Positions 1-64,000 of a stretch of 64,000 bases of DNA are shown here, in pieces. The notes below the pieces were generated by a model. It was not told where the DNA came from. It worked only from the letters and a program-made list of their open reading frames with translations, and searched no databases. How positions within the stretch are numbered: position 1 is the first letter of the stretch; each line of letters starts with the position of its first letter. A program made the translations under genes and the position numbers. The DNA comes from Gammaproteobacteria bacterium (GTDB lineage Bacteria; Pseudomonadota; Gammaproteobacteria; UBA6429; Thiohalophilaceae): the NCBI GenBank assembly GCA_016194635.1, contig JACQBC010000001.1, forward strand, positions 1-64,000, in the 5' to 3' direction.

Positions 1-304
1 ATCTAAATGCCTAGGGTGTTTTACCCATCCCCACTGCGCCTATAATATAGAATGTGAACTGGGATTATGCACATATTGATGGTAAAATAACCAAAGTGAA
101 GCGGTTAGGAATACTATTCAGTGAAAGCCGATCTACCAAGTGATTGATGGTGGTTAGGCCGACCGGGGCGGGTGACCGTCGGCCGCAGCCGTGATGAAAG
201 TTGAAATTGATTTTTTTATTAAGGGATTCCGATCATTTTATTTGGATAATAGTACTTCTGCTCGTCAAAATTGGCAGCCTATCGGCTTCGTCGCAACAGG
301 TATC
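1..304. other. Intergenic region downstream of flgL
   Basis: I see no convincing gene here. A 65-codon reading frame starting at 191 runs into the end of flgL on the other strand, has no ribosome binding site and looks like chance. Bases about 165-182 resemble the first 17-18 bases of the core of the long hairpin repeats found elsewhere in the window (GGTGACCGTCGGCCGCAG), but no complementary right arm follows, so it could be a remnant. Confidence 0.4.
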
Positions 305-1525
305 TTAGAGGTAATTAAACAAACTGATCCCTTGTACGCGGGTAAAGGCTTTTTGCGAGGCCTCAAGGCCGGTGAGTTTGAGGTTTAAGCGGCTTACGGC
401 TTCACCGTAGTCTAGATCCTGCACCTCGGAGAGAATTTCCTTCATTTGAATGCGCAACGCATCATTGATGCCTTCCTGACTGTCCATCGCATTGAGCCGT
501 GCGCCCAGATTCGCGCGTATATCCAGTACCCTGCCCATGGCGCGATCCAACCCATTTAAAAACTGATTGGTGTGGTTGTGTAACACAGCGTGTTCGGCGG
601 GTGAACCGTGGCTACTTTTTAATTCACCAATATATTGCTTAATCGTAGTGAAGGCATCCTGGTGATAACTGGGACGAATCACAAAATAATCACCCGCCTT
701 GGGTTCACCGCGAATAAAGGTTTGCACGCCGTTAAATTGAATGGTGGCGTCTTCTGTATAGACTTGCCCCGGCGCCACCACGGCATTACCCTGCGCATCG
801 ACAACGCTATAGGTAATCGGCTCCTTGGGGTCAACCGATGGCTTGCGATCGAAGATGATAGCGTAAGTGCCGCCCTTATAATCGGCCAGCGCCACGCCGG
901 GATCGATCACCGCGTCACCTTGATTCGTGGGGCTTTCATAGACGCTAAATTTTCCGATCCCATCGCGGATCTCGCGAAACACATCGCTGCCGGAATCGTT
1001 CACGGCGATTTGGCGGCGTGGGCCGATTTGAATAAACCGTTGCCCATCATCGCCGTGATAGTCGAATCCCCCCTGATCATTATACGCAAAGGGTTTAAAC
1101 CGGCCCATATTGCCGGCAAAAATAAACTCACCGTTGCTGTCAGTGCTATTGGCCAGGCCCACAACTTCATCGAGTAGCTGCGACATTTCTTCGGCGATAT
1201 AGCCCCGCGTATCATCGGTCTGACTGTCGTTATTGGCCTGTATTGTTAACTCGCGTATACGCTGGTAGGCATTAATCACATTTTCCAACACCCCGTCTTC
1301 CATGGTTAAACGGGCACGGGCGGTCGAGATATTATGTTGAAACTGCTCCACGTTACGGATCACATCGTCCATTTTAACAACCTTCGATGCGGCCACGGGA
1401 TCATCCGAGGGTCGGACAATTCTGCGGCCGGTGGCCACCTGTTGCTGCACTTGGCTCAACTTGGCGTGTTGGTCCACCATCGCTTCAACGGCGGTATTTT
1501 GGAATTGGCTGGAAGACACACGCAT
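305..1525 (-). CDS. flgL: Flagellar hook-associated protein 3 FlgL
   Basis: FlgL is the hook-filament junction protein that sits between FlgK and the flagellin filament. The 406-residue product starts MRVSSSQFQ and shows the flagellin-like N-terminal helix, with the ATGRRIVRPSDDP segment at about residues 31-43; the C-terminal helix (residues about 370-406) ends in the family's usual way. At 406 residues it is longer than the enteric protein (about 317), with a larger central variable domain, as in pseudomonads. The ATG lies two bases after the flgK stop, so translation is probably coupled. It is the last gene of the leftward flg block. Confidence 0.95.
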   Translation of the reverse strand: MRVSSSQFQNTAVEAMVDQHAKLSQVQQQVATGRRIVRPSDDPVAASKVVKMDDVIRNVEQFQHNISTARARLTMEDGVLENVINAYQRIRELTIQANNDSQTDDTRGYIAEEMSQLLDEVVGLANSTDSNGEFIFAGNMGRFKPFAYNDQGGFDYHGDDGQRFIQIGPRRQIAVNDSGSDVFREIRDGIGKFSVYESPTNQGDAVIDPGVALADYKGGTYAIIFDRKPSVDPKEPITYSVVDAQGNAVVAPGQVYTEDATIQFNGVQTFIRGEPKAGDYFVIRPSYHQDAFTTIKQYIGELKSSHGSPAEHAVLHNHTNQFLNGLDRAMGRVLDIRANLGARLNAMDSQEGINDALRIQMKEILSEVQDLDYGEAVSRLNLKLTGLEASQKAFTRVQGISLFNYL

Positions 1526-1527
1526 AA

Positions 1528-3663
1528 TTATCGCCGGAAGGCCTCCATCAACATTTCCATGACACGATTCGCGGTTGCGATCACCTGAGCATTGGCTTGA
1601 TATTGATTCTGGTAACGCACCATATCGGCGGCCTCTTCATCCAAATTAACCCCGGAGTTTGCTTCTTTTTCATCAACCGCTTGTTGCAGTAATAATTTTT
1701 GTGCCTGTCGATTGATGTCTAATTCATGGGTCTTACTACCGACCCGGGAAACCAACTGTCCATAGGTTTGGGCATAATCCGACTTGCCGTCCATGAGCAT
1801 GGGTTTGGTTTGCAAATCGGCCAGTGCCAGGGCGTTTTTATTATCACTGCTCGCATCACTATTAAATTCAATACGGAATAAATCGCCCGCCTTGGGGTCC
1901 CCGTCTAACCGAACGGTAAAGCCACGTTCGATTCCACCGGCGGTGGGAAATAGCTGCACACCTTTACGCGCATCGTATTCTATCGGTCCTTCCACCACCC
2001 CCAGTGACTGTGCTGTAGTATTATTGCCCTCGCGGGCATGACGCTCTTGGGATGCCATTTCTTGCTTATTTGACGCAGACCCTGAATTAGATTTGCTAGT
2101 GTGGTTATCTTTATGCAGGGAAATATCCGGATCATCCGCGACCGCCGCCAATTTAACCTTGACGGGTTTACCGGTGTTATCCAATATCTCGAAGTGTTTA
2201 TTATCGGTAAAGCGTACCAGATAAGGCGGGCTCAACTCACCTTGCGCGGTACTAAATGCGGGGGTCTTGGTATCGTTCACTTGGGTAAGTGTAATCTTGG
2301 CATTGCCCAGGTTATCGATGTCCGACGCCACCCGTAACGGCGATGCCGCCGCCACTTTATCCACCGAACTTAGCTGCACAGCGAATAAATCGGCGGCGCG
2401 GCGTGTGGGCTGAATCAGATAATGATCACCGTCTTGAATTGAACCGCCCGACTTGATGGACAGCTTAAATCCCTCCGACTCCATGGTTTGCGGCAGGTCT
2501 TTAAATCTTGCCACCACCTTGGCGTCATCCAGCCGCAGCAATTCGTATTGCCCTTGTCGATACAATAACGAGTAATTGCTGGTGGTCAGTTTATTGGCAT
2601 CGGTAATTTCTGCGTTAAATTCAAGATTGCCTTTGTTATTGATACTGGTGCTCACTTGCGGCGCCAGCTTGTCGATTTCCGAAAAAAAATCCTCACCGAG
2701 CTTATTATTCATGTCCATGCCCAAGTGATGCTGGTCATTAAAGCTCTTGGCGATGCCGATGGCAATACGACCCAACTCATTTTGCGCCGGGTCTAATACT
2801 TCGTTGCGGAACTTGGCGATCCCCCCCAGTTGACCACCGTTCATGAATTGCGTAATAACGATATTGCTACCCTGTCCGACAAATAACACTTCTAAACGCG
2901 ATGGGTCGTGTTCATTCGCGGCGATATCCAGACGGGATGCGTCATCCCCCACCACCAGGGTTTGGCCGTTACCCACAAACACATTCATCCGGCCGTCGTC
3001 TTGAACGGTAACACGCACATTGACCCTTTCGGATAACTCCTGCACCAAACGATCGCGTTGGTCCAACAAATCGTTGGGTGGACGCGTGGATATTTCTTGC
3101 GAGCGGACGATTGCCCGGTTGATTTCGGCGATACCTTTGGCAATCTGATTAACGTCACCCATCATTGCGCGCATATCTTTATTGGCCGCTTCGCGTAATC
3201 CTTCAAAACGGTTATTAAGATAGGCAAACCGATCCGCCAAATTACGCGCCGATCCCAGCAATACCTCTCGCGAGGCCGTGGAACTGGGTTCATTGGCGAC
3301 ACCGTTGACCGCATCGAAAAACCCTGACATCGCGGGTGCCAAGCCGGCTTGCGGATCGGCCAACATATTATCGACCTGGCTGGTGTACTCGTAGGTTTTA
3401 TCCAGGTATTTGTTGGCCGAGGTGGTATCACGTACTTCGGAAACTAGGAATTCGTTATAGGTGCGGTCAATATTATTAACAATGACGCCCGTACCCATCG
3501 CGCCATTACCAAACATCTGCGGTGGTCTGGTTTCAAGATCAACCCGTTGCCGTGAATAACCCGGGGTGGTGGCATTAGCAATATTATGTCCGGTTGTGGT
3601 CAGCGCGCGTTGCGCCGCCACAATGCCAGAGGTACTGATACCCAGTAAATCGCCACCGGACAC
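1528..3663 (-). CDS. flgK: Flagellar hook-associated protein 1 FlgK
   Basis: FlgK is the first hook-filament junction protein, exported through the flagellar type III system with FlgN as chaperone. The N-terminus has the rod/hook family signature (IVAAQRALTTTGHNIANATTPGYSRQR, residues about 14-38) and the C-terminus ends with the matching helix (NQYQANAQVIATANRVMEML). At 711 residues it exceeds the enteric protein (about 547); the extra length lies in the middle and includes a polar Ser/Asn/Lys-rich linker around residues 520-560. The start codon is GTG at 3663, 13 bases after flgJ. FlgN is encoded in this window. Confidence 0.95.
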   Translation of the reverse strand: MSGGDLLGISTSGIVAAQRALTTTGHNIANATTPGYSRQRVDLETRPPQMFGNGAMGTGVIVNNIDRTYNEFLVSEVRDTTSANKYLDKTYEYTSQVDNMLADPQAGLAPAMSGFFDAVNGVANEPSSTASREVLLGSARNLADRFAYLNNRFEGLREAANKDMRAMMGDVNQIAKGIAEINRAIVRSQEISTRPPNDLLDQRDRLVQELSERVNVRVTVQDDGRMNVFVGNGQTLVVGDDASRLDIAANEHDPSRLEVLFVGQGSNIVITQFMNGGQLGGIAKFRNEVLDPAQNELGRIAIGIAKSFNDQHHLGMDMNNKLGEDFFSEIDKLAPQVSTSINNKGNLEFNAEITDANKLTTSNYSLLYRQGQYELLRLDDAKVVARFKDLPQTMESEGFKLSIKSGGSIQDGDHYLIQPTRRAADLFAVQLSSVDKVAAASPLRVASDIDNLGNAKITLTQVNDTKTPAFSTAQGELSPPYLVRFTDNKHFEILDNTGKPVKVKLAAVADDPDISLHKDNHTSKSNSGSASNKQEMASQERHAREGNNTTAQSLGVVEGPIEYDARKGVQLFPTAGGIERGFTVRLDGDPKAGDLFRIEFNSDASSDNKNALALADLQTKPMLMDGKSDYAQTYGQLVSRVGSKTHELDINRQAQKLLLQQAVDEKEANSGVNLDEEAADMVRYQNQYQANAQVIATANRVMEMLMEAFRR

Positions 3664-3676
3664 GGATTAAACCTCG

Positions 3677-4534
3677 CTAGCCATCAACGGATACCACAGC
3701 CGGTTTATCCGGGGCAAAACGCTCTTGCAATACCCGTCGCCACTTCGCCGCATAGTCTGGATCGGTGGCATACCCCGCCGCGTGGATATGCTGAATGTAG
3801 TGATCCGCATCGTCGGCGTGCGCCAGGGCCTGAATGTAACGCGGATTGGATTGGATAAATTTCGCATAATCCGTAAACGCCTCGGCGTAACTGCCATAGG
3901 CACGGAAACTCGCGTGCTGACGTAATGCTACAGCGTGTTGATATTCCACGGTATCGACTTCCGCCTGTTTGCCCTTCCAACTGGCATCGGCCTTGATATT
4001 GAACAGGTTGTGACTGTTGCTACCGTCCGCGCAACGTGGGGTATGTTGTCCCCAGCCGGTTTCTAACGCCGCCTGGGCCAGCAACACCTCGGGCGTGGTG
4101 CCCAGTTGCTTGGCGGCCGTCTGCGCGGCAGGGAGCAATTCGCGCCTAAACTCTTCTTGCGAAGTCAAGCGGAGAGAAGGGGGTGTAGTAGTAGCGGCAA
4201 AAGTTTGCCGCCGCGCGCTAGAATCCGCCGCGGCCGATTGCCGGCGTAACTGTTGTACCATTAACTCCGCCAAACCCAGGCCCTTGCCCTGGGTCATCTG
4301 CAAGGTTAATTGCTTATCAAACATGTCGCGGTACATATCACCACTGCTGCTATCAAACAGGGGATCACCAAAACTCGCCTCGCGCATGCTCTTAAGCATC
4401 ATTTGCAGGTATAAACCTTCGAATTGCCGCGCCACTTCACGCAGACTGCCCTGCGGATCCTGATGGGCCTCAGCGCGCAGTTTCGCGATGCCCGTGAAAT
4501 CGGTATAAACCGGTGTGGTCGAACTGGCTTGCAT
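3677..4534 (-). CDS. flgJ: Flagellar rod assembly protein / peptidoglycan hydrolase FlgJ
   Basis: FlgJ is a bifunctional periplasmic protein. Its N-terminal part (about residues 25-115, with VARQFEGLYLQMMLKSMR) scaffolds the rod, and its C-terminal glucosaminidase domain (about 150-285) opens peptidoglycan for rod passage. The hydrolase signature EVLLAQAALETGWGQ includes the expected catalytic glutamate, and YGSYAEAFTDYAKF fits the domain's second half. The domains are joined by a Ser/Ala/Thr-rich linker. It starts with ATG at 4534. It is separated from flgI, its usual immediate neighbour, by 267 bases that hold a long hairpin repeat. Confidence 0.93.
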   Translation of the reverse strand: MQASSTTPVYTDFTGIAKLRAEAHQDPQGSLREVARQFEGLYLQMMLKSMREASFGDPLFDSSSGDMYRDMFDKQLTLQMTQGKGLGLAELMVQQLRRQSAAADSSARRQTFAATTTPPSLRLTSQEEFRRELLPAAQTAAKQLGTTPEVLLAQAALETGWGQHTPRCADGSNSHNLFNIKADASWKGKQAEVDTVEYQHAVALRQHASFRAYGSYAEAFTDYAKFIQSNPRYIQALAHADDADHYIQHIHAAGYATDPDYAAKWRRVLQERFAPDKPAVVSVDG

Positions 4535-4644
4535 GCTGGACCTGTCAGTGGATAATCGTTAGGGGTTGTACTGCAAGATGTTTGCCAGGATCCTTCATAT
4601 TGATGAAAACATCGAAATTCGATCATGGAGGAAAGGGATTAGGG

Positions 4645-4748
4645 GTTGTCTGGGTAACCTGTGCAGGTGACCGTCGGCGTCAGGGATGCCGCCGTCGAGC
4701 GTACAGGGATGTATTGACAGCGAGTCACCTGCACAGATCCAGACAAAC
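4645..4748 (+). repeat. Long hairpin repeat, copy 1 (between flgI and flgJ)
   Basis: The arms at 4645-4671 and 4724-4748 are inverted complements with a small bulge; the 13 bases next to the core (CTGTGCAGGTGAC) pair perfectly. The 52-base core (4672-4723) matches the cores of the other three copies, whereas the arms do not. Inside the core are two mini-hairpins with GGGA loops; the second, GTACAGGGATGT at 4701-4712, equals the published CsrA SELEX consensus RUACARGGAUGU. The element is oriented rightward, opposite to flg transcription. Confidence 0.85.
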
Positions 4749-4801
4749 ACTAACAGCATCACTGGATGATAATAATCACTCTCTAATCCGGCGGTATGAA
4801 A

Positions 4802-5917
4802 CTAAATCACAATCAACTCTGCGCGTAACGCACCCGCTTCTTTAAGGGCCTCTAAGATCGCGATCAGATCCCCGGGGGCAACACCGACTTGGTTGATCGC
4901 CCGCACCACATCGTCCAGTGACATTCCCATATCCAGCTTAAACATACGTTTACTGCCTTGATTAATCGTAATATCGGAACGCGGTACGGTTACGGTATTG
5001 CCACCGCCCAGCCCAGGTTGGCTGACGGTGGCGTTTTCGGTGATGGTGACCGTGAGACTGCCGTGTGACACCGCCGCGGGTAATACACGCACGTGTTGAC
5101 CGATAACAACCGTACCGGTACGCGAATTGACAATGACACGGGCCGGCGGCTCGGCCGGATCCACCTGAAAGTTTTCTAATTCGGCAATAAACGCCACACG
5201 TTGGGCTAAATCTTGCGGCGCTTGCACATTAATCGATCCCGCATCAATGGAATAGGCGGTGCCCGCACCCAGGGTTTGATTAATAACCTGGGCCACCCGG
5301 TTTGAGGTGGTAAAATCCGGGTAACGTAGGTTCAATACCAATTCTTTCATTTCACCAAACGGTGTCTCCACGGCCTTTTCCACCGTGGCGCCATTGGGGA
5401 TACGGCCCACACTGGGAACATTCACCGTGATCTTCGAACCGTCGTTGCCCTCGGCACCAAAACCGCTCACGATCACACTGCCTTGTGCCAAGCCATAAAT
5501 ATTTCCGTCGACACCGCGCAGTGCAGCAGCCAATAGACTGCCGCCACGCAAACTCTTGGCATTGCCTACCGAAGACACAGTGACATCCAAGGTTTGCCCC
5601 GGTCGGGCAAACGCCGGTAACTCCGTGTGGATTGCCACCGCAGCGACATTTTTCGATTGGATATTCACATTGCTGGGGATATTGACCCCTAGACGCGACA
5701 ACATGCTGCGCAGACTTTGCACCGTTTGCGGCGCATTACCGTCGCCGGTGCCGTCCAAACCTACAACCAAACCATACCCCAACAATTGATTACTGCGCAC
5801 GCCCTGTACTTTCGCGATGTCCTTGATACGTTCCGCGCGTACAAAACCGCTGTGTACACCCAACAGCATCACTAGACCAATGACCACCAATAATCGCAGT
5901 TCCGCACTACGCAACAT
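4802..5917 (-). CDS. flgI: Flagellar P-ring protein FlgI
   Basis: FlgI builds the periplasmic P ring around the rod in the peptidoglycan layer. The mature part begins [32 protein letters not shown] and ends with the conserved [31 protein letters not shown]-type tail. I chose the ATG at 5917 (371 residues; the enteric protein has 365): it gives a Sec signal peptide ending near residue 27 and an AAGG ribosome binding site eight bases upstream. The frame stays open to 6109, but that extension overlaps flgH and is not signal-like. ATG 5923 is the alternative. Confidence 0.93.
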
Positions 5918-5930
5918 ACACATCGCCTTG

Positions 5931-6614
5931 TTAATAAGGATACGCATTACCTTGGAAGAATCGTGCCAACGGTCCCATCGAATTGGCCGACGACAACACG
6001 CCTTCACCCGCGTAACTGATCCGGACGTTGGCGATTTTGTTGGAGTCCACGCTATTGGACTGATCGATATCTTGCGGCCGAACGATGCCGGAGAAGCGGA
6101 TGAACTCATCCGATTGGTTTAAGACGATAAGTTTCTCACCGCGTACCACCAGATGTTTATTCGGTAACACCTCGGCCACGGTTACGGTGATCATCCCATC
6201 AAAACTATGCGATTGATCCGAGGCGCCGCTACCTTTAAAGTCACGCCCGGCATTCACCTGGTTATTTAAAACTTCTTTATCATCTTTCTTTACCGCGTCA
6301 CCCGCCAGTTTGGGTGGCGGCATTTCAATATTCTGGGCCTTCTCGGCCTTGGTACTGGAATGGGCGGTGGCGGTGGCTTTTTCCAGCAAACGAATCGTCA
6401 AGATATCCCCCACATAATGGGCGGTGGTATCTTCATAAAAACCCACGTTCATGCCTTCTTGATAGATGGCACCGGTAAATTTATGCCCCAATTTGATTGG
6501 CTCGGGTTTGGCGGGTTCAAACGATTCCTTGACCACACCTTGTTTAACACAGCCGGTGATAATACACAGCACGGTTGACAGCAGATATACGTTTATTTCG
6601 CGCGTTAGTTTCAC
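5931..6614 (-). CDS. flgH: Flagellar L-ring lipoprotein FlgH
   Basis: FlgH forms the outer-membrane L ring. The 227-residue product has a lipoprotein signal peptide with the cleavage box ITGC near residue 22, then the family's [14 protein letters not shown] and [25 protein letters not shown] segments; length agrees with the enteric protein (232). The central stretch (about 85-130) is charged and variable, as is usual. The stop codon is a few bases ahead of the flgI start, so the two ring genes are probably co-translated from the flgB operon transcript. Confidence 0.95.
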
Positions 6615-6644
6615 ATTACACTCCTATACCGTTGCACTGTGGAA

Positions 6645-7427
6645 TCACAATTGATTATTAGTGTATTGCAACATTTGGTCGACCGCCGCGATGGCCTTAG
6701 AATTCATTTCATAGGCGCGTTGGGCTTCGATCATATTCACTAATTCTTCCACGATATTGACGTTGGAACTTTCCAAGGCCCCTTGGATCAAGGTCCCCAT
6801 ACTGCCGGTACCAGGGTTGGCCACTTGCGGCGCGCCACTGGCCGCGGTTTCAATAAATAAGTTTTCACCCACCGGTTGCAAGCCGCTGGGATTGACAAAA
6901 TCCGCTAATTGAATCGTTCCCACTTGTTGCGGTGCGGGACTGCCGGGCACGTTCACACTCACGGTTCCATCCATGCCGATGGTCACAGCGCTGGCATTGC
7001 CTGGCAAGGTGATCTGCGGCTGGATCAAATAGCCGGAGGCGGTGACCAATTGTCCATCGGCATTGATCTGCAACGCGCCGTTGCGGGTATAACCCATCTC
7101 ACCGTTGGGGCGTAACACTTGCACAAACCCCCGTCCTTGCACCGCGATATCCAATTTATTATTGGTCTGGGTGAGGTTACCCTGGGTGTGACTTTTTTGG
7201 GTGGCCACGGTACGCACGCCTGTCCCCAGCATTAATCCCGACGGCAGGCGCGTGTCTTGGCTGGTGGCGCCACCCGCTTGGCGAATATTCTGATATACCA
7301 AATCTTCAAACATCGCGCGGTCGCGTTTAAACCCGGTGGTATTAACGTTGGCTAGATTATTACTGATCACCGCGAGCCGGGTCTGTTGCGCCTCAAGACC
7401 GGTTTTGCTAATCCATAATGGGTTCAT
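6645..7427 (-). CDS. flgG: Flagellar distal rod protein FlgG
   Basis: FlgG makes the distal rod. The 260-residue product matches the enteric protein in length. It has the N-terminal axial-protein motif NPLWISKTGLEAQQTRLAVISNNLANVNTTGFKRDRAMFEDLVYQ and the C-terminal EELVNMIEAQRAYEMNSKAIAAVDQML helix. The GFVQVLRPNGEMGYTRNGALQINADGQLVT segment in the middle is typical of FlgF/FlgG. It sits between flgF and flgH as in other gammaproteobacteria. Confidence 0.96.
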   Translation of the reverse strand: MNPLWISKTGLEAQQTRLAVISNNLANVNTTGFKRDRAMFEDLVYQNIRQAGGATSQDTRLPSGLMLGTGVRTVATQKSHTQGNLTQTNNKLDIAVQGRGFVQVLRPNGEMGYTRNGALQINADGQLVTASGYLIQPQITLPGNASAVTIGMDGTVSVNVPGSPAPQQVGTIQLADFVNPSGLQPVGENLFIETAASGAPQVANPGTGSMGTLIQGALESSNVNIVEELVNMIEAQRAYEMNSKAIAAVDQMLQYTNNQL

Positions 7428-7495
7428 GTTTTTACTCCGTAAACCGCTGGTTAATATTTAAAATGTAATCGACTGGATTTAAATAATCGGTTGTA

Positions 7496-8236
7496 TCACG
7501 ACATTTGCAGCAATTGCCTGGTTGCATCGGCATTTTGCTCGGCCTCACGCATTAACTTAATTTGCATCTCGTATTGCCGTGCCAATTCAATCATCGAAAC
7601 CATGGCCTGCGCCATATTGACGTTGCTACCTTCGAGTGTGCCGGGCACCAGCTTAACACTGGCATCGGCCGGGGCGGGCTTGCCGCTTTTCAAGTACATC
7701 AAACCGTCCACGTCTTTTTGTAGATCGCCATGATTGGGTTTGACCAGTTTGATCCGATCCACCACGGTCATCTCCTTGGCCGATTCACCCAACGGTAGAA
7801 TGGTGACCGTGCCATCTTCAGCGATTTCGATCTTGCTGGCCGGGGGTACCGCGATCGGACCACCTTCACCCATGACGCTGCGGCCATTGGCACTAACCAA
7901 ACGGCCGCCTTCGTCGATATGTAAATTCCCAGCGCGGGTATAGGCCTCCTTGCCGTTACTCGCTTGTACCACCAACCAACCGTCACCATTAATGGCGACA
8001 TCCATGGGATTACCGGTGGCATTGATCGGCCCTGGGGTGAAATCCGTGCCGGAACGCTCCGCCATGGCATAAACCCGGCTCGGATACCCTGGTCCAAACA
8101 ATGGCATGCTGCGAAACTGTGCCAGGTCGGCGCGAAAACCCGGGGTGCTGACGTTCGCGATATTGTTGTTATTGGCCGCTTGAGCCAACATGGTTTGTTG
8201 CGCGCCGGTCATTGCAACATAGAGTGAGCGATCCAT
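7496..8236 (-). CDS. flgF: Flagellar proximal rod protein FlgF
   Basis: FlgF is a proximal rod subunit. The 246-residue sequence starts MDRSLYVAMTGAQQTMLAQAANNNNIANVSTPGF, the family's characteristic opening, and ends with a coiled axial helix (MVSMIELARQYEMQIKLMREAEQNADA). A central GDGWLVVQASNGKEAYTRAGN segment matches FlgF/FlgG. A 68-base spacer separates it from flgG; no clear extra promoter was seen there. Confidence 0.95.
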   Translation of the reverse strand: MDRSLYVAMTGAQQTMLAQAANNNNIANVSTPGFRADLAQFRSMPLFGPGYPSRVYAMAERSGTDFTPGPINATGNPMDVAINGDGWLVVQASNGKEAYTRAGNLHIDEGGRLVSANGRSVMGEGGPIAVPPASKIEIAEDGTVTILPLGESAKEMTVVDRIKLVKPNHGDLQKDVDGLMYLKSGKPAPADASVKLVPGTLEGSNVNMAQAMVSMIELARQYEMQIKLMREAEQNADATRQLLQMS

Positions 8237-8259
8237 AATACCGATTCCTAGTTAACTAA

Positions 8260-9516
8260 TTAACGAATATTGATAATGGTTTGTGTCACGGTGTCCGCGG
8301 TATGGATCACCTGCGCGTTGGCTTGATAATTACGTTGTGCGGTAATCATGTTGACTAATTGCGCGGTTAAATCGACGTTTGATCCTTCCAAGGCACCGGA
8401 TTGTATGATGCCTAAACTCCCAGAGCCCGGCGTGCCTAACAACGGCACGCCCGAGGCCGCGCTTTCCGCCCAGGCGGTATTACCTAACGGCCGTAACCCT
8501 TGGGGATTAGAAAAATCGGCGAGCGCCACCTGGCCGAGGGTTTTAGTTTGACCGTTACTAAAACGCGCCCGCACAATACCGGTATCATCAATATCCACGC
8601 CGCTTAACCGCCCGGAGGTAAATCCATTTTGGGTTAAGGCATTAACGTTAAACCGCGCGCCGAACTGGGTAATCGGCGAATTGGATAATAAATTCATCTT
8701 CAGGTGCAAGGGTTCAGCACCCGAACCCGTATCAAAGCCGGGGTATTCGATCATTCCCGGCGGTACCGCGGTTCCATTGATGGCGCCCAGATGACCGGCG
8801 GCGTTAAAGGTTAGGGTGTCTGGTTTAAACGGCGGAGCTGTCGCGCCTTTAATATCTTTACCGTCGATCAGCGTATACATCTCCCATTCACCAGGTTTTT
8901 CACCCTTGGCATAATACATCGTCGCCAAATGCGAACCGCCCAAGGAATCAAACACCGTCAGCGAAGTGGAATGATTAAAGGATGAGGGGATTTCCGGGCT
9001 AAACGGCGTGGTCGGCGGGCGAGACTGGGCACTGTCCAGGTTCAACCCCACTTCGACCATATTGGTGGCCTGGGGTTTGATATTGGAGCGATCCAACTTT
9101 AACGGCCCGACCGCCCCGGTAATACTGCCTTTCTCATCCGCACCGTTGACCACTAATTTAGAACCACTGTTGTTAACAATAAACCCTTCACGATCCACTT
9201 GGAAATTCCCGGCACGCGAATAACCCCGCGAACCATTGTCGTCCAACACAAAAAACCCGCGGCCATTTATGGCCAGATCCATTTTGTTGTTGGTAAATCC
9301 AATGTTGCCCTGCCCAAATTGTTGGCTCACGCCGGCCAAACGCACACCGGTACCGATGGCGCTGTCAGAAGCACCGTCACTGGCGGCATACACATCGGCA
9401 AATTCGGCACGCGATTCTTTGAATCCGACTGTGCTGGCATTGGCCACATTGTTGGCGATAACACGTAGTTCTTCACCGGCTGCATTGATACCACTGAGGG
9501 CTGTACGAAACGGCAT
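8260..9516 (-). CDS. flgE: Flagellar hook protein FlgE
   Basis: FlgE is the main hook subunit. At 418 residues it matches the family (enteric 402). The N-terminal MPFRTALSGINAAGEELRVIANNVANASTVGFKESRAEFADVY motif and the C-terminal LTAQLVNMITAQRNYQANAQVIHTADTVTQTIINIR helix are diagnostic. The central domains carry the hook-specific segment FNHSTSLTVFDSLGGSHLATMYY (about 193-215). FlgD, its capping scaffold, is encoded immediately upstream in the operon. Confidence 0.97.
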   Translation of the reverse strand: MPFRTALSGINAAGEELRVIANNVANASTVGFKESRAEFADVYAASDGASDSAIGTGVRLAGVSQQFGQGNIGFTNNKMDLAINGRGFFVLDDNGSRGYSRAGNFQVDREGFIVNNSGSKLVVNGADEKGSITGAVGPLKLDRSNIKPQATNMVEVGLNLDSAQSRPPTTPFSPEIPSSFNHSTSLTVFDSLGGSHLATMYYAKGEKPGEWEMYTLIDGKDIKGATAPPFKPDTLTFNAAGHLGAINGTAVPPGMIEYPGFDTGSGAEPLHLKMNLLSNSPITQFGARFNVNALTQNGFTSGRLSGVDIDDTGIVRARFSNGQTKTLGQVALADFSNPQGLRPLGNTAWAESAASGVPLLGTPGSGSLGIIQSGALEGSNVDLTAQLVNMITAQRNYQANAQVIHTADTVTQTIINIR

Positions 9517-9537
9517 ATATTTATCTCCACTTACCTA

Positions 9538-10248
9538 CTATAAAATTTCACGAACGTCAGCGAGTGACTTTGAACCGCTATTGGACAGGTTCAAGGTCAC
9601 CCCCTGACTTCCCTTGCCCAGCGACACGCTGTTGACTTTGTCGGTCACCAAGGTATTCGCCGCTTGGGCCTTACCATCCACAAGCATCTCTGCTTGCAGC
9701 GTATATTTTCCCGGCCTGGCCTTCTGATCCACACTGCCGGGCGTTTTACCATCAGCCTTGCTGATCACACCGTCCCAACTGAACACCGCCAAACCTTCTT
9801 CGTGCTTTCCTAACTCGATGGTCTTCAGCAACTGCCCATTGCTATCGAGTATCTTGACCGTGACTTGATCAGTCGCGCTGGGAACGTCCACGCCCGCGTG
9901 TAATTCTCCGCCGGCGGGCAACTCCGAAACAGTTCCTGGAATAAGCACCGAACGTCCCACCATGGATGAGGCTTGCAACGCTTGCGCGGATTGCAAGGTT
10001 GTTGCTAACGTGGCAAAGGAATTCTTCATGTCCTTAATGCCTTCTAAAGAACTGAATTGCGCCATTTGACTGACAAATTGCGTGTTATCCAGTGGCTTGA
10101 GAGGATCTTGATGTTTCATTTGCGCCATCATCAACGCCATGAAATCCTCTTGCTTGAGTTGCGGTTGTTTGAGCGGGTCACGCTTAGCAAGCCCCAAACC
10201 TTCAAAGCTCGCAGCGTTTTTATCCGTGGTTTTATCTATTCCATCCAT
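9538..10248 (-). CDS. flgD: Flagellar hook assembly scaffold FlgD
   Basis: FlgD caps the growing hook and is needed for FlgE polymerisation. The 236-residue product contains the conserved N-terminal motif QEDFMALMMAQMKHQDPLKPLDNTQFVSQMAQFSSLEGI (about 35-73), followed by a FLN-like/Tudor beta region (about 100-220) with WDG at VFSWDG. Length agrees with the enteric protein (231). It lies between flgC and flgE as expected. Confidence 0.95.
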   Translation of the reverse strand: MDGIDKTTDKNAASFEGLGLAKRDPLKQPQLKQEDFMALMMAQMKHQDPLKPLDNTQFVSQMAQFSSLEGIKDMKNSFATLATTLQSAQALQASSMVGRSVLIPGTVSELPAGGELHAGVDVPSATDQVTVKILDSNGQLLKTIELGKHEEGLAVFSWDGVISKADGKTPGSVDQKARPGKYTLQAEMLVDGKAQAANTLVTDKVNSVSLGKGSQGVTLNLSNSGSKSLADVREIL

Positions 10249-10272
10249 ACGTACATCCTCGTGCGTTGATCA

Positions 10273-10686
10273 TTACTGTCCCAAGGTTATGGTGCGCAGC
10301 AGCATTTGTTTCGCGCTATTCATAACCTCGACATTGGTTTGATAGGAACGTGACGCCGAGATCATATTGGCCATCTCTTCGGCGACGTTCACATTGGGTA
10401 AATAGACATAACCCTGGGCATCGGCCTGGGGGTTATTCGGGTTATATTCCTTGCGCAGCGGAGCCTTGCTCTCGACGATACCGGCCACCTGCACACCCAC
10501 ATTCATGTTGTCTTCATCAAAGCTATCCTTGAGTTGTTGAAACACCGGGTGACGTGCGCGGTAGGTTTTACCCAGACTACTGCTGATACTATTGGCATTG
10601 GCCAGATTGCTGGAGGTGGTATTCATACGCACGCTTTCCGCCTGTAAGGCCGAGCCTGAAATATCAAACACACTGAACAGTGACAT
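10273..10686 (-). CDS. flgC: Flagellar proximal rod protein FlgC
   Basis: FlgC is a proximal rod subunit. The 137-residue product begins MSLFSVFDISGSALQAESVRMNTTSSNLANANS and ends VNVAEEMANMISASRSYQTNVEVMNSAKQMLLRTITLGQ, both diagnostic of FlgC; the enteric protein has 134 residues. It follows flgB after two bases and is surely co-transcribed with it. Confidence 0.96.
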   Translation of the reverse strand: MSLFSVFDISGSALQAESVRMNTTSSNLANANSISSSLGKTYRARHPVFQQLKDSFDEDNMNVGVQVAGIVESKAPLRKEYNPNNPQADAQGYVYLPNVNVAEEMANMISASRSYQTNVEVMNSAKQMLLRTITLGQ

Positions 10687-10688
10687 GC

Positions 10689-11087
10689 TTATTGCCCTCG
10701 AATCGCGGTGCGTAAATTAGAAAGCTGATTACCGATAAAACGTAAACTGGCCAAATAACGCATTGCGTTATCGCTGTAGGCCGCCATTTCGACTTGATGT
10801 TCCACTGTATTACCATCAAGTGACGCTTGATGCGGTTGACGGTATAACAATTCATAGCCGCCCGATTCGGATTCCGGATCCAGATGCAAGGGGTTGGTGC
10901 GTTGCATGAGTTCGGCTGAATCATCACCCGCAAGACCGCTCAACACCTGACGGAAATCAATATCACGCGCTTTGTATCCCGGGGTATCGACATTGGCCAG
11001 GTTGGAGGCCAACACCTCGGCACGCCGTGCCTGGACGTATAGCGCATCGGTATGAATACCTAGGTAATTATTAAAGTCAGTCCGCAT
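10689..11087 (-). CDS. flgB: Flagellar proximal rod protein FlgB
   Basis: FlgB is the first proximal rod subunit. The 132-residue product starts MRTDFNNYLGIHTDALYVQARRAEVLASNLANVDTPGYKARDIDF, the FlgB signature, and ends with a short axial helix. It opens the leftward flgBCDEFGHIJKL series. A sigma-54 promoter 36-52 bases upstream of the start gives a short leader of about 25 bases. The ribosome binding site is weak (GAG ten bases upstream). Confidence 0.96.
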   Translation of the reverse strand: MRTDFNNYLGIHTDALYVQARRAEVLASNLANVDTPGYKARDIDFRQVLSGLAGDDSAELMQRTNPLHLDPESESGGYELLYRQPHQASLDGNTVEHQVEMAAYSDNAMRYLASLRFIGNQLSNLRTAIRGQ

Positions 11088-11123
11088 GGATCAGTTACTC
11101 ATCGTCGAAATTACTAGCAGAAG

Positions 11124-11139
11124 AGCAACAACCATGCCA
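11124..11139 (-). promoter_or_regulatory. Sigma-54 promoter of flgB operon
   Basis: Read on the minus strand the site is TGGCATGGTTGTTGCT. It has the -24 GG and -12 GC elements at the exact sigma-54 spacing (TGGCAY-N5-TTGC). The predicted start near 11112 lies about 25 bases upstream of the flgB ATG. Class III flagellar operons of polar flagellates commonly use RpoN, with FlrC as activator; the activator site was not identified. Confidence 0.8.
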
Positions 11140-11329
11140 GAGAGATTATTTTATTTTTTTCATGGGGTTACAAAAATAATTCGCGTTGCGGTAAGGTCGG
11201 TGGCAAGTCCTGGCCGGTGACATTTTGCAGGAGGTCACCGTGGACGGCTTAATCGCTAACTTTCTATTCCTTCCCCTACCCCGCCCAAGGAGAAAGAATA
11301 TCGAATGAATTTTGTATCGCTATGGTGGC
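11140..11329. other. Gap between cheR and flgB
   Basis: No gene was seen. The gap holds an AT-rich stretch (about 11141-11180) just upstream of the flgB sigma-54 site, where an enhancer-binding protein could act, and a 7-bp inverted repeat CGGTGAC/GTCACCG (11215-11240) that could be the cheR terminator, though it lacks a T-run. Confidence 0.4.
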
Positions 11330-12175
11330 TTAGGGTTTGCGTGGTTTAAGCCGGTAGGCCACGCCTTTTGTAAAACGGACCATCTCATACAAGGAGGAAT
11401 AGCCACTGGGTGTTTCTGAACCCCCAAGAATAAGATAACCACCGGGGTTTAATATTTGCGCCATGCGTTCGAGGATGGCGGATTTAATTTCCGAAGAAAA
11501 ATAAATTAACACGTTACGGCAAAATATCAGATCAAATTTTCCCAGCTGGGAATAGTTCTGTAACAGATTTAATTCAATGAACCGCACCATGTTGCGGATT
11601 TTTTCATTTATTAACCATTGGCTGGCGCTGGCCTGGGTAAAAAAACGCTTGCGGCGCTCTGCGGATACACCCCGGCCCATGCTCAATTCATCGTATATGC
11701 CTTTACGCGCCGCCGTCAGCACCGTGTTGGAAATATCCGTGCCGAGGATTTCTATCGGCAGGTTAAGCATACCCGGGTGCAGGCCCTGAAACTCTTGAAT
11801 GACTATACCAATAGAATAGGATTCTTGTCCAGTGGAGGCCGCAGCCGACCAAATGCGCAGCCGTGGCAATTTATTTTTTGCGACTTCCGGTAGAATATCC
11901 TCCGCCAGAATCTCATAGGGATAACTATCACGAAACCAGCTGGTTTCATTGGTGGTCATGGCGTCGATCACACGTTCGCGCAACTTGCTGTCTTTATTCG
12001 ATTTGAGCGCGTTGAGCATGTCGTTAAGATTATTAAATGAAAATTCGTGGGTCAGTCGGTTCAAGCGACTGGTCACCAAGTAATGTTTATTTTCACCCAG
12101 CACAATGCCGCAGGCATTTTCCAGAAAGTGACGAAAGTCATCGTATAACATCTTTGAGAGTAATTGATCGGTCAC
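11330..12175 (-). CDS. cheR: Chemotaxis protein methyltransferase CheR
   Basis: CheR methylates glutamates of chemoreceptors using S-adenosylmethionine, setting the adaptation level. The 281-residue product has the all-alpha N-domain (1-90) and a Rossmann methyltransferase domain with RIWSAAASTGQESYSIG (SAM-binding, about 104-120) and the family hallmark LIFCRNVLIYF (about 215-225). It lies just after cheV and before the flgB operon, the usual order in polar-flagellated gammaproteobacteria. Confidence 0.96.
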   Translation of the reverse strand: MTDQLLSKMLYDDFRHFLENACGIVLGENKHYLVTSRLNRLTHEFSFNNLNDMLNALKSNKDSKLRERVIDAMTTNETSWFRDSYPYEILAEDILPEVAKNKLPRLRIWSAAASTGQESYSIGIVIQEFQGLHPGMLNLPIEILGTDISNTVLTAARKGIYDELSMGRGVSAERRKRFFTQASASQWLINEKIRNMVRFIELNLLQNYSQLGKFDLIFCRNVLIYFSSEIKSAILERMAQILNPGGYLILGGSETPSGYSSLYEMVRFTKGVAYRLKPRKP

Positions 12176-12231
12176 AACGTCGTGCTATCCTTGTGATAGT
12201 GAGTGGCCGAGTCTATCCGCTGTGGAACAAC

Positions 12232-13158
12232 TTAAATCAGACCTTTATCGTTCAATAACACTTTGACTTGTTTTGCAAACTCATCGGCCTCAAATTTTGC
12301 TACAAACATATCGGCACCCACCTTTTTTACCATGTTACTGTTAAACGTACCGCTCAAGGAGGTATGCAACATAATCGGCAGCAATTTCAATTTGTCATGA
12401 CTCCTGATCTCGGTCGTCAAGGTATACCCATCCATTTCAGGCATTTCAATATCCGATACAATAAAGTCAAACGTATCCGTAATCGGCTTGCCTTCCTTGA
12501 CAGCCCGCAACAGAACATCCAACGCCTCACGGCCGTTTTTGGTCAGGGTGCTTTCCAGTCCAATCTTGTCCAGCGCCGCCTTGACTTGTTTGCGTGCTAC
12601 TAAGGAATCATCCGCCACTAAGACCTTGATCTTGCGCGTCGGATCTTTTGGAATGGCTTGTTCGACTTTAATCTCAATCGGCTGTTGAGTGATTTCGGCT
12701 AACACCTTTTCAACGTCGATTATCTGTACCAATTTATTCTCGATCTTGGTCACCGCCGTCATGTAGTTATCCTGCCCAACACCTTTGGGAGGCGGCAGAA
12801 TTTCTTTCCAAGTGAGATTGACAATCCGGTCCACGCTGTTGACCAGGAATCCTTGAATTGAACGATTGTATTCCGTGATAATAACGTAGCGATCCTTGAT
12901 ATCTTGGATCGGCTTGAGCCCGATGGCCATGGACAGATCCATAATCGGCAGGGTTTTGCCGCGCATATTGGCAATCCCGCGCACGATCCGGTGTGAATTC
13001 GGCACGGCGGTCAGCGGCGGACATAAAATAACTTCTTGTACCTTAAACACATTGATGCCGAACCGCTGTTTGTCACCCAAACTAAACAGTAACATTTCAA
13101 AGCGATTCTCGCCCACCAACTTGGTACGTTGGTCGACGCCGTCGATAACTCCCGCCAT
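12232..13158 (-). CDS. cheV: Chemotaxis coupling protein CheV
   Basis: CheV is a CheW-like adaptor fused to a response-regulator domain; it couples receptors to CheA and can be phosphorylated. Residues about 15-155 form the CheW domain (VFKVQEVIL, ANMRGKTLPIMDL). Residues about 174-300 form a receiver with the acidic pair in VLVADDSLVARKQ, the phosphoacceptor aspartate in FIVSDIEMPEMDG, the threonine in LHTSLSG and the lysine in FVAKFEAD. It starts with ATG at 13158 behind an AGGAGAG ribosome binding site. It diverges from flgA. Confidence 0.96.
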   Translation of the reverse strand: MAGVIDGVDQRTKLVGENRFEMLLFSLGDKQRFGINVFKVQEVILCPPLTAVPNSHRIVRGIANMRGKTLPIMDLSMAIGLKPIQDIKDRYVIITEYNRSIQGFLVNSVDRIVNLTWKEILPPPKGVGQDNYMTAVTKIENKLVQIIDVEKVLAEITQQPIEIKVEQAIPKDPTRKIKVLVADDSLVARKQVKAALDKIGLESTLTKNGREALDVLLRAVKEGKPITDTFDFIVSDIEMPEMDGYTLTTEIRSHDKLKLLPIMLHTSLSGTFNSNMVKKVGADMFVAKFEADEFAKQVKVLLNDKGLI

Positions 13159-13226
13159 GGGCCTCTCCTGGGATAAGGGTTGTTACGTTATCGGCGTTCT
13201 GGACAAAAGGCTTAATTAATACACAC

Positions 13227-13243
13227 TGGCACATGAATTGCTT
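13227..13243 (+). promoter_or_regulatory. Sigma-54 promoter of flgA
   Basis: TGGCACATGAATTGCTT matches the sigma-54 consensus TGGCAC-N5-TTGC exactly. The predicted start near 13254 lies about 25 bases upstream of the flgA ATG, almost the same geometry as the flgB promoter. Confidence 0.85.
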
Positions 13244-13278
13244 AATCCACTTACCTTGAGTAACAACGGTGTGACAGC

Positions 13279-14007
13279 ATGTGGTGCTCCCAAGCTTTAC
13301 CCACGTCCCGGTTAATAGCCAGATTTATATTTGGGTTAAGCGCCGGAATCGGCTTGTGTCTCGCCTCTACCGATGCGGAATTCCAATCGATCCAACAATT
13401 ACAACAGACCGCAGAAAAATTTATCCGTGCCGCGCACCAACCGGTGGATGAATTACACATTAAATTTGGTTATATTGACAAGCGCCTGCGCCTACCGCAT
13501 TGTGATGAACCCCTGCAGGGTTACTTCCCGGATCAACGGCTTACTCTGGGTTCAACCCTTGTCGGGGTGCAGTGTGCTGGGCTACGCAGCTGGAAGGTGG
13601 TTATCCCGGTTGTGATCCGCGCTTATGGTCCGGTAGTAATTACCAACGAACCACTGAGCAAGGACACCCTACTCAGCAGCGCCAACTTACGTGTAGTGCG
13701 GCAGGAGTTGACCGATAATTTCGGTGGCAGCTTTAGTAAACCCGAGGCTATCGAGGGCATGGTGCTCAAGCAATCCATCACCAAGGACACCGTCCTCTCG
13801 CCATTACTGGTAAAACCCAAACGTCTGGTCCTGCGCGGCGAAGCGATCACCATTCTGGCGGAGTATCAAGCGCTGGTGATCCATGCCCAGGGCATAGCCC
13901 TAATGGATGGCCACCGCGGTGACCTTATCCGGGTGCAAAACAGCCGTAGCGGCCGTGAGCTGCAAGCCGAGGTTATCGATTCCGCCCTGGTACGGGTGAA
14001 AATGTAG
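13279..14007 (+). CDS. flgA: Flagellar P-ring assembly chaperone FlgA
   Basis: FlgA is a periplasmic chaperone for P-ring (FlgI) assembly. The 242-residue product has an N-terminal signal segment (about 11-30), an N-domain with the FGYIDKRLRLPHCDEPL motif, and a C-terminal SAF-type domain (about 125-242) ending VQNSRSGRELQAEVIDSALVRVKM, which is typical of FlgA. It diverges from cheV and is followed by flgM and flgN. The ATG at 13279 has only a weak ribosome binding site. Confidence 0.94.
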   Translation: MWCSQALPTSRLIARFIFGLSAGIGLCLASTDAEFQSIQQLQQTAEKFIRAAHQPVDELHIKFGYIDKRLRLPHCDEPLQGYFPDQRLTLGSTLVGVQCAGLRSWKVVIPVVIRAYGPVVITNEPLSKDTLLSSANLRVVRQELTDNFGGSFSKPEAIEGMVLKQSITKDTVLSPLLVKPKRLVLRGEAITILAEYQALVIHAQGIALMDGHRGDLIRVQNSRSGRELQAEVIDSALVRVKM

Positions 14008-14097
14008 GTTTTTCAGTGAGATACAACGTGTGTACTAAAGCTTTGTTGGCTCTCGCCGCTAACCCCTAGGCATCAATACGTTAGGAGTAACTTGACG

Positions 14098-14418
14098 ATG
14101 GCGAATGATATCAACGGGATAAATTCCGGCCGCACGCCACAAGCCGATGAAAAGCAGATTCAAACCCTGCGGCGTGAATCTGCCAGTAATACGCCCTCCC
14201 GTTCAACGGCGAATCGCAGTGCCAGCCCTGGGCAGGACAAGGTCAGTCTTACCGATATGGCGGCGCGGCTCAAATCATTAGAACAAAAACTGGCGGAACA
14301 ACCCGACGTGGATCAAGCACGTGTGGATAAGGTGCGCACGGCGATGGCCAAGGGTGAATACCGCGTCGACCCCGAACGCGTCGCCGACAAAATGATGAAT
14401 TTTGAATCGAATTTTTAA
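14098..14418 (+). CDS. flgM: Anti-sigma-28 factor FlgM
   Basis: FlgM holds FliA (sigma-28) inactive until the hook is finished, then is exported through the basal body. The product of 106 residues is small, N-terminally disordered and rich in Asn/Ser/Gln, with a C-terminal helical inhibitory region (DKVSLTDMAARLKSLEQKL, VDKVRTAMAKGEYRVDPERVADKMMNFESNF). I placed the start at ATG 14098, ten bases after an AGGAG; a TTG two codons earlier is less well spaced. Confidence 0.93.
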   Translation: MANDINGINSGRTPQADEKQIQTLRRESASNTPSRSTANRSASPGQDKVSLTDMAARLKSLEQKLAEQPDVDQARVDKVRTAMAKGEYRVDPERVADKMMNFESNF

Positions 14419-14430
14419 CCCCCCAGCATT

Positions 14431-14919
14431 ATGCCCGCCGCACAACTCGCTACCCGCCTCCGTGATCTGTTGAGTGAATTAACTCTGCATTTAAGCCAGA
14501 TGCTCGAACTATTGCACATTGAGCGTCAAGCCCTGGCCACCACTGATGGCGATGCCATTACCGCCGTGGCCGTGCGCAAGGAAGCCACTACACAGGCAAT
14601 AGAACGCTGTGAACAACAGCGTCGCGAGTTACTCGATAAACATCAACTGGGTTCTGATTCACAGTCCATGGCGAGACTGGCGCGGCAACTGCCCGCTCAC
14701 ACGGTGCGAGAACTGGCCTTGGCGTGGCAAACAATCCGCCAACAAGGACAAGACTGTAAACAACAAAATCAAATCAATGGCATTGTGCTCGCTCACCAGC
14801 AACGTCGTACCCAAACCGCGTTACGGATATTGCGCGGACAAATCGCGGATAATGAGGTTTATTCAGCCCATGGCGATAAATATAGCGAACTAAACCAACG
14901 TACACTGGCCCGCATTTAA
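14431..14919 (+). CDS. flgN: Flagellar export chaperone FlgN
   Basis: FlgN chaperones FlgK and FlgL to the flagellar export gate. The 162-residue product is almost entirely helical, with heptad-like Leu/Gln/Glu patterning, as in the FlgN family, and lies 12 bases after flgM, the family's standard position. Sequence conservation in FlgN is low, so the call rests on length, helical character and context. Confidence 0.85.
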   Translation: MPAAQLATRLRDLLSELTLHLSQMLELLHIERQALATTDGDAITAVAVRKEATTQAIERCEQQRRELLDKHQLGSDSQSMARLARQLPAHTVRELALAWQTIRQQGQDCKQQNQINGIVLAHQQRRTQTALRILRGQIADNEVYSAHGDKYSELNQRTLARI

Positions 14920-14928
14920 TCCAGGTGT

Positions 14929-15645
14929 ATGGCTAGTTCCGATCAAGTTATTACCAATCGCGCCCAGATAGTCAGTCTGTTGCGTCGCCTGCAAGCCGCG
15001 CATACCCTGGTTAGCATTAAACCCTCGCCAGACGCAAATTCTTATCCGAGTGTGATTGTAGAAGTGGTCGCGGAGACACATACTTTATTAGTGGACGCCG
15101 CGGTCAACGCCCCTTGGCATGCACAGATCACCACCGGCAGCAACCTGCACCTGCACGCACGTTTATCGGGAGTACGGCTATCAAGCGATTGTCGCGTACA
15201 GTCCATCGTCCACGACACGCGCAATCCCCTTTACCAAGTGGAAATCCCCGCGCAACTCCTTTATAAGCAACGCCGTCGCCACTACCGGGCACAGCTCGAA
15301 ACCGAAAAACCCTTGCCGATCCACTTACCACTATCGATTAAACAAAACATCCACGGTTATGTAGTCGACATCTCGGCCAGCGGGGTCTGCTCACGGGTGG
15401 ATTTTAATGATGCCTCGGCCTTGGCATTGGAACAAGCTATACGCCATGCCCGTATCGCCCTCCCTGATCAGAAAACCCTGACCTGTGACTTAGCCCTGCG
15501 CAGTCTGCGCCACTACCCTGAAAAAGGTTACTCGCTGATCGGCAGCGAATTCTTGCACATCACCCCCAATCAACAACATCACGTCGAACGTCTGGTCGCA
15601 AGCCTGGATCGGACCCAGCGCCGTTATGGCGATTCCTTCGTATAA
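14929..15645 (+). CDS. YcgR-type flagellar brake protein (PilZ domain)
   Basis: This is a cyclic di-GMP receptor predicted to slow the motor when bound. The 238-residue product has an N-terminal YcgR-like beta domain (about 10-112) and a PilZ domain (about 113-235). The c-di-GMP signature is intact: RRHYR (R116-x3-R120) and DISASG (147-152). It starts ten bases after flgN, so it is probably in the flgAMN operon. PilZ proteins next to flgMN occur in several gammaproteobacteria. Confidence 0.9.
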   Translation: MASSDQVITNRAQIVSLLRRLQAAHTLVSIKPSPDANSYPSVIVEVVAETHTLLVDAAVNAPWHAQITTGSNLHLHARLSGVRLSSDCRVQSIVHDTRNPLYQVEIPAQLLYKQRRRHYRAQLETEKPLPIHLPLSIKQNIHGYVVDISASGVCSRVDFNDASALALEQAIRHARIALPDQKTLTCDLALRSLRHYPEKGYSLIGSEFLHITPNQQHHVERLVASLDRTQRRYGDSFV

Positions 15646-15710
15646 TTGCTTTCCTAACGCACCACCTCCTGGCCAAGTTTATTCGTGCGATGTTACACTG
15701 GGGCTCGCAC

Positions 15711-15786
15711 GCCCTGGTAGCTCAGTGGATAGAGCAGCCGCCTCCTAAGCGGCAGGTCGCCGGTTCAACTCCGGCCCAGGGCACCA
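15711..15786 (+). tRNA. tRNA-Arg (anticodon CCU)
   Basis: A complete cloverleaf: acceptor GCCCTGG/CCAGGGC, D-arm with AGCTCAGTGGATAGAGC, anticodon stem GCCGC/GCGGC around loop CTCCTAA (anticodon CCT, reads AGG), T-arm with GGTTCAACTCC, and an encoded CCA at 15784-15786. It is 76 bases long. Confidence 0.97.
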
Positions 15787-15840
15787 TGAAAAATAAGTTT
15801 AATATATCAATATACTTCGATATCCCGCGCAACAACCAAT

Positions 15841-16701
15841 TCAATCTGTATTTGCCTGCAATAGCAGGCTCAGTTTAATGACTTCGTCACCCGTGAGCGA
15901 AAAATCAAAGATAGCAAGATCTTCTTGCATGTGTTGTTCAGATTTGGTGCCGGTCAGCGGTACTATTCCCACTTGATGAAGATAACGAAAAAATATTTTC
16001 GCCGGGGTCTGATGATGATGTGCAGCTAGATTTCGCACCGTCTCGCTGTTGAGGATGTGTGGATTGGCCGTCAGGGTCCAGAAGCTCTGATAAATAATGC
16101 CGTATTCGGTACACCAGTGGCGTAACGCGACATCATAACCGGTATCTTTATAAAATCGGTTTTGCACGATCGCGGGTTTAATCTTGGCATCGGTATAGAG
16201 CGCTTGCAGTACATTAAGGTTATAACAATTGCTGATTCCGAGCTGTCGCGCGCCACCCGCCCGTTGGATGGTTTCCAGCGCACGCCAGGCCTGCAGGGTT
16301 TGTGCGTGGGTAGCAAAAGGTGAGTGCAAGATCAGACCATCGACGTAATCGGTTTGTAGGTTTTGTTGCGATTTGGCGAACGACTGGGCGACCTGTTCCT
16401 GGATAGGTGCGGTCTTATCGTAAGGTATATGATTGGGGTCCTGCCCTGAGGGTGAGGTGAATTTCGTTTGCAGGTACAGCGTCTCACGCGGAATACCTTG
16501 CTGCTTGGCACGTTGCAGCCCCACCCCCACCAGGGTCTCGTCGTAGTGTTTCGGTTGGCCGGCAGTATCGATCCCCTTAAATCCCGCCAGCAATGCTTGC
16601 ACCACCAAGTCTGCCGTGCGCGCTTTTTTCCATGCCGTACCGTAGATGAAGCAAGGCATGTTAATGCCGACTGAAGTGGTGATCCATGGCTGCGTTGACA
16701 T
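15841..16701 (-). CDS. Aldo/keto reductase
   Basis: A soluble NAD(P)H-dependent oxidoreductase with the AKR TIM-barrel fold; substrate unknown. The catalytic tetrad can be read: Asp in GFKGIDTA, Tyr in HYDETLVGVGL, Lys in LYLQTKF and His in GLILHSP. The cofactor-side motifs LGISNCY and PLTGTK are also present. At 286 residues it is of normal length (family about 270-320). It runs opposite to the neighbouring tRNA and shares its start region with a small rightward reading frame. Confidence 0.9.
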   Translation of the reverse strand: MSTQPWITTSVGINMPCFIYGTAWKKARTADLVVQALLAGFKGIDTAGQPKHYDETLVGVGLQRAKQQGIPRETLYLQTKFTSPSGQDPNHIPYDKTAPIQEQVAQSFAKSQQNLQTDYVDGLILHSPFATHAQTLQAWRALETIQRAGGARQLGISNCYNLNVLQALYTDAKIKPAIVQNRFYKDTGYDVALRHWCTEYGIIYQSFWTLTANPHILNSETVRNLAAHHHQTPAKIFFRYLHQVGIVPLTGTKSEQHMQEDLAIFDFSLTGDEVIKLSLLLQANTD

Positions 16702-16745
16702 TATCCAATCTCCTGAACCTGTCCGACCCTGACCTATCCCCTAAA

Positions 16746-16979
16746 ATGATGATCAAAAGCAATGACTTGATCGATTATTGCACTGGTAAAATAAAACAAC
16801 AGTCACCAAATCCTGTGGCAAACTTTTTCGTGAGTTTGGCTTTGATTAAGCAGAAGCCGACATATTACAATTTGCGCGCCCCCTTAGTGAGCGATCTACA
16901 GCAATATCTCGAACAAAACGAACTCAAGTTCTTCCATTATAACCGCTGGAATGTCTGTTACAGCGATATTTTCTCTTGA
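16746..16979 (+). CDS. Small hypothetical protein
   Basis: An unrecognised product of about 77 residues starting at the ATG at 16746 (an earlier ATG at 16686 would overlap the start of the aldo/keto reductase on the other strand). The composition looks protein-like, with aromatic residues near the C-terminus (YYNLRAPLVSDLQQYLEQNELKFF, then NRWNVCYSDIF). No signal peptide or membrane segment was seen, and the ribosome binding site is poor. It could be a chance frame. Confidence 0.35.
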   Translation: MMIKSNDLIDYCTGKIKQQSPNPVANFFVSLALIKQKPTYYNLRAPLVSDLQQYLEQNELKFFHYNRWNVCYSDIFS

Positions 16980-17155
16980 TTACAGACGTGTTAAGGCGCT
17001 GCACACACTTTACCAGGCGAGGATCGCGCTGTGAATAATTAACATCCTCACAGTGAGATTTTTAACATACTCCTTAGGTGTTACTGCTTTACCCTGGCGG
17101 ATATTTTTAACCTGGACAACACACATCGACACAATGTGGGAAGGAGTCTGCCACG

Positions 17156-17284
17156 ATGAAATGCTTACACACGCGTTACGGATTGATACTGGCCATCGAT
17201 GACCCAGACGATCCGGAGGAATTGGAACCCGACCTGCTACGACGGCTGTGGTTGGATGCAATGGTTCGGCGCAACGCGGTATGA
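17156..17284 (+). CDS. Small hypothetical protein (42 residues)
   Basis: A 42-codon frame, ATG at 17156 to TGA at 17284, preceded by a near-perfect ribosome binding site (AAGGAG at 17141-17146, nine bases upstream). The product starts MKCLHTRYGLILAIDD and is acidic in the middle (DPDDPEELEPD) and basic at the end (RRLWLDAMVRRNAV). No known family was recognised. The ribosome binding site and the acidic-basic pattern argue for a real gene; a stable hairpin follows at 17313-17354. Confidence 0.5.
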   Translation: MKCLHTRYGLILAIDDPDDPEELEPDLLRRLWLDAMVRRNAV

Positions 17285-17312
17285 AGGACCGGGGCAAAAG
17301 GTATTAAAGTAG

Positions 17313-17354
17313 CTGTCGGTTAGTCCTGACACTTGGATCAGCATTAACCGACAG
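17313..17354 (+). terminator. Hairpin after the 42-residue ORF
   Basis: The inverted repeat CTGTCGGTTA (17313-17322) / TAACCGACAG (17345-17354) is perfect over 10 bp, and an inner CTGA/TCAG stem extends it. No T-run follows, so it is either a weak terminator or a structured leader of the next small gene. Confidence 0.4.
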
Positions 17355-17405
17355 ACACCGGGGTATCATTCGTCTATAAAATACAAAATTGAGGATCGTC
17401 TAATA

Positions 17406-17618
17406 ATGCGCGAAAAACCAACCATACAAACTTCACGCATCGGTGAACAGCACCGGGTTAATGTCAATCGCTATTTTCATGTCATGTCCCAGGGCTGGTA
17501 CGCTTATACGCGTGAAGGGATCCGCGGACCTTTTGTCGACAAACTCCGTGCGGAAGTTTTTATTAATGACCTGGGCGGAAAACAAGACCACGACCCAAGC
17601 ACGTCCTGGCGGTTATAA
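17406..17618 (+). CDS. Small conserved-looking protein (DUF6316-like)
   Basis: A 70-residue cytoplasmic protein with the segment FHVMSQGWYAYTREGIRGPFVDKLRAEVFINDL (about 23-56). This resembles the small gammaproteobacterial proteins grouped as DUF6316 (WY.TREG..GPF pattern); I recognise the pattern but could not search it. The start ATG has a GAGG 12 bases upstream. Function is unknown. It converges on the FHA gene with a 36-base spacer. Confidence 0.6.
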   Translation: MREKPTIQTSRIGEQHRVNVNRYFHVMSQGWYAYTREGIRGPFVDKLRAEVFINDLGGKQDHDPSTSWRL

Positions 17619-17654
17619 TCGTTTTTTATCCCTTGGGTATTCAGGGCAAACTAA

Positions 17655-18242
17655 TTACAGTTTACGCAAAGTGTCGCGCCATCCAGGGTTGGCCTTACTT
17701 TCTTGTTTTAACAAAATTTTGGTACCATCCAAAGTATCCAGCCAGCCGTGTACACCGGTGATCGGTTCATTTTCAAAGCCCCACCAGACACCATTTTCGT
17801 CTTGAGCAATCCAGTTGAGCGTCTTCTTGTTTAACTTGAGAGGGCCGATACTTTCATCACTGCTGCTTTTGGATAAGCGTGCTAATAACACTGCAAACTC
17901 CTGTTTGCCAATTTGTAACGTGGGGTCAAGTTCTGTGGTGAGTGGTTCTTCTTCCACGACCTCGTGTACCACGGTATATTTTCCAATAACTACTACATCA
18001 CCGTTTAACAATTTCTTGGTCTGTACCTGTTTGCCGTTTACAAACGTGCCATTGGTGCTATCACAGTCTTCGACATACAATCCATCCGTGCGCCGCTGAA
18101 TACGCGCGTGCCGATTGCTTACCGTGGAGTCTTCCAAACGCAGATCATTATCGGCCTTCCGGCCAAGCGTCACTACATCACGCTTGATGATAAGTTCGTC
18201 GATCTTGCGACCGTTGTGGCGGATAATCAGTTTGCTTAGCAT
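17655..18242 (-). CDS. FHA-domain protein
   Basis: A cytoplasmic protein with an N-terminal forkhead-associated domain (about residues 20-90), which binds phosphothreonine peptides. The motif residues are intact: LGRKADNDLRLEDSTVSNRHARI and DCDSTNGTFVNG. The C-terminal half (about 100-195) is unrecognised and includes a Trp-rich stretch, WWGFENEPITGVHGW. No kinase or phosphatase gene is nearby, so the partner is unknown. Confidence 0.88.
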   Translation of the reverse strand: MLSKLIIRHNGRKIDELIIKRDVVTLGRKADNDLRLEDSTVSNRHARIQRRTDGLYVEDCDSTNGTFVNGKQVQTKKLLNGDVVVIGKYTVVHEVVEEEPLTTELDPTLQIGKQEFAVLLARLSKSSSDESIGPLKLNKKTLNWIAQDENGVWWGFENEPITGVHGWLDTLDGTKILLKQESKANPGWRDTLRKL

Positions 18243-18414
18243 CTAAGTGGGGAAATCGTGTTAAATCGTTGATAAGTATAGCGAGGATTTCCAAGATGCC
18301 TACTACCGTGAAGGAATATCTTCGGATTTCTCAGCCACAGTCGCGTTTAGGGAGATTCATCCGTTACAAGGCAAGGACAGGTTAGAAGAAATCCTAACTT
18401 AGCGTAGATTAAAA
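18243..18414. other. Gap between FHA gene and tRNA-Arg
   Basis: No gene was seen. The plus strand has five GGA triplets but no terminator or ordered hairpin loops comparable to the candidate CsrB-like RNA. A small inverted repeat GTTAG/CTAAC (about 18381-18398) may help end tRNA transcription. Confidence 0.35.
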
Positions 18415-18491
18415 TGGCGCGCCCGGAGAGATTCGAACTCCCGACCGCCTGGTTCGTAGCCAGGTACTCTATCCAGCTGAGCTACGGGCGC
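18415..18491 (-). tRNA. tRNA-Arg (anticodon ACG)
   Basis: On the minus strand, a full cloverleaf with acceptor GCGCCCG/CGGGCGC, D-loop AGCTGGATAGAGT, anticodon stem CCTGG/CCAGG around CTACGAA (anticodon ACG), T-arm GGTTCGAATCTC-like and encoded CCA (18415-18417). It lies next to tRNA-Ser(GCU) downstream of csrA, as in many gammaproteobacteria. Confidence 0.97.
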
Positions 18492-18602
18492 GTATTTTAA
18501 AAACACCATGTCGTTTACACGAAACGAGCAATTTCAGGGCGCGTATGGTAGCAGAGAGCACCGTGGGAATGAACCATTTACTTCGCTGCTTCCCACGTGA
18601 TA

Positions 18603-18694
18603 TGGCGGAGAGAGAGGGATTCGAACCCTCGATACGCTTTTGGCATATACACCCTTAGCAGGGGTGCGCCTTCGACCAGCTCGGCCATCTCTCC
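18603..18694 (-). tRNA. tRNA-Ser (anticodon GCU)
   Basis: On the minus strand, a 92-base class II tRNA with a long variable arm: acceptor GGAGAGA/TCTCTCC, anticodon stem CACCC/GGGTG around CTGCTAA (anticodon GCT), T-arm GGTTCGAATCC, encoded CCA at 18603-18605. It sits between csrA and tRNA-Arg(ACG). Confidence 0.97.
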
Positions 18695-18792
18695 TTAGAC
18701 TATACTAAAACACCCATAAGGATGCCCAAGTTAAAGGCCCCAAAGGATACAGGGCCGGTTGGTGAAGGTAAAGAAAAAATCAGCGAGGGAAC

Positions 18793-18978
18793 TTAACTTT
18801 GCTGTGAGTCTTTCTGCTCGTTTTTGATACGTTCGTAAATTTCTTCACGGTGAACCGATACCTCTTTAGGCGCGTTAACGCCTATCCGCACCTGGTTACC
18901 CTTGACTCCCAATACAGTGACCGTCACGTCGTCACCTATCATGAGCGTTTCTCCGACACGGCGGGTTAGAATCAGCAT
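18793..18978 (-). CDS. csrA: Carbon storage regulator CsrA (RsmA)
   Basis: CsrA is a dimeric RNA-binding protein that recognises ANGGA motifs in hairpin loops of mRNA leaders and changes translation or stability. It often controls motility, biofilm and carbon flow. The 61-residue product starts [18 protein letters not shown] and includes the RNA-contact region [18 protein letters not shown] with Arg in HREEIY. Genomic position after lysC and ahead of tRNA-Ser is standard. A likely CsrA-sequestering RNA is encoded at about 32783-32972. Confidence 0.98.
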
Positions 18979-19092
18979 ACATCACTCTCCTTATCATCTT
19001 TTGTCAAACGCGGTCGTACTCTCCATGCGTAGGCACGCAAGAAAGAAGTATCGACCAACCCCCCATGAAACTTTAGTGCCCTCAAAAAACCC

Positions 19093-20325
19093 TCATCTAG
19101 CAGGCTTTTGTTCTAAATGGAAGGCATCGTGCAAGGCTCGCACCGCCAATTCCATGTATTTTTCATCCACAACCACGGATATTTTAATCTCCGAGGTGGA
19201 AATCATTCGAATATTTATCCCTTCTTTTGCCAAGGCTTCAAACATGGTGCTGGCAATGCCCGCGTGAGAACGCATCCCTACCCCCACAACGGAGACTTTA
19301 ACGATCGTGTTGTCGCCACTGACCGCGCGGGCTCCAAGCTTTTTGGCGGTGTCCTGTAGAATCTTGGTGGCCTTGTCGAAATCATTCCGGTGTACCGTAA
19401 AGGTAAAATCGGTCAAACCATCCACCCCGACGTTTTGGATGATCATGTCGACCTCGATATTGGCCTTCCCTACCGGGCCGAGTATCTGCGAGGCAATCCC
19501 AGGCTTGTCCGGGACGCCGCTAAGGGTCAGCTTGGCCTCGTCACGGTTAAACGCAATCCCGGAAATAACTGGATCTTCCATTGCACTTACCTCATCATCG
19601 TACGTAATCAACGTGCCTGGGCCATCCACAAAGGAATGCAGTACCCGGAGTTTTACCCCATATTTTCCGGCGAATTCCACCGAACGTATCTGCAGCACCT
19701 TGGAACCAAGACTGGCTAGTTCCAGCATCTCCTCAAATGTAATTCTGTCCAAGCGCCGCGCGTGGGGGACAATCCTGGGATCGGTGGTGTACACCCCATC
19801 GACATCGGTATAAATCTGACACTCCTGGGCCTTGAGGGCGGCGGCCAGGGCCACGCCGGTGGTATCCGATCCACCTCGGCCCAACGTGGTGATATTGCCT
19901 AATTGATCGACTCCCTGGAAGCCTGCTACCACTACAATGCGCCCTTCTTTCAGGTCCTGCCGGACCCGGGCTTCGTCAATATCCAAAATCCGTGCCTTGG
20001 TGTGAGCACTGTCGGTTAATATATGCACCTGTGCGCCAGTATAGGAACGCGCGGGATATCCCTTCTTAATCAACGCGATACATAATAATCCGATGGTCAC
20101 CTGCTCGCCGGTGGCAACAATCACATCGTATTCACGTGGGTCTGGATTGGGATCAATCTTTTTCGCCAGGTCGATGAGCCGGTTGGTTTCACCGCTCATG
20201 GCCGATACCACCACTACGACATCATGGCCAGCGTTCTTGGTGGCGATGACTTTGTCCGCTACCCCTAGAATCTTGTCGACCGTGCCGACCGAGGTTCCAC
20301 CGTATTTTTGGACTATCAACGCCAT
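19093..20325 (-). CDS. lysC: Aspartate kinase LysC
   Basis: LysC phosphorylates aspartate, the first step toward lysine, threonine, methionine and diaminopimelate. The 410-residue product has the kinase motif VQKYGGTSVG at the N-terminus, FQGVDQLGNITTLGRGGSDTTGVALAA (about 135-161), and two C-terminal ACT domains (about 265-405) that bind feedback inhibitors. The length fits the single-function class. It lies between alaS and csrA in the common gammaproteobacterial order. Confidence 0.97.
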   Translation of the reverse strand: MALIVQKYGGTSVGTVDKILGVADKVIATKNAGHDVVVVVSAMSGETNRLIDLAKKIDPNPDPREYDVIVATGEQVTIGLLCIALIKKGYPARSYTGAQVHILTDSAHTKARILDIDEARVRQDLKEGRIVVVAGFQGVDQLGNITTLGRGGSDTTGVALAAALKAQECQIYTDVDGVYTTDPRIVPHARRLDRITFEEMLELASLGSKVLQIRSVEFAGKYGVKLRVLHSFVDGPGTLITYDDEVSAMEDPVISGIAFNRDEAKLTLSGVPDKPGIASQILGPVGKANIEVDMIIQNVGVDGLTDFTFTVHRNDFDKATKILQDTAKKLGARAVSGDNTIVKVSVVGVGMRSHAGIASTMFEALAKEGINIRMISTSEIKISVVVDEKYMELAVRALHDAFHLEQKPAR

Positions 20326-20423
20326 ACTAAACCCAACGATCTCTAATTCCCTTAATTAAAGGGTGCAGATTAAACACTAATCACTGGCTTAAGGGAAGAC
20401 TTCTTGTAACAACAAATTACAGA

Positions 20424-23024
20424 TTACCCTAAACGCGAGTTGATCCACCCAGAGACCGAAGCCAAGGCGCTGTCCAAGTGTTCAGGTTGGGTCCCCCCGG
20501 CCTGCGCCATATCGGGGCGTCCACCGCCTTTACCCCCAATTTGTTGGGCCACCATATTCACCAAATCCCCGGCTTTGAGTTTAGCGGTATGTTCCTTGCT
20601 TACACCGGCGACTAAATCCACTTTACCATCGTGCACGGCCGCCAACACCACGGCAGCGGAGCCCAGTTTATTTTTCAATTGGTCAAGCGTAGTACGCAGC
20701 GTTTTAATATCCGCCCCTTCAAGCTTAGCGGCCAATACATGGATGCCGCGAATGATGATAGCCTTGGCCACCAGATCATCGCCCTGGTTACTGGCCAGCC
20801 TACCCTTGAGCTGCTCGAGTTCTTTCTCAAGCAGTTTATTACGCTCGATTAATTGCTGTACCCGTTCGGCAACATCCTCGCGCGAACCTTTTAATTGTAC
20901 CGCAACGTGCTGTAATTGCTGTTCATTACCGCGGATGTAATCCAGGGCACCCTGGCCGGTGACAGCTTCAATACGCCGAACCCCGGCGGCGATGCCAGTC
21001 TCCAGGAGAATTTTAAACACACCGATGTCACCGGTATGTGTAACGTGAGTGCCGCCGCATAACTCCAGTGAAAAGTCACCCATCTTCAGCACCCGCACGG
21101 CGTCCGCGTATTTCTCGCCAAACAAGGCCATGGCACCGGATTTTTTGGCAGCGTCTTGGGACATGAGGCTGGTTTCAACCGCGTGATTATAGCGGATCTG
21201 TGCGTTCACCAGGTCTTCGATACGGCGTAACTGTTCGGGAGTCACGGCCTCAAAATGCGAAAAATCGAACCGCAGTCGATCGGCCTCCACCAGCGATCCT
21301 TTTTGGCTAACATGTTCGCCCAGTACCCTACGTAAAGCCGCGTGCAACAGGTGGGTGGCCGAGTGGTTGTACATAATGGCTTGCCGTTGCTGGTTATCAA
21401 TCTGGGCTTGAACCTTGTCGCCGATTTGTATACTTCCCAGGGTGACCCGTCCTAGGTGCCCAAAGACCTCATGCGCCTGCTTTTGGGTATCGTCCACGGT
21501 AAACTTACCCGCGGGACCCAGCAATTCACCCCGGTCCCCAACCTGACCACCGGACTCCGCATAAAACGGTGAACGATCCAACACCACCATACCGCTTTGC
21601 CCCTCGCTGATCCGTTGCGCGTTATTGCCTTCGACGTACAGCGCAAGCACGGTAGCGGAATCTTGCAGGTGCTCATAACCAGTAAATTGGGTCGGTAGTG
21701 TGATGTCCAGGGCCTTGGCATAATTAACCGTAAAAGATTTTGCTGCGCGCGCGCGCGCGCGTTGTGCCTCCATGGCTTTTTCAAATCCCGGTATGTCGAT
21801 CGACAGACCCCGTTCGCGCGCGACATCAGCGGTAAGATCCGCCGGGAAACCATAGGTATCGTACAATTTAAACACTACCTGGCCAGGAACCGTCTTATCT
21901 TTAAGGGTGGCAATGGCGGTATCGAGAATTTGCATGCCCGTGACTAAGGTCTCAGCAAACCGTTCCTCTTCTTGCTTGAGCACACGCGTCACCGTGGCTT
22001 GCGTCTGGATTAATTCAGGGTAGGCCGCGCCCATTTCTTGCACCAGGGGGGCCACCAGTTGGTGAAAAAACGGTTGTTGTTGTCCAAGTTTATAACCATG
22101 CCGAATCGCACGGCGGATGATCCGGCGTAATACATAGCCGCGTCCTTCATTGGACGGCACCACTCCATCGGTGATCAAAAAACTGCACGAACGGATATGA
22201 TCCGCAATCACCCGCAAGGAACTATTGTTGAGATCGGTACTGGCGGTGGCCTGTTGTGCCGCCTTGAGCAGGTTGACGAATAGATCGATGTCGTAATTGC
22301 TGTGCACCCCTTGCATCACCGCCGCGAGTCGCTCCAACCCCATGCCGGTATCCACCGACGGTTTGGGTAGCGGTTCCAGCCGGCCGTCCGCCTGGCGATT
22401 AAACTGCATGAACACAAGATTCCAGATTTCGATATAGCGATCACCGTCTTCAGCGGCTGAACCCGGCGGGCCACCTGCCACACCAGAACCGTGATCGTAA
22501 AAGATCTCGGTACAGGGTCCGCAGGGACCGGTATCGCCCATTTGCCAAAAATTGGATTTTTCACCTAAGCGGGTAAATCGCCGAGGATCAACCTTGATGT
22601 CCTGTAACCAAATCTCCGCCGCTTGATGATCGTCCTTAAAGATGGTTACCCAGAGTTTTTCCGGGGCGAGGCTCAGGTCACGGGTGAGAAATTCCCACGC
22701 GAAGTGTATGGCATCCTGCTTGAAATAGTCTCCAAAACTAAAATTACCCAGCATTTCAAAAAAGGTGTGGTGGCGCGCGGTGTAACCGACGTTTTCCAGA
22801 TCGTTGTGCTTGCCGCCGGCACGTACGCAGCGTTGCGACGAGGTCGCACGGCTATAAGCGCGTGTATCCAACCCTAGAAATACATCTTTGAATTGCACCA
22901 TGCCAGCGTTGGTAAACAATAGGGTCGGATCGTTACCGGGGATCAAAGGGCTGCTGGGAACCACCGCATGGCCGTGGCGCTGGAAAAAATCCAGAAAGGC
23001 GGAACGTAGCTGTGCGCTCTTCAT
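20424..23024 (-). CDS. alaS: Alanyl-tRNA synthetase AlaS
   Basis: AlaRS charges tRNA-Ala and edits mischarged serine and glycine. The frame gives 866 residues from ATG 23024 ([14 protein letters not shown]), matching the family start; the frame extends upstream to GTG 23051 but that part is not family-like. The class II catalytic core ([33 protein letters not shown]) is followed by the editing domain with [11 protein letters not shown] and the zinc-ligand region [13 protein letters not shown], and the C-Ala domain. A (GC)8 tract lies at 21745-21761 inside the gene. Confidence 0.97.
21745..21761. repeat. (GC)n dinucleotide tract inside alaS
   Basis: Seventeen alternating G/C bases, encoding an Arg-Ala-Arg-Ala stretch (minus strand) between the catalytic and editing regions of AlaS. 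Alternating GC of this length can slip during replication and can adopt Z-DNA; a slip would shift the alaS frame. Confidence 0.9.
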
Positions 23025-23067
23025 ACGGCGGACTCGTTTGCGGTAAAGCACAGATTATATCTGGACT

Positions 23068-23517
23068 TTAAGCAATGTCATCCGCTGTTTCAAAGATTCG
23101 GTTTACCTGTTCGGGTGTGAAGCCACGGTATTCTAAAAACCGCTGCTGCCGTATTCGTTCGGAAAAGCCCGTCGGCAGAGCCGCACCAAACTTTTTCTCG
23201 CGCGCATACCTCGCACGTTGCAGCCACAGCGGGTCGCTCCCCTTGAGATACTGATTTATCGCCGCAGCGGTGATGCCGCGCTCCCGCAATTCATGCCCAA
23301 TCCGCACCGGTCCATAACCGCGCTGCCGACGGGCATGAATATAGGCCTCGATAAATCGGTCATCACTTTGCAAATGCTTGGCGCTGAACTGTAATAATGC
23401 CGCCTCAATCGCCACCGCGGCAAAGCCCTTTTGCTGCAGTTTACGCTTTAATTCCAATTGCGAATGCTCGCGGTTAGCGAGCAAACGCAACAGCACTGTG
23501 ATGATCTCTTGGGCCAT
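23068..23517 (-). CDS. recX: RecA modulator RecX
   Basis: RecX binds RecA filaments and limits their activity. The 149-residue product is helical and has the family segments LLANREHSQLELKRKLQQKGF, RQRGYGPVRIGHELRERGI and RQQRFLEYRGFTPEQVNRIF. It follows recA after 26 bases and precedes alaS, the classical arrangement, and is probably co-transcribed with recA. Confidence 0.95.
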   Translation of the reverse strand: MAQEIITVLLRLLANREHSQLELKRKLQQKGFAAVAIEAALLQFSAKHLQSDDRFIEAYIHARRQRGYGPVRIGHELRERGITAAAINQYLKGSDPLWLQRARYAREKKFGAALPTGFSERIRQQRFLEYRGFTPEQVNRIFETADDIA

Positions 23518-23543
23518 GTTCTGCGCAATAGAAATTTGGAGAC

Positions 23544-24605
23544 TTACGCCTCCAATGCTTCCACGTCCTCGTCACCGTGGTCCACCGGTCTTAAGTTCGT
23601 GGGCTGAGTTAGTAATTGGGCACGGATCTTGGTTTCGATTTCCTTGGCCAAGTCGGGGCGTTCTTTGAGAAATTGACGTGTATTATCCTTGCCCTGGCCG
23701 ATCCGCTCCCCCGCGTAGCTATACCAGGCCCCGGATTTTTCGATGATATTGAGGTTCGATCCGATTTCAATGATCTCACCTTCGCGCGAAATACCTTCGT
23801 TGTAGAGAATATCGAATTCGGCTTGTTTGAACGGAGGAGCCACCTTGTTCTTAACGACCTTGACACGGGTTTCGCTACCGATCACCTCTTCACCTTTTTT
23901 AATCGAACCGATACGGCGAATATCTAGGCGCACCGAGGCATAAAACTTCAAGGCGTTACCCCCGGTGGTGGTTTCGGGATTGCCAAACATCACGCCGATT
24001 TTCATACGGATCTGGTTAATGAAAATCACCAAAGTATTAGAACGTTTAATGTTAGCGGTGAGTTTGCGTAGCGCCTGCGACATCAGGCGTGCTTGCAAAC
24101 CCATGTGCGAATCCCCCATCTCGCCTTCGATTTCCGCCTTGGGCGTCAAGGCCGCTACCGAGTCGACCACCACCACATCGACCGCGCTGGAACGCACCAG
24201 CATATCGGCGATTTCCAAAGCCTGTTCACCGGTATCGGGTTGTGACACCAGCAGATCATCGACGTTTACCCCGAGCTTTTCAGCATACCCGGGGTCCAGT
24301 GCGTGTTCCGCATCGATAAACGCCGCCGTACCACCCAATTTCTGACACTGAGCGATCACTTGCAGGGTTAGCGTGGTTTTACCCGAGGACTCTGGGCCGT
24401 AAATCTCTACCACGCGACCCTTGGGCAAGCCCCCAATCCCCAAGGCCACATCCAGCCCTAGGGAACCGGTGGAGATGGGTACGATATCGCGCGAGGCGGC
24501 GTTGTCGCCCAGACGCATCACCGAGCCTTTGCCGAATTGTTTTTCGATTTGGCCGAGAGCAGCGCTTAAGGCTTTCTTTTTGTCTTCAACGGGATTGGTT
24601 GCCAT
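23544..24605 (-). CDS. recA: Recombinase RecA
   Basis: RecA forms filaments on single-stranded DNA, catalyses strand exchange, and stimulates LexA-type self-cleavage. I use the ATG at 24605 ([34 protein letters not shown], 353 residues), with AAGGA seven bases upstream; the frame opens earlier only through a TTG. Walker A is GPESSGKTT, the glutamate of EIYGPESSG and loop regions [20 protein letters not shown] are intact. The upstream gap has a good sigma-70 promoter, direct repeats and no CTGT-N8-ACAG box. Confidence 0.98.
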
Positions 24606-24671
24606 GCTGGGATCCTTTTGCAAATTGATTGGGTTGTAAATTACTGCGCCACCATCAGCGCGATAGGGCCT

Positions 24672-24700
24672 AATGTAGGTTATATATTTTTAGATGTCAA
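24672..24700 (-). promoter_or_regulatory. Sigma-70 promoter of recA
   Basis: On the minus strand: TTGACA (24695-24700), a 17-base spacer and TACATT (24672-24677). The -35 box is perfect and the -10 matches four of six bases. The transcript would carry a leader of about 60 bases before the recA ATG. Confidence 0.7.
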
Positions 24701-24703
24701 TAT

Positions 24704-24731
24704 TTTTTACTATGTTTATACTTTTTACTAT
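24704..24731. promoter_or_regulatory. Direct repeats TTTTTACTAT between recA and WYL regulator
   Basis: Two perfect 10-base copies (24704-24713 and 24722-24731) with an 18-base period. They lie four bases beyond the recA -35 box and 14 bases short of the -35 box of the WYL gene, so one regulator bound there could act on both divergent promoters. Binding by the WYL protein is inference. Confidence 0.6.
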
Positions 24732-24744
24732 ATAACATTTTATA

Positions 24745-24773
24745 TTGAGGCAGAATCCACTATCCCGTATACT
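24745..24773 (+). promoter_or_regulatory. Sigma-70 promoter of the WYL regulator gene
   Basis: TTGAGG (24745-24750), a 17-base spacer and TATACT (24768-24773), followed by a GAGGAG ribosome binding site (24787-24792) and the GTG start at 24799. Confidence 0.65.
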
Positions 24774-24798
24774 TTGCGGCGGATGCGAGGAGTAAGTC

Positions 24799-25695
24799 GT
24801 GGTTTCTAAAGAGAAAATGCACTTAGATGTGAAATGGGCCACCCGCCAACGTTTACAATATATTGAAGTGATGGCCTATTACAGCGGGGTCGTTACCCGT
24901 ACGGATGTCGTTAGGGCCTTTGACATCTCCGCCGCCGCCGCGACCAAAGATTTAAAGCTCTATAGCCAGCTTGCACCGAATAACCTGCTCTACAAGCACC
25001 AGTGGTTTGGATTTGTCCCCAGCGCATCGTTTCAAGCGGTGTTCGCTGATCTATCTCCTAGCCAGGTGGTGCCCTTGCTAGGGACGACGCTAGGTTCTAG
25101 CGCCGGGCCGCCGTGGCAGACCCCATCCCTTTACGGTATCAACGTGGATAACCTGCCCCTGCCGAATCGATTACCCGACAAACAGGTCGTGGCCCAGATC
25201 ACCCGAGCCATCAAAAGTCGGCAACAACTCCGCGCGGTGTATTACTCCCTGTCAGATCGGGATAAACGCGAGGCACGGATTCTAGAACCCCACGCCCTGG
25301 TCACCACGGGACTGCGTTGGCATGTGCGTGCCTACAGTTTAGACACCTATGATTTTCGGGATTTTGTATTGTCGCGGTTTGTGGAGGCTACGTGCTTGGA
25401 CCAACCCGCCGAATCCAGCGCCCAATATGATGATGAATGGGTCGAGTTGCTGATCTTAAAGTTATCCCCGCATCCCAGGCTGGCGGCGAATAAACGTGCC
25501 AGCTTGATGATCGACTATGGGGGTAAGGATGACATCATTGAAGTCACGGTGCGGCGCGCCTTGATCGGTTATCTATTGCAGCAATTATCCGTGGATACCA
25601 GTGCCGATCACTCTCTCAATCCCCATGCCTACCCGCTGATCGTGGTTAATCGCGACGAGGTCGAACCGTTTGCAGGCTGGGCATTTCATTCTTGA
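24799..25695 (+). CDS. WYL-domain transcriptional regulator (CapW/BrxR-like)
   Basis: A 298-residue regulator with an N-terminal winged helix (about 12-70: RQRLQYIEVMAYYSGVVTRTDVVRAFDISAAAATKDLKLYSQLAPNNLLY), a WYL domain (about 130-200, with LEPHALVTTGLRWHVRAYSLDTYDFRDFVLSRF) and a C-terminal WCX-like part. The layout and the LxPNNLxY / GLRWHVRA signatures are those of CapW and BrxR, which control CBASS and BREX defence operons. Related WYL proteins (PafBC, DriD) respond to DNA damage; DriD binds single-stranded DNA. Here it sits alone between pncC and recA, divergent from recA, with no defence operon beside it. The GTG start has a strong ribosome binding site. Confidence 0.88.
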   Translation: MVSKEKMHLDVKWATRQRLQYIEVMAYYSGVVTRTDVVRAFDISAAAATKDLKLYSQLAPNNLLYKHQWFGFVPSASFQAVFADLSPSQVVPLLGTTLGSSAGPPWQTPSLYGINVDNLPLPNRLPDKQVVAQITRAIKSRQQLRAVYYSLSDRDKREARILEPHALVTTGLRWHVRAYSLDTYDFRDFVLSRFVEATCLDQPAESSAQYDDEWVELLILKLSPHPRLAANKRASLMIDYGGKDDIIEVTVRRALIGYLLQQLSVDTSADHSLNPHAYPLIVVNRDEVEPFAGWAFHS

Positions 25696-26195
25696 GCGTA
25701 ACAGTGTTGCACTAAGCCTTGGAGCGCGGTTAACACGGCTTGACGACGAATGGCATGACGATCCCCCGCGAATCTATACTGGGCACAATGTACCTCGGCC
25801 TGGTGTTTTGCCCAGCCAAGCCATACACTGCCGACGGGTTTTTGCGGCGAGCCGCCTCCAGGACCCGCGATTCCGGTGATGGCGACACTCAGTTGCGCCC
25901 GACTAAAACGCAACGCCCCGCGCGCCATTGCCGTAACACAGGCAGCGCTCACCGCGCCCTCGGTGTGCAAGAGGCTCATCTCGACACCTAACATGTCGGT
26001 CTTCGCTTGGTTGCTGTAACAGACAAATCCGCGATCAAACCAGGCCGAGCTGCCTGCCACCTCGGTAATCACTTTGGCTACCCACCCTCCGGTACAGGAC
26101 TCCGCGGTTGCCACAAGCCAGTCCCGTTGCAACAACCCATCGCCAAGGGAACGTGCAAGTTCAGTCAGAGCAGCATCGTTATCCAGCATTTCCAA
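25686..26195 (-). CDS. pncC: Nicotinamide-nucleotide amidase PncC (CinA C-terminal family)
   Basis: PncC deamidates nicotinamide mononucleotide to nicotinate mononucleotide in pyridine-nucleotide recycling. The 169-residue single-domain product has the family signature VATAESCTGGWVAKVITEVAGSSAWFDRGFVCYSNQAK, SVAITGIAGPGGGSPQKPVGSVW and the catalytic serine in ESCTGG. It usually lies directly upstream of recA; here the WYL gene intervenes and its end overlaps the end of pncC by 10 bases. Confidence 0.95.
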   Translation of the reverse strand: MEMLDNDAALTELARSLGDGLLQRDWLVATAESCTGGWVAKVITEVAGSSAWFDRGFVCYSNQAKTDMLGVEMSLLHTEGAVSAACVTAMARGALRFSRAQLSVAITGIAGPGGGSPQKPVGSVWLGWAKHQAEVHCAQYRFAGDRHAIRRQAVLTALQGLVQHCYAQE

Positions 26196-26297
26196 ACTCG
26201 CCTCAAGTATTCTTGTAACGCGGGTAAAGGCCTCTCCCCCTAGCCCGCTCCGGCAGGCAGAAGAAATAACAAAGTTAGGAGTTAATTGCAGAGAAAC

Positions 26298-26615
26298 TTA
26301 TTCTTCGTAGGTTTGCTGTATCACCGCGCCAATTTCATAGCCCCCGCCACGGCGTTGTTTTTCCATCCGTACTACTTTGACGCGGGCGCGTAACGGCGGT
26401 GTTAATTCATTGCCGGGCGAGATACGGATTTCCAATTCGGCATTGATCGGCACTCCGCGTTCGGCGATAAACATCAAACCCCGGCCGCTTAAGTTGGCCA
26501 CATGACCCATTTCCTCTTCGACCACCGATGAATCCAGCATTTTGTAATAAATCGCGCATTCAATACTGACGCGGCGATAACTGCGTTTTTCGGCGTATTC
26601 GGTCGTCATGGTCAT
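26298..26615 (-). CDS. PilZ-domain protein
   Basis: A small single-domain PilZ protein of about 105 residues, a likely cyclic di-GMP effector. The first motif is RSYRR (with the Arg-x3-Arg pattern, KRSYRR), and the second is NLSGRGLMFIAER in place of D/NxSxxG, so both binding motifs are present. The start is probably ATG 26615 (MTMTTEYAEKRSYRR); the frame also opens from a TTG at 26651. Target unknown. Confidence 0.85.
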   Translation of the reverse strand: MTMTTEYAEKRSYRRVSIECAIYYKMLDSSVVEEEMGHVANLSGRGLMFIAERGVPINAELEIRISPGNELTPPLRARVKVVRMEKQRRGGGYEIGAVIQQTYEE

Positions 26616-26772
26616 GCCAGCCCCGCGTTTATATTGATGATTATCTTCCAAGGATAGTCGTCAATACCAGTATTTATCAACTTTCAACGTAAATTCGCTG
26701 CACACAGAGGCCGATCCTGGCGATCGTACACGCTGCGTGCGGTGATTGATGAATTTCGCTACACTCTGGCCG

Positions 26773-29349
26773 ATGTCAGCACAGACCGAGGTCAATGCCC
26801 ACACTCCTATGATGCAGCAATATTTGCGCATCAAGGCCCAGTATCCCCATATGTTGGTATTTTATCGCATGGGGGATTTTTACGAACTGTTTTATAGCGA
26901 TGCTCAGCGCGCGGCCAACCTTTTAGATATCACCCTCACCCACCGTGGCCAATCGGCCGGTGAGCCGATCCCAATGGCTGGTGTACCCTACCACGCGGCC
27001 GATGCCTACCTGGCACGTTTACTCAAGCGCGGTGAATCGGTGGCGATCTGTGAACAAATCGGCGACCCGCGCAACAGCAAGGGACCGGTGGAACGCAAGG
27101 TCGTGCGCATTATGACGCCGGGCACGGTTACCGATGAAGCCCTATTAGAAGAACGCAAGGATAACCTCTTGGTTGCGATCGATATGCACGCTAGCGCGAT
27201 CGGCTTGGCCAGCCTCGATATGAGCAGCGGACGGTTCACCGCCACCCAGGTGGAAAATACCGTGGTATTGCAACAGGAATTGGCCCGGCTGCATCCCGCG
27301 GAAGTTATCGTCGCGGCTGGTCAAACCGACCAGCTAGCGCCGCCACCGGCCGGTCGTTGGAATGCGCAACCTCCTTGGTATTTCGATCTAACCAACGCCA
27401 CGCGGGTATTGTGTCAACAATTTACAACCCAACACCTGGGAGGCTTCGGACTGGACGCAATGCCACGCGCTATCTGCGCCGCCGGGGCCTTATTGCACTA
27501 CGTGCGCGACACCCAGCAAGGGGCGGTGCCACATATTCGTACGATTCGCACCGAATCTTCGGACGAATATCTCCGACTAGACGCCACCACCGTGCGTAAT
27601 CTCGAATTGGAAACCAGCCTGGCGGGTAATCCCGCGCATTCTTTGTTGGGCGTATTGGATCACACCGCCAGCCCCATGGGGAGTCGGCTATTACGACGCT
27701 GGTTACTGCAACCGTTACGTGATCACCCCGCGCTGCTGCAACGTCAACATAGTATTGGTGAATTACTCCGTACGTATCGTCATGAACCCTTGCACGCCAG
27801 TTTACGGGAAGTGGGTGATATGGAGCGTATCCTCACCCGCGTTGCCCTCAAAACCGCCCGCCCGCGTGACCTCGTCCAATTGCGCAGCGCCCTGCAGCAA
27901 CTGCCGGTCTTGCAAACCCAGCTCCAACCCAGCACCGATCCACTGCTCGCGACGTTGACCGCACAATTATTACCACTGCCGGAATTGTCGGCGCTATTAC
28001 ACCGTGCCCTGGTGGAATCGCCCCCGTTATTACTGCGCGAGGGAGGGGTAATCGCCACCGGTTATGATCACGGGTTGGACGAGTTGCGTGCCATTGCGGA
28101 AAATGCCGGTGACATCTTGGCGGAGATGGAGGCGCGCGAACGCGCCACGTCCAATATCCCCACCCTGCGCTTTGGCTTCAATAAGATCCACGGGTATTAC
28201 ATCGAAGTCAGCCGCGCCCAGGCACAAAAAGTCCCGGCCCATTATCAACGCCGTCAAACCTTAAAAGGGGTGGAACGCTACATCACCCCCGAACTCAAGG
28301 CATTAGAGGACAAGGTCCTGAGCGCCGGGGAACGTGCCTTGGCCAGAGAAAAAACCTTGTATGAAGAATTGCTGGATCGGTTGTTGACCCACTTACCGCC
28401 CTTGCAAGCCTGCGCCGGGGCACTGGCGCAATTGGATGTACTGTGTGCCCTGACGGAACGCGCCGACACATTGAATTTACGCCCGGTCAATTTTCACGCT
28501 AATGCCGGGATCGATATTCAGGGGGGGCGTCACTTGGTAATCGAACAGGTGCAGACTCACGCTTTTATCCCCAATGACATACGCTTGGATCAACAGCAAC
28601 GCATGTTGATCATCACCGGGCCCAACATGGGTGGTAAGTCGACTTACATGCGTCAGGTCGCCTTAATTGTATTGCTCGCCCACATGGGCAGCTATGTTCC
28701 CGCGCAACATGCAACGATAGGAACGATCGATCGGATTTTCACCCGTATCGGGGCCAGTGATGACTTGGCCAGTGGCCGTTCGACCTTTATGGTGGAAATG
28801 ACTGAAACCGCCAACATTTTGCACCACGCCACCGAACACAGTCTAGTGTTGTTAGATGAAATCGGACGGGGCACCAGTACCTTCGACGGTCTGGCCTTGG
28901 CCTGGGCTTGCGCCACCCATCTTGCGCGCGAACGCCGCGCTTTTACCCTGTTTGCCACCCATTATTTTGAATTGACCCACTTACCCGCGGAACTACCCCA
29001 TTGCGTCAACATGCATTTTGATGCCATTGATGATCCACGCGGCATTCGCTTTGGTTACACCATCAGACCTGGCGCCGTCAGTCAAAGCTACGGCATTCAG
29101 GTGGCCGCACTCGCCGGTGTACCCCCGGCGGTGGTTGCCCTGGCGCGGGAAAAACTCGCCGAGCTGGAACAAACCCGCCATGAGCAACCTCATCACGCCT
29201 CAACACCCGCCACCGCCGCGCCCGAGTCTACACCCCTCCCCCATCCACTGTTACAAGAACTCGCGGCGCTGGATCCCGACCAACTCTCCGCCCGTCAGGC
29301 ATTGGAGTGGTTGTACGCCCTAAAAACACGCTTCACTAATGCTTCTTAA
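26773..29349 (+). CDS. mutS: DNA mismatch repair protein MutS
   Basis: MutS recognises mismatches and small loops and starts methyl-directed repair with MutL. I chose ATG 26773 (858 residues) because [25 protein letters not shown] aligns with the start of known MutS; TTG/ATG codons at 26746/26749 are upstream alternatives. The mismatch-contact Phe-x-Glu is in [12 protein letters not shown], Walker A is [13 protein letters not shown], Walker B is [16 protein letters not shown] and the C-terminal helix-turn-helix is present. It is followed by fdxA, a common gammaproteobacterial pair. Confidence 0.97.
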
Positions 29350-29449
29350 ACGATGCAAACAGATTTCCGCACAGCCCGCTGGGCAGAACCCGTATTTCTG
29401 TTTAACATACCCCGTGTCGATATAAAGTCTTGCTACTCAGGGAGTTCGT

Positions 29450-29773
29450 ATGACCTACGTTGTTACCGACAACTGCATTAAATGCAAATATACCGACTGC
29501 GTCGAAGTCTGCCCGGTGGATTGTTTCCACGAAGGTCCCAATTTTCTGGTGATCGATCCCGATGAGTGTATCGACTGCACCCTGTGCGAACCCGAATGCC
29601 CGGTGAACGCGATCGTCGCGGAAGACGACGTGCCCGACGACATGCGACAATTCACCGCTCTCAACGCCGAACTCGCCAAACGCTGGCCCGTGCTTACCGA
29701 AAAGAAAGACGCCCCGGCCGATGCCAAACAATGGGAAGGGGTTAAAGATAAATTGAAATACTTGGAGCGCTAA
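29450..29773 (+). CDS. fdxA: 7Fe ferredoxin FdxA
   Basis: FdxA is a small soluble electron carrier with one [3Fe-4S] and one [4Fe-4S] cluster. The 107-residue product has Cys motifs in [20 protein letters not shown] and [18 protein letters not shown], the pattern of the Azotobacter-type 7Fe ferredoxins, and a long C-terminal helix. The ribosome binding site GGGAG is close to the ATG. Its electron partners are unknown. Confidence 0.96.
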
Positions 29774-29858
29774 ACCGTTACCCTCAAGTGTGGATCTGGT
29801 TAGGCGAGAGCTGGTGTCGGTGAGGTGTCTTGAGCAGATTACAGCGAAGTAATCCAGA

Positions 29859-32768
29859 ATGACCGCAACTGTTGTATCGATCCCCTTTGATACACCGCCC
29901 CTGGCGGCACTGGCGGCCCAGCTGTTAGCCCGGGTTAACTCGCCCACCGAACTCCTGCAGCACACCGTTGTTTTACCCGAACCCCACGCCGCCGCGGCAT
30001 TACGTCAACAGTTGCTGCAACAAGCGGTGCGACGGCAGTGGCCAGCGCTGCTCGGCCCCCACATATACCCCCTGGAACATTGGCTGCGCGGGTTTTATCC
30101 CAATGATCGTCCCGTCGGTAGCGAACACGATCGCATTATTATTTTGGTAGAAGCCCTGCTACAACACCCTCAGCTGGTCGGGCAGGCCAATGTGTGGAAC
30201 TTAGCCGAAACGCTATTACAGTTATTCGATGAGTTATCGCTCAATCACATTCCGGTGGCGACCGATCGGCGCGGGTTCACGCAACAGCTCGCGCGTTATT
30301 ACGGTTTGCGCCGCGACAGTTTAGCCGGGCTGACCTTAGAAGCAGAATTAATTCAACAATTGTGGTTGGCCTGGCACACACAACTTCACGCCGCGCGGCT
30401 AAACGATACTAGCGCCGCCCGCGTCTTTGCCTATTCCACTAGTCCCACGGCATTGTCGGCCCAAACAACCCTGCATTTGGTGGGCATACACGCCAGCAGC
30501 CGCGCCGAGCAACGTTGGTTGCAAGCCATGTTGCAACGGTCCAATGTTGTGTTATGGGTACACGGGCATCCCTACCCGTCCGCGCCAACAAATATGATTA
30601 ACCAAGCACTGCAGGCATGGAGCGAACCTGTGGGGCTAGCCCTCCCTGAACCACCTGCCATATCCCCCTATCAACACACCTTGGCCAATATATTTGATCC
30701 CCAACAGACCACCCTCGCACTTCGCGCGCAGCAACACAAAAACCATTTTCCCACCAGCCCGATACAGCCACGGCTGCAAACCTTCTGCGCCCAAGACGCC
30801 GAACAGGAAGCGCGTGCGATTGATTTACAAGTTCGACTATGGCTGTTAGAAGGTAAACGGCGCATCGCCATTGTCACCGAGAACCGGCGCTTGGCGCGGC
30901 GGGTGCGCGCATTATTGGAACGCGCCGATATTCCGCTGCACGATTCAGCGGGTTGGGCCTTATCCACGACCCGCGCCGCGGCCGCCTTAGAAGCCTTGTT
31001 GCAATGTATCGAGGAAGATTTTGCCCACCTGCCGCTATTAGATTTATTCAAATCATCCTTTATTTTTTCCGACCGAATCGACGCCGAGGTAAAAAATGCC
31101 GCCTACCGCTTGGAACGCGACATCATTGCCCACGATAATATCAGCCGTGGCCTACGCCGTTACCGACACTACATCCGCGACCGCAGTGAACGTCTCAAGC
31201 ACTTGTGGCCGGAGCAACCTTCGTTATTAGATGATCTGCTCGCCCAACTCGAAACCAGCACGCAGCCGTTATTAACGCTATTAAAGGGCCAATATCCTGC
31301 GGCCACGTATTTTCAACGGCTCAGTGCCGGAATGCAGCAATTGGGTATGTCGCCCGCGCTACAAGCCGACGCCGCGGGTCAGCAATTATTACAATTGATC
31401 GACACCCTGCACCAGGTCGCCACCCAACACTCGATTAATATTCACTGGTTGGATTTTCGTGCCTGGTTAGGCCGGCAACTGGAAAGCGTCTATTTCCGCC
31501 CCGCGGATAATGGCGGCCCCGTGCAGTTATTCACCCTCGCCCAAGCGCAGTTGCAAGACTTCGATGCGCTTATCCTCGCCGGCGCCGAACAAGAATACCT
31601 GGCGGGGCACAGCCATGCAGCACCGTTTTTTAACGCCACGGTGCGCCGCGAATTAGGGTTACGCACTCCGCAACAGGTGCAACAAACCGACCTGCTGCAA
31701 TTTTACCGCGTGTTACACAGCGCCCCACAGCTGCTCATCAGTTACCGACGCGAACAACACGGCGAGTCAATTGTAAAAAGCCCCTGGGTTGAAGCCATTG
31801 AAAGTTTCCATTGCATCGCCTACGGCAGTGATTTACAACACCCGGGGTTGGCCTTGTGGTTGCTACAGCCGCATCACGCGGTAATGCGTTGCGATAGTCC
31901 ACTGCTTGCGCCGCAACAGATGGCCCCCTTGCCTCGCGTGCCTGAAAAACTGATTCCCAAAAGCATCAGTTATTCTGATTTTCAGCAACTGGTGAATTGT
32001 CCCTACCAGTTTTTTGCGGCGCGTTGCTTAGGGTTATCGCCTCCCGAGGAAGTACGTCTAGCACTGTCCAAACGCGAATACGGTGAACGGGTGCACCAAT
32101 GCCTACAAGCCTTTCATACGCGGGTCGAGCCGTTACCCGGTCCCGTGGGTGAACACCTCACCCCCGCCAATAGAAACCGTGCCATCAGGCTGTTACAACA
32201 GATCAGTGAGCAGGTGTTCGCGCAGGATCTGCGCGATAATTTTACCCATCGTGGTTGGTATTACCGTTGGCTTGGCTGTATCCCGGCGTATGTCGATTGG
32301 CAGATTGAGCGTGAGCAGCAGTGGCGCGTCGACGCCATTGAACTCAAATTACAATCGCAGTTTAATCCTGCGATAACCTTGCGAGGCCGTATCGATCGCA
32401 TCGACGCCCAGGCCAATGCCTTGGCGATTATCGATTACAAAAGCGGCACCCCGCCGAGTAAACGCGAGGTATTGGCCGGTGAAGAAATCCAATTGCCCTT
32501 CTACGCACTTTTGTTATCAGCCACAACCGCTTTAACCCAGGGGGAATACCTCAAACTTGATACCACGGTGAAATCCGAGTCACTCCTGGATGCAGCAGCC
32601 CTGTCCAAACTCGCACAACAACTCGCCACGCAGATCACCGCTAGTTTCGAGGCCATGCAACACGGCAGTCCGCTACCCGCCCATCCGAATGAGCCTACCT
32701 GCCGTTATTGCACGATGGAGGCCCTCTGCCGCCGCCAATATTGGGAAACCGATCCAACGGCAGAATAA
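29859..32768 (+). CDS. AddB-like nuclease / probable DNA repair protein
   Basis: A 969-residue protein of the AddB/RexB-like group often annotated as probable DNA repair protein (TIGR03623-type). It has an inactivated helicase-like N-terminal part, and a C-terminal PD-(D/E)XK nuclease with LRGRIDRIDAQANALAIIDYKSGTPP (catalytic Asp and Lys in IIDYKSG) and EEIQLPFYALLL. Cysteines in NCPYQFFAARCLG and in CRYCTMEALCRR could hold an iron-sulfur cluster, as in AddB. It pairs with the following AddA-like gene across a 312-base gap. I infer a double-strand-break end-processing complex; RecBCD is not in the window. Confidence 0.85.
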   Translation: MTATVVSIPFDTPPLAALAAQLLARVNSPTELLQHTVVLPEPHAAAALRQQLLQQAVRRQWPALLGPHIYPLEHWLRGFYPNDRPVGSEHDRIIILVEALLQHPQLVGQANVWNLAETLLQLFDELSLNHIPVATDRRGFTQQLARYYGLRRDSLAGLTLEAELIQQLWLAWHTQLHAARLNDTSAARVFAYSTSPTALSAQTTLHLVGIHASSRAEQRWLQAMLQRSNVVLWVHGHPYPSAPTNMINQALQAWSEPVGLALPEPPAISPYQHTLANIFDPQQTTLALRAQQHKNHFPTSPIQPRLQTFCAQDAEQEARAIDLQVRLWLLEGKRRIAIVTENRRLARRVRALLERADIPLHDSAGWALSTTRAAAALEALLQCIEEDFAHLPLLDLFKSSFIFSDRIDAEVKNAAYRLERDIIAHDNISRGLRRYRHYIRDRSERLKHLWPEQPSLLDDLLAQLETSTQPLLTLLKGQYPAATYFQRLSAGMQQLGMSPALQADAAGQQLLQLIDTLHQVATQHSINIHWLDFRAWLGRQLESVYFRPADNGGPVQLFTLAQAQLQDFDALILAGAEQEYLAGHSHAAPFFNATVRRELGLRTPQQVQQTDLLQFYRVLHSAPQLLISYRREQHGESIVKSPWVEAIESFHCIAYGSDLQHPGLALWLLQPHHAVMRCDSPLLAPQQMAPLPRVPEKLIPKSISYSDFQQLVNCPYQFFAARCLGLSPPEEVRLALSKREYGERVHQCLQAFHTRVEPLPGPVGEHLTPANRNRAIRLLQQISEQVFAQDLRDNFTHRGWYYRWLGCIPAYVDWQIEREQQWRVDAIELKLQSQFNPAITLRGRIDRIDAQANALAIIDYKSGTPPSKREVLAGEEIQLPFYALLLSATTALTQGEYLKLDTTVKSESLLDAAALSKLAQQLATQITASFEAMQHGSPLPAHPNEPTCRYCTMEALCRRQYWETDPTAE

Positions 32769-32782
32769 ACCGCCCTGCACTC

Positions 32783-32972
32783 CGCCGGGCAAAAAAAAGC
32801 GACCCGGTGGGTCGCTGTTGAGTAGTTCCCTTCAGGCCATCCTGCCTGTCTATGTATCCACACAGGTTGTACCACTGTTTCCGTTCGGCTTCCTGCCGCT
32901 GTTTGGATATCCATGGTGGCTTCCTGTCAGGCTGTCCTGCCTGTTACACCTTTCCCTGTGCAATAATTCAGT
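32783..32972 (-). ncRNA. CsrB/RsmZ-like CsrA-sequestering small RNA
   Basis: On the minus strand about 190 bases hold nine GGA motifs, and at least three sit in the loops of short hairpins: CAGGC-AGGACA-GCCTG (within 32927-32944), CGGC-AGGAA-GCCG (about 32885-32897) and CAGGC-AGGATG-GCCTG (within 32832-32849). This is the architecture of CsrB, CsrC, RsmY and RsmZ, which titrate CsrA. The transcript ends at a strong terminator with eight U (32791-32815). A -10-like TATGCT lies at 32979-32984; the -35 region is poor, as expected for a GacA/UvrY-activated promoter. The 5' end is an estimate. Confidence 0.78.
32791..32815 (-). terminator. Rho-independent terminator of the minus-strand RNA
   Basis: On the minus strand, stem GCGACCC/GGGTCGC (32799-32805 with 32809-32815) with a three-base loop is followed by eight T residues (32791-32798). 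On the plus strand there is no T-run after the stem, so the terminator serves leftward transcription, which implies a minus-strand transcript from the addB-addA gap. Confidence 0.85.
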
Positions 32973-32978
32973 CGGCGT

Positions 32979-33008
32979 AGCATACCTGTTCGCGCTAGAA
33001 TGTTCTGT
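32979..33008 (-). promoter_or_regulatory. Probable promoter of the CsrB/RsmZ-like RNA
   Basis: On the minus strand a TATGCT -10 (32979-32984) with no good -35 (bases near 33002-33007 read CAGAAC). Further upstream, around 33015-33035, is an imperfect palindrome TGTTAC...GTTCACA that could be a degenerate GacA/UvrY site (consensus TGTAAG-N6-CTTACA); this match is weak. Confidence 0.4.
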
Positions 33009-33080
33009 GAACATTTGTAACAAAATACAGAGAAAAAATGTGATCACTTCGCAGAATTACACTTTATTTACCTTTGACTA

Positions 33081-36000
33081 ATGGCGACTGCTGTTATACA
33101 CCCATTCGCGCCCTACCTTACCGTGGCCGCTTCAGCGGGCACGGGTAAGACGCATCTTTTAATTCAACGTATTTTGCACTTGTTGCTCGTAGGCCATGAC
33201 CCGGCGGGAATTCTAGCGATCACCTTCACTCGCAAGGCGGCGGCTGAAATGCAAACGCGCTTGCAACAGCAATTACGGGCGTTGGCCTTGGCCGATAGCA
33301 CCACCTTGGATACCACTCTCGAAGGATTAGGCATTGAACCTACTTCGGTTAAGCGACAGCTGGCACGTGGCCTGTTTGAGACGCTGTTACATTCTACAGG
33401 ACGCGTCAACACCTCGACGTTTCACAGCTTTTGCCAGAATTTATTGCGCCGTTTTCCCTTGGAGGCCGACGTCCCCCCAGGATTTGAATTAATAGAACGC
33501 CTAGGGCCCTTGTACGACCAAGCCTGGCAAGCACTTACCTTACAGATGACAACCCAACCCGACACCCCCATCGCCCAGGCCATGGATGTGTTATTGCACA
33601 CCTTGGGTTACCCAGCGACCCACGATTATTTGAATGAATTTCTACATAAACGCAGCGATTGGTGGGCCCTGGCTGCGGAACACGCAAACCCGGTAGAAAT
33701 AACGGCACAACGGCTGCAACAGCAACTCCAGGTATCCCCTGGGCAAAATCTAGTTGCGGATTTTCTAGGAGACAGCACCCAGCGCCGCTACTTAAACGAA
33801 TTCGCCCAGCTACTGCACACCCACCGCACCGCAACCAATCAACAACACGCGGAAATCATCGCCCACGGCTTGGCGGAACTTGAGCCTAGTGCGGCGACAC
33901 TGGAGAAATTACTGCCGGTATTCTTCACCCAAAAACTCCAACCCCTCAAACGTAAATCCAGCACAGCGCAACAACAATCACTTGGGGTGGACGGCGAACG
34001 GCGTTTTCTGGAACTACACAACCATTTTTGCGAATCCTGCGTGAACCTATTGCGCGATCAACACGCGCAGCAGACATACAGCCTCTCCCACGCCTGGATG
34101 GTTTGCGGCGAACAGTACTTGCGACATTTCCAACGCATCAAACGCGAATTGCGCGTATTGGATTTTAGCGATCTGGAATGGAAAACCTACCAACTGCTCT
34201 GTCGCAGCGACAATGCACACTGGGTACAATATAAACTCGATGCCCGGATCGAGCATATTCTGGTGGATGAGTTCCAAGACACCAACCCCACCCAGTGGCA
34301 ACTGTTGTTACCCTTGTTAGAGGAGATTTCCGCGAGCGATAACACCGGTCGTGAGCGCAGCGTCTTATTAGTAGGTGATAGCAAACAATCCATCTATCGT
34401 TTTCGTCGCGCCGAGCCACGGCTATTTGATACAGCCAGTGCATGGCTACAACAACGTTTAAACGCGCGCCATAGCCAGTTAACCACCTCATGGCGATCCT
34501 CACCGGCGATTATAAGTTTTGTTAATCGTTTGTTCAGCACCGCTCCCCTGCATGAACAATTAAGCAACTTCATTCCCCACCAGACCGTGCACACTGATCT
34601 ATGGGGCAGGGTGATACTGTTACCGTTAGTACAAAAACCCCCCGAGGTTAAGTTGGCACCAGCCTCAGGCCGCAATCTGCTCACCACCCCGCGCCACACC
34701 CCGCGACCCAGTGTTTATTACCGCGAGGGCCAACAACTCGCCACGGCGATTCAAACGCTTATTGCAAATGCCACGCCCGTCGTGGTTGGCAAGCAAACGC
34801 GGGCCGCGAGCTACAGCGATATCATGATTTTATGCCGCCGCCGTACCCATATCGGCGACTATGAACGCGCTTTGCGCGAGGCAGGAATACCGTACATCGG
34901 CAATGAACGCGGCACCTTGTTAGACAGCCTGGAGATCAAAGATCTGGTGAATCTCCTGCAGTGGTTGATCACCCCGTTTGATAATCTCGCCTTGGCCGGC
35001 ATCTTGCGCTCACCCTTGTTTGCCGCCAGTGATGAGGATTTGCTGCACTTGTGTGGTAAAGGGGATTGGTTCGCGCGGTTGCAACAGCTCAGCGACTTAG
35101 TGGATAACTCACCCTTACAACGGGCCGCGAAGTTATTACCGCAGTGGTTGGCCTTAACCCGCATCTACCCGGTGCATGATCTGCTGGATAAAATCTACAG
35201 CGAAGCCAATGTGCTGGCGCGTTTTACCCAGGCCGCGCCACCGCACTTGCGTGCGCGGGTACAGGCCAATCTCAGCCGTTTTTTAGAGTTGGCCCTGGAA
35301 GTCGATAGCGGCCGTTATCCGAGTTTAACGCGTTTTATTCAGTGGTTACAGATAGTGCAGCAACAACCGGACGAGGCACCGGACCAACCCGCCAGCACAC
35401 TGCACCATGAGCGTGTGCAACTCCTAACCATTCACGCCGCCAAGGGTTTGGAGGCACCGATTATTTTTATCGCTGACACAACCCATGAACTCGATGAAAA
35501 AAATACCACCCAGGTCATCGTCGATTGGCCGTTTAACGAACAACGGCCGCAGATTCTTTTTCTCCACCCCAATAGCCCGTACCCAAATCATTACAGCGCT
35601 AAATTACTTGACCGTAATCAAGGGTTGGAATTACGCGAAACAGTTAATCTATTGTATGTCGCCGTTACCCGCGCACGGCAATACCTTTACTTCAGCGGTG
35701 TCGCCGGTAAGGCTCTAAACTCCGATTCTATTCCTGGCTGGTATGGTGCTGTGTGCCAGTGTTATCACCTCGGCGATAGTATTATGCAAACCGAGGTTTG
35801 TGTAGAACATCACGCTACTGCTCCACTGTTAACCCCCCGCACGGCAACCCCGAGCTCTGATCCCCCTGTTGCGCTTGATCCGCGCCTACGTGAAGTGTTT
35901 AAGCCAACGCAGCGGCGGCGTGAAATTGCCCCCAGCAACAGCGTCGTATACAACACCAGCCTCGATAGCGATGCACCAGGTCAGCTGCGCGGCTTGCTTA

Positions 36001-36461
36001 TCCATGCGATGTTACAGCAGCGGCTCGAACAAGTAGATTTGCCGATCAAACACTTTCGTCTGCCCATACCCCACAGCGTGGCCGAGGGATTGCTGCACGC
36101 CTGTTGGAATGAAGTCAGCCGGGTAATGCTCGAACCAACGTTACAATTTATATTCGACCCACGTCAGTATCAATCGGCGTATAATGAGGCCCCGGTAATG
36201 TATTACTCCGATGACGTGCTGGTGCACGGGGTCGTCGATCGTATCGTCATCTCAGCCGAGGCAATTTATGTGATCGATTACAAAACCCAGCGCTTACTAA
36301 ATCCCGACGCCATGTTACAGCTCGCTGCGCACTATATGCCGCAGTTGGCTTATTACACCCAGGCGGCACGCCACCTCTGGCCGCACCACCCCATTCTCCC
36401 CGGTATCGTATTCACCGCGTGCCCAACCTGGTGGCCGGTAAATCTTCCCGCACTGGCTTGA
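33081..36461 (+). CDS. AddA-like UvrD-family helicase/exonuclease
   Basis: A 1126-residue superfamily 1A helicase with a C-terminal nuclease, AddA/RecB-like. Walker A is AASAGTGKTHLL, motif Ia ITFTRKAAAEM, Walker B ILVDEFQDTNPTQW, motif III VGDSKQSIYRFRRAE, motif V LTIHAAKGLEAPIIF, motif VI LLYVAVTRARQYLY. The C-terminal nuclease motif is VVDRIVISAEAIYVIDYKTQRLL. Together with the AddB-like protein it probably processes broken DNA ends. The ATG at 33081 has a weak ribosome binding site and its leader overlaps the upstream part of the minus-strand RNA region. Confidence 0.9.
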   Translation: MATAVIHPFAPYLTVAASAGTGKTHLLIQRILHLLLVGHDPAGILAITFTRKAAAEMQTRLQQQLRALALADSTTLDTTLEGLGIEPTSVKRQLARGLFETLLHSTGRVNTSTFHSFCQNLLRRFPLEADVPPGFELIERLGPLYDQAWQALTLQMTTQPDTPIAQAMDVLLHTLGYPATHDYLNEFLHKRSDWWALAAEHANPVEITAQRLQQQLQVSPGQNLVADFLGDSTQRRYLNEFAQLLHTHRTATNQQHAEIIAHGLAELEPSAATLEKLLPVFFTQKLQPLKRKSSTAQQQSLGVDGERRFLELHNHFCESCVNLLRDQHAQQTYSLSHAWMVCGEQYLRHFQRIKRELRVLDFSDLEWKTYQLLCRSDNAHWVQYKLDARIEHILVDEFQDTNPTQWQLLLPLLEEISASDNTGRERSVLLVGDSKQSIYRFRRAEPRLFDTASAWLQQRLNARHSQLTTSWRSSPAIISFVNRLFSTAPLHEQLSNFIPHQTVHTDLWGRVILLPLVQKPPEVKLAPASGRNLLTTPRHTPRPSVYYREGQQLATAIQTLIANATPVVVGKQTRAASYSDIMILCRRRTHIGDYERALREAGIPYIGNERGTLLDSLEIKDLVNLLQWLITPFDNLALAGILRSPLFAASDEDLLHLCGKGDWFARLQQLSDLVDNSPLQRAAKLLPQWLALTRIYPVHDLLDKIYSEANVLARFTQAAPPHLRARVQANLSRFLELALEVDSGRYPSLTRFIQWLQIVQQQPDEAPDQPASTLHHERVQLLTIHAAKGLEAPIIFIADTTHELDEKNTTQVIVDWPFNEQRPQILFLHPNSPYPNHYSAKLLDRNQGLELRETVNLLYVAVTRARQYLYFSGVAGKALNSDSIPGWYGAVCQCYHLGDSIMQTEVCVEHHATAPLLTPRTATPSSDPPVALDPRLREVFKPTQRRREIAPSNSVVYNTSLDSDAPGQLRGLLIHAMLQQRLEQVDLPIKHFRLPIPHSVAEGLLHACWNEVSRVMLEPTLQFIFDPRQYQSAYNEAPVMYYSDDVLVHGVVDRIVISAEAIYVIDYKTQRLLNPDAMLQLAAHYMPQLAYYTQAARHLWPHHPILPGIVFTACPTWWPVNLPALA

Positions 36462-36526
36462 ACTTTATTCAGCACGCATATATAAACACAAGCCCTTGCA
36501 TCGCTAATTTAACCCGTAGGTGATTC

Positions 36527-37375
36527 ATGCACAGTATCGACGTCACAGCCCAAAATTTTACAACCGAAGTCGTCGCGGCCTCGCGTAACGCCCCCGTGCT
36601 GGTGGACTTTTGGGCCCCCTGGTGCGGTCCGTGCCGCAGTTTGATGCCGGTACTGACTAAACTCGCGGAGAGTTATCAAGGTGCGTTTCGACTCGCCAAG
36701 GTTAATATCGATGAGCAACAAGCCCTGGCCACGCAGTTTGGGGTACGCAGTGTACCGAGCGTTAAATTGGTGAAAAATGGCCAAATCGTCGATGAATTCA
36801 CCGGCGCGATTCCCGAAACTCAAATCCGCGCGTTCCTAGATAAACACGTGCAACGCGCTTCTGATCAACGCATGCAACAAGCCCACGCCCGCTATTTGCA
36901 GGGCGACGCCTCGGCCTTGACCGATATGATCGAGATCGCCAACAGTGACCCCGCTAACCACACCATACGTTTACAGTGGGTGGATGTACTCATGAATGAA
37001 AAACGTTTCACCGATGCCAAGGCTATTCTGGAAGCCCTGCCTGAGGAAGTACGCAGCAAGGCGGAGATCAGCGGCCTATTAACCCGTCTACACGCTATGG
37101 AAACCGCGCGCGATCTGCCTGACATGCCGTCCTTGCTACAACGCGTGCAAGCCGATCCGGGTGATTTTCTAGCCCGTGAGCAACTCAGCACCCATTATAT
37201 CTTGCAAGCCAATTACACCGCCGCCATGGATCAATTACTGGAAATTATGCGCCGTGATCGTAACTACGGCGAGGATGCCGGCCGCAAAGGATTGCTCAAG
37301 GTATTCGCGATGCTCGGTGGCAATGGTGAGCTAGTAACACGTTATCGACAAAAAATGGCGAGTTTGATGTATTAA
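36527..37375 (+). CDS. CnoX-like thioredoxin with TPR region
   Basis: A 282-residue protein with an N-terminal thioredoxin domain (about 1-110, active site WCGPC in FWAPWCGPC) and a C-terminal TPR-like helical part (about 120-282). This is the architecture of CnoX/YbbN, a redox-linked holdase. The E. coli protein has SQHC at the active site, whereas CGPC here suggests true oxidoreductase ability. It follows addA after 65 bases and a long hairpin repeat follows its stop. Confidence 0.88.
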   Translation: MHSIDVTAQNFTTEVVAASRNAPVLVDFWAPWCGPCRSLMPVLTKLAESYQGAFRLAKVNIDEQQALATQFGVRSVPSVKLVKNGQIVDEFTGAIPETQIRAFLDKHVQRASDQRMQQAHARYLQGDASALTDMIEIANSDPANHTIRLQWVDVLMNEKRFTDAKAILEALPEEVRSKAEISGLLTRLHAMETARDLPDMPSLLQRVQADPGDFLAREQLSTHYILQANYTAAMDQLLEIMRRDRNYGEDAGRKGLLKVFAMLGGNGELVTRYRQKMASLMY

Positions 37376-37377
37376 TA

Positions 37378-37501
37378 ACGTCGCTGGTCGTCGGGTAGAC
37401 CCGTGTGGGTGACCGTCGGCGGCAGGGATGCCGCCGTTGAGCCGACAGGGAGGTATTCACGGCGAGTCACCCACACGGGTCTACCCGACGACCAGCGACG
37501 T
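37378..37501 (+). repeat. Long hairpin repeat, copy 2 (after the CnoX-like gene)
   Basis: Arms 37378-37413 and 37466-37501 are perfect 36-bp inverted complements around a 52-base core. The core holds the mini-hairpin GGCGGCA-GGGA-TGCCGCC and a second GGGA-containing motif (GACAGGGAGGT at 37444-37454). It lies in the sense orientation at the 3' end of the thioredoxin gene, and converges on the anti-sigma gene, so it may act as a terminator. Confidence 0.9.
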
Positions 37502-37544
37502 CATCACCACTGGATATTACTCGCAGTTTTTATTTTTGAAACAC

Positions 37545-38306
37545 CTATTTCGCCGCGCGCAATCGCTCGCAAAATATTTTTAGATCCTCTGGACTAATAT
37601 CCGCGACCGCCCAACGTTGCAAGCCATCCTGTGTCCAGTGACAGCTGGTGAATCCGCGCTGTTCGGTGAACCTGAGTGGTGCGGTCATAACAGATACCGG
37701 GATTATAAACACGTTGATCACATGTTGTCGTCGCCGATATACCAAGGCAGCGGCGGGTCGATTATTAAAATAATCCAAGCGCCCGCCCAACAAGGGAAAT
37801 CCGTCCGTGGTGAGATCAAACACCGGTGGGGCAAAATCCAGCTTGCCATTGAACCAGGGTTTAACCGTGTGTCGATCCGACGAGGTGACATCGGTCAAGC
37901 GTGTGGGCAACATTAATGAACGCACGTGACTGGCGATTGCCTCTTGCTCAAGGCGCGTGGTAGCTTCTGGCGCCACCGCCCAATAGGTAATACCAGAACC
38001 CAGGCCGACCGCCAACAACAGACTGGCGGCCAGGCCCGACCGGTAAAACCAACCGGTCCTAGGTGTAGGTAGTGTTGGCTTGCCCTGGGCCGAGGCCGTC
38101 GCGAGAAAATGCTGCCGCAACGCCGCGGGAGCGGAATAATACGCGGCTTGATCGCGTGTTGCCGTGCTCAATACTTGCAACTGCTGATAGTGTTGCGAAC
38201 AGCTTGTACACTGCTGTAAATGCTGGTCGATTTCGAGCCGGTGAGCCTGATCAAGTTCACCGTCTAAATAAGCCTCTAAGAGTTGCACGACCGCAGCGCA
38301 GTTCAT
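37545..38306 (-). CDS. Anti-sigma factor (zf-HC2/ZAS type)
   Basis: A 253-residue membrane-anchored anti-sigma factor for the ECF sigma gene in front of it. The N-terminal zinc-binding motif H-x3-C-x2-C is visible (HLQQCTSC, about 29-36), one transmembrane helix follows (about 89-110: SGLAASLLLAVGLGSGITYW), and the rest is periplasmic. Its ATG overlaps the end of the sigma gene by four bases (ATGA), so the two are translationally coupled. Confidence 0.9.
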   Translation of the reverse strand: MNCAAVVQLLEAYLDGELDQAHRLEIDQHLQQCTSCSQHYQQLQVLSTATRDQAAYYSAPAALRQHFLATASAQGKPTLPTPRTGWFYRSGLAASLLLAVGLGSGITYWAVAPEATTRLEQEAIASHVRSLMLPTRLTDVTSSDRHTVKPWFNGKLDFAPPVFDLTTDGFPLLGGRLDYFNNRPAAALVYRRRQHVINVFIIPVSVMTAPLRFTEQRGFTSCHWTQDGLQRWAVADISPEDLKIFCERLRAAK

Positions 38307-38863
38307 GCGGTTGCCTCCTGACTGGCGCAGGCCAGTAACCGTTGCTGTAACGCGCGCCGCGCCCGTGCTAACCGCGACATGACCGTTCCCATGGGAATGG
38401 CGACGATCTGACTGATCTCTTGGTAGGAAAAACCTTCCATTTCTCGCAACAGAATAATCTCACGGTACTCCAGCGGCATGGCTTCCAACTCGCGTTGAAT
38501 CAACCCACGCTCAATACTCTGCAACAGCAGTTCCGCAGGATCTGCGGCCATCAGTCTACTTCCACTGGCCAGATTCAATTGGTCTGAGTGATGTAGCTGT
38601 TCATTAAACTCGATCGAAATATGTTTATGACCCTGTGTCTGTAACCATGAGAAACACGTATTACGCACAATCGCCAATAACCATGCACGGGCATTGCCAC
38701 CGCGAAAACTCTCGATAAAACGCCAGGCCCGTTCACAGGCTTCTTGGGTAAGATCCTGCGCGTCCTGAGGGTGACGTACTAACCAACGCGCCAGGTTATA
38801 CGCGGCGTCAAGATGCGGCAGCACAATTTCTTCAAACTGCGCACGCTTGCTCAATTCTTGCAA
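38303..38863 (-). CDS. ECF-family RNA polymerase sigma factor
   Basis: A 186-residue extracytoplasmic-function sigma factor with region 2 (AAYNLARWLVRHPQDAQDLTQEACERAWRFIESF) and region 4 (EAMPLEYREIILLREMEGFSYQEISQIVAIPMGTVMSRLARARRAL). The start is TTG 38863, eight bases after GGGAG; no ATG gives a better product. It is co-transcribed with its anti-sigma gene and diverges from the metallophosphoesterase/cupredoxin pair. A GGAATAA-N16-GTTA element in front of it suggests auto-regulation. Confidence 0.93.
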   Translation of the reverse strand: MQELSKRAQFEEIVLPHLDAAYNLARWLVRHPQDAQDLTQEACERAWRFIESFRGGNARAWLLAIVRNTCFSWLQTQGHKHISIEFNEQLHHSDQLNLASGSRLMAADPAELLLQSIERGLIQRELEAMPLEYREIILLREMEGFSYQEISQIVAIPMGTVMSRLARARRALQQRLLACASQEATA

Positions 38864-38898
38864 GCTGTATTCTCCCGGGCAATTGGACTTTTGGATAC

Positions 38899-38925
38899 TA
38901 ACATAAACCCGCGCGATTTTATTCC
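38899..38925 (-). promoter_or_regulatory. Candidate ECF promoter of the sigma/anti-sigma operon
   Basis: Minus strand GGAATAA (38919-38925), a 16-base spacer and GTTA (38899-38902). An identical -35 and -10 pair with the same spacing occurs on the other strand at 38946-38972, which makes chance unlikely. Confidence 0.75.
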
Positions 38926-38945
38926 AAGGAAATTTTCTATCTACG

Positions 38946-38972
38946 GGAATAATCCGACCTGACTACGAGTTA
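38946..38972 (+). promoter_or_regulatory. Candidate ECF promoter of the metallophosphoesterase/cupredoxin operon
   Basis: GGAATAA (38946-38952), 16-base spacer, GTTA (38969-38972). It mirrors the minus-strand copy at 38899-38925. The predicted start near 38980 gives a leader of about 42 bases before the ATG at 39022. Confidence 0.75.
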
Positions 38973-39021
38973 AGCAGGGTAAGTACTAAATAGTTAAATT
39001 AACCCACCCGCGGAGAGTCGC

Positions 39022-39924
39022 ATGTCAACCTTTAAACGTCGAGATTTTCTCAAACTGGCCGGTATTGGCGGTGTCGTATTTGCCTCAAGACTGAGCGGTT
39101 TTAGTTTTGCCGCTCAATCAAGCCCCCCGGAAGAATTTTATTTCGTGCAACTATCGGACACCCATTGGGGATTTAATGATCCCAAGATCAATCCAGACGC
39201 CGAGGGCACACTTAAGAAGGCGGTTGATATCGTCAATGCCCTCGAACATCAACCGGATTTTATCGTATTTACCGGTGACCTCACCCATAGCACCGATGAT
39301 CCTAAACTACGCCGCACACGCCTGCGCGAATTTCGTGACATTGTCGGCCATCTCAAGGTCAAAGATGTGAGATTCATGCCGGGTGAACACGATGCCGCGT
39401 TAGATAATGGCGAGGCCTACCAAGAATTTTTTGGCCAAACCCATTACACCTTTGACAACAAGGGGATCCATTTCATCGCACTGGATAATGTTTCCGATCC
39501 CAAGGCACAATTAGGCACCGAACAGTTGAAGTGGTTGGCGGCTGATCTACAACAACTCAAACCCGACGCACCCATTGTAGTGTTAACTCACCGGCCCTTG
39601 TTTGAGCTCTATCCGCAATGGGATTGGGCGACCCGCGATGGAGCGGAAGCTCTGAGCTTGCTAGCCGCGTTTAAGCACGTCAGCGTATTTTATGGACACA
39701 TCCATCAGCAACATCACCATCAGACCGGTCATATTCAACACCACGCGGCCAAGTCGTTAATCTTTCCGTTACCTGCACCCGGGTCCGCACCTAAACGCGC
39801 CCCTATTCCCTGGAATGAGTCCGCGCCGTATCAAGGCATGGGCCTACGCAGTGTCGCAGCGGAGGTACAGAAACCCAGCTATACCCTGGATGAAATTAAT
39901 CTCACCCCCAAGCAGCCATCATGA
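39022..39924 (+). CDS. Tat-exported metallophosphoesterase
   Basis: A 300-residue calcineurin-like phosphoesterase with a twin-arginine signal (KRRDFLKLAGIGGVVFASRL, residues 5-24). The metal ligands are QLSDTHWG, FTGDLTH, GEHD (usually GNHD), LTHRPLF and GHIHQQH, so both metals of the site should bind. Substrate unknown. It overlaps the cupredoxin gene by four bases (ATGA) and faces the ECF operon, whose promoter pattern it shares, so it is probably a regulon member. Tat export hints at a folded, metal-loaded periplasmic enzyme. Confidence 0.92.
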   Translation: MSTFKRRDFLKLAGIGGVVFASRLSGFSFAAQSSPPEEFYFVQLSDTHWGFNDPKINPDAEGTLKKAVDIVNALEHQPDFIVFTGDLTHSTDDPKLRRTRLREFRDIVGHLKVKDVRFMPGEHDAALDNGEAYQEFFGQTHYTFDNKGIHFIALDNVSDPKAQLGTEQLKWLAADLQQLKPDAPIVVLTHRPLFELYPQWDWATRDGAEALSLLAAFKHVSVFYGHIHQQHHHQTGHIQHHAAKSLIFPLPAPGSAPKRAPIPWNESAPYQGMGLRSVAAEVQKPSYTLDEINLTPKQPS

Positions 39925-40289
39925 AAACCGCGGCTATTTCATCTCGATGGTGGGGTTTGGCCCTGGTAAGTTGCGCCTTGGGTATTGGGGTATCGTGTGT
40001 GGTGCGCGTGGACGAACCTATTGTGCGCATCACTGCTAAGAAATTTGAATACACCCCGCATCGCATCACAGTCAAAAAAGGACAGGCGGTCACCCTGGAG
40101 CTAACCTCGCTCGATAGAGTACACGGATTTAACTTGCCGGCGTTTGGCTTACGCGGAGAGATTGTCCCGGGGAAACCCCTGCGGGTAAACGTCACACCGA
40201 CTAAAAGCGGTGAATTCCCGTTTTTTTGTGATATTTTTTGTGGGCTCGGTCACGAAGAGATGTCGGCGCTGTTGATTGTGACGGACTAA
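39921..40289 (+). CDS. Periplasmic cupredoxin with CuA-type site
   Basis: A 122-residue protein with an N-terminal hydrophobic anchor (about 10-28; Cys18 could be a lipobox cysteine) and a cupredoxin domain (about 33-122). The ligand set is that of CuA centres: His68, then Cys103-x3-Cys107-x3-His111-x2-Met114 (FCDIFCGLGHEEM). CuA sites normally belong to cytochrome oxidase subunit II or nitrous oxide reductase; here there is no oxidase context. It overlaps the preceding phosphoesterase gene by four bases. It could be an electron carrier or copper/redox sensor partner of the ECF module. Confidence 0.85.
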   Translation: MKTAAISSRWWGLALVSCALGIGVSCVVRVDEPIVRITAKKFEYTPHRITVKKGQAVTLELTSLDRVHGFNLPAFGLRGEIVPGKPLRVNVTPTKSGEFPFFCDIFCGLGHEEMSALLIVTD

Positions 40290-40306
40290 ACCGTTTGCCC
40301 CACCTG

Positions 40307-40328
40307 CCCTCTCCCACGCGGGAGAGGG
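40307..40328. terminator. Bidirectional hairpin between cupredoxin and dsbC
   Basis: A perfect 9-bp stem CCCTCTCCC/GGGAGAGGG with a four-base loop, placed between two convergent genes. No clear T-run on either side, so termination efficiency is uncertain. Confidence 0.5.
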
Positions 40329-40347
40329 TAGTTAAATACTAAAACAA

Positions 40348-41094
40348 TTACCCTTTAACGGGTTTAGCGAGTTTTTCATTTTGGATCTTATCTAAGATAT
40401 CGCTGAGTTGTTTGGCCGGGGCATAACCGGGAAACAATTTACCGTTCTCTAAGATAATGGCGGGTGTCCCATTCACCCCGAGGGCCTGCCCAAGTTCATA
40501 CTCCTTGGCGACGGGATTGACACAGGATTTATTCGGTAAATTCGTACCGGATTTGGCCTCGGTCATGGCCTTCTGACGATCATCGGCGCACCATACAGTC
40601 ACGGCTTTATTGTACGAGTCCGAACCGATCCCCGCGCGAGGATAGGCCAAATAACGTACTTTGATTCCAAGTTTATTGTAGTCCGCAATCTCACTGTGGA
40701 GTTTACGGCAGTACCCACAATCGATATCGGTAAACACCGTAATGGTGTGTTTGACCTGTTTGGGCCCAAAGATAATCATCGAGTCTTCGCCGAGGGCGTT
40801 CAGTGCCGTGAGGCGCGCCGCGTCGCGTTTTTCGTCGGTTATATTGGTTTTAGTGTGCAGATCGATCAGATCGCCGTTAAACACATAACGCCCGTCTTGG
40901 GAAATATAATAAACTTGGGGTCCGACCACCACCTCAAATAAATTTTTGATTGGGCTGGGGTTGATCGACGTGGGTTCTTGACTGAGTTGCTCCTTTACCA
41001 CGGCTTTAATTTTGTCGTATTGTTCTTCGGCATTGGAACTCCCCGCCACCGTGCTCAGAGCAATAACAATGAAACTGATTAACAACTTACGCAT
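40348..41094 (-). CDS. dsbC: Disulfide isomerase DsbC
   Basis: DsbC is a periplasmic disulfide isomerase. The 248-residue product has a signal peptide (about 1-22), an N-terminal dimerisation part (about 25-95) and a thioredoxin-fold part with the CGYC active site in FTDIDCGYCRKLHSEI and a cis-proline region NGTPAIILENGK. It converges on the cupredoxin gene. Confidence 0.93.
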   Translation of the reverse strand: MRKLLISFIVIALSTVAGSSNAEEQYDKIKAVVKEQLSQEPTSINPSPIKNLFEVVVGPQVYYISQDGRYVFNGDLIDLHTKTNITDEKRDAARLTALNALGEDSMIIFGPKQVKHTITVFTDIDCGYCRKLHSEIADYNKLGIKVRYLAYPRAGIGSDSYNKAVTVWCADDRQKAMTEAKSGTNLPNKSCVNPVAKEYELGQALGVNGTPAIILENGKLFPGYAPAKQLSDILDKIQNEKLAKPVKG

Positions 41095-41190
41095 AAACTA
41101 CCTCGATATCTGACATGTTTTATTGTAGCCGATTTGATTGAAATAAAACCGCTTCAGTTCCCATATTAGCGACCATTTGGGTCAACTAAA

Positions 41191-42111
41191 TTAGCCTCGC
41201 GGGTGGTGTTCGCGGTGCAACTGCTGCAACCGCGCCTTGGCCACGTGGGTATAGATTTGAGTGGTTGATATATTTGAATGCCCAAGCAACATCTGCACCG
41301 CGCGCAGGTCCGCGCCATGATTCAATAAATGGGTGGCAAACGCATGGCGCAGCGTATGCGGGGATAAACTCACAGCAATATCCGCCTGTTGCGCATAGCG
41401 CTTAATAGTGTGCCAAAACGCCTGCCGGGTCATGCCTTGCTGGCGTTGAGTTACAAACAAAACGGCACACTGTTGACCCTGCAATAATGACGGCCGGGCC
41501 TGGTGCTGATAGCGTTTGAGCCAATCGAGCGCCTCTTCTCCTAAGGGGACCAACCTTTCCTTGTTTCCCTTACCGATAACACGCACTACCCCTTGCCGCA
41601 TGTTCACCTGGGCATGGGTTAGCCCCACTAATTCCGAGACCCGCAACCCCGTGGCATACAAGACCTCTAACATCGCCCGGTCGCGTAAGCCCAGTTCACT
41701 GTTAACCAAAGGGGCGTGTAATAATTTTTCCACCTCGGCCTCGGAAATTGTACTTGGTAAAAACTGGCCGAGTTTGGGCGCGGCCAACAAGCGGGTTGGA
41801 TCATCAATACGTAATTTTTCGCGCAGACAATAGCCGTAAAAACGCCGTAAGGTTGAAAGCAGGCGCGCGCTACTGCGCGGGCTCATGGCTTGGGTAACGC
41901 GGTAGGTAAAATACTGTTGTAACATATTTTCCGTTAGCGTCAACAGGTCAGCCTTATGTCCGGCTTGGATTAACCACCGGCTTAATTGCAGCAAATCGGT
42001 ACGGTAGGCATTGCGTGTGTTAGTACTCAATCCTCGTTCTAACCACAGCGCATCTAAAAATTGTTCCACCGACGGCAGGGGTGGCGAGATCGGCATGACG
42101 GAGTTTGGCAT
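41191..42111 (-). CDS. xerD: Tyrosine recombinase XerD
   Basis: XerD and XerC resolve chromosome dimers at dif. The 306-residue product has an SAM-like N-domain (about 12-100) and a catalytic domain with the R...K...H-x2-R...H...Y residues: ATGLRVSELVGL, VIGKGNKERLVPLG, LSPHTLRHAFATHLL, LLGHSNISTTQIYTHV. It begins at an overlap with the ogt stop (TAATG). No transposon or phage genes are beside it, so it is the housekeeping enzyme. Confidence 0.93.
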   Translation of the reverse strand: MPNSVMPISPPLPSVEQFLDALWLERGLSTNTRNAYRTDLLQLSRWLIQAGHKADLLTLTENMLQQYFTYRVTQAMSPRSSARLLSTLRRFYGYCLREKLRIDDPTRLLAAPKLGQFLPSTISEAEVEKLLHAPLVNSELGLRDRAMLEVLYATGLRVSELVGLTHAQVNMRQGVVRVIGKGNKERLVPLGEEALDWLKRYQHQARPSLLQGQQCAVLFVTQRQQGMTRQAFWHTIKRYAQQADIAVSLSPHTLRHAFATHLLNHGADLRAVQMLLGHSNISTTQIYTHVAKARLQQLHREHHPRG

Positions 42112-42623
42112 TATGCCAACTCAATGCCTTCATGTTGCAACAACCAACGTTTGATCTGTAACCGCCGCCCCGAGGTTTTACCCGCATACCCTCCCAGCCC
42201 ATGGGCGGCTATCACCCGATGACAAGGCACAATCACCGCGACCGGATTACGGCGGCACGCATTGCCTACCGCCCGGGCACTGCTGCCGAGTTGCCGCGCC
42301 AATTCACCGTACGAACGTGTCTGCCCCACCGGGATCGCCTGTAGCGCCGACCATACCCGTTGTTGAAACTCGGTTCCGTCCAAGACCAAAGGTAAACGCA
42401 GTGGCGACCGCGGATTTGAAAAATAATGTTGCAAGGCGGTGACGATACGCTTGGCGAATGGATCAGACGCAGGCACGGAGGATTGGCCGGATACGGTTTG
42501 AATATCCAATGCAACGATATAACCCTGGCGATGGGTAATCCGTAATATCCCCAGCGGCGAGGATACTTTTAGCGTAGAGGATACACTCGCTGCGCGGGTT
42601 TTAGTTGCCACACCGATAGACAT
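42111..42623 (-). CDS. ogt: Methylated-DNA-[protein]-cysteine S-methyltransferase Ogt
   Basis: Ogt repairs O6-alkylguanine by accepting the alkyl group on a cysteine. The active-site motif PCHRV is present (AVIVPCHRVIAAHGLGGYAGK), and the DNA-binding motif GTEFQQRVWSALQAIPVGQTRSYGELARQLGSSARAVGNACRRNP precedes it. The start is chosen at ATG 42623 (about 170 residues). Longer versions overlap the DUF4156-like gene on the same strand. It is followed at once by xerD. Confidence 0.9.
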   Translation of the reverse strand: MSIGVATKTRAASVSSTLKVSSPLGILRITHRQGYIVALDIQTVSGQSSVPASDPFAKRIVTALQHYFSNPRSPLRLPLVLDGTEFQQRVWSALQAIPVGQTRSYGELARQLGSSARAVGNACRRNPVAVIVPCHRVIAAHGLGGYAGKTSGRRLQIKRWLLQHEGIELA

Positions 42624-42915
42624 CGAAACGTTGTTTGCCGTCAACGATTTTGCTGGTCGCCACCACCGCATTGCCCTTCATATCAGCGGCGGTATTGCGC
42701 GCCAATTTTTCCAAATTAGCCTGCACGATATCGGCGCGGCGTTTTACCCCGGCGACACTGTCCGCCACCGTGGCGGTGGTTTGTCCCAGATGCTCACAGT
42801 TTTGTGCGGCGTTGGCATCAATAACACGTACCTGCTGGCCTTGATCCGACAATTCAACCCAAGCACAACCATGGCTCACGACTATCGTAATAACTAAAAT
42901 AATAAATGTTCTCAC
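42601..42915 (-). CDS. DUF4156-like lipoprotein
   Basis: A 104-residue outer-membrane-type lipoprotein with a signal peptide ending at the lipobox HGC (Cys17). The remainder, with VRVIDANAAQNCEHLGQTTATVADSVAGVKRR...NLEKLARNTAADMKGNAVV...VYRC, matches DUF4156 proteins, which are small lipoproteins of unknown function. Start is GTG 42915 after an AGGAG. It overlaps the ogt start on the same strand. Confidence 0.8.
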   Translation of the reverse strand: MRTFIILVITIVVSHGCAWVELSDQGQQVRVIDANAAQNCEHLGQTTATVADSVAGVKRRADIVQANLEKLARNTAADMKGNAVVATSKIVDGKQRFDVYRCGN

Positions 42916-43051
42916 GATTTCTCCTAACGTTAAGTTTGCTGTTTACGTAAATGGATAGCAACCACAGGTCATCCACGCAATCCTTGCCACTTACGATTAC
43001 GACATGCGTCACGCAGTCAGTCTGTTACCCCCAGTGACGCACTGTAGCAGT

Positions 43052-43173
43052 GTTTTGCGTAGCGGTGAGTTCCCTGGTCTACATGACTCGCATAAATACA
43101 TCCTTGTAGCTCGACGGCCGCATCCCTGCGGCCGACGGTCATGTAGACCAGGGAACTCACCGCTACGCAAAAC
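43052..43173 (-). repeat. Long hairpin repeat, copy 3 (between rplS and the DUF4156-like gene)
   Basis: Arms 43052-43087 and 43138-43173 are perfect 36-bp inverted complements around a 50-base core. On the minus strand the core holds the mini-hairpin GGCCGCA-GGGA-TGCGGCC and the second motif CTACAAGGATGT (43098-43109). Orientation is leftward, in the sense of the rplS operon transcript, past its terminator. Confidence 0.9.
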
Positions 43174-43232
43174 GCTTACTCTCAATTCCAACCATAGCAA
43201 GGATATAAAACCCGGCCTAGTATGTTCGTACC

Positions 43233-43272
43233 CAAAATAAAAACGGGCAAGGCCCTGCGGCCTTACCCGTTT
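43233..43272 (-). terminator. Terminator of the rpsP-rplS operon
   Basis: On the minus strand, a 14-bp stem (43241-43254 with 43259-43272, one mismatch, four-base loop) is followed by a T-rich run. It lies just after the rplS stop. Confidence 0.85.
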
Positions 43273-43295
43273 GTATATTACCAGTAACGAGGGTG

Positions 43296-43679
43296 TTATT
43301 CTTGGCTATCAGCACCCTCAGCATCCACCTTGGAAGTGAGTTTCTCACGGATCCGCGCCGACTTACCGGTACGTTCACGCAGGTAATAAAGCTTGGCCCG
43401 GCGTACCGTGCCGCGGCGTTTGAGCGTGATGGATTCGATCGCCGGGCTATGGGTCTGGAATACACGTTCTACCCCTTCGCCGTGGGAAATCTTGCGTACC
43501 GTGAACGCCGAGTTCAAACCGCGATTACGCACCGCAATGACCACGCCTTCAAACGACTGGGCGCGCTCGCGATCACCTTCCTTCACCTTGACCTGGACAA
43601 CAACGGTGTCGCCCGGCTTAAAATCGGGAATTTCTTTGCGCAGCTGCTGCGCTTCGATTTGTTCGATAATATTGCTCAT
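43296..43679 (-). CDS. rplS: Ribosomal protein L19
   Basis: L19 is a 50S protein at the 30S/50S interface. From ATG 43679 the product is [32 protein letters not shown]..., about 127 residues with a 9-base spaced GGGAG; earlier starts in the frame add 11 unlike residues. The C-terminal [18 protein letters not shown] is diagnostic. It is the last gene of the rpsP-rimM-trmD-rplS operon, followed by a clear terminator. Confidence 0.97.
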
Positions 43680-43711
43680 GACCTTGTGCTCCCGCAATAC
43701 AGAGCCGCGCA

Positions 43712-44470
43712 TTATACCGAATTTAGCGGGGTTGTCGCCTGTTCGGCGATAAATTCCTCTAACAGGGCCTGCTGCCGGGGATCAAGTGCCAGGGAGGTCA
43801 GCAGGTCCGGGCGGCGTAACCAGGTCCGGCCCAGGGCCTGTTTGAGTCGCCATTGAGCGATCGCGGCGTGATCCCCGCTCAGTAGGACCGTAGGTACCGT
43901 TTGATTAAGGCTCACTTCGGGCCGGGTGTAATGCGGACAGTCCAACAATCCATTCATGAAAGAATCCTGTGCGGCCGAATCGGCGTCACCCAACACCGCG
44001 GGTAATAGGCGGATGATGCTGTCCATCAACACCATGGCGGCTAATTCACCCCCGCTGAGAACATAGTCGCCAATCGACCACTCTTCATCGACCAGGGTTG
44101 TTAGCAGACGCTCATCGACTCCTTCATAACGCCCGCATAACAAGATTAATCCCGGTTGCTGAGCAAAATTCTGTACCGCCGGTTGGTTTAGCCGCCGGCC
44201 TTGGGGGGATAAATAAATAACCGGGGCGAGGGGCGGGGCGACCGCTCGTGCGGCAAGAATGGCCTCACGCAGGGGTTCCACCCGCATGACCATGCCCGGG
44301 CCGCCTCCATAGGGACGGTCGTCAACACTGCGATGGGCATCCTGGGTGTAGTCGCGAGGGTGCCAGTGACGCAGGGTTACCTGGCCACGGGCCACGGCAC
44401 GTCCGCTGACCCCATATTGGGTCAGCGCAGTGAACATCTCGGGAAATAAACTGATGAGATCAAACTGCAC
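43712..44470 (-). CDS. trmD: tRNA (guanine-N1)-methyltransferase TrmD
   Basis: TrmD methylates G37 of tRNAs. The 252-residue product has the trefoil-knot SPOUT motifs: [57 protein letters not shown], and the N-terminal [11 protein letters not shown]. It overlaps the rimM end by 11 bases. Confidence 0.97.
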
Positions 44471-44987
44471 CGGGGTCTTCCTCCAGATCCCAGTCTACCG
44501 TGATACAACCCTGGGATAAATTCACCTCTACTACATACCGGCCCGGGACATAGGGTATCCACTGTTCCTTGCCGCAGAGGGGTTTAACCACCAGCACGTC
44601 ATTAGAACCCGTTGCAAATAAATGGCTGATCTTGCCCAATTCCAATCCCGCAAGATTCACCACGCTCAGGCCGACCAGATCAATCCAATAATATTCACCC
44701 GGCGCTAGATTCGCCAGTTGTTGGCGTTGCACAGCGATATCCCGGCCCACCAAGGTGCTGGCCTGGTCGCGATCTTGACAATCGTGCAGGCGCGCCACCA
44801 GGCCCTTGCCGTGGGGTTTGGCTTCGGCCACGGTGAATAACTGCCAGCCGTCCGCATGGGAGAGGTACCAAGGAGAGTAGTTCAGAAGATTGTTGGGCGG
44901 GTCGGTATCAGAATATACCTTCACCCACCCTTTTACACCGAAAACCCCGACAATTCGCCCGACGGCAACAAACCGGGGATCGATCAT
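44460..44987 (-). CDS. rimM: Ribosome maturation factor RimM
   Basis: RimM assists late 30S assembly near S19. The 175-residue product has the N-terminal [23 protein letters not shown] barrel motif and the PRC-barrel part [14 protein letters not shown], with the conserved [27 protein letters not shown] end. It starts three bases after rpsP and overlaps trmD. Confidence 0.96.
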
Positions 44988-44990
44988 GTG

Positions 44991-45236
44991 TTACGCAGCG
45001 GCGTCCTTCAACAGTTTTTGCACGCGGTCGGAGGCTTTGGCACCCACGCTTAACCAATAATCGACGCGGGCACGGTCGAGGTTCAGCCGTACTTCTTGAC
45101 CACTGGCACAGGGATTGTAAAAACCAACCTGTTCAAGATGGGTTCCGGCATCGCGGGCATTACGTTTATCGGTGACAACGATGTGATAAAACGCGCGCTT
45201 GGGCGCACCACCGCGGGAGAGACGAATCATTACCAT
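44991..45236 (-). CDS. rpsP: Ribosomal protein S16
   Basis: S16 is a 30S assembly protein. The 81-residue sequence ([42 protein letters not shown]) is diagnostic. It leads the rpsP-rimM-trmD-rplS operon. A 95-base gap separates it from ffh, with room for its promoter. Confidence 0.98.
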
Positions 45237-45331
45237 GGACGTGATTACCTTCGTTAAAAATCCAGTTGAGGCCGGTCAGTCGACCGGAAAGACCGCGCAT
45301 TGTACTGAAATCGGTGAAAAAGTGAAGGGGA

Positions 45332-46687
45332 TTATCCTATTCCCGGTGGCATTCGACCCTTAAATTGCTGCATAAGGCGTTGAATACCCCCGCCTTTTCG
45401 CATCTGTTTCATCATCCGTTGAATCTGGTCAAATTGCTTTAACAACCGGTTGACGTCCTGCACCTGGGTACCCGAGCCGGCGGCAATGCGGCGTTTACGC
45501 GAACCGTTGAGGATATCGGGTTTACGCCGTTCCTTCGGCGTCATGGCGTTAATAATCGCCTCCATGCGTTTGACTTGCCGATCATCGATTGCACTGGCGG
45601 CCCCGGCCGGTAACTGCCCCATGCCAGGCAGTTTGTCGAGCAAACTGCTAATACCGCCCATGTTTTGCAGTTGGCGGAATTGCTCACGGAAATCCTCAAG
45701 ATCAAAACCACCCTTCTTAACCTTCTGAGCGAGCTTCTGCGCTTGTGCCTGGTCGACATGCTGCTGGGCCGCCTCGACCAAACCCACCACGTCACCCATT
45801 CCTAGAATTCGCGCGCTCACCCGCTCGGGATAAAACGGTTCAAGCGCCTCCAGTTTCTCGCCCGTGCCCATGAACTTGATCGGCTTGCCGGTAAGATAAC
45901 GCACCGACAGCGCCGCCCCGCCACGGGCATCTCCGTCGGCCTTAGTCAGGATCACACCGGTGAGCGGGAGGGCCTTGGCGAACGCCGCGGCGGTATTGGC
46001 CGCGTCCTGGCCGGTCATACTATCAACTACGAAGAGGGTTTCGACCGGCTGTAACTGCTCGTGCAGTTGCTGAATTTCTTGCATCATGTCGCTATCAATA
46101 TGTAACCGACCGGCGGTATCAACAATCAACACATCGGCGTGCTGGATCCGTGCGGCCTTAAGCGCCGCCTCCGCAATAGCAGCAGGTAATTGATTAGTTT
46201 CGCTAGGAAAAAAACTTGCCCCGGCCTGTTCAGCCACGGTCTTCAATTGGGCTATCGCGGCGGGGCGATACACGTCACAGCTGACTACCATGACCTGTTT
46301 ACGCTGGCGGGTTTTAAGAAAATACGCCAACTTGCCCGCCGTGGTGGTTTTACCCGCGCCTTGCAACCCGGCCATGAGAATGACGGCGGGAGGAGTTACA
46401 GTAAGCAGCAGCTCATCGTTACTCGCCCCCATCAACTGGGTCAATTCATCGTTAACGATTTTAATGAACACCTGGCCGGGGGTGAGACTCTTTAGCACCT
46501 CGGTTCCCACCGCTCGCACCCGTACCTGTTCCAATAACGCCTTTACCACCGGCAAGGCAACATCCGCCTCTAGCAGGGCTAGGCGTACGTTACGCAGGGT
46601 ATCTTTAATATTGTCTTCAGTGAGGCGACCGATACCACGCAGGTTACGTAAGGCTTGGTCGAGACGTTGCGTCAAGTTATCAAACAT
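45332..46687 (-). CDS. ffh: Signal recognition particle protein Ffh
   Basis: Ffh, with 4.5S RNA and FtsY, targets membrane proteins. The frame is 451 residues from ATG 46687 (MFDNLTQRLDQALRNLRGIGRLTEDN). The G domain has GLQGAGKTTTAGKLA, DTAGRLHID and TKADGDARGGAALS; the methionine-rich M domain carries NGSRKRRIAAGSG. The 25 residues upstream in frame are not family-like. It overlaps nothing. Confidence 0.97.
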   Translation of the reverse strand: MFDNLTQRLDQALRNLRGIGRLTEDNIKDTLRNVRLALLEADVALPVVKALLEQVRVRAVGTEVLKSLTPGQVFIKIVNDELTQLMGASNDELLLTVTPPAVILMAGLQGAGKTTTAGKLAYFLKTRQRKQVMVVSCDVYRPAAIAQLKTVAEQAGASFFPSETNQLPAAIAEAALKAARIQHADVLIVDTAGRLHIDSDMMQEIQQLHEQLQPVETLFVVDSMTGQDAANTAAAFAKALPLTGVILTKADGDARGGAALSVRYLTGKPIKFMGTGEKLEALEPFYPERVSARILGMGDVVGLVEAAQQHVDQAQAQKLAQKVKKGGFDLEDFREQFRQLQNMGGISSLLDKLPGMGQLPAGAASAIDDRQVKRMEAIINAMTPKERRKPDILNGSRKRRIAAGSGTQVQDVNRLLKQFDQIQRMMKQMRKGGGIQRLMQQFKGRMPPGIG

Positions 46688-46695
46688 AGCTGCGA

Positions 46696-47460
46696 TTATA
46701 TCTTGAAGCGCTCCCCTCCCGTGAGAGAATTTATCTCGTGGGTGGTAATCGCAACACGGCATTCATCAATGATCTGCCGCTCCACCCCGGGTTTATTGTG
46801 GGTGATGTACACCTTGGGTTTATGGAGCAGTTTAGCCAAATCAGGGGCTAACAAACTCGCGCAATAATGCCCGGCGCGGCGGCATAATTCGACATCGCGA
46901 TTGGTAAAAGCGGTTTCAACGATCAACAAATGCAGTCTGGAATGGGCGTTGAGCGCATTCCAAAAGTTATCGTTACTGGAGGTATCCCCACTAAAGGCGA
47001 ATGCTCCGGTGGAATTTTCCACCCGATAACCCACCCCTGGGACCACATGATTAACCCGGATCATTTCGATCCGGCGCTCCCCAATCACGCATTGTTCACC
47101 CGGCTGCATAGCGGTGTACCGCATCACCGGTTTGCGCGCATTGGGCAAGCGCGAAAAATCCGGCCAGATAACATTGTTGAAGATATATTGTTTCAACGCC
47201 TCAATGGTTACCGGTTCGGCGTGGATTGTGATGGGTTCCTGGATCTGATCAAACAGTGTATCCACCAAGAACGGGATACAGGTTATATGATCCAGATGCG
47301 AATGGGTCACGAAGATATGGCGAATCTGAGCCATTTGTGCCATGCTCAAATCACCGACACCGGTACCGGCATCGATCAAAATATCATGATCAATCAATAA
47401 GGTAGTAGTGCGTAGGTCGGTGCCCACCCCGCCACTACAGCCTAGGACACGTATATCCAT
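46696..47460 (-). CDS. Metallo-beta-lactamase-fold phosphodiesterase
   Basis: A 254-residue enzyme from ATG 47460 (MDIRVLGCSGGVG). The metal site is THSHLDHITCIPF (HxHxDH), and FAFSGDTSSND, with a late LLIVETAF. The pattern fits the class II cyclic-nucleotide phosphodiesterases (PDEase II family), so cAMP or cyclic dinucleotide cleavage is possible but unproven. It starts just upstream of ffh, with its stop nine bases before the ffh start codon. Confidence 0.8.
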   Translation of the reverse strand: MDIRVLGCSGGVGTDLRTTTLLIDHDILIDAGTGVGDLSMAQMAQIRHIFVTHSHLDHITCIPFLVDTLFDQIQEPITIHAEPVTIEALKQYIFNNVIWPDFSRLPNARKPVMRYTAMQPGEQCVIGERRIEMIRVNHVVPGVGYRVENSTGAFAFSGDTSSNDNFWNALNAHSRLHLLIVETAFTNRDVELCRRAGHYCASLLAPDLAKLLHKPKVYITHNKPGVERQIIDECRVAITTHEINSLTGGERFKI

Positions 47461-47670
47461 GTTTACCCAATGTGGTTTCCTGTAGCAAGCGTTACCGTTG
47501 CCAACATCTAAAGTTGCCGCCAAGTTAATCAGAATGTGTGCTGTTCAACAAGGTCATTGGTCGCAATTTTTAGGCTAAGCCCTTATTTTATTACGTTATT
47601 TCATGCAAGATATTTAAGTTACGGCCGCGGCGCCTCTTTTGTGGGGCAGATGATTACGTCACAATAGCGC

Positions 47671-48477
47671 ATGATCACCACTCTAGTTACGATTGCCACG
47701 CTGGGCCTGTACAGCGTGCTCACCCTGGTGTTATTGCGCCGTTTATTGCGCGCTAGCCGCGCCGCGCCTACCTCCAAGCGGGGTTGGCTGGGGCTGGGCT
47801 GGTTTGCGGTGGTGCTCCACGGCCTGTTATTACATGGCAATCTGTACGCCGGTACTGCATTGGACATGAGCTTTTTTACGGTATTTTCCCTGATTGCCTG
47901 GCTGGTAGCCGTATTGTTGTTGTTGGCCAGTATCCGTGAACCGGTGGAAAACCTAGGGATCGGTGTCTTCCCTTTGGCGGCCTTGGCGGTGTTGTTACGT
48001 ATCATTAATTCAGAACAACATACGCTGAATCATAGTCTGTCGGCCGGTCTTGAAATACATATTTTGGTTTCGGTGGTGGCCTATAGTCTGCTTACGATCG
48101 CCGCGCTGCAGGCCATTTTGTTATATATCCAAGACGCGCAACTTCATAACCACCCCGGTGGTTTTATTCGCGCCTTACCGCCTTTGCAAACCATGGAACG
48201 GTTGATGTTCCGCTTGATCGCGGTGGGTTTTGTGGTCCTCAGCGCCTCACTCATCAGCGGTATTTTTTATATCGAAAATTTGCTGGCGCAACACTTGGTA
48301 CATAAATTCGTGTTGTCCATCAGTGCCTGGGTATTGTTCGCGGTGTTGTTGTGGGGCCGGTTTCAATACGGCTGGCGTGGGCGTGTTGCGATTCGCTGGA
48401 CCTTGGCGGGTTTTATCTTGTTACTGCTTGCCTATTTTGGCAGCAAAATCGTCATTGAACTCATCCTGCACCGTTAG
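47671..48477 (+). CDS. YpjD/CcsA-like inner-membrane protein
   Basis: A 268-residue integral membrane protein with about eight transmembrane helices, of the cytochrome c assembly (CcsA/HemX-like) family. Conserved features are the histidine-containing loop LHGNLYAG and HILVSVVAYSLLTIAALQAILLY, and HKFVLSISAWVLFAVLLWGR. In enteric bacteria the ffh neighbour ypjD is the same family, followed by the CorB-type gene, which matches this layout. Function remains open; haem handling is possible. Confidence 0.88.
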   Translation: MITTLVTIATLGLYSVLTLVLLRRLLRASRAAPTSKRGWLGLGWFAVVLHGLLLHGNLYAGTALDMSFFTVFSLIAWLVAVLLLLASIREPVENLGIGVFPLAALAVLLRIINSEQHTLNHSLSAGLEIHILVSVVAYSLLTIAALQAILLYIQDAQLHNHPGGFIRALPPLQTMERLMFRLIAVGFVVLSASLISGIFYIENLLAQHLVHKFVLSISAWVLFAVLLWGRFQYGWRGRVAIRWTLAGFILLLLAYFGSKIVIELILHR

Positions 48478-48566
48478 CCACCGGGCCCGGGGGGGCTATT
48501 CACTTGACGCCATGCGCCCTAACCCGCTCTAATGAGCCCCTGACTTCAGACTGGATCTAACCGCAC

Positions 48567-49865
48567 TTGGACGATATTCCGCTTAGTCTATTATTCTTAG
48601 CCCTGTTTTTTCTGTTGCTCGCCTCCGCCTTCTTCTCTGGGGCCGAGACCGGTTTAATGAGTCTTAACCGCTACCGGCTGCGGCATTTGGCCAAACGCCT
48701 GCGAGCGGCGCGCATTGCGCTACGGTTGCTGGAACAACCCTCGCGCCTGCTAGGAGGAATTCTCCTAGGCAACAACTTCGTCAACATTCTCGCCGCCACG
48801 CTGGCCACCCTGATCGGACAACGCCTCTATCCTAAAGGGGAGTTGGGTGTATTAATTGCCACCGTCAGCCTTACCACCCTCATGATTATCTTCAGCGAGG
48901 TCACGCCCAAAACCCTGGCGGCGCTAAAACCCGAACGCTTTACCTTTCCCGCGGTATACCTGCTGGAACCGCTGTTGAAATTATTTTATCCAATAGTATG
49001 GTTGTTAAATCACGTTACCCGCCTGGTGCTGAAATTATTGGGGCTAAAAGAAGACCAACATTCGCATTTTGATCTGAGTACGGAAGAGTTGCGCACCGTG
49101 GTCAACGAGGCCGCCACCCTCATCCCTCAACGCCACCAGCAAATGTTGTTAAATATCCTCGACCTCGAAAAAGTTACGGTTGACGACATCATGGTGCCAC
49201 GCAATGAAATTGTCGGTGTCGACTTGGAAAAAAACTGGGAACATATCCTCAAGACTTTAAGTGAAAGCCAGCACACCAAACTCCCGGTTTACAAAGGTGA
49301 TATCAATCACATTGTGGGGATGTTGCATACGCGCCGGATCTTAAAACTGGTGGAGGCACGTGAAGAATTTAATCAAGATAGTCTGCGCAGTTTAGTACGC
49401 GAACCCTACTTCGTCCCACAGGGTACCCCCTTACATACCCAGCTGATGAATTTTCAACGCATGCGTCTGCGTATTGCCATGGTAGTGGATGAATACGGCG
49501 ACATCCTGGGCTTGGTCACCTTGGAGGATATCCTTGAGGAAATCGTCGGCGAATTCACCACCAATCCGGCGGACAGCAGCAGTGATATCGAGTCGCAGGA
49601 GGACGGTACCTATTTAGTTGATGGGGCCATCAACGTGCGTGAACTCAACCGCGTTTTGGAATGGCATCTGCCCACCAACGGCCCTAAGACCCTCAATGGA
49701 CTCATTATTGAATACCTCGAACATATCCCCGATCCCGGTACCAGCTTGCGGCTGGGAAATTATCCCATGGATGTCATCCAAACCACCCAGAACGCGGTTA
49801 AAACCGTGCGGATCGACCCGCGCCTGGCCATGAGACCACAGGCGGAATCCACCGAGATAGAATGA
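48567..49865 (+). CDS. CNNM/CorB-family transporter with CBS domains
   Basis: A 432-residue inner-membrane protein: an N-terminal DUF21/CNNM membrane domain (about 5-145, with FFSGAETGLMSLNRYRLRHLAKR), two CBS domains (about 195-315) with the DDIMVPRNEIVGVDL motif, and a CorC/HlyC domain (about 340-420). Such proteins move or regulate magnesium. The start is TTG 48567 (LDDIPLSLLFLALFF), as no ATG covers the membrane domain. It follows the YpjD-like gene as in E. coli (ypjD-corB). Confidence 0.92.
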   Translation: MDDIPLSLLFLALFFLLLASAFFSGAETGLMSLNRYRLRHLAKRLRAARIALRLLEQPSRLLGGILLGNNFVNILAATLATLIGQRLYPKGELGVLIATVSLTTLMIIFSEVTPKTLAALKPERFTFPAVYLLEPLLKLFYPIVWLLNHVTRLVLKLLGLKEDQHSHFDLSTEELRTVVNEAATLIPQRHQQMLLNILDLEKVTVDDIMVPRNEIVGVDLEKNWEHILKTLSESQHTKLPVYKGDINHIVGMLHTRRILKLVEAREEFNQDSLRSLVREPYFVPQGTPLHTQLMNFQRMRLRIAMVVDEYGDILGLVTLEDILEEIVGEFTTNPADSSSDIESQEDGTYLVDGAINVRELNRVLEWHLPTNGPKTLNGLIIEYLEHIPDPGTSLRLGNYPMDVIQTTQNAVKTVRIDPRLAMRPQAESTEIE

Positions 49866-49934
49866 GGTATTTACTAAGCTATATTTGTACATGAGATAAT
49901 GTCTATAATCTACGGATATTTATAAGAATTCATT

Positions 49935-50591
49935 GTGGACAATATTGTGTCGAGACTAACCCTGTCATTTCGAGGCAAGACGCTGAAAATGTACCCGGTA
50001 CCGCAGGGGAGCCTGATGATCGGCAGCGATCCGGTATGCCAGATCGTGATCGATAGCCTGGCGGTCGCCCCGCAGCATGCCCGTATCGACACCCACGGCA
50101 ATGAATCCACCTTGGTTGCCCTGGATAAAAAAGAAGGAACCTTTATCCACCAGGATCAAATCCAACAACACAAACTCCATGACGGGGATTTAATCCGCAT
50201 CGGTAAACATAACTTGACCTTCACGTCGGACGAGGTCAATAAGTTGGTATCCGATGAATCAACTTCCAGCCTGGATATCAGCAGCAGCGAGCTCGTACAA
50301 CAAGACACCGGTAAACTCCCCGGTTCATATAAACTGGGATGGTTACAAATCTTAAACGGCCAGAATCTGGGTAAGACCTTGAGCCTGGGCCGCAGCATTA
50401 CCAACCTGGGCAGACCCGGTTTGGCCACAGCCGTCATCACACGCCGCGCCGAGGGTTATTTCATCGCACAACTCGAAGGCAGCGGATCTTTATTGGTGGG
50501 CAACCAAAGCCTGGGGAATCGCAGCCTAAAACTCAACGACGGTGACGTGATTGAATTTGGCAATATTAAAATGCAGTTTTATTTAGAATGA
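49935..50591 (+). CDS. Double-FHA-domain protein
   Basis: A 218-residue cytoplasmic protein that starts at GTG 49935. It holds an N-terminal FHA-like domain (about 10-90, with LMIGSDPVCQIVIDSLAVAPQHARI) and a second, more degenerate FHA-like half (about 130-215, GSLLVGNQSLGNRSLKLNDGDVIEFGN). The middle (about 95-125) is Ser/Asp-rich. The typical phosphothreonine residues are only partly kept. It could bind phospho-partners of a pathway not in this window. Confidence 0.78.
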   Translation: MDNIVSRLTLSFRGKTLKMYPVPQGSLMIGSDPVCQIVIDSLAVAPQHARIDTHGNESTLVALDKKEGTFIHQDQIQQHKLHDGDLIRIGKHNLTFTSDEVNKLVSDESTSSLDISSSELVQQDTGKLPGSYKLGWLQILNGQNLGKTLSLGRSITNLGRPGLATAVITRRAEGYFIAQLEGSGSLLVGNQSLGNRSLKLNDGDVIEFGNIKMQFYLE

Positions 50592-50681
50592 TTTCTAAAT
50601 CGCCGTTGCGATCATAGCACCCGCCTTCTCACTCCTTTTTCCTTGGGGTTGCGCCAATAGCACGCACGCAATAACGTTTAA

Positions 50682-52049
50682 CTAAATTTTAGAAAGCGCC
50701 TCCTCCACCGTTCGCACCGCTACCACCTCCATACCCTCAAGAGCTTTGCGCGGCGCGTTGGCGGTGGCTACCACGGCGCGTTTGTAACCCTGTTTACGTG
50801 CTTCGTTCAAACGTTCCTGGCCGTTGGGGACGGGCCGGATCTCGCCGGCCAATCCTATCTCGCCGAACACAACGCAATCCACCGGAATGGGTCGATTTTT
50901 TAAACTCGAGACCACCGCCAATAACACCGGCAGATCCGCCCCGGTCTCGGTAACGCGTATTCCGCCGACAATATTGGCAAATACGTCTTGGTCGTAGCTG
51001 GTGATGCCCCCGTGACGGTGTAACACCGCCAGCAGCATCGCCAGGCGATTGTATTCAAACCCTACCGTGACACGGCGTGGATTATTACTATAGCTGTTAT
51101 CCACCAATGCCTGCACTTCCACCAATAATGGACGATTACCTTCCAAGGTCACCATGATCACGCTGCCAGCAACCGCCTGCGGGTGTTGCGATAAAAATAT
51201 CGCCGAGGGATTGGCGACTTCACGCAAGCCGTGATCGGTCATGGCGAACACTCCCAGTTCATTGACCGCGCCGTAACGGTTTTTAACCGCGCGGATCATA
51301 CGGTAGCGTTGCCCGGCTTCACCTTCAAAATACAACACGGTGTCCACCATGTGCTCCAAGATACGCGGCCCGGCCAATACCCCCTCCTTGGTAACGTGAC
51401 CGATTAAAACCATCACCGTATTGGTTTGTTTAGCGTATCGCACCCACTGCGCCGCGCATTCCCGCACCTGGGCCACGGAACCCGGCGCGGATTGTAATAA
51501 CTCGGTTACCATGGTTTGGATTGAATCGATAACCATGATCTGTGGTTGTTCCTGCACCGCCAAAGCCAACACCGATTCCAGTTGGGTGGCGGCCAACAAC
51601 CGTATTTGCGCCGCAGACAAACCCAAACGATGCGATCGCAAGCTTACCTGCTGTAACGATTCCTCACCGGTGACGTATAGGGTCTTATGCTGGGCACTTA
51701 AATTTGCGATCGTCTGCAACACCAAGGTCGACTTACCGATACCGGGGTCCCCGCCGAGTAAAATAACGGAACCGGGTACTACTCCGCCACCCAAGACCCG
51801 ATCTAATTCGGCCATGCCGGTGGTTAAGCGTTGTATGTCGTCGGGGGCGACCTCCATCAAAGCTTGGATCGAATTCGCGACGGAGGGAGGTCCGAAGCCC
51901 CTCAATCGTGAAGCTGCATGACCCGACTTAGGCATTTCGATAGACTCACTCAGGGTGTTCCAGGCACCACACTCGGCGCACTGCCCCGACCATTTGGGAG
52001 CTTGCGCGCCACAGGCGGAACACGAGTACACTGTCTTCACTTTGGCCAT
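50682..52049 (-). CDS. radA: DNA repair protein RadA
   Basis: RadA is a hexameric RecA-like helicase that moves branched recombination intermediates. The 455-residue product has the four-Cys zinc finger (YSCSACGAQAPKWSGQCAECGAW), Walker A GGDPGIGKSTLVLQ, the RadA motif KNRYGAVNELGVF, and a Lon-like C-domain. Its start codon lies only 16 bases from the TerC-family start on the other strand. Confidence 0.96.
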   Translation of the reverse strand: MAKVKTVYSCSACGAQAPKWSGQCAECGAWNTLSESIEMPKSGHAASRLRGFGPPSVANSIQALMEVAPDDIQRLTTGMAELDRVLGGGVVPGSVILLGGDPGIGKSTLVLQTIANLSAQHKTLYVTGEESLQQVSLRSHRLGLSAAQIRLLAATQLESVLALAVQEQPQIMVIDSIQTMVTELLQSAPGSVAQVRECAAQWVRYAKQTNTVMVLIGHVTKEGVLAGPRILEHMVDTVLYFEGEAGQRYRMIRAVKNRYGAVNELGVFAMTDHGLREVANPSAIFLSQHPQAVAGSVIMVTLEGNRPLLVEVQALVDNSYSNNPRRVTVGFEYNRLAMLLAVLHRHGGITSYDQDVFANIVGGIRVTETGADLPVLLAVVSSLKNRPIPVDCVVFGEIGLAGEIRPVPNGQERLNEARKQGYKRAVVATANAPRKALEGMEVVAVRTVEEALSKI

Positions 52050-52065
52050 GGTGTGATATTAAACG

Positions 52066-53259
52066 ATGCTTTGGATAACATTCCCATTAGTGATTGGATT
52101 TTTAATCTGGCTAGACCTCGGTATCTTACGTCACAAGGCCACCGATCTGTCATTGCTCGAGGCCCTGGCCCTGGCGATTTTTTGGATCAGCCTGGGACTG
52201 AGTTTCGCCCTGGTGGTATACCTGCTTTACGCGCCCCATGGGTTGGGGCGTGCGCTGCAGACGGGTATCGATAGCCGAACCGCTGTCACGCACTATATCA
52301 CGGCCTATCTGGTGGAAGAATCGCTCAGCCTGGACAATTTATTTGTCATCGCACTGATCTTACAATCGTTGCGAATTCCGCTGCAATTCCAGCAACGGGT
52401 GTTAATGTGGGGTATTGTCGGCGCCATTATCATGCGTGGTATTATCATTGTATTAGGCGTATACCTCGTACAGCACTTTACCTGGATGAATTATATCTTC
52501 GGCTCGATATTGTTGTTTAGCGCGATTAAATTGTTACGTGATTCGCAGCAACCCGAAATACACCCGACCCAAGGTGCCATGACAAGGTTCGTTCAACGTT
52601 TTATTGCGCTATCACCGGACACCGGCAGCGGCAAGTTTTTCATTCGGCAAGGCAATGCCTGGTTTATAACACCGTTGTTCATTGCCGTATTAATGGTTGA
52701 AACGGCGGATTTGCTCTTCGCCGTCGATTCCATACCCGCGGTACTGGGTATTTCTAGTGATAGTTTTATAATTTTCAGTTCAAATATCTTCGCCATCCTC
52801 GGCTTGCGCGCCTTGTACTTTGTATTAGCCGCGGCCATACAACAGTTGCGTTATTTGAACGTTACCTTGGTGGTGATCCTGGGATTCATCGGTGTCAAGA
52901 TGTTATTGTCGGAGCATTTTGTTATCGGTGCGGGAGCCTCGCTGCTGATTATCTGTACACTGTTGATTTTAGGCATTACCAGTTCCGTGCTGCACAAACC
53001 AGCCTTACAGGATAACTCCCCGCTCGTCGCGCGCGGCGGGTATGCCACTCCAGGACTGAGTGTTGCAAGTTTACGCCGCGCGCTTATCTTATTGTGGTGC
53101 AGCAGTGTTATCGTGATTGGTGTTATCATGGCGCTGGTTCCAGGACCCGCGGTGGTGGTCATTCCGGCCGGAGGCATGCTGCTTATCGCGGGATGGATAG
53201 TGGCCCATCGTCTGTTGAAACAATTCAAGGAAAAATCTGCGTCGCATGAAAAATCTTGA
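52066..53259 (+). CDS. TerC-family membrane protein with C-terminal PGPGW-like domain
   Basis: A 397-residue membrane protein with the TerC/Alx core (about residues 1-310). Landmarks are LDLGILR, EESLSLDNLFVIALI with the conserved acidic residues, and TPLFIAVLMVETADLLFAVDSIPAVLGI. The C-terminal part (about 340-397) has the pattern LVPGPAVVVIPAGGMLLIAGWIVAHRLL, similar to the PGPGW transmembrane family, so this may be a fusion. TerC proteins are linked to tellurite, pH and manganese export. The ATG is 16 bases from the radA start. Confidence 0.85.
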   Translation: MLWITFPLVIGFLIWLDLGILRHKATDLSLLEALALAIFWISLGLSFALVVYLLYAPHGLGRALQTGIDSRTAVTHYITAYLVEESLSLDNLFVIALILQSLRIPLQFQQRVLMWGIVGAIIMRGIIIVLGVYLVQHFTWMNYIFGSILLFSAIKLLRDSQQPEIHPTQGAMTRFVQRFIALSPDTGSGKFFIRQGNAWFITPLFIAVLMVETADLLFAVDSIPAVLGISSDSFIIFSSNIFAILGLRALYFVLAAAIQQLRYLNVTLVVILGFIGVKMLLSEHFVIGAGASLLIICTLLILGITSSVLHKPALQDNSPLVARGGYATPGLSVASLRRALILLWCSSVIVIGVIMALVPGPAVVVIPAGGMLLIAGWIVAHRLLKQFKEKSASHEKS

Positions 53260-54196
53260 GTTACTGTTAGTTTGCCTATTTCTCGCAGGCTGCGGTGAGA
53301 ACAGCGCGATCATTCCCATCCCGGATCAAAATACCGGCCAGCCCACCAGCGTGCAGTTCGTCACCGAGGTAAAAAACGCGGCCATTTCTGAACTTAGCAT
53401 CCAATATTTCCCTAAATACCAACCCATCGCCGTACACGACATTAGTCAACAACTCAAACATACTCCCGATAACCCCCAGGTATATCTCGCGGAACTGCCC
53501 AAGCTAGAACCCGATACCTACCGCGTCCTGGTGCGCATGGTTTATTACCAGCAACTGGCCGGTATCAACCTGCTACGCTACACCCGTGTCTATACCCGAG
53601 ACTTTCATGTCTACGCGCCCTTATCCCATGATTGTTTTACCTTTGATAATGGACCGCGCGACAGTCTGGGCTGGACTACCACCCCGGTGTATCTTGATGC
53701 GCGCGATCAACCCGTCACGGCCAGCGGTTGTCCGGGTGTCTTGTATGCCAACCATAATTGGCCCACCGCGCTCACCGATACCACCAATGGGGGTAGCTTG
53801 TTTATACCGGTCTCCGATAAATGTTTTCCCAGCACCTCGCCCACGGCCTCGCAACCGGGTAATTGGCATTTCACCTTGAGCTCACCCTCACTGCGTAATT
53901 TGCCCGCGTGGCAAAACCTCAAAGCAGTGCAATTACGCGTCGCCACCAAGGCCATCAACGTTGATATCCGCCCGGAGATTGTCTATTCCGACGGCCTGCC
54001 GATCGATAACCAACCGGGTGAACCGATCCGGTATACCACCTACCGTGGTAGCTGGCGAGTGATCGAACATCCGGTGAATTTACCCAAGGGTGCGAAAGTA
54101 TCGCAATTAAACCTGTACATCACGGGCATCCCCGAAACAACGGTGAGTAAAGACGTCGATGCGATCGTGATTGACGGTATTTGCCCCATCAAATAA
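53246..54196 (+). CDS. Lipoprotein of unknown function
   Basis: A 316-residue predicted lipoprotein with signal peptide MKNLELLLVCLFLAGCG (lipobox LAGC, Cys16). It overlaps the end of the TerC gene by 14 bases. No family was recognised. Four to six cysteines are spread along the mature part (DCFTF, SGCPG, DKCFP, DGICPI), which may form disulfides in the periplasm. The mature part looks beta-rich. Confidence 0.7.
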   Translation: MKNLELLLVCLFLAGCGENSAIIPIPDQNTGQPTSVQFVTEVKNAAISELSIQYFPKYQPIAVHDISQQLKHTPDNPQVYLAELPKLEPDTYRVLVRMVYYQQLAGINLLRYTRVYTRDFHVYAPLSHDCFTFDNGPRDSLGWTTTPVYLDARDQPVTASGCPGVLYANHNWPTALTDTTNGGSLFIPVSDKCFPSTSPTASQPGNWHFTLSSPSLRNLPAWQNLKAVQLRVATKAINVDIRPEIVYSDGLPIDNQPGEPIRYTTYRGSWRVIEHPVNLPKGAKVSQLNLYITGIPETTVSKDVDAIVIDGICPIK

Positions 54197-54212
54197 CCGC
54201 TTTGATCCAATC

Positions 54213-54229
54213 GGCACTCCTCTGGTGCC
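54213..54229 (+). promoter_or_regulatory. NtrC-like site 1 upstream of nrtA
   Basis: GGCACTCCTCTGGTGCC fits the NtrC palindrome TGCACY-N5-RGTGCA with only the outer base of each half changed. It lies about 130 bases upstream of the sigma-54 site. Confidence 0.65.
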
Positions 54230-54253
54230 CTCCAAAATATCAAACTCCTAACC

Positions 54254-54270
54254 TGCGCTAATTCGGTGCG
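54254..54270 (+). promoter_or_regulatory. NtrC-like site 2 upstream of nrtA
   Basis: TGCGCTAATTCGGTGCG fits the same palindrome with two changes. It lies 41 bases (about four helical turns) from site 1, on the same face, the usual arrangement for NtrC enhancers. Confidence 0.6.
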
Positions 54271-54345
54271 TTGCAAAATGTGTTTTTCTTCCGCATAGCA
54301 AAAATTAACCTGAAATTACAATAAGATAATCTCATTAAGCAAAGT

Positions 54346-54361
54346 TGGTACGGGACTTGCC
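54346..54361 (+). promoter_or_regulatory. Sigma-54 promoter of nrtABD
   Basis: TGGTACGGGACTTGCC has the -24 GG and -12 GC at sigma-54 spacing (TGGYAC-N5-TTGC). A start near 54373 would give a leader of about 29 bases before the nrtA ATG at 54402. Together with the two NtrC-like sites this suggests nitrogen-limitation control. Confidence 0.8.
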
Positions 54362-54401
54362 ATGCTGCACTTAACCACAGCACAACTTTAGGGAGAACGA
54401 C

Positions 54402-55658
54402 ATGCACGATGGTAATGATGATAATAAACCCGGGTTAACCCGCCGACACTTTTTACAATGGAGCGGAGCAGCAGGCATTAGCAGCCTAGTCCCGGCCTTT
54501 ATAAAACAAACGGCCTGGGCGGCCGGTTCCGACGCCCCCGAAAAGACCGACATCAAAATTGGTTTCATTCCTCTTACCGATTGCGCGAGCGTAGTGATCG
54601 CCTCGGAACTGGGTTTTGATAAAAAATACGGAATCAAGATCACCCCTTCCAAAGAAGCCAGTTGGGCGTCGGTACGCGACAAGCTGGTGAACGGTGAGTT
54701 GGACGCCTCGCACGTGTTATATGGATTGATATACGGTGTCCAGATGGGCATAGGCGGCCCCAAAAAAGACATGGCCGTGTTGATGACGCTGAATAATAAC
54801 GGTCAGGCCATCACCCTTTCCAACAAGCTCAAAGATAAAGGCGCGATCGACGGTGGCAGTCTGAAGAAATTGATCGAGACCGATAAACGTGAATACACCT
54901 TTGCGCAAACCTTCCCCACCGGCACCCATGCGATGTGGTTGTATTACTGGCTGGCGGCAAACGGTATCCATCCCTTTAACGATGTAAAGGCGATCACCGT
55001 GCCTCCGCCGCAAATGGTAGCGAATATGCGGGTGGGTAATATGGATGGTTATTGTGTCGGCGAACCCTGGAATGCACGTGCAATCTTTGACAACATCGGT
55101 TACACCGCCGTCACCTCGCAAGATATCTGGACCGATCATCCTGAGAAGGTTTTGGGAACGCGCCTGGAATTCGTGCAACAGTACCCGAATACCGCGCGCG
55201 CCATGACTGCCGCCATCCTCGAAGCCTCTAAGTACATCGACACGATGGCTAACCGTCCCAAGGTGGCGCAGATTATTGCGCAAAAATCCTATGTGAATAC
55301 TGAGGAAAGCGTGATCGAAGGCCGGATGAAGGGCGAATACGACAACGGCATGGGTAAGAAATGGCGGGATGAGAACTATATGAAGTTCTATAACGATGGC
55401 AAGGTGACCTTTCCGTACCTCTCTGACGGCATGTGGTTTCTGACCCAACACCGCCGCTGGGGTTTATTGAAAGACGATCCCGATTACCTTGCCATTGCTA
55501 AACAAATCAACCAGATTGAATTGTATAAACAAGCCGCCAGCGCTGCCAAGGTGGTGGTACCCGCGAACCCAATGCGCAGCGCTAAATTGATTGACGGCAT
55601 AACCTGGGACGGCAGTAATCCCAAAACCTATGCCAGCAGTTTCAAAATCAAGGTGTGA
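54402..55658 (+). CDS. nrtA: Nitrate/nitrite ABC transporter substrate-binding protein NrtA
   Basis: The NrtA/CmpA-type solute-binding protein, 418 residues, with a Tat signal (TRRHFLQWSGAAGISSLV) and the mature start at about residue 50: IKIGFIPLTDCASVVIASELGF. The conserved YTFAQTFPTGTHAMWLYYWLAANGI and the GNMDGYCVGEPWN segment match the family. AGGGAG precedes the ATG. It is the first gene of an ABC operon with a permease and ATPase directly after it. Confidence 0.9.
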   Translation: MHDGNDDNKPGLTRRHFLQWSGAAGISSLVPAFIKQTAWAAGSDAPEKTDIKIGFIPLTDCASVVIASELGFDKKYGIKITPSKEASWASVRDKLVNGELDASHVLYGLIYGVQMGIGGPKKDMAVLMTLNNNGQAITLSNKLKDKGAIDGGSLKKLIETDKREYTFAQTFPTGTHAMWLYYWLAANGIHPFNDVKAITVPPPQMVANMRVGNMDGYCVGEPWNARAIFDNIGYTAVTSQDIWTDHPEKVLGTRLEFVQQYPNTARAMTAAILEASKYIDTMANRPKVAQIIAQKSYVNTEESVIEGRMKGEYDNGMGKKWRDENYMKFYNDGKVTFPYLSDGMWFLTQHRRWGLLKDDPDYLAIAKQINQIELYKQAASAAKVVVPANPMRSAKLIDGITWDGSNPKTYASSFKIKV

Positions 55659-55668
55659 GGGATCTGTT

Positions 55669-56556
55669 ATGAGTGTGGTTAAGCTCAAACCTAGTGCGAC
55701 GCAGACGTCCCTGCTCTCCCCAATGCTGGAGGTAACCGCGGCGGTTGCCATTCCAGCCTCGGCCGGTAAGCAACGTTACCGTGAGGCCGCTATCACGTTG
55801 CTAAACAGCGTTGTGCCACCGGCCTTGGGGATGTTGTTATTTGTACTGCTATGGGCACAAATCGCCCATCTGAGCGGTATCCCAGGACCCCTCAAAACCT
55901 GGGAGGCGGCCAAGGTATTGTTCAGCCACCCCTTCTATGTGAAGGGTCCCAATGATCAAGGGATAGGCTGGAATATCTTACAATCGCTGTCACGGGTAGG
56001 TTTGGGTTTTGGATTGGCCGCGTTGATCGGTATTCCCCTTGGATTTCTTATCGGCCGTTTTGGCTTTATGAGACGTCTTAGCGCACCGATCATCAGTTTG
56101 TTGCGCCCCGTCTCACCCTTAGCGTGGCTGCCGATCGGTCTGTACGTATTCAAAGAAGCGCAACCGGCGGCCATCTGGGTGATTTTTATATCCAGCATCT
56201 GGCCGATTATTATCAATACCGCGACCGGAGTGACGCATGTTCCGCAAGATTATTTAAATATCGCGCGGGTATTGCAATTGTCGGAGTGGAAGGTCTTCAC
56301 GCGGATACTGTTTCCGGCGGTATTGCCGTACATGCTCACCGGCATCCGTCTATCGATTGGGGTGGCCTGGCTGGTGATTGTTGCGGCGGAGATGCTCACC
56401 GGCGGTGTGGGCATAGGTTTTTGGGTATGGGATGAATGGAATAACCTCAAAGTAGAACACATCATCATTGCCATCTTTGTGGTGGGTATTGTCGGCTTAT
56501 TGCTCGAACAAGCCATCCTCTGGGCGGCTAAACGTTTTGAATATAAAGAGGACTAA
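55669..56556 (+). CDS. nrtB: Nitrate ABC transporter permease NrtB
   Basis: A membrane permease of about 295 residues with five to six transmembrane helices and the EAA-type loop ILQLSEWKVFTRILFPAVLPYMLTGIRLSIG (about 205-235). I start it at ATG 55669, ten bases after the nrtA stop with a GAGGG; the frame starts earlier but overlaps nrtA. It belongs to the NrtB/SsuC/TauC family. Confidence 0.9.
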   Translation: MSVVKLKPSATQTSLLSPMLEVTAAVAIPASAGKQRYREAAITLLNSVVPPALGMLLFVLLWAQIAHLSGIPGPLKTWEAAKVLFSHPFYVKGPNDQGIGWNILQSLSRVGLGFGLAALIGIPLGFLIGRFGFMRRLSAPIISLLRPVSPLAWLPIGLYVFKEAQPAAIWVIFISSIWPIIINTATGVTHVPQDYLNIARVLQLSEWKVFTRILFPAVLPYMLTGIRLSIGVAWLVIVAAEMLTGGVGIGFWVWDEWNNLKVEHIIIAIFVVGIVGLLLEQAILWAAKRFEYKED

Positions 56557-56558
56557 CG

Positions 56559-57347
56559 ATGCAAGGCTTTGTACAACTGGAAAACGTACAGAAAACCTTC
56601 CGGACTAAACAAGGGGAATTTGTCGCCTTACGGGACATTAACCTCAGCGTGGCGCAGGGAGAATTTGTTTCCCTCATCGGCCATTCGGGTTGTGGTAAAT
56701 CCACGCTATTAAATTTAGTCGCCGGTCTGTTCGACGCCAGTGACGGCGTAATGTTATGCGCGGGACGCGAGATCGCCGGCCCGGGCCCCGATCGCGGTGT
56801 GGTGTTCCAAAACCATTCCTTGCTGCCCTGGATGAGCTGTCAAGCCAACGTCTACTTGGCCGTTGAAAGAGTATTTGGCGGCAACGAGTCCAAACTGCAA
56901 TTGCAACAACGCGTCGACGCCGCCCTGAGCCTGGTGGGATTAACCCATGCTGCGCGTAAGATGCCACACGAAATCTCCGGCGGTATGAAACAACGCGTGG
57001 GCATTGCGCGAGCCTTAGCGATTGCACCCAAGGTATTACTGCTCGATGAGCCCTTCGGTGCGCTTGACGCCCTAACCCGCGCCCACTTACAAGATGAATT
57101 AATGCGGATTGTAGCCGCTTCCGGTACGACCTCGATCATGGTCACCCATGATGTCGATGAAGCGGTATTGCTATCGGATCGGATCGTGATGATGACCAAT
57201 GGCCCGGCGGCGACCATCGGCCAAATCCTCCCCATCGATTTGCCACGCCCGCGCAATCGCCTGGAACTGGTGGCCGATCCGCATTTTGCGCAGTTACGCG
57301 CCGAGGTGCTTACCTTCTTGTATCAACGCGCGGGCTTGGCGGCCTGA
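56559..57347 (+). CDS. nrtD: Nitrate ABC transporter ATP-binding protein NrtD
   Basis: The 262-residue ATPase has Walker A GHSGCGKSTLLNLVAG, the Q loop region FQNHSLLPW, the signature SGGMKQRVGIARALAI and Walker B VLLLDEPFGALD, followed by the H-loop VTHDVDEAV. It lacks the NrtA-like C-terminal domain of NrtC, so a single nrtD-type ATPase seems to serve the system. The operon nrtABD starts at the sigma-54 promoter. Confidence 0.92.
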   Translation: MQGFVQLENVQKTFRTKQGEFVALRDINLSVAQGEFVSLIGHSGCGKSTLLNLVAGLFDASDGVMLCAGREIAGPGPDRGVVFQNHSLLPWMSCQANVYLAVERVFGGNESKLQLQQRVDAALSLVGLTHAARKMPHEISGGMKQRVGIARALAIAPKVLLLDEPFGALDALTRAHLQDELMRIVAASGTTSIMVTHDVDEAVLLSDRIVMMTNGPAATIGQILPIDLPRPRNRLELVADPHFAQLRAEVLTFLYQRAGLAA

Positions 57348-57355
57348 AACCTGGA

Positions 57356-57385
57356 TTGCGGGAATTTCCTCCTGCCCCCTATAAT
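57356..57385 (+). promoter_or_regulatory. Sigma-70-like promoter of the liv operon
   Basis: TTGCGG (57356-57361), 18-base spacer, and TATAAT (57380-57385), with a GGGAG ribosome binding site ahead of the livK ATG at 57430. The -10 is perfect. Confidence 0.55.
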
Positions 57386-57429
57386 TGACCGATCTGCGGA
57401 AACCGGTTAAAAAAACCACGGGAGATCGG

Positions 57430-58596
57430 ATGAAAACTGCGCCAACCCACCTCAATGGCATTACTGTTGCGGTATTGCTTACCGCCGGCCTTACCACCGG
57501 CTGCCAACAAAAAGTGGACGATTCGGTGGTGCGGATTGGTTCCGTGGCGCCTCTCACCGGAATGCAGGCCCATTACGGTAAAGACAATGATAACGGGGCA
57601 CGTTTGGCGGTGGAGGAACTCAATGCGCGGGGCGTGGTGATCGGCGGTAAGAAAGTCACTATCGAGGTGCTGAGTGAAGACGATCAGGCCGATCCGCGCA
57701 CCGCCACCATCGTCGCGCAAAAACTGGTGGACAAACAGATCAAAGGGGTCATTGGCCATATGAATTCCGGTGCCTCGATACCGGCTTCAAAGATCTACCA
57801 CGACGCGAGAATCCCGCAGATTTCTCCCTCCGCGACCGCCATTTCCTATACCGCCCAGGGATTCGATACCGCCTTTCGGGTCATGACCAATGATCGTGAG
57901 CAGGGCAAGGTGGTGGGCGAATACGCCGTGAAGAAATTGGGCGCCAAGGCCGTGGCGATCATCGATGACCGTACCGCCTACGGCCAGGGCTTAGCCGATG
58001 AAGTTGAAAAAACCGTGTTGTTGGCGGGCGGTAAAATCGCCTCACGGCAATTTACCACCGACCACGCCACCGACTTCACCGCCATCCTCACCGCCATCAA
58101 GGCCACCCATCCCGACCTGGTGTTTTACGGTGGCATGGACCCACAGGGGGCGCCGTTGGTAAAACAAATGCGCAATCTAGGCATACAGGCACAATACCTG
58201 GGTTCTGACGGCATCAAGACGCTGGAGTTTCTCAGCCTGGCGGGTAAGGACGGTGACGGGACCATCGCCTCCATGCCCGGGCTGCCGCTCGACAAGATGC
58301 CGGGTGGCAAAACCTTTAGCGATAAATTCACCGCCCACTATGGCCCGATCCAAGTGTATGCCCCCTACGCCTACGACGCCATGAATGTGATGGTTGCCGC
58401 CATGGTGCGCGCGGGGTCAACCGACCCGGCAAAATATCTCGCTGAATTACACACCATCCACTACAGCGGGGTTACCGGCGATATTGCCTTTGATCATAAC
58501 GGCGATATTAAAGCCGCGGCCATCACCCTGTATCAAGCCAAAAACGGTAAATGGGAATTCCTCGAAACCATTACCAGTAACGGCGAAGCTAAATAA
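57430..58596 (+). CDS. livK: Branched-chain amino acid-type ABC substrate-binding protein
   Basis: A 388-residue solute-binding lipoprotein of the LivJ/LivK family (lipobox TTGC near residue 25). Landmarks are VRIGSVAPLTGMQAHYGKDNDNGARLAVEELN, VIGHMNSGASIPASKIYHDARIPQISPSATA, and FGGMDPQGA-like segments. The ATG 57430 has a GGGAG ribosome binding site. The substrate may be a branched-chain amino acid or an amide/urea-like compound; sequence alone does not decide. It heads the livKHMGF cluster. Confidence 0.88.
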   Translation: MKTAPTHLNGITVAVLLTAGLTTGCQQKVDDSVVRIGSVAPLTGMQAHYGKDNDNGARLAVEELNARGVVIGGKKVTIEVLSEDDQADPRTATIVAQKLVDKQIKGVIGHMNSGASIPASKIYHDARIPQISPSATAISYTAQGFDTAFRVMTNDREQGKVVGEYAVKKLGAKAVAIIDDRTAYGQGLADEVEKTVLLAGGKIASRQFTTDHATDFTAILTAIKATHPDLVFYGGMDPQGAPLVKQMRNLGIQAQYLGSDGIKTLEFLSLAGKDGDGTIASMPGLPLDKMPGGKTFSDKFTAHYGPIQVYAPYAYDAMNVMVAAMVRAGSTDPAKYLAELHTIHYSGVTGDIAFDHNGDIKAAAITLYQAKNGKWEFLETITSNGEAK

Positions 58597-58611
58597 CCTT
58601 AGGCGCTCGAC

Positions 58612-59538
58612 GTGGATATTTTTTCCCAACAACTCATTAACGGGTTGGTGTTAGGCAGTATCTATGCCTTGATCGCCTTGGGGTATACCATGGTGTATGG
58701 TATTTTGGGATTGATTAACTTCGCCCACGGTGAAATCACCATGTTTGGCGCGATGGTGAGCCTTGCCATCCTGCATGCCTTGTTATTACACACGGGTTTG
58801 CCCACGGCCATGATATTCGCGCTGGCGCTGCTGGGTGCGATAGGTTTTTGTATGGCCTTGGGTTTTAGCATCGAACGCGTGGCTTACCGCCCGCTGCGCA
58901 ATGCCCCGCGCCTGGCGCCGTTGATCACAGCGATCGGTATGTCGATTGTGTTACAAAATACCGCTATGTTGATCTGGGGAAAAAAGTTTTTGAGTTTCCC
59001 GGATATCATCCCGATTCAGCGTTATCAAATCGCCGGAGCCAATATCACCAATTTACAGGTCGCGATCATCGTCCTGGCTATCGTTTTGATGCTCGGCTTA
59101 TGGACACTGATCCAACGCAGCCGCCTGGGGCGCGCCATGCGCGCCACCGCACAATCGCCCGAATTGGCGGCATTGATGGGCATCAACCCCAACAGGATTA
59201 TTTCCGCAACGTTTATGTTGGGCGCGGCCTTGGCCGCGATCGCCGGGATCATGGTCAACGCCTATTACGGCCCCGCCCATTACACCATGGGTTTTATGTT
59301 GGGTTTAAAGGCCTTTACCGCGGCGGTGCTTGGCGGCATTGGAAACATCGCCGGCGCCATGTTGGGTGGACTGGTATTAGGATTGATTGAAAGTTTTGGG
59401 GCGGGTTATATCTCGCAGCTCAGCGGCGGTTTCATGGGCAGCAATTACCAATCGGTGTTTGCCTTCACGGTATTGATTATTATCTTGGTATTTCGTCCTT
59501 CGGGGTTATTAGGTGAACGCGTCGGCGAGCGGGTATGA
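58612..59538 (+). CDS. livH: Branched-chain amino acid ABC permease LivH
   Basis: A 308-residue LivH-type permease with about eight transmembrane helices. The start is GTG 58612 (MDIFSQQLINGLVLGSIYALIALGYTMVYGILGLINFAHG). The segment SRLGRAMRATAQSPELAALMGINPNRI is typical. The end overlaps the start of livM by four bases. Confidence 0.92.
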   Translation: MDIFSQQLINGLVLGSIYALIALGYTMVYGILGLINFAHGEITMFGAMVSLAILHALLLHTGLPTAMIFALALLGAIGFCMALGFSIERVAYRPLRNAPRLAPLITAIGMSIVLQNTAMLIWGKKFLSFPDIIPIQRYQIAGANITNLQVAIIVLAIVLMLGLWTLIQRSRLGRAMRATAQSPELAALMGINPNRIISATFMLGAALAAIAGIMVNAYYGPAHYTMGFMLGLKAFTAAVLGGIGNIAGAMLGGLVLGLIESFGAGYISQLSGGFMGSNYQSVFAFTVLIIILVFRPSGLLGERVGERV

Positions 59539-60677
59539 GGCCGGGCTTAAATAAACTACAGACAGGCTGGCACGCCCTGCAACGGGATCGCCGCAGTGTC
59601 GTGATCACCTGGTTAGCGCTTGGACTGATCCTGGCGTGTCTACCGTTTCTCACCGAACTTAGCTTGGGCCGTAGCTGGGTACGGATCCTGGACTTTACGC
59701 TCCTATATATAATGCTCGCCTTGGGACTTAACATCGTTGTCGGTTATGCGGGCTTGCTCGACTTAGGTTATATCGCCTTTTATGCCGTCGGTGCCTACCT
59801 CTACGCCTTATTAGCCTCCCCCCAATTTGGATTGCACTGGCCGGTGTGGGCCATCCTGCCCTTGGGTGCCTTGGTCGCCGGGGTGTTTGGAGTTCTGCTC
59901 GGGGCGCCCACCTTAAAACTGCGCGGCGATTACTTAGCGATTGTCACCTTAGGGTTCGGCGAGATCGTGCGGATTTTTTTGAATAACCTCAACACCCCGT
60001 ATAACATCACCAACGGACCCCAAGGGATCAGCCAGATTGATCCGATTCAAATCGGCGGGATCGATTTGCATCAAACGCAACACCTATTGACCCTAACCAT
60101 CCCTTCAACCCATTTGTATTATTACCTGTTCTTAATTTTTACCCTGCTGATTATCTTCGTGAGCATCCGTTTGCAAGACTCGCGCATTGGCCGTGCCTGG
60201 ATCGCGATCCGCGAAGACGAGGTGGCCGCCAGCGCAATGGGAATTAACACCCGCAATATCAAATTACTCGCCTTCGCCATGGGAGCGAGTTTTGGCGGGA
60301 TCAGCGGCGGCCTGTTCGCCGGGTTTCAAGGGTTCATCAGCCCGGAAAGTTTCACCTTGTTTGAATCGATCATTGTGCTATGTATGATAGTATTGGGCGG
60401 GATGGGCAATATTGCCGGGGTGATCCTCGGTGCCATCCTGCTGACTATTTTCCCCGAGGCATTACGTTACTTAGGCGAATGGCAACAACTGTTATTGGGC
60501 CGGGTATGGGTTGATCCTAATGACCTGCGTTTGTTGATCTTCGGATTGGCCTTGGTGTTGAGCATGATCTTCCACCCGGCGGGTTTATTACCCTCCACAC
60601 GCCGCGCCCGTGAGTTACACGCTCGCCGCTCCATACTCGCTCAAGAACAAGACTCCTTGTATGAACAACAGCGTTGA
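59535..60677 (+). CDS. livM: Branched-chain amino acid ABC permease LivM
   Basis: A 380-residue LivM-type permease. Landmarks are YIMLALGLNIVVGYAGLLDLGYIAFYAVGAY, LRGDYLAIVTLGFGEIVRIFLNN, and RDSRIGRAWIAIREDEVAASAMGIN-like loop. It overlaps livH at the start and livG at the end, showing a tight operon. Confidence 0.92.
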   Translation: MRPGLNKLQTGWHALQRDRRSVVITWLALGLILACLPFLTELSLGRSWVRILDFTLLYIMLALGLNIVVGYAGLLDLGYIAFYAVGAYLYALLASPQFGLHWPVWAILPLGALVAGVFGVLLGAPTLKLRGDYLAIVTLGFGEIVRIFLNNLNTPYNITNGPQGISQIDPIQIGGIDLHQTQHLLTLTIPSTHLYYYLFLIFTLLIIFVSIRLQDSRIGRAWIAIREDEVAASAMGINTRNIKLLAFAMGASFGGISGGLFAGFQGFISPESFTLFESIIVLCMIVLGGMGNIAGVILGAILLTIFPEALRYLGEWQQLLLGRVWVDPNDLRLLIFGLALVLSMIFHPAGLLPSTRRARELHARRSILAQEQDSLYEQQR

Positions 60678-61458
60678 GTCGCGCGACACCTCCAACCCGT
60701 TATTAGTGGTGCAAGAGGTTAACAAATCCTTCGGCGGGCTAACGGCGCTTAGCCGGGTGTCACTGCAGATCCAATCCAACGAAATCTTTGGGCTGATCGG
60801 CCCCAACGGCGCGGGTAAGACCACCTTATTCAATATCATCACCGGCTTGTATAGCGCTGACGGCGGCGAGGTCAATTTAGCGGGGCAGGCGTTATTGCGT
60901 TGCAAACCCCATGTAATCGTACAACACGGTTTAGCGCGCACCTTTCAGAACATCCGGCTATTTGCCAATATGACAGCGCTGGAAAACGTTATGGTGGGAC
61001 GGCATGTACGCACGCATCGTGGCGTTGTGGGGGCAATCATGCGTAACACCAGCACCCGCAAGGAAGAATCCGCCATCCGCGCGCAGGCGTTGCAGTTACT
61101 CGACGAGGTGGACTTGGCCACGGCCGCCGAACACCTTGCCAAACATTTATCCTACGGTGATCAGCGGCGTCTGGAGATTGCCCGCGCCCTGGCCACCGAA
61201 CCCAAGCTCTTGGCCTTGGATGAACCCGCCGCCGGCATGAACCCGAGCGAAACCCTTGATTTGCAGCAGCTGCTACGCAAAATTCGCGCGAGCGGAATCA
61301 CGATCCTGCTTATCGAACACGATATGCGTTTGGTCATGCAGCTCTGTGATCGTATCGCGGTGCTGGATTATGGTAAGAAGATCGCGGAGGGATCGCCGGC
61401 TCACGTGCAACAACATCCCCTGGTCATCGAAGCGTATTTGGGCGGGAACTTGGCATGA
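60661..61458 (+). CDS. livG: Branched-chain amino acid ABC ATPase LivG
   Basis: A 265-residue ATPase: Walker A GPNGAGKTTLFNIITG, signature SYGDQRRLEIARAL and Walker B LLALDEPAAGMNPSE. The ATG at 60661 overlaps the livM end by 17 bases; the frame begins earlier but those residues are not family-like. It ends overlapping livF. Confidence 0.93.
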   Translation: MNNSVESRDTSNPLLVVQEVNKSFGGLTALSRVSLQIQSNEIFGLIGPNGAGKTTLFNIITGLYSADGGEVNLAGQALLRCKPHVIVQHGLARTFQNIRLFANMTALENVMVGRHVRTHRGVVGAIMRNTSTRKEESAIRAQALQLLDEVDLATAAEHLAKHLSYGDQRRLEIARALATEPKLLALDEPAAGMNPSETLDLQQLLRKIRASGITILLIEHDMRLVMQLCDRIAVLDYGKKIAEGSPAHVQQHPLVIEAYLGGNLA

Positions 61459-62162
61459 TGTTGCGCGTTGCCAACCTGCACGTGGGTTATGGCAGTATCA
61501 ATGCCGTGCGAGGCATTGACCTGCAGATGAACCAAGGCGAATTGGTGTGTTTGATCGGCGCCAATGGCGCGGGTAAAACCACCACCCTCAAGGCCCTGGC
61601 CGGCATGCTCCTGCCCACGCAGGGTTCGATAACTTTGTGGGATCAACCGATCACCACACTCGCCTCGCATCAACGGGTGCAACACGGTATCGCCCTGGCG
61701 CCCGAAGGCCGTGGCATCTTCGCGCGCTTGAGCGTGCGTGAAAACTTATTATTGGGGGCTTATCTACGCGATGATCATCACGCCGTCGAACTGGACCTGC
61801 AGCAGATGTATGCTTTATTCCCGCGTTTATCCGAACGCACGCGGCAGATTGCCGGTACGCTGTCGGGGGGTGAACAGCAAATGCTCGCCATCGCCCGTGC
61901 ACTGATGAGCCGTCCCAGCTTATTGTTATTAGACGAGCCCAGCATGGGTTTGGCGCCGATCATGGTGCAGAAAATCTTTACCACGATCCGGGCTATCGCC
62001 GCGCAAGGTATGACGATTCTGTTGGTGGAACAAAACGCCAAGCTCGCCTTGCAAATCAGTCAACGCGCTTATGTAATGGAAAATGGCCGTATCACCCTCA
62101 GCGGGGTTGCTGCAGCGCTGCTCGCCAACCCCCAGGTGCAACAAGCGTATCTTGGCGGATAA
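61455..62162 (+). CDS. livF: Branched-chain amino acid ABC ATPase LivF
   Basis: A 235-residue ATPase: Walker A GANGAGKTTTLKALAG, the signature LSGGEQQMLAIARALMS and Walker B LLLLDEPSMGLAP. It overlaps livG by four bases and is the last liv gene; a long hairpin repeat lies five bases after its stop. Confidence 0.94.
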   Translation: MMLRVANLHVGYGSINAVRGIDLQMNQGELVCLIGANGAGKTTTLKALAGMLLPTQGSITLWDQPITTLASHQRVQHGIALAPEGRGIFARLSVRENLLLGAYLRDDHHAVELDLQQMYALFPRLSERTRQIAGTLSGGEQQMLAIARALMSRPSLLLLDEPSMGLAPIMVQKIFTTIRAIAAQGMTILLVEQNAKLALQISQRAYVMENGRITLSGVAAALLANPQVQQAYLGG

Positions 62163-62167
62163 ATACT

Positions 62168-62293
62168 ACTGAGTCACATAGAAAGGATACCCTCCTATCA
62201 AGACCGTCAGCCGCAGGGATGCGGCTGTCGAGTCTACAGGGAGGTATTGACGGCGTGTCTTGGTGGGAGGGTCTCCTTTCCATGTGACTCAGT
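62168..62293 (+). repeat. Long hairpin repeat, copy 4 (between livF and modC)
   Basis: Arms 62168-62204 and 62257-62293 pair over 37 bp with about four mismatches. The 52-base core has the mini-hairpin AGCCGCA-GGGA-TGCGGCT and the second motif TACAGGGAGGT (62235-62245). The element lies between convergent operons livKHMGF and modABC, in the sense of liv, and could terminate both. Confidence 0.88.
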
Positions 62294-62373
62294 AATAAAT
62301 ACGTCCCTGCCGCGGGCTTGCGGGCATTCAATGTGGAACTCCATGCTTAGAGCCGTATATTGTTGTAGCATTT

Positions 62374-63084
62374 TCAATAAACGGATAATAACCGTGATAC
62401 CACGGTGTTAACCGGTTGGCTTCGCAGTTGTTGCGGAGAACCGGTTTGAACAATCCGGCCGTGATCGTAAATGATCAATGTATCGGCGATACTACTGGCC
62501 TCATCGATGTCGTGGGTGACGAGGATAATTGGTATCTTAAATAGATCCTTGATCGTGAGTAGATAATTGCGCATTTCATGGCGCAAGGGCCGGTCTAACG
62601 CGGAGAACGGTTCATCGAGCAATAAGGCGTGGGGTTGGCGCATTAACGCCCGCGCCAGCGCCACCCGTTGTTTTTGCCCGCCGGAAATTTCATGCGGATA
62701 ACGCGATTCCAAGCCGTCCAATTTAAAGGTATGGATCATCGCGCGCGCTTTTTCCAGGTTCGCCTGTTTGGATAGATCGGTTGTTCCATACAAGATATTC
62801 TTTAATACCCGCATGTGTGGAAACAAGGCTAAATCCTGAAACACATAACCGAAGGCGCGTTGTTGGGGTGGAAGGTTAATTCCCTTCACATGATCGAAAT
62901 AACAGGCCCCGTCCAAAACAATCCGGCCTACATCCGGGGTTATCAACCCGGCCAATAATTGCAAGGTCATGGTTTTACCGGCACCGGAAAAACCAAATAA
63001 TACCGCGGATTGGTTCTCGATTGCCCATTCGACATCAAGTGTAAAACCATTGACCTTCTTTACCAACTGTACTTGCAGACCCAC
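62374..63084 (-). CDS. modC: Molybdate ABC transporter ATP-binding protein ModC (short)
   Basis: A 236-residue ATPase from GTG 63084, which overlaps the modB stop (TAGTG); GGAG is eight bases upstream. Walker A is GFSGAGKTMTLQLLAG, the signature SGGQKQRVALARALMR, and Walker B ALLLDEPFSALDR. Typical ModC is about 350 residues with a C-terminal MOP/TOBE molybdate-binding domain; this one stops before it, so regulation by bound molybdate is lost or lies elsewhere. Sulfate or tungstate specificity is an alternative. Confidence 0.88.
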   Translation of the reverse strand: MGLQVQLVKKVNGFTLDVEWAIENQSAVLFGFSGAGKTMTLQLLAGLITPDVGRIVLDGACYFDHVKGINLPPQQRAFGYVFQDLALFPHMRVLKNILYGTTDLSKQANLEKARAMIHTFKLDGLESRYPHEISGGQKQRVALARALMRQPHALLLDEPFSALDRPLRHEMRNYLLTIKDLFKIPIILVTHDIDEASSIADTLIIYDHGRIVQTGSPQQLRSQPVNTVVSRLLSVY

Positions 63085-63749
63085 TACAGCAGTCTCCGGC
63101 TGTAACGATTGGCGGCGTATAAAAATACGCCCGACATCAGCGTTAGCAGCAACACCATTAAATGCACCCTTGACCAATCGCCATCACTGGCGAGGTTATA
63201 AATTGCAATCGGCATGGTATCGGTTTTACCAGGAAGATTACCGGCAATCATCAAGGTCGCGCCAAACTCCCCCAAGGCACGCGCAAATGACAAAATCGTG
63301 CCCGCCACAATACCGCGACGGGCCAAGGGCAATACCACCTGGGTTGCGGTATGCCACTCGGAGTGGCCCAACGTATAAGAGGCGTTAATCAAATTTTTAT
63401 CGACGGACTCGATCGCAGCGCGGGCGGTTTTTATCATCAAGGGTAGCGCAACAACGAATGAAGCCAGCACCGCCGCATACCAGGTGAAGGTGATACTCAA
63501 GCCGATCCAGTCATACAGATAGTGTCCGAGCAAGCCATTGCGGCCAAAAATAACTATTAAATAATAACCCGTCACGGTCGGCGGCAACACCAAGGGCAGG
63601 GTGAGTACTACATCGAGGATTTCCCGGCCTCTGAAATCACGGCGCGCCAGAAAATAGGCCGTCGGTATGCCTACGACTAAAATCAGTAGCGTCGACACAA
63701 TGGCCACACGCAGTGACAAGGTGATCGAAAATACGATGGATTCATCCAT
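63084..63749 (-). CDS. modB: Molybdate ABC transporter permease ModB
   Basis: A 221-residue permease with about five transmembrane helices and the EAA-type loop (SYTLGHSEWHTATQVVLPLARRGIVAGTILSFARALGEFGATLMIAGN). PTAYFLARRDFRGREILDVVLTLPLVLPPTVTGYYLI is typical of ModB. It lies between modA and modC. Confidence 0.93.
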   Translation of the reverse strand: MDESIVFSITLSLRVAIVSTLLILVVGIPTAYFLARRDFRGREILDVVLTLPLVLPPTVTGYYLIVIFGRNGLLGHYLYDWIGLSITFTWYAAVLASFVVALPLMIKTARAAIESVDKNLINASYTLGHSEWHTATQVVLPLARRGIVAGTILSFARALGEFGATLMIAGNLPGKTDTMPIAIYNLASDGDWSRVHLMVLLLTLMSGVFLYAANRYSRRLL

Positions 63750-63757
63750 ACGCTAAC

Positions 63758-64000
63758 TCAGTCGCGGGCGGCAAAGCCGTATTTTGCCAAAATTTGCTTA
63801 GCCTCGGTAGACAATACCAGCGAAACAAACCGCGCGGCGGCGCGCTGCTGTTGCGTACCATTGATTATCGCGATGGGATAGATCACGGGGGCATGGCTTG
63901 CCGCCGGCGCCGTCGCTAACACGTCGATCGGCGCATTCAACGTAGCTACATCGCTGGCATAGACCAACCCCGCATCCACTTCACCGCGCGCAACATAATC
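63758..64000 (-). CDS. modA: Molybdate-binding protein ModA (partial, cut by the window edge)
   Basis: The C-terminal part of a periplasmic solute-binding protein; the N-terminal part lies beyond 64000. Visible segments YVARGEVDAGLVYASDV and RFVSLVLSTEAKQILAKYGF match ModA. It is followed eight bases later by modB. Partial, so the start is not seen. Confidence 0.85.
   Translation of the reverse strand, partial: DYVARGEVDAGLVYASDVATLNAPIDVLATAPAASHAPVIYPIAIINGTQQQRAAARFVSLVLSTEAKQILAKYGFAARD

Follow-up and report, generated by a model that had tools for sequence, protein, structure and literature searches.

The gap between the genes addB and addA in the window (the whole stretch of 64,000 nucleotides analysed here) in all likelihood holds, on the minus strand, an independent gene for a trans-acting CsrA-sequestering small RNA of about 180 nt, which would be read leftward from a promoter by addA to an intrinsic terminator. 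The gene, its structure, conservation and position are established from the DNA sequence, as are csrA and a UvrY/GacA orthologue in its genome. It is very probably a known kind of RNA (CsrB/RsmZ), new in a family where Rfam misses it. Once the promoter just upstream of addA is on, the RNA would accumulate; three to four GGA hairpin loops and several single-stranded GGA would bind CsrA dimers, and sequestration of CsrA would free the mRNAs that it represses. From the behaviour of CsrB and RsmZ we infer that the RNA binds and titrates CsrA.

Locus and RNA features

The RNA gene is placed at 32790-32972 on the minus strand; the model match covers 32960-32790, and the 5' end at about 32972 is deduced from a -10-like box. 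Its neighbours on the plus strand are addB (29859-32768), encoding a PD-(D/E)XK nuclease and convergent with the RNA gene, and addA (33081-36461), encoding a helicase-nuclease and divergent from it. By analogy with CsrB and RsmZ the gene is presumably transcribed.

The initial annotation had described nine GGA motifs on the minus strand of this gap, three AGGA in loops on stems of 4-5 bp, a left-facing terminator with eight T and no protein gene on the minus strand, and the whole of this observation held. Nine GGA are present in the minus strand of 32789-32960, a number reached by 5 of 300 dinucleotide shuffles of the RNA stretch and by 0.06% of all 170-position stretches on both strands of the 64-kb window, the RNA itself counted. 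The terminator (32791-32816, minus strand) has an 8-bp stem with six GC pairs, a loop of 3 and eight T, and is the sole one found between 32600 and 33200, where 0.3 are expected. The minus strand of the addB-addA gap contains no open reading frame of at least 100 aa. On the plus strand a frame of 163 aa (32590-33081) overlaps the gap and the end of addB, its stop lying at the addA start (TAATG). No reading frame of the RNA region is open across all 30 homologues compared; a coding reading was rejected, as 15 of the 30 have some open frame but on differing strands and in differing frames.

Folding of the minus strand, proposed earlier as a check, gave a minimum free energy (MFE) of -56.2 kcal/mol (z=-2.84; none of 200 shuffles equally stable), with three GGA in the hairpin loops AGGACA, AGGAA and AGGAUG on stems of 4-5 bp; 5 of 300 dinucleotide shuffles also place three GGA in MFE hairpin loops. 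Mean unpairedness of the GGA in the RNA's own fold is 0.62. All helices lie on the minus strand. Hairpin 1, CAC-(AGGGAAAG)-GTG with a loop GGA (32947-32960), is a helix of the consensus, as is the outer helix of ACAG (32902-32899) with CUGU (32865-32862) around the hairpin CGGC-AGGAA-GCCG (32886-32898); hairpin 1 and the outer helix are unformed in the window RNA's own MFE structure. Hairpin 2, CAGGC-AGGACA-GCCUG (32928-32943), and the hairpin CAGGC-AGGAUG-GCCUG (32833-32848) both occur in the MFE structure.

Homologues and structure conservation

A blastn search of 58 relatives found clear homologues. A covariance model (R1) was built from an alignment of 11 sequences, the window included, and a second one (R2) from 30 matches. 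R1 scores the window RNA, one of its own training sequences, at 153.8 bits (E=1.5e-40). At E up to 0.01 it matches 36 of 40 family genomes, 35 of them at 42 bits or more with one clear copy each; the 36th (G009) is weak and looks like a terminator after a gene. As 11 of the 35 matching genomes trained R1, the independent successes are 24 of the 29 others. If only genomes with completeness of 90% or more and contamination of no more than 5% are counted, R1 matches 20 of 22 and misses both genomes of genus g7.

A clear homologue is missing in five of the 40 genomes, including these two g7 genomes (95-99% complete). When the five misses and near-misses were searched again with R2, G021 yielded a match of 29.7 bits whose meaning is uncertain, and the other four yielded none that convinced; the count of 35 leaves out the weak matches in G021 and G009. 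csrA is present without a clear RNA in G007 (g7), G003 and G009, and the RNA is present without a csrA hit in G011, G029 and G035, assemblies of 470-540 contigs each. Weak second R1 matches of 20-24 bits occur in G032, G002, G026 and G006, and two weak matches outside the addB-addA gap were found in loci L034 and L038. Beyond the family, 3 of 25 addA relatives (L031, L032 and L053, the last from a Thiohalomonas denitrificans MAG) match weakly in the same gap and on the same strand (E 5e-4 to 4e-3), with 6-11 GGA when 80 nt upstream are counted. Over 30 homologues the mean number of GGA is 8.0 (range 6-9) vs 5.3 in dinucleotide shuffles.

As judged from the alignments, the RNA structure is conserved. 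Among the 30 R1-aligned matches, 16 of 26 base pairs show two-sided changes vs a shuffled mean of 6.2, a count that none of 500 shuffles reaches, and 96.9% of cells are paired, a share that falls to 27-36% if partners are offset by 1-3 columns; as the fitting of this alignment used the structure, it is biased in its favour, and its rows are related. An unfitted MAFFT alignment of 11 sequences still gives two-sided changes in 7 of the 26 predicted pairs. The loop GGA of helix 1 is kept in 30 of 30 homologues on a nearly invariant stem, and that of helix 2 in 28 of 30, with two-sided changes in all five pairs. For helix 4 (CGGC-AGGAA-GCCG), a GGA lies within the loop interval in 29 of 30 and all four inner pairs show two-sided changes; this interval is wide and the helix is gapped or unpaired in some rows. 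The outer helix around it is 99% paired. Helix 5 (CAGGC-AGGAUG-GCCUG) has its loop GGA in 30 of 30 with 99% of cells paired, and the terminator helix shows two-sided changes in four of five pairs. Varying stems with fixed GGA loops are the pattern that CsrA-binding sites would be predicted to leave. The homologues, the covariation and the synteny make it next to inconceivable that the stretch is a chance G-rich intergenic sequence bearing the terminator of a neighbouring gene, even though some plain terminators are weakly scored by the model.

Genomic position

In 27 of the 35 family homologues the upstream neighbour is addA, in divergent orientation, with addB often directly downstream. Lying beside addA in the opposite direction would suit an RNA that acts in cis on the addBA operon, as antisense or attenuator, silencing or terminating readthrough from addB to addA. 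We regard such a role as highly improbable: structure and GGA loops are conserved, and the RNA structure is kept where addAB is not adjacent. In five homologues (G018, G022, G011, G033 and G028; loci L101, L103 and L203-L205) dsbC lies upstream and the locus stretch has no addA or addB match; downstream, mutS is the next match in four and the contig ends in the fifth. In G023 a thioredoxin-TPR gene lies upstream of the RNA and mutS downstream, again with no addAB match in the locus stretch. Two of the 35 homologues are at contig ends. That the RNA stays in place without adjacent addAB argues for an independent RNA gene, and together with the terminator and the lack of a conserved reading frame it marks the locus as an independent intergenic gene.

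The dsbC-side genomes span two genera, a pattern which suggests that addAB was lost or has moved, with the RNA gene staying in place.

Comparison with known RNA families

At gathering scores, Rfam finds only tRNAs and no Csr family in the whole window. In a relaxed scan of the RNA region, CsrB (RF00018) has the lowest E-value among seven listed matches, which do not include one overlapping match from the same clan with a lower score; it scores 15.5 bits (gathering score 71; E=0.037) on the minus strand at 32949-32789. The initial annotation had named covariance models of the Csr families as a check; that no family reached gathering qualifies its reading. RF00018 gave no match at E up to 10 when the whole genome was searched. 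In 20 homologous loci no Csr family falls on the RNA at gathering; at E up to 0.5 the CsrB model falls on it in 2 of 15 homologous loci, both below the gathering score of 71 (L058, 27.5 bits, E=6.5e-4; L060, 20 bits, E=0.12). In reverse, R1 matches part of E. coli csrB (E=3.4e-4; 21 kb searched). Weak matches to MicX on L082 (E=0.16 and 0.44) are far below gathering. We take the RNA's absence from the Rfam Csr families as model divergence. The scores below gathering could also speak for a structured RNA that works with a partner other than CsrA, for example by Hfq-dependent base pairing, and whose GGA loops do not serve as CsrA sites; with four conserved GGA loops, mostly covarying stems, further GGA and csrA in 35 of 40 genomes, such an RNA is very unlikely. 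The reading as a CsrB/RsmZ-type RNA, as first annotated, is supported by the covarying stems and near-invariant GGA loops of the homologues, by their occurrence as single clear copies at one locus, by csrA and UvrY/GacA, and by the sub-threshold similarity to CsrB.

Like E. coli csrB, the RNA is intergenic, has repeated GGA, some of them in loops, and a terminator, and occurs in a genome with csrA and uvrY; the model similarity is weak in both directions. It differs in size and place: csrB is 369 nt long and lies between yqcC and syd, whereas the RNA of the window's family has about 180 nt and 6-9 GGA (30 homologues) and lies, in the window, between addB and addA. The RNAs RsmY, RsmZ and RsmX of Pseudomonas, whose families we take to be RF00195 and RF00166, are similar to it in size and number of GGA. 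They share with it GGA loops on short stems, but none of them is among the matches listed at E up to 10 for this part of the window, and the RNA of the window's family lacks an enriched GacA box. For E. coli csrB 22 GGA are reported (PMC11882849). A further comparable RNA is Pf3 of Pseudoalteromonas fuliginea, a Csr sRNA of another lineage, likewise a non-model species, which has nine GGA and was found by criteria of GGA, promoter and terminator (PMC11882849). For the sRNAs of that species promoter activity was tested and presence in CsrA targetomes is reported (PMC11882849).

TwoAYGGAY (RF01731), proposed as CsrA-binding (PMC4333381), resembles the RNA in its GGA hairpins and belongs to the same Rfam clan as CsrB (CL00106). 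It differs in being dispersed in multiple copies in some relatives, whereas the window RNA is a single-copy gene; at E up to 1 no TwoAYGGAY match was found in the window genome (gathering score 43 bits). In relatives, G026 has 16 matches (seven over the cut-off) and G025 has 14 (none over) at E up to 1, a dispersal that is odd for a CsrA-titrating RNA. A candidate second RNA in G026 (L063:1873-2011) was set aside as such a dispersed element, separate from the addA-side RNA gene.

Of 369 genomes across the class, 49 have an R2 match with an E-value of 0.01 or less, including three of the window's family; these matches mix GGA-rich stretches with plain terminators and gene ends, and no prevalence is claimed outside the family. 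Sixteen of the loci were read by eye. Twelve have 6-15 GGA (80 nt upstream counted) and a terminator (L134-L138, L140-L143, L146, L150 and L159) and look Csr-like to us, candidate unannotated Csr RNAs of other gammaproteobacterial families; L139, L144, L145 and L149 look like plain terminators or ends of genes. At gathering, Rfam places no Csr family in any of the 20 loci L134-L153. More Csr RNAs of the class may thus be unannotated by Rfam. Non-model gammaproteobacteria are reported to still yield new Csr sRNAs (PMC11882849). In the available part of an earlier prediction of RsmA-binding RNAs, no organism is recognisable as the window lineage (PMC5568370). The titles and opening lines of abstracts among the matches listed from the open-licence literature contain no Csr RNA beside addA.

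Csr circuit genes

The single csrA match of the window genome lies in the window at 18793-18978 on the minus strand, where it had first been placed, and is the proposed target of the RNA. csrA was found in 35 of the 40 family genomes. Second or third, divergent CsrA-like matches under the family cut-off occur in G036, G024, G026, G013 and others.

A UvrY orthologue of the window genome, 52% identical to the E. coli protein, passes the curated UvrY/SirA/GacA cut-off (285.7 vs 280 bits). The genes that follow it, as read from their translations, we take to be those of a uracil-DNA-glycosylase-like protein, uvrC and pgsA; the order is similar to uvrY-uvrC-pgsA of E. coli. No clear BarA/GacS orthologue was found in the window genome. 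Two hybrid kinases, C23 (907 aa) and C19 (1008 aa, with an Hpt domain), were considered, and neither reaches the BarA cut-off; C19 carries a YfiR-associated sensor.

Promoter region and regulatory input

Upstream of the RNA gene lies a -10-like box, TATGCT (32979-32984, minus strand), with a poor -35; a consensus scan of the RNA locus for sigma-70 promoters found none. The dyad AATGTTC-TGT-GAACATT (32999-33015) covers the -35 region. Both box and dyad are common to the window and its congener G001 at the same distance upstream (the G001 dyad, a similar one, was read by eye), and the dyad is a possible regulator site.

Control by GacS/GacA (BarA/UvrY), with the GacA/UvrY box TGTAAGN6CTTACA, is common but not strictly defining for such sRNAs; the CRP box is TGTGAN6TCACA. 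Enrichment of GacA, LetA and CRP boxes was assessed against mononucleotide shuffles in upstream regions of up to 350 nt from 31 of the 35 homologues, G032 (too short upstream), G028, G011 and G033 being omitted; a later set covers 34 of the 35. In the 31 regions neither the GacA box (mean best match 7.90 of 12 vs 7.78 shuffled) nor the LetA box (7.97 vs 7.96) is enriched, and the UvrY variant TGTGAGN6CTTACA, which shares letters with the CRP box, is little enriched (8.13 vs 7.82). The best GacA box of the window (9 of 12) lies inside addA. G004 has one of 11 of 12 at -230, so that GacA control of single members is conceivable.

The CRP box is enriched, with a mean best match of 8.23 of 10 vs 6.84 shuffled. 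At least 9 of 10 positions within 220 nt are matched in 14 of the 31 homologues; in dinucleotide shuffles 0.21 regions on average reach this, and at most 2 in 200 rounds. The enrichment occurs only at a spacer of 6 (other spacers, 0-3 of 31) and is specific for the half-site (the other 29 permutations, at most 1 of 31). The DNA flanking the loci of 20 genomes, mostly coding, has two CRP-type sites in 193,342 positions, a rate that predicts about 0.07 for the 31 regions. Once the extra loci are added, 17 of the 34 homologues having upstream sequence carry a CRP-type site, eight of them perfect; these 17 represent 8 of 15 genera, and as relatives are phylogenetically correlated the counts are not independent. 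The sites mostly lie about 100 to 180 nt upstream of the conserved 5' end, those of G023 (-28) and G012 (-206) being off position. All five homologues on the dsbC side have a box of 9 or 10 of 10 at -146 to -177; since addA is lacking there and dsbC has the same direction, it is most likely the RNA gene that the site serves. A CRP match is present in 39 of the 40 genomes; these matches are 63-69% identical to the E. coli protein, apart from those in G011 (52%) and G030 (36%). No CRP-type site (7 of 10 or fewer) was found in the window, in G001 or in the three members of genus g6 with upstream sequence.

The -10-like box with a poor -35 that the initial annotation noted is present; as to the GacA-type activation that it implied, the GacA box is not enriched in the family and a CRP-type box is, if not in the window itself. 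These sites suggest cAMP-CRP control of the RNA in half of the homologues with upstream sequence. We put at about even the chance that the RNA is wired directly to cAMP-CRP through the conserved TGTGA-N6-TCACA, replacing or beside a GacA box, and that the window's genus has drifted to another site. In Salmonella, CRP-cAMP is reported to repress CsrC, an effect modelled through Spot 42 (PMC7591399), and in Yersinia an effect of CRP-cAMP on CsrB/CsrC is reported (PMC3523269); a link between CRP and Csr sRNAs is therefore not new in principle. Gac-independent candidates are discussed in PMC5568370.

Implications

If the CRP wiring is true, carbon or energy state would govern CsrA activity by way of the transcription of a single-copy sRNA. 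The family offers a case open to testing, a probable Csr RNA whose promoter region has a conserved CRP-type site and no enriched GacA box. The Rfam Csr models overlook this RNA and possibly more Csr RNAs elsewhere in the class, and the RNA of the addB-addA gap is a candidate for the missing half of the Csr circuit in a gammaproteobacterial family.
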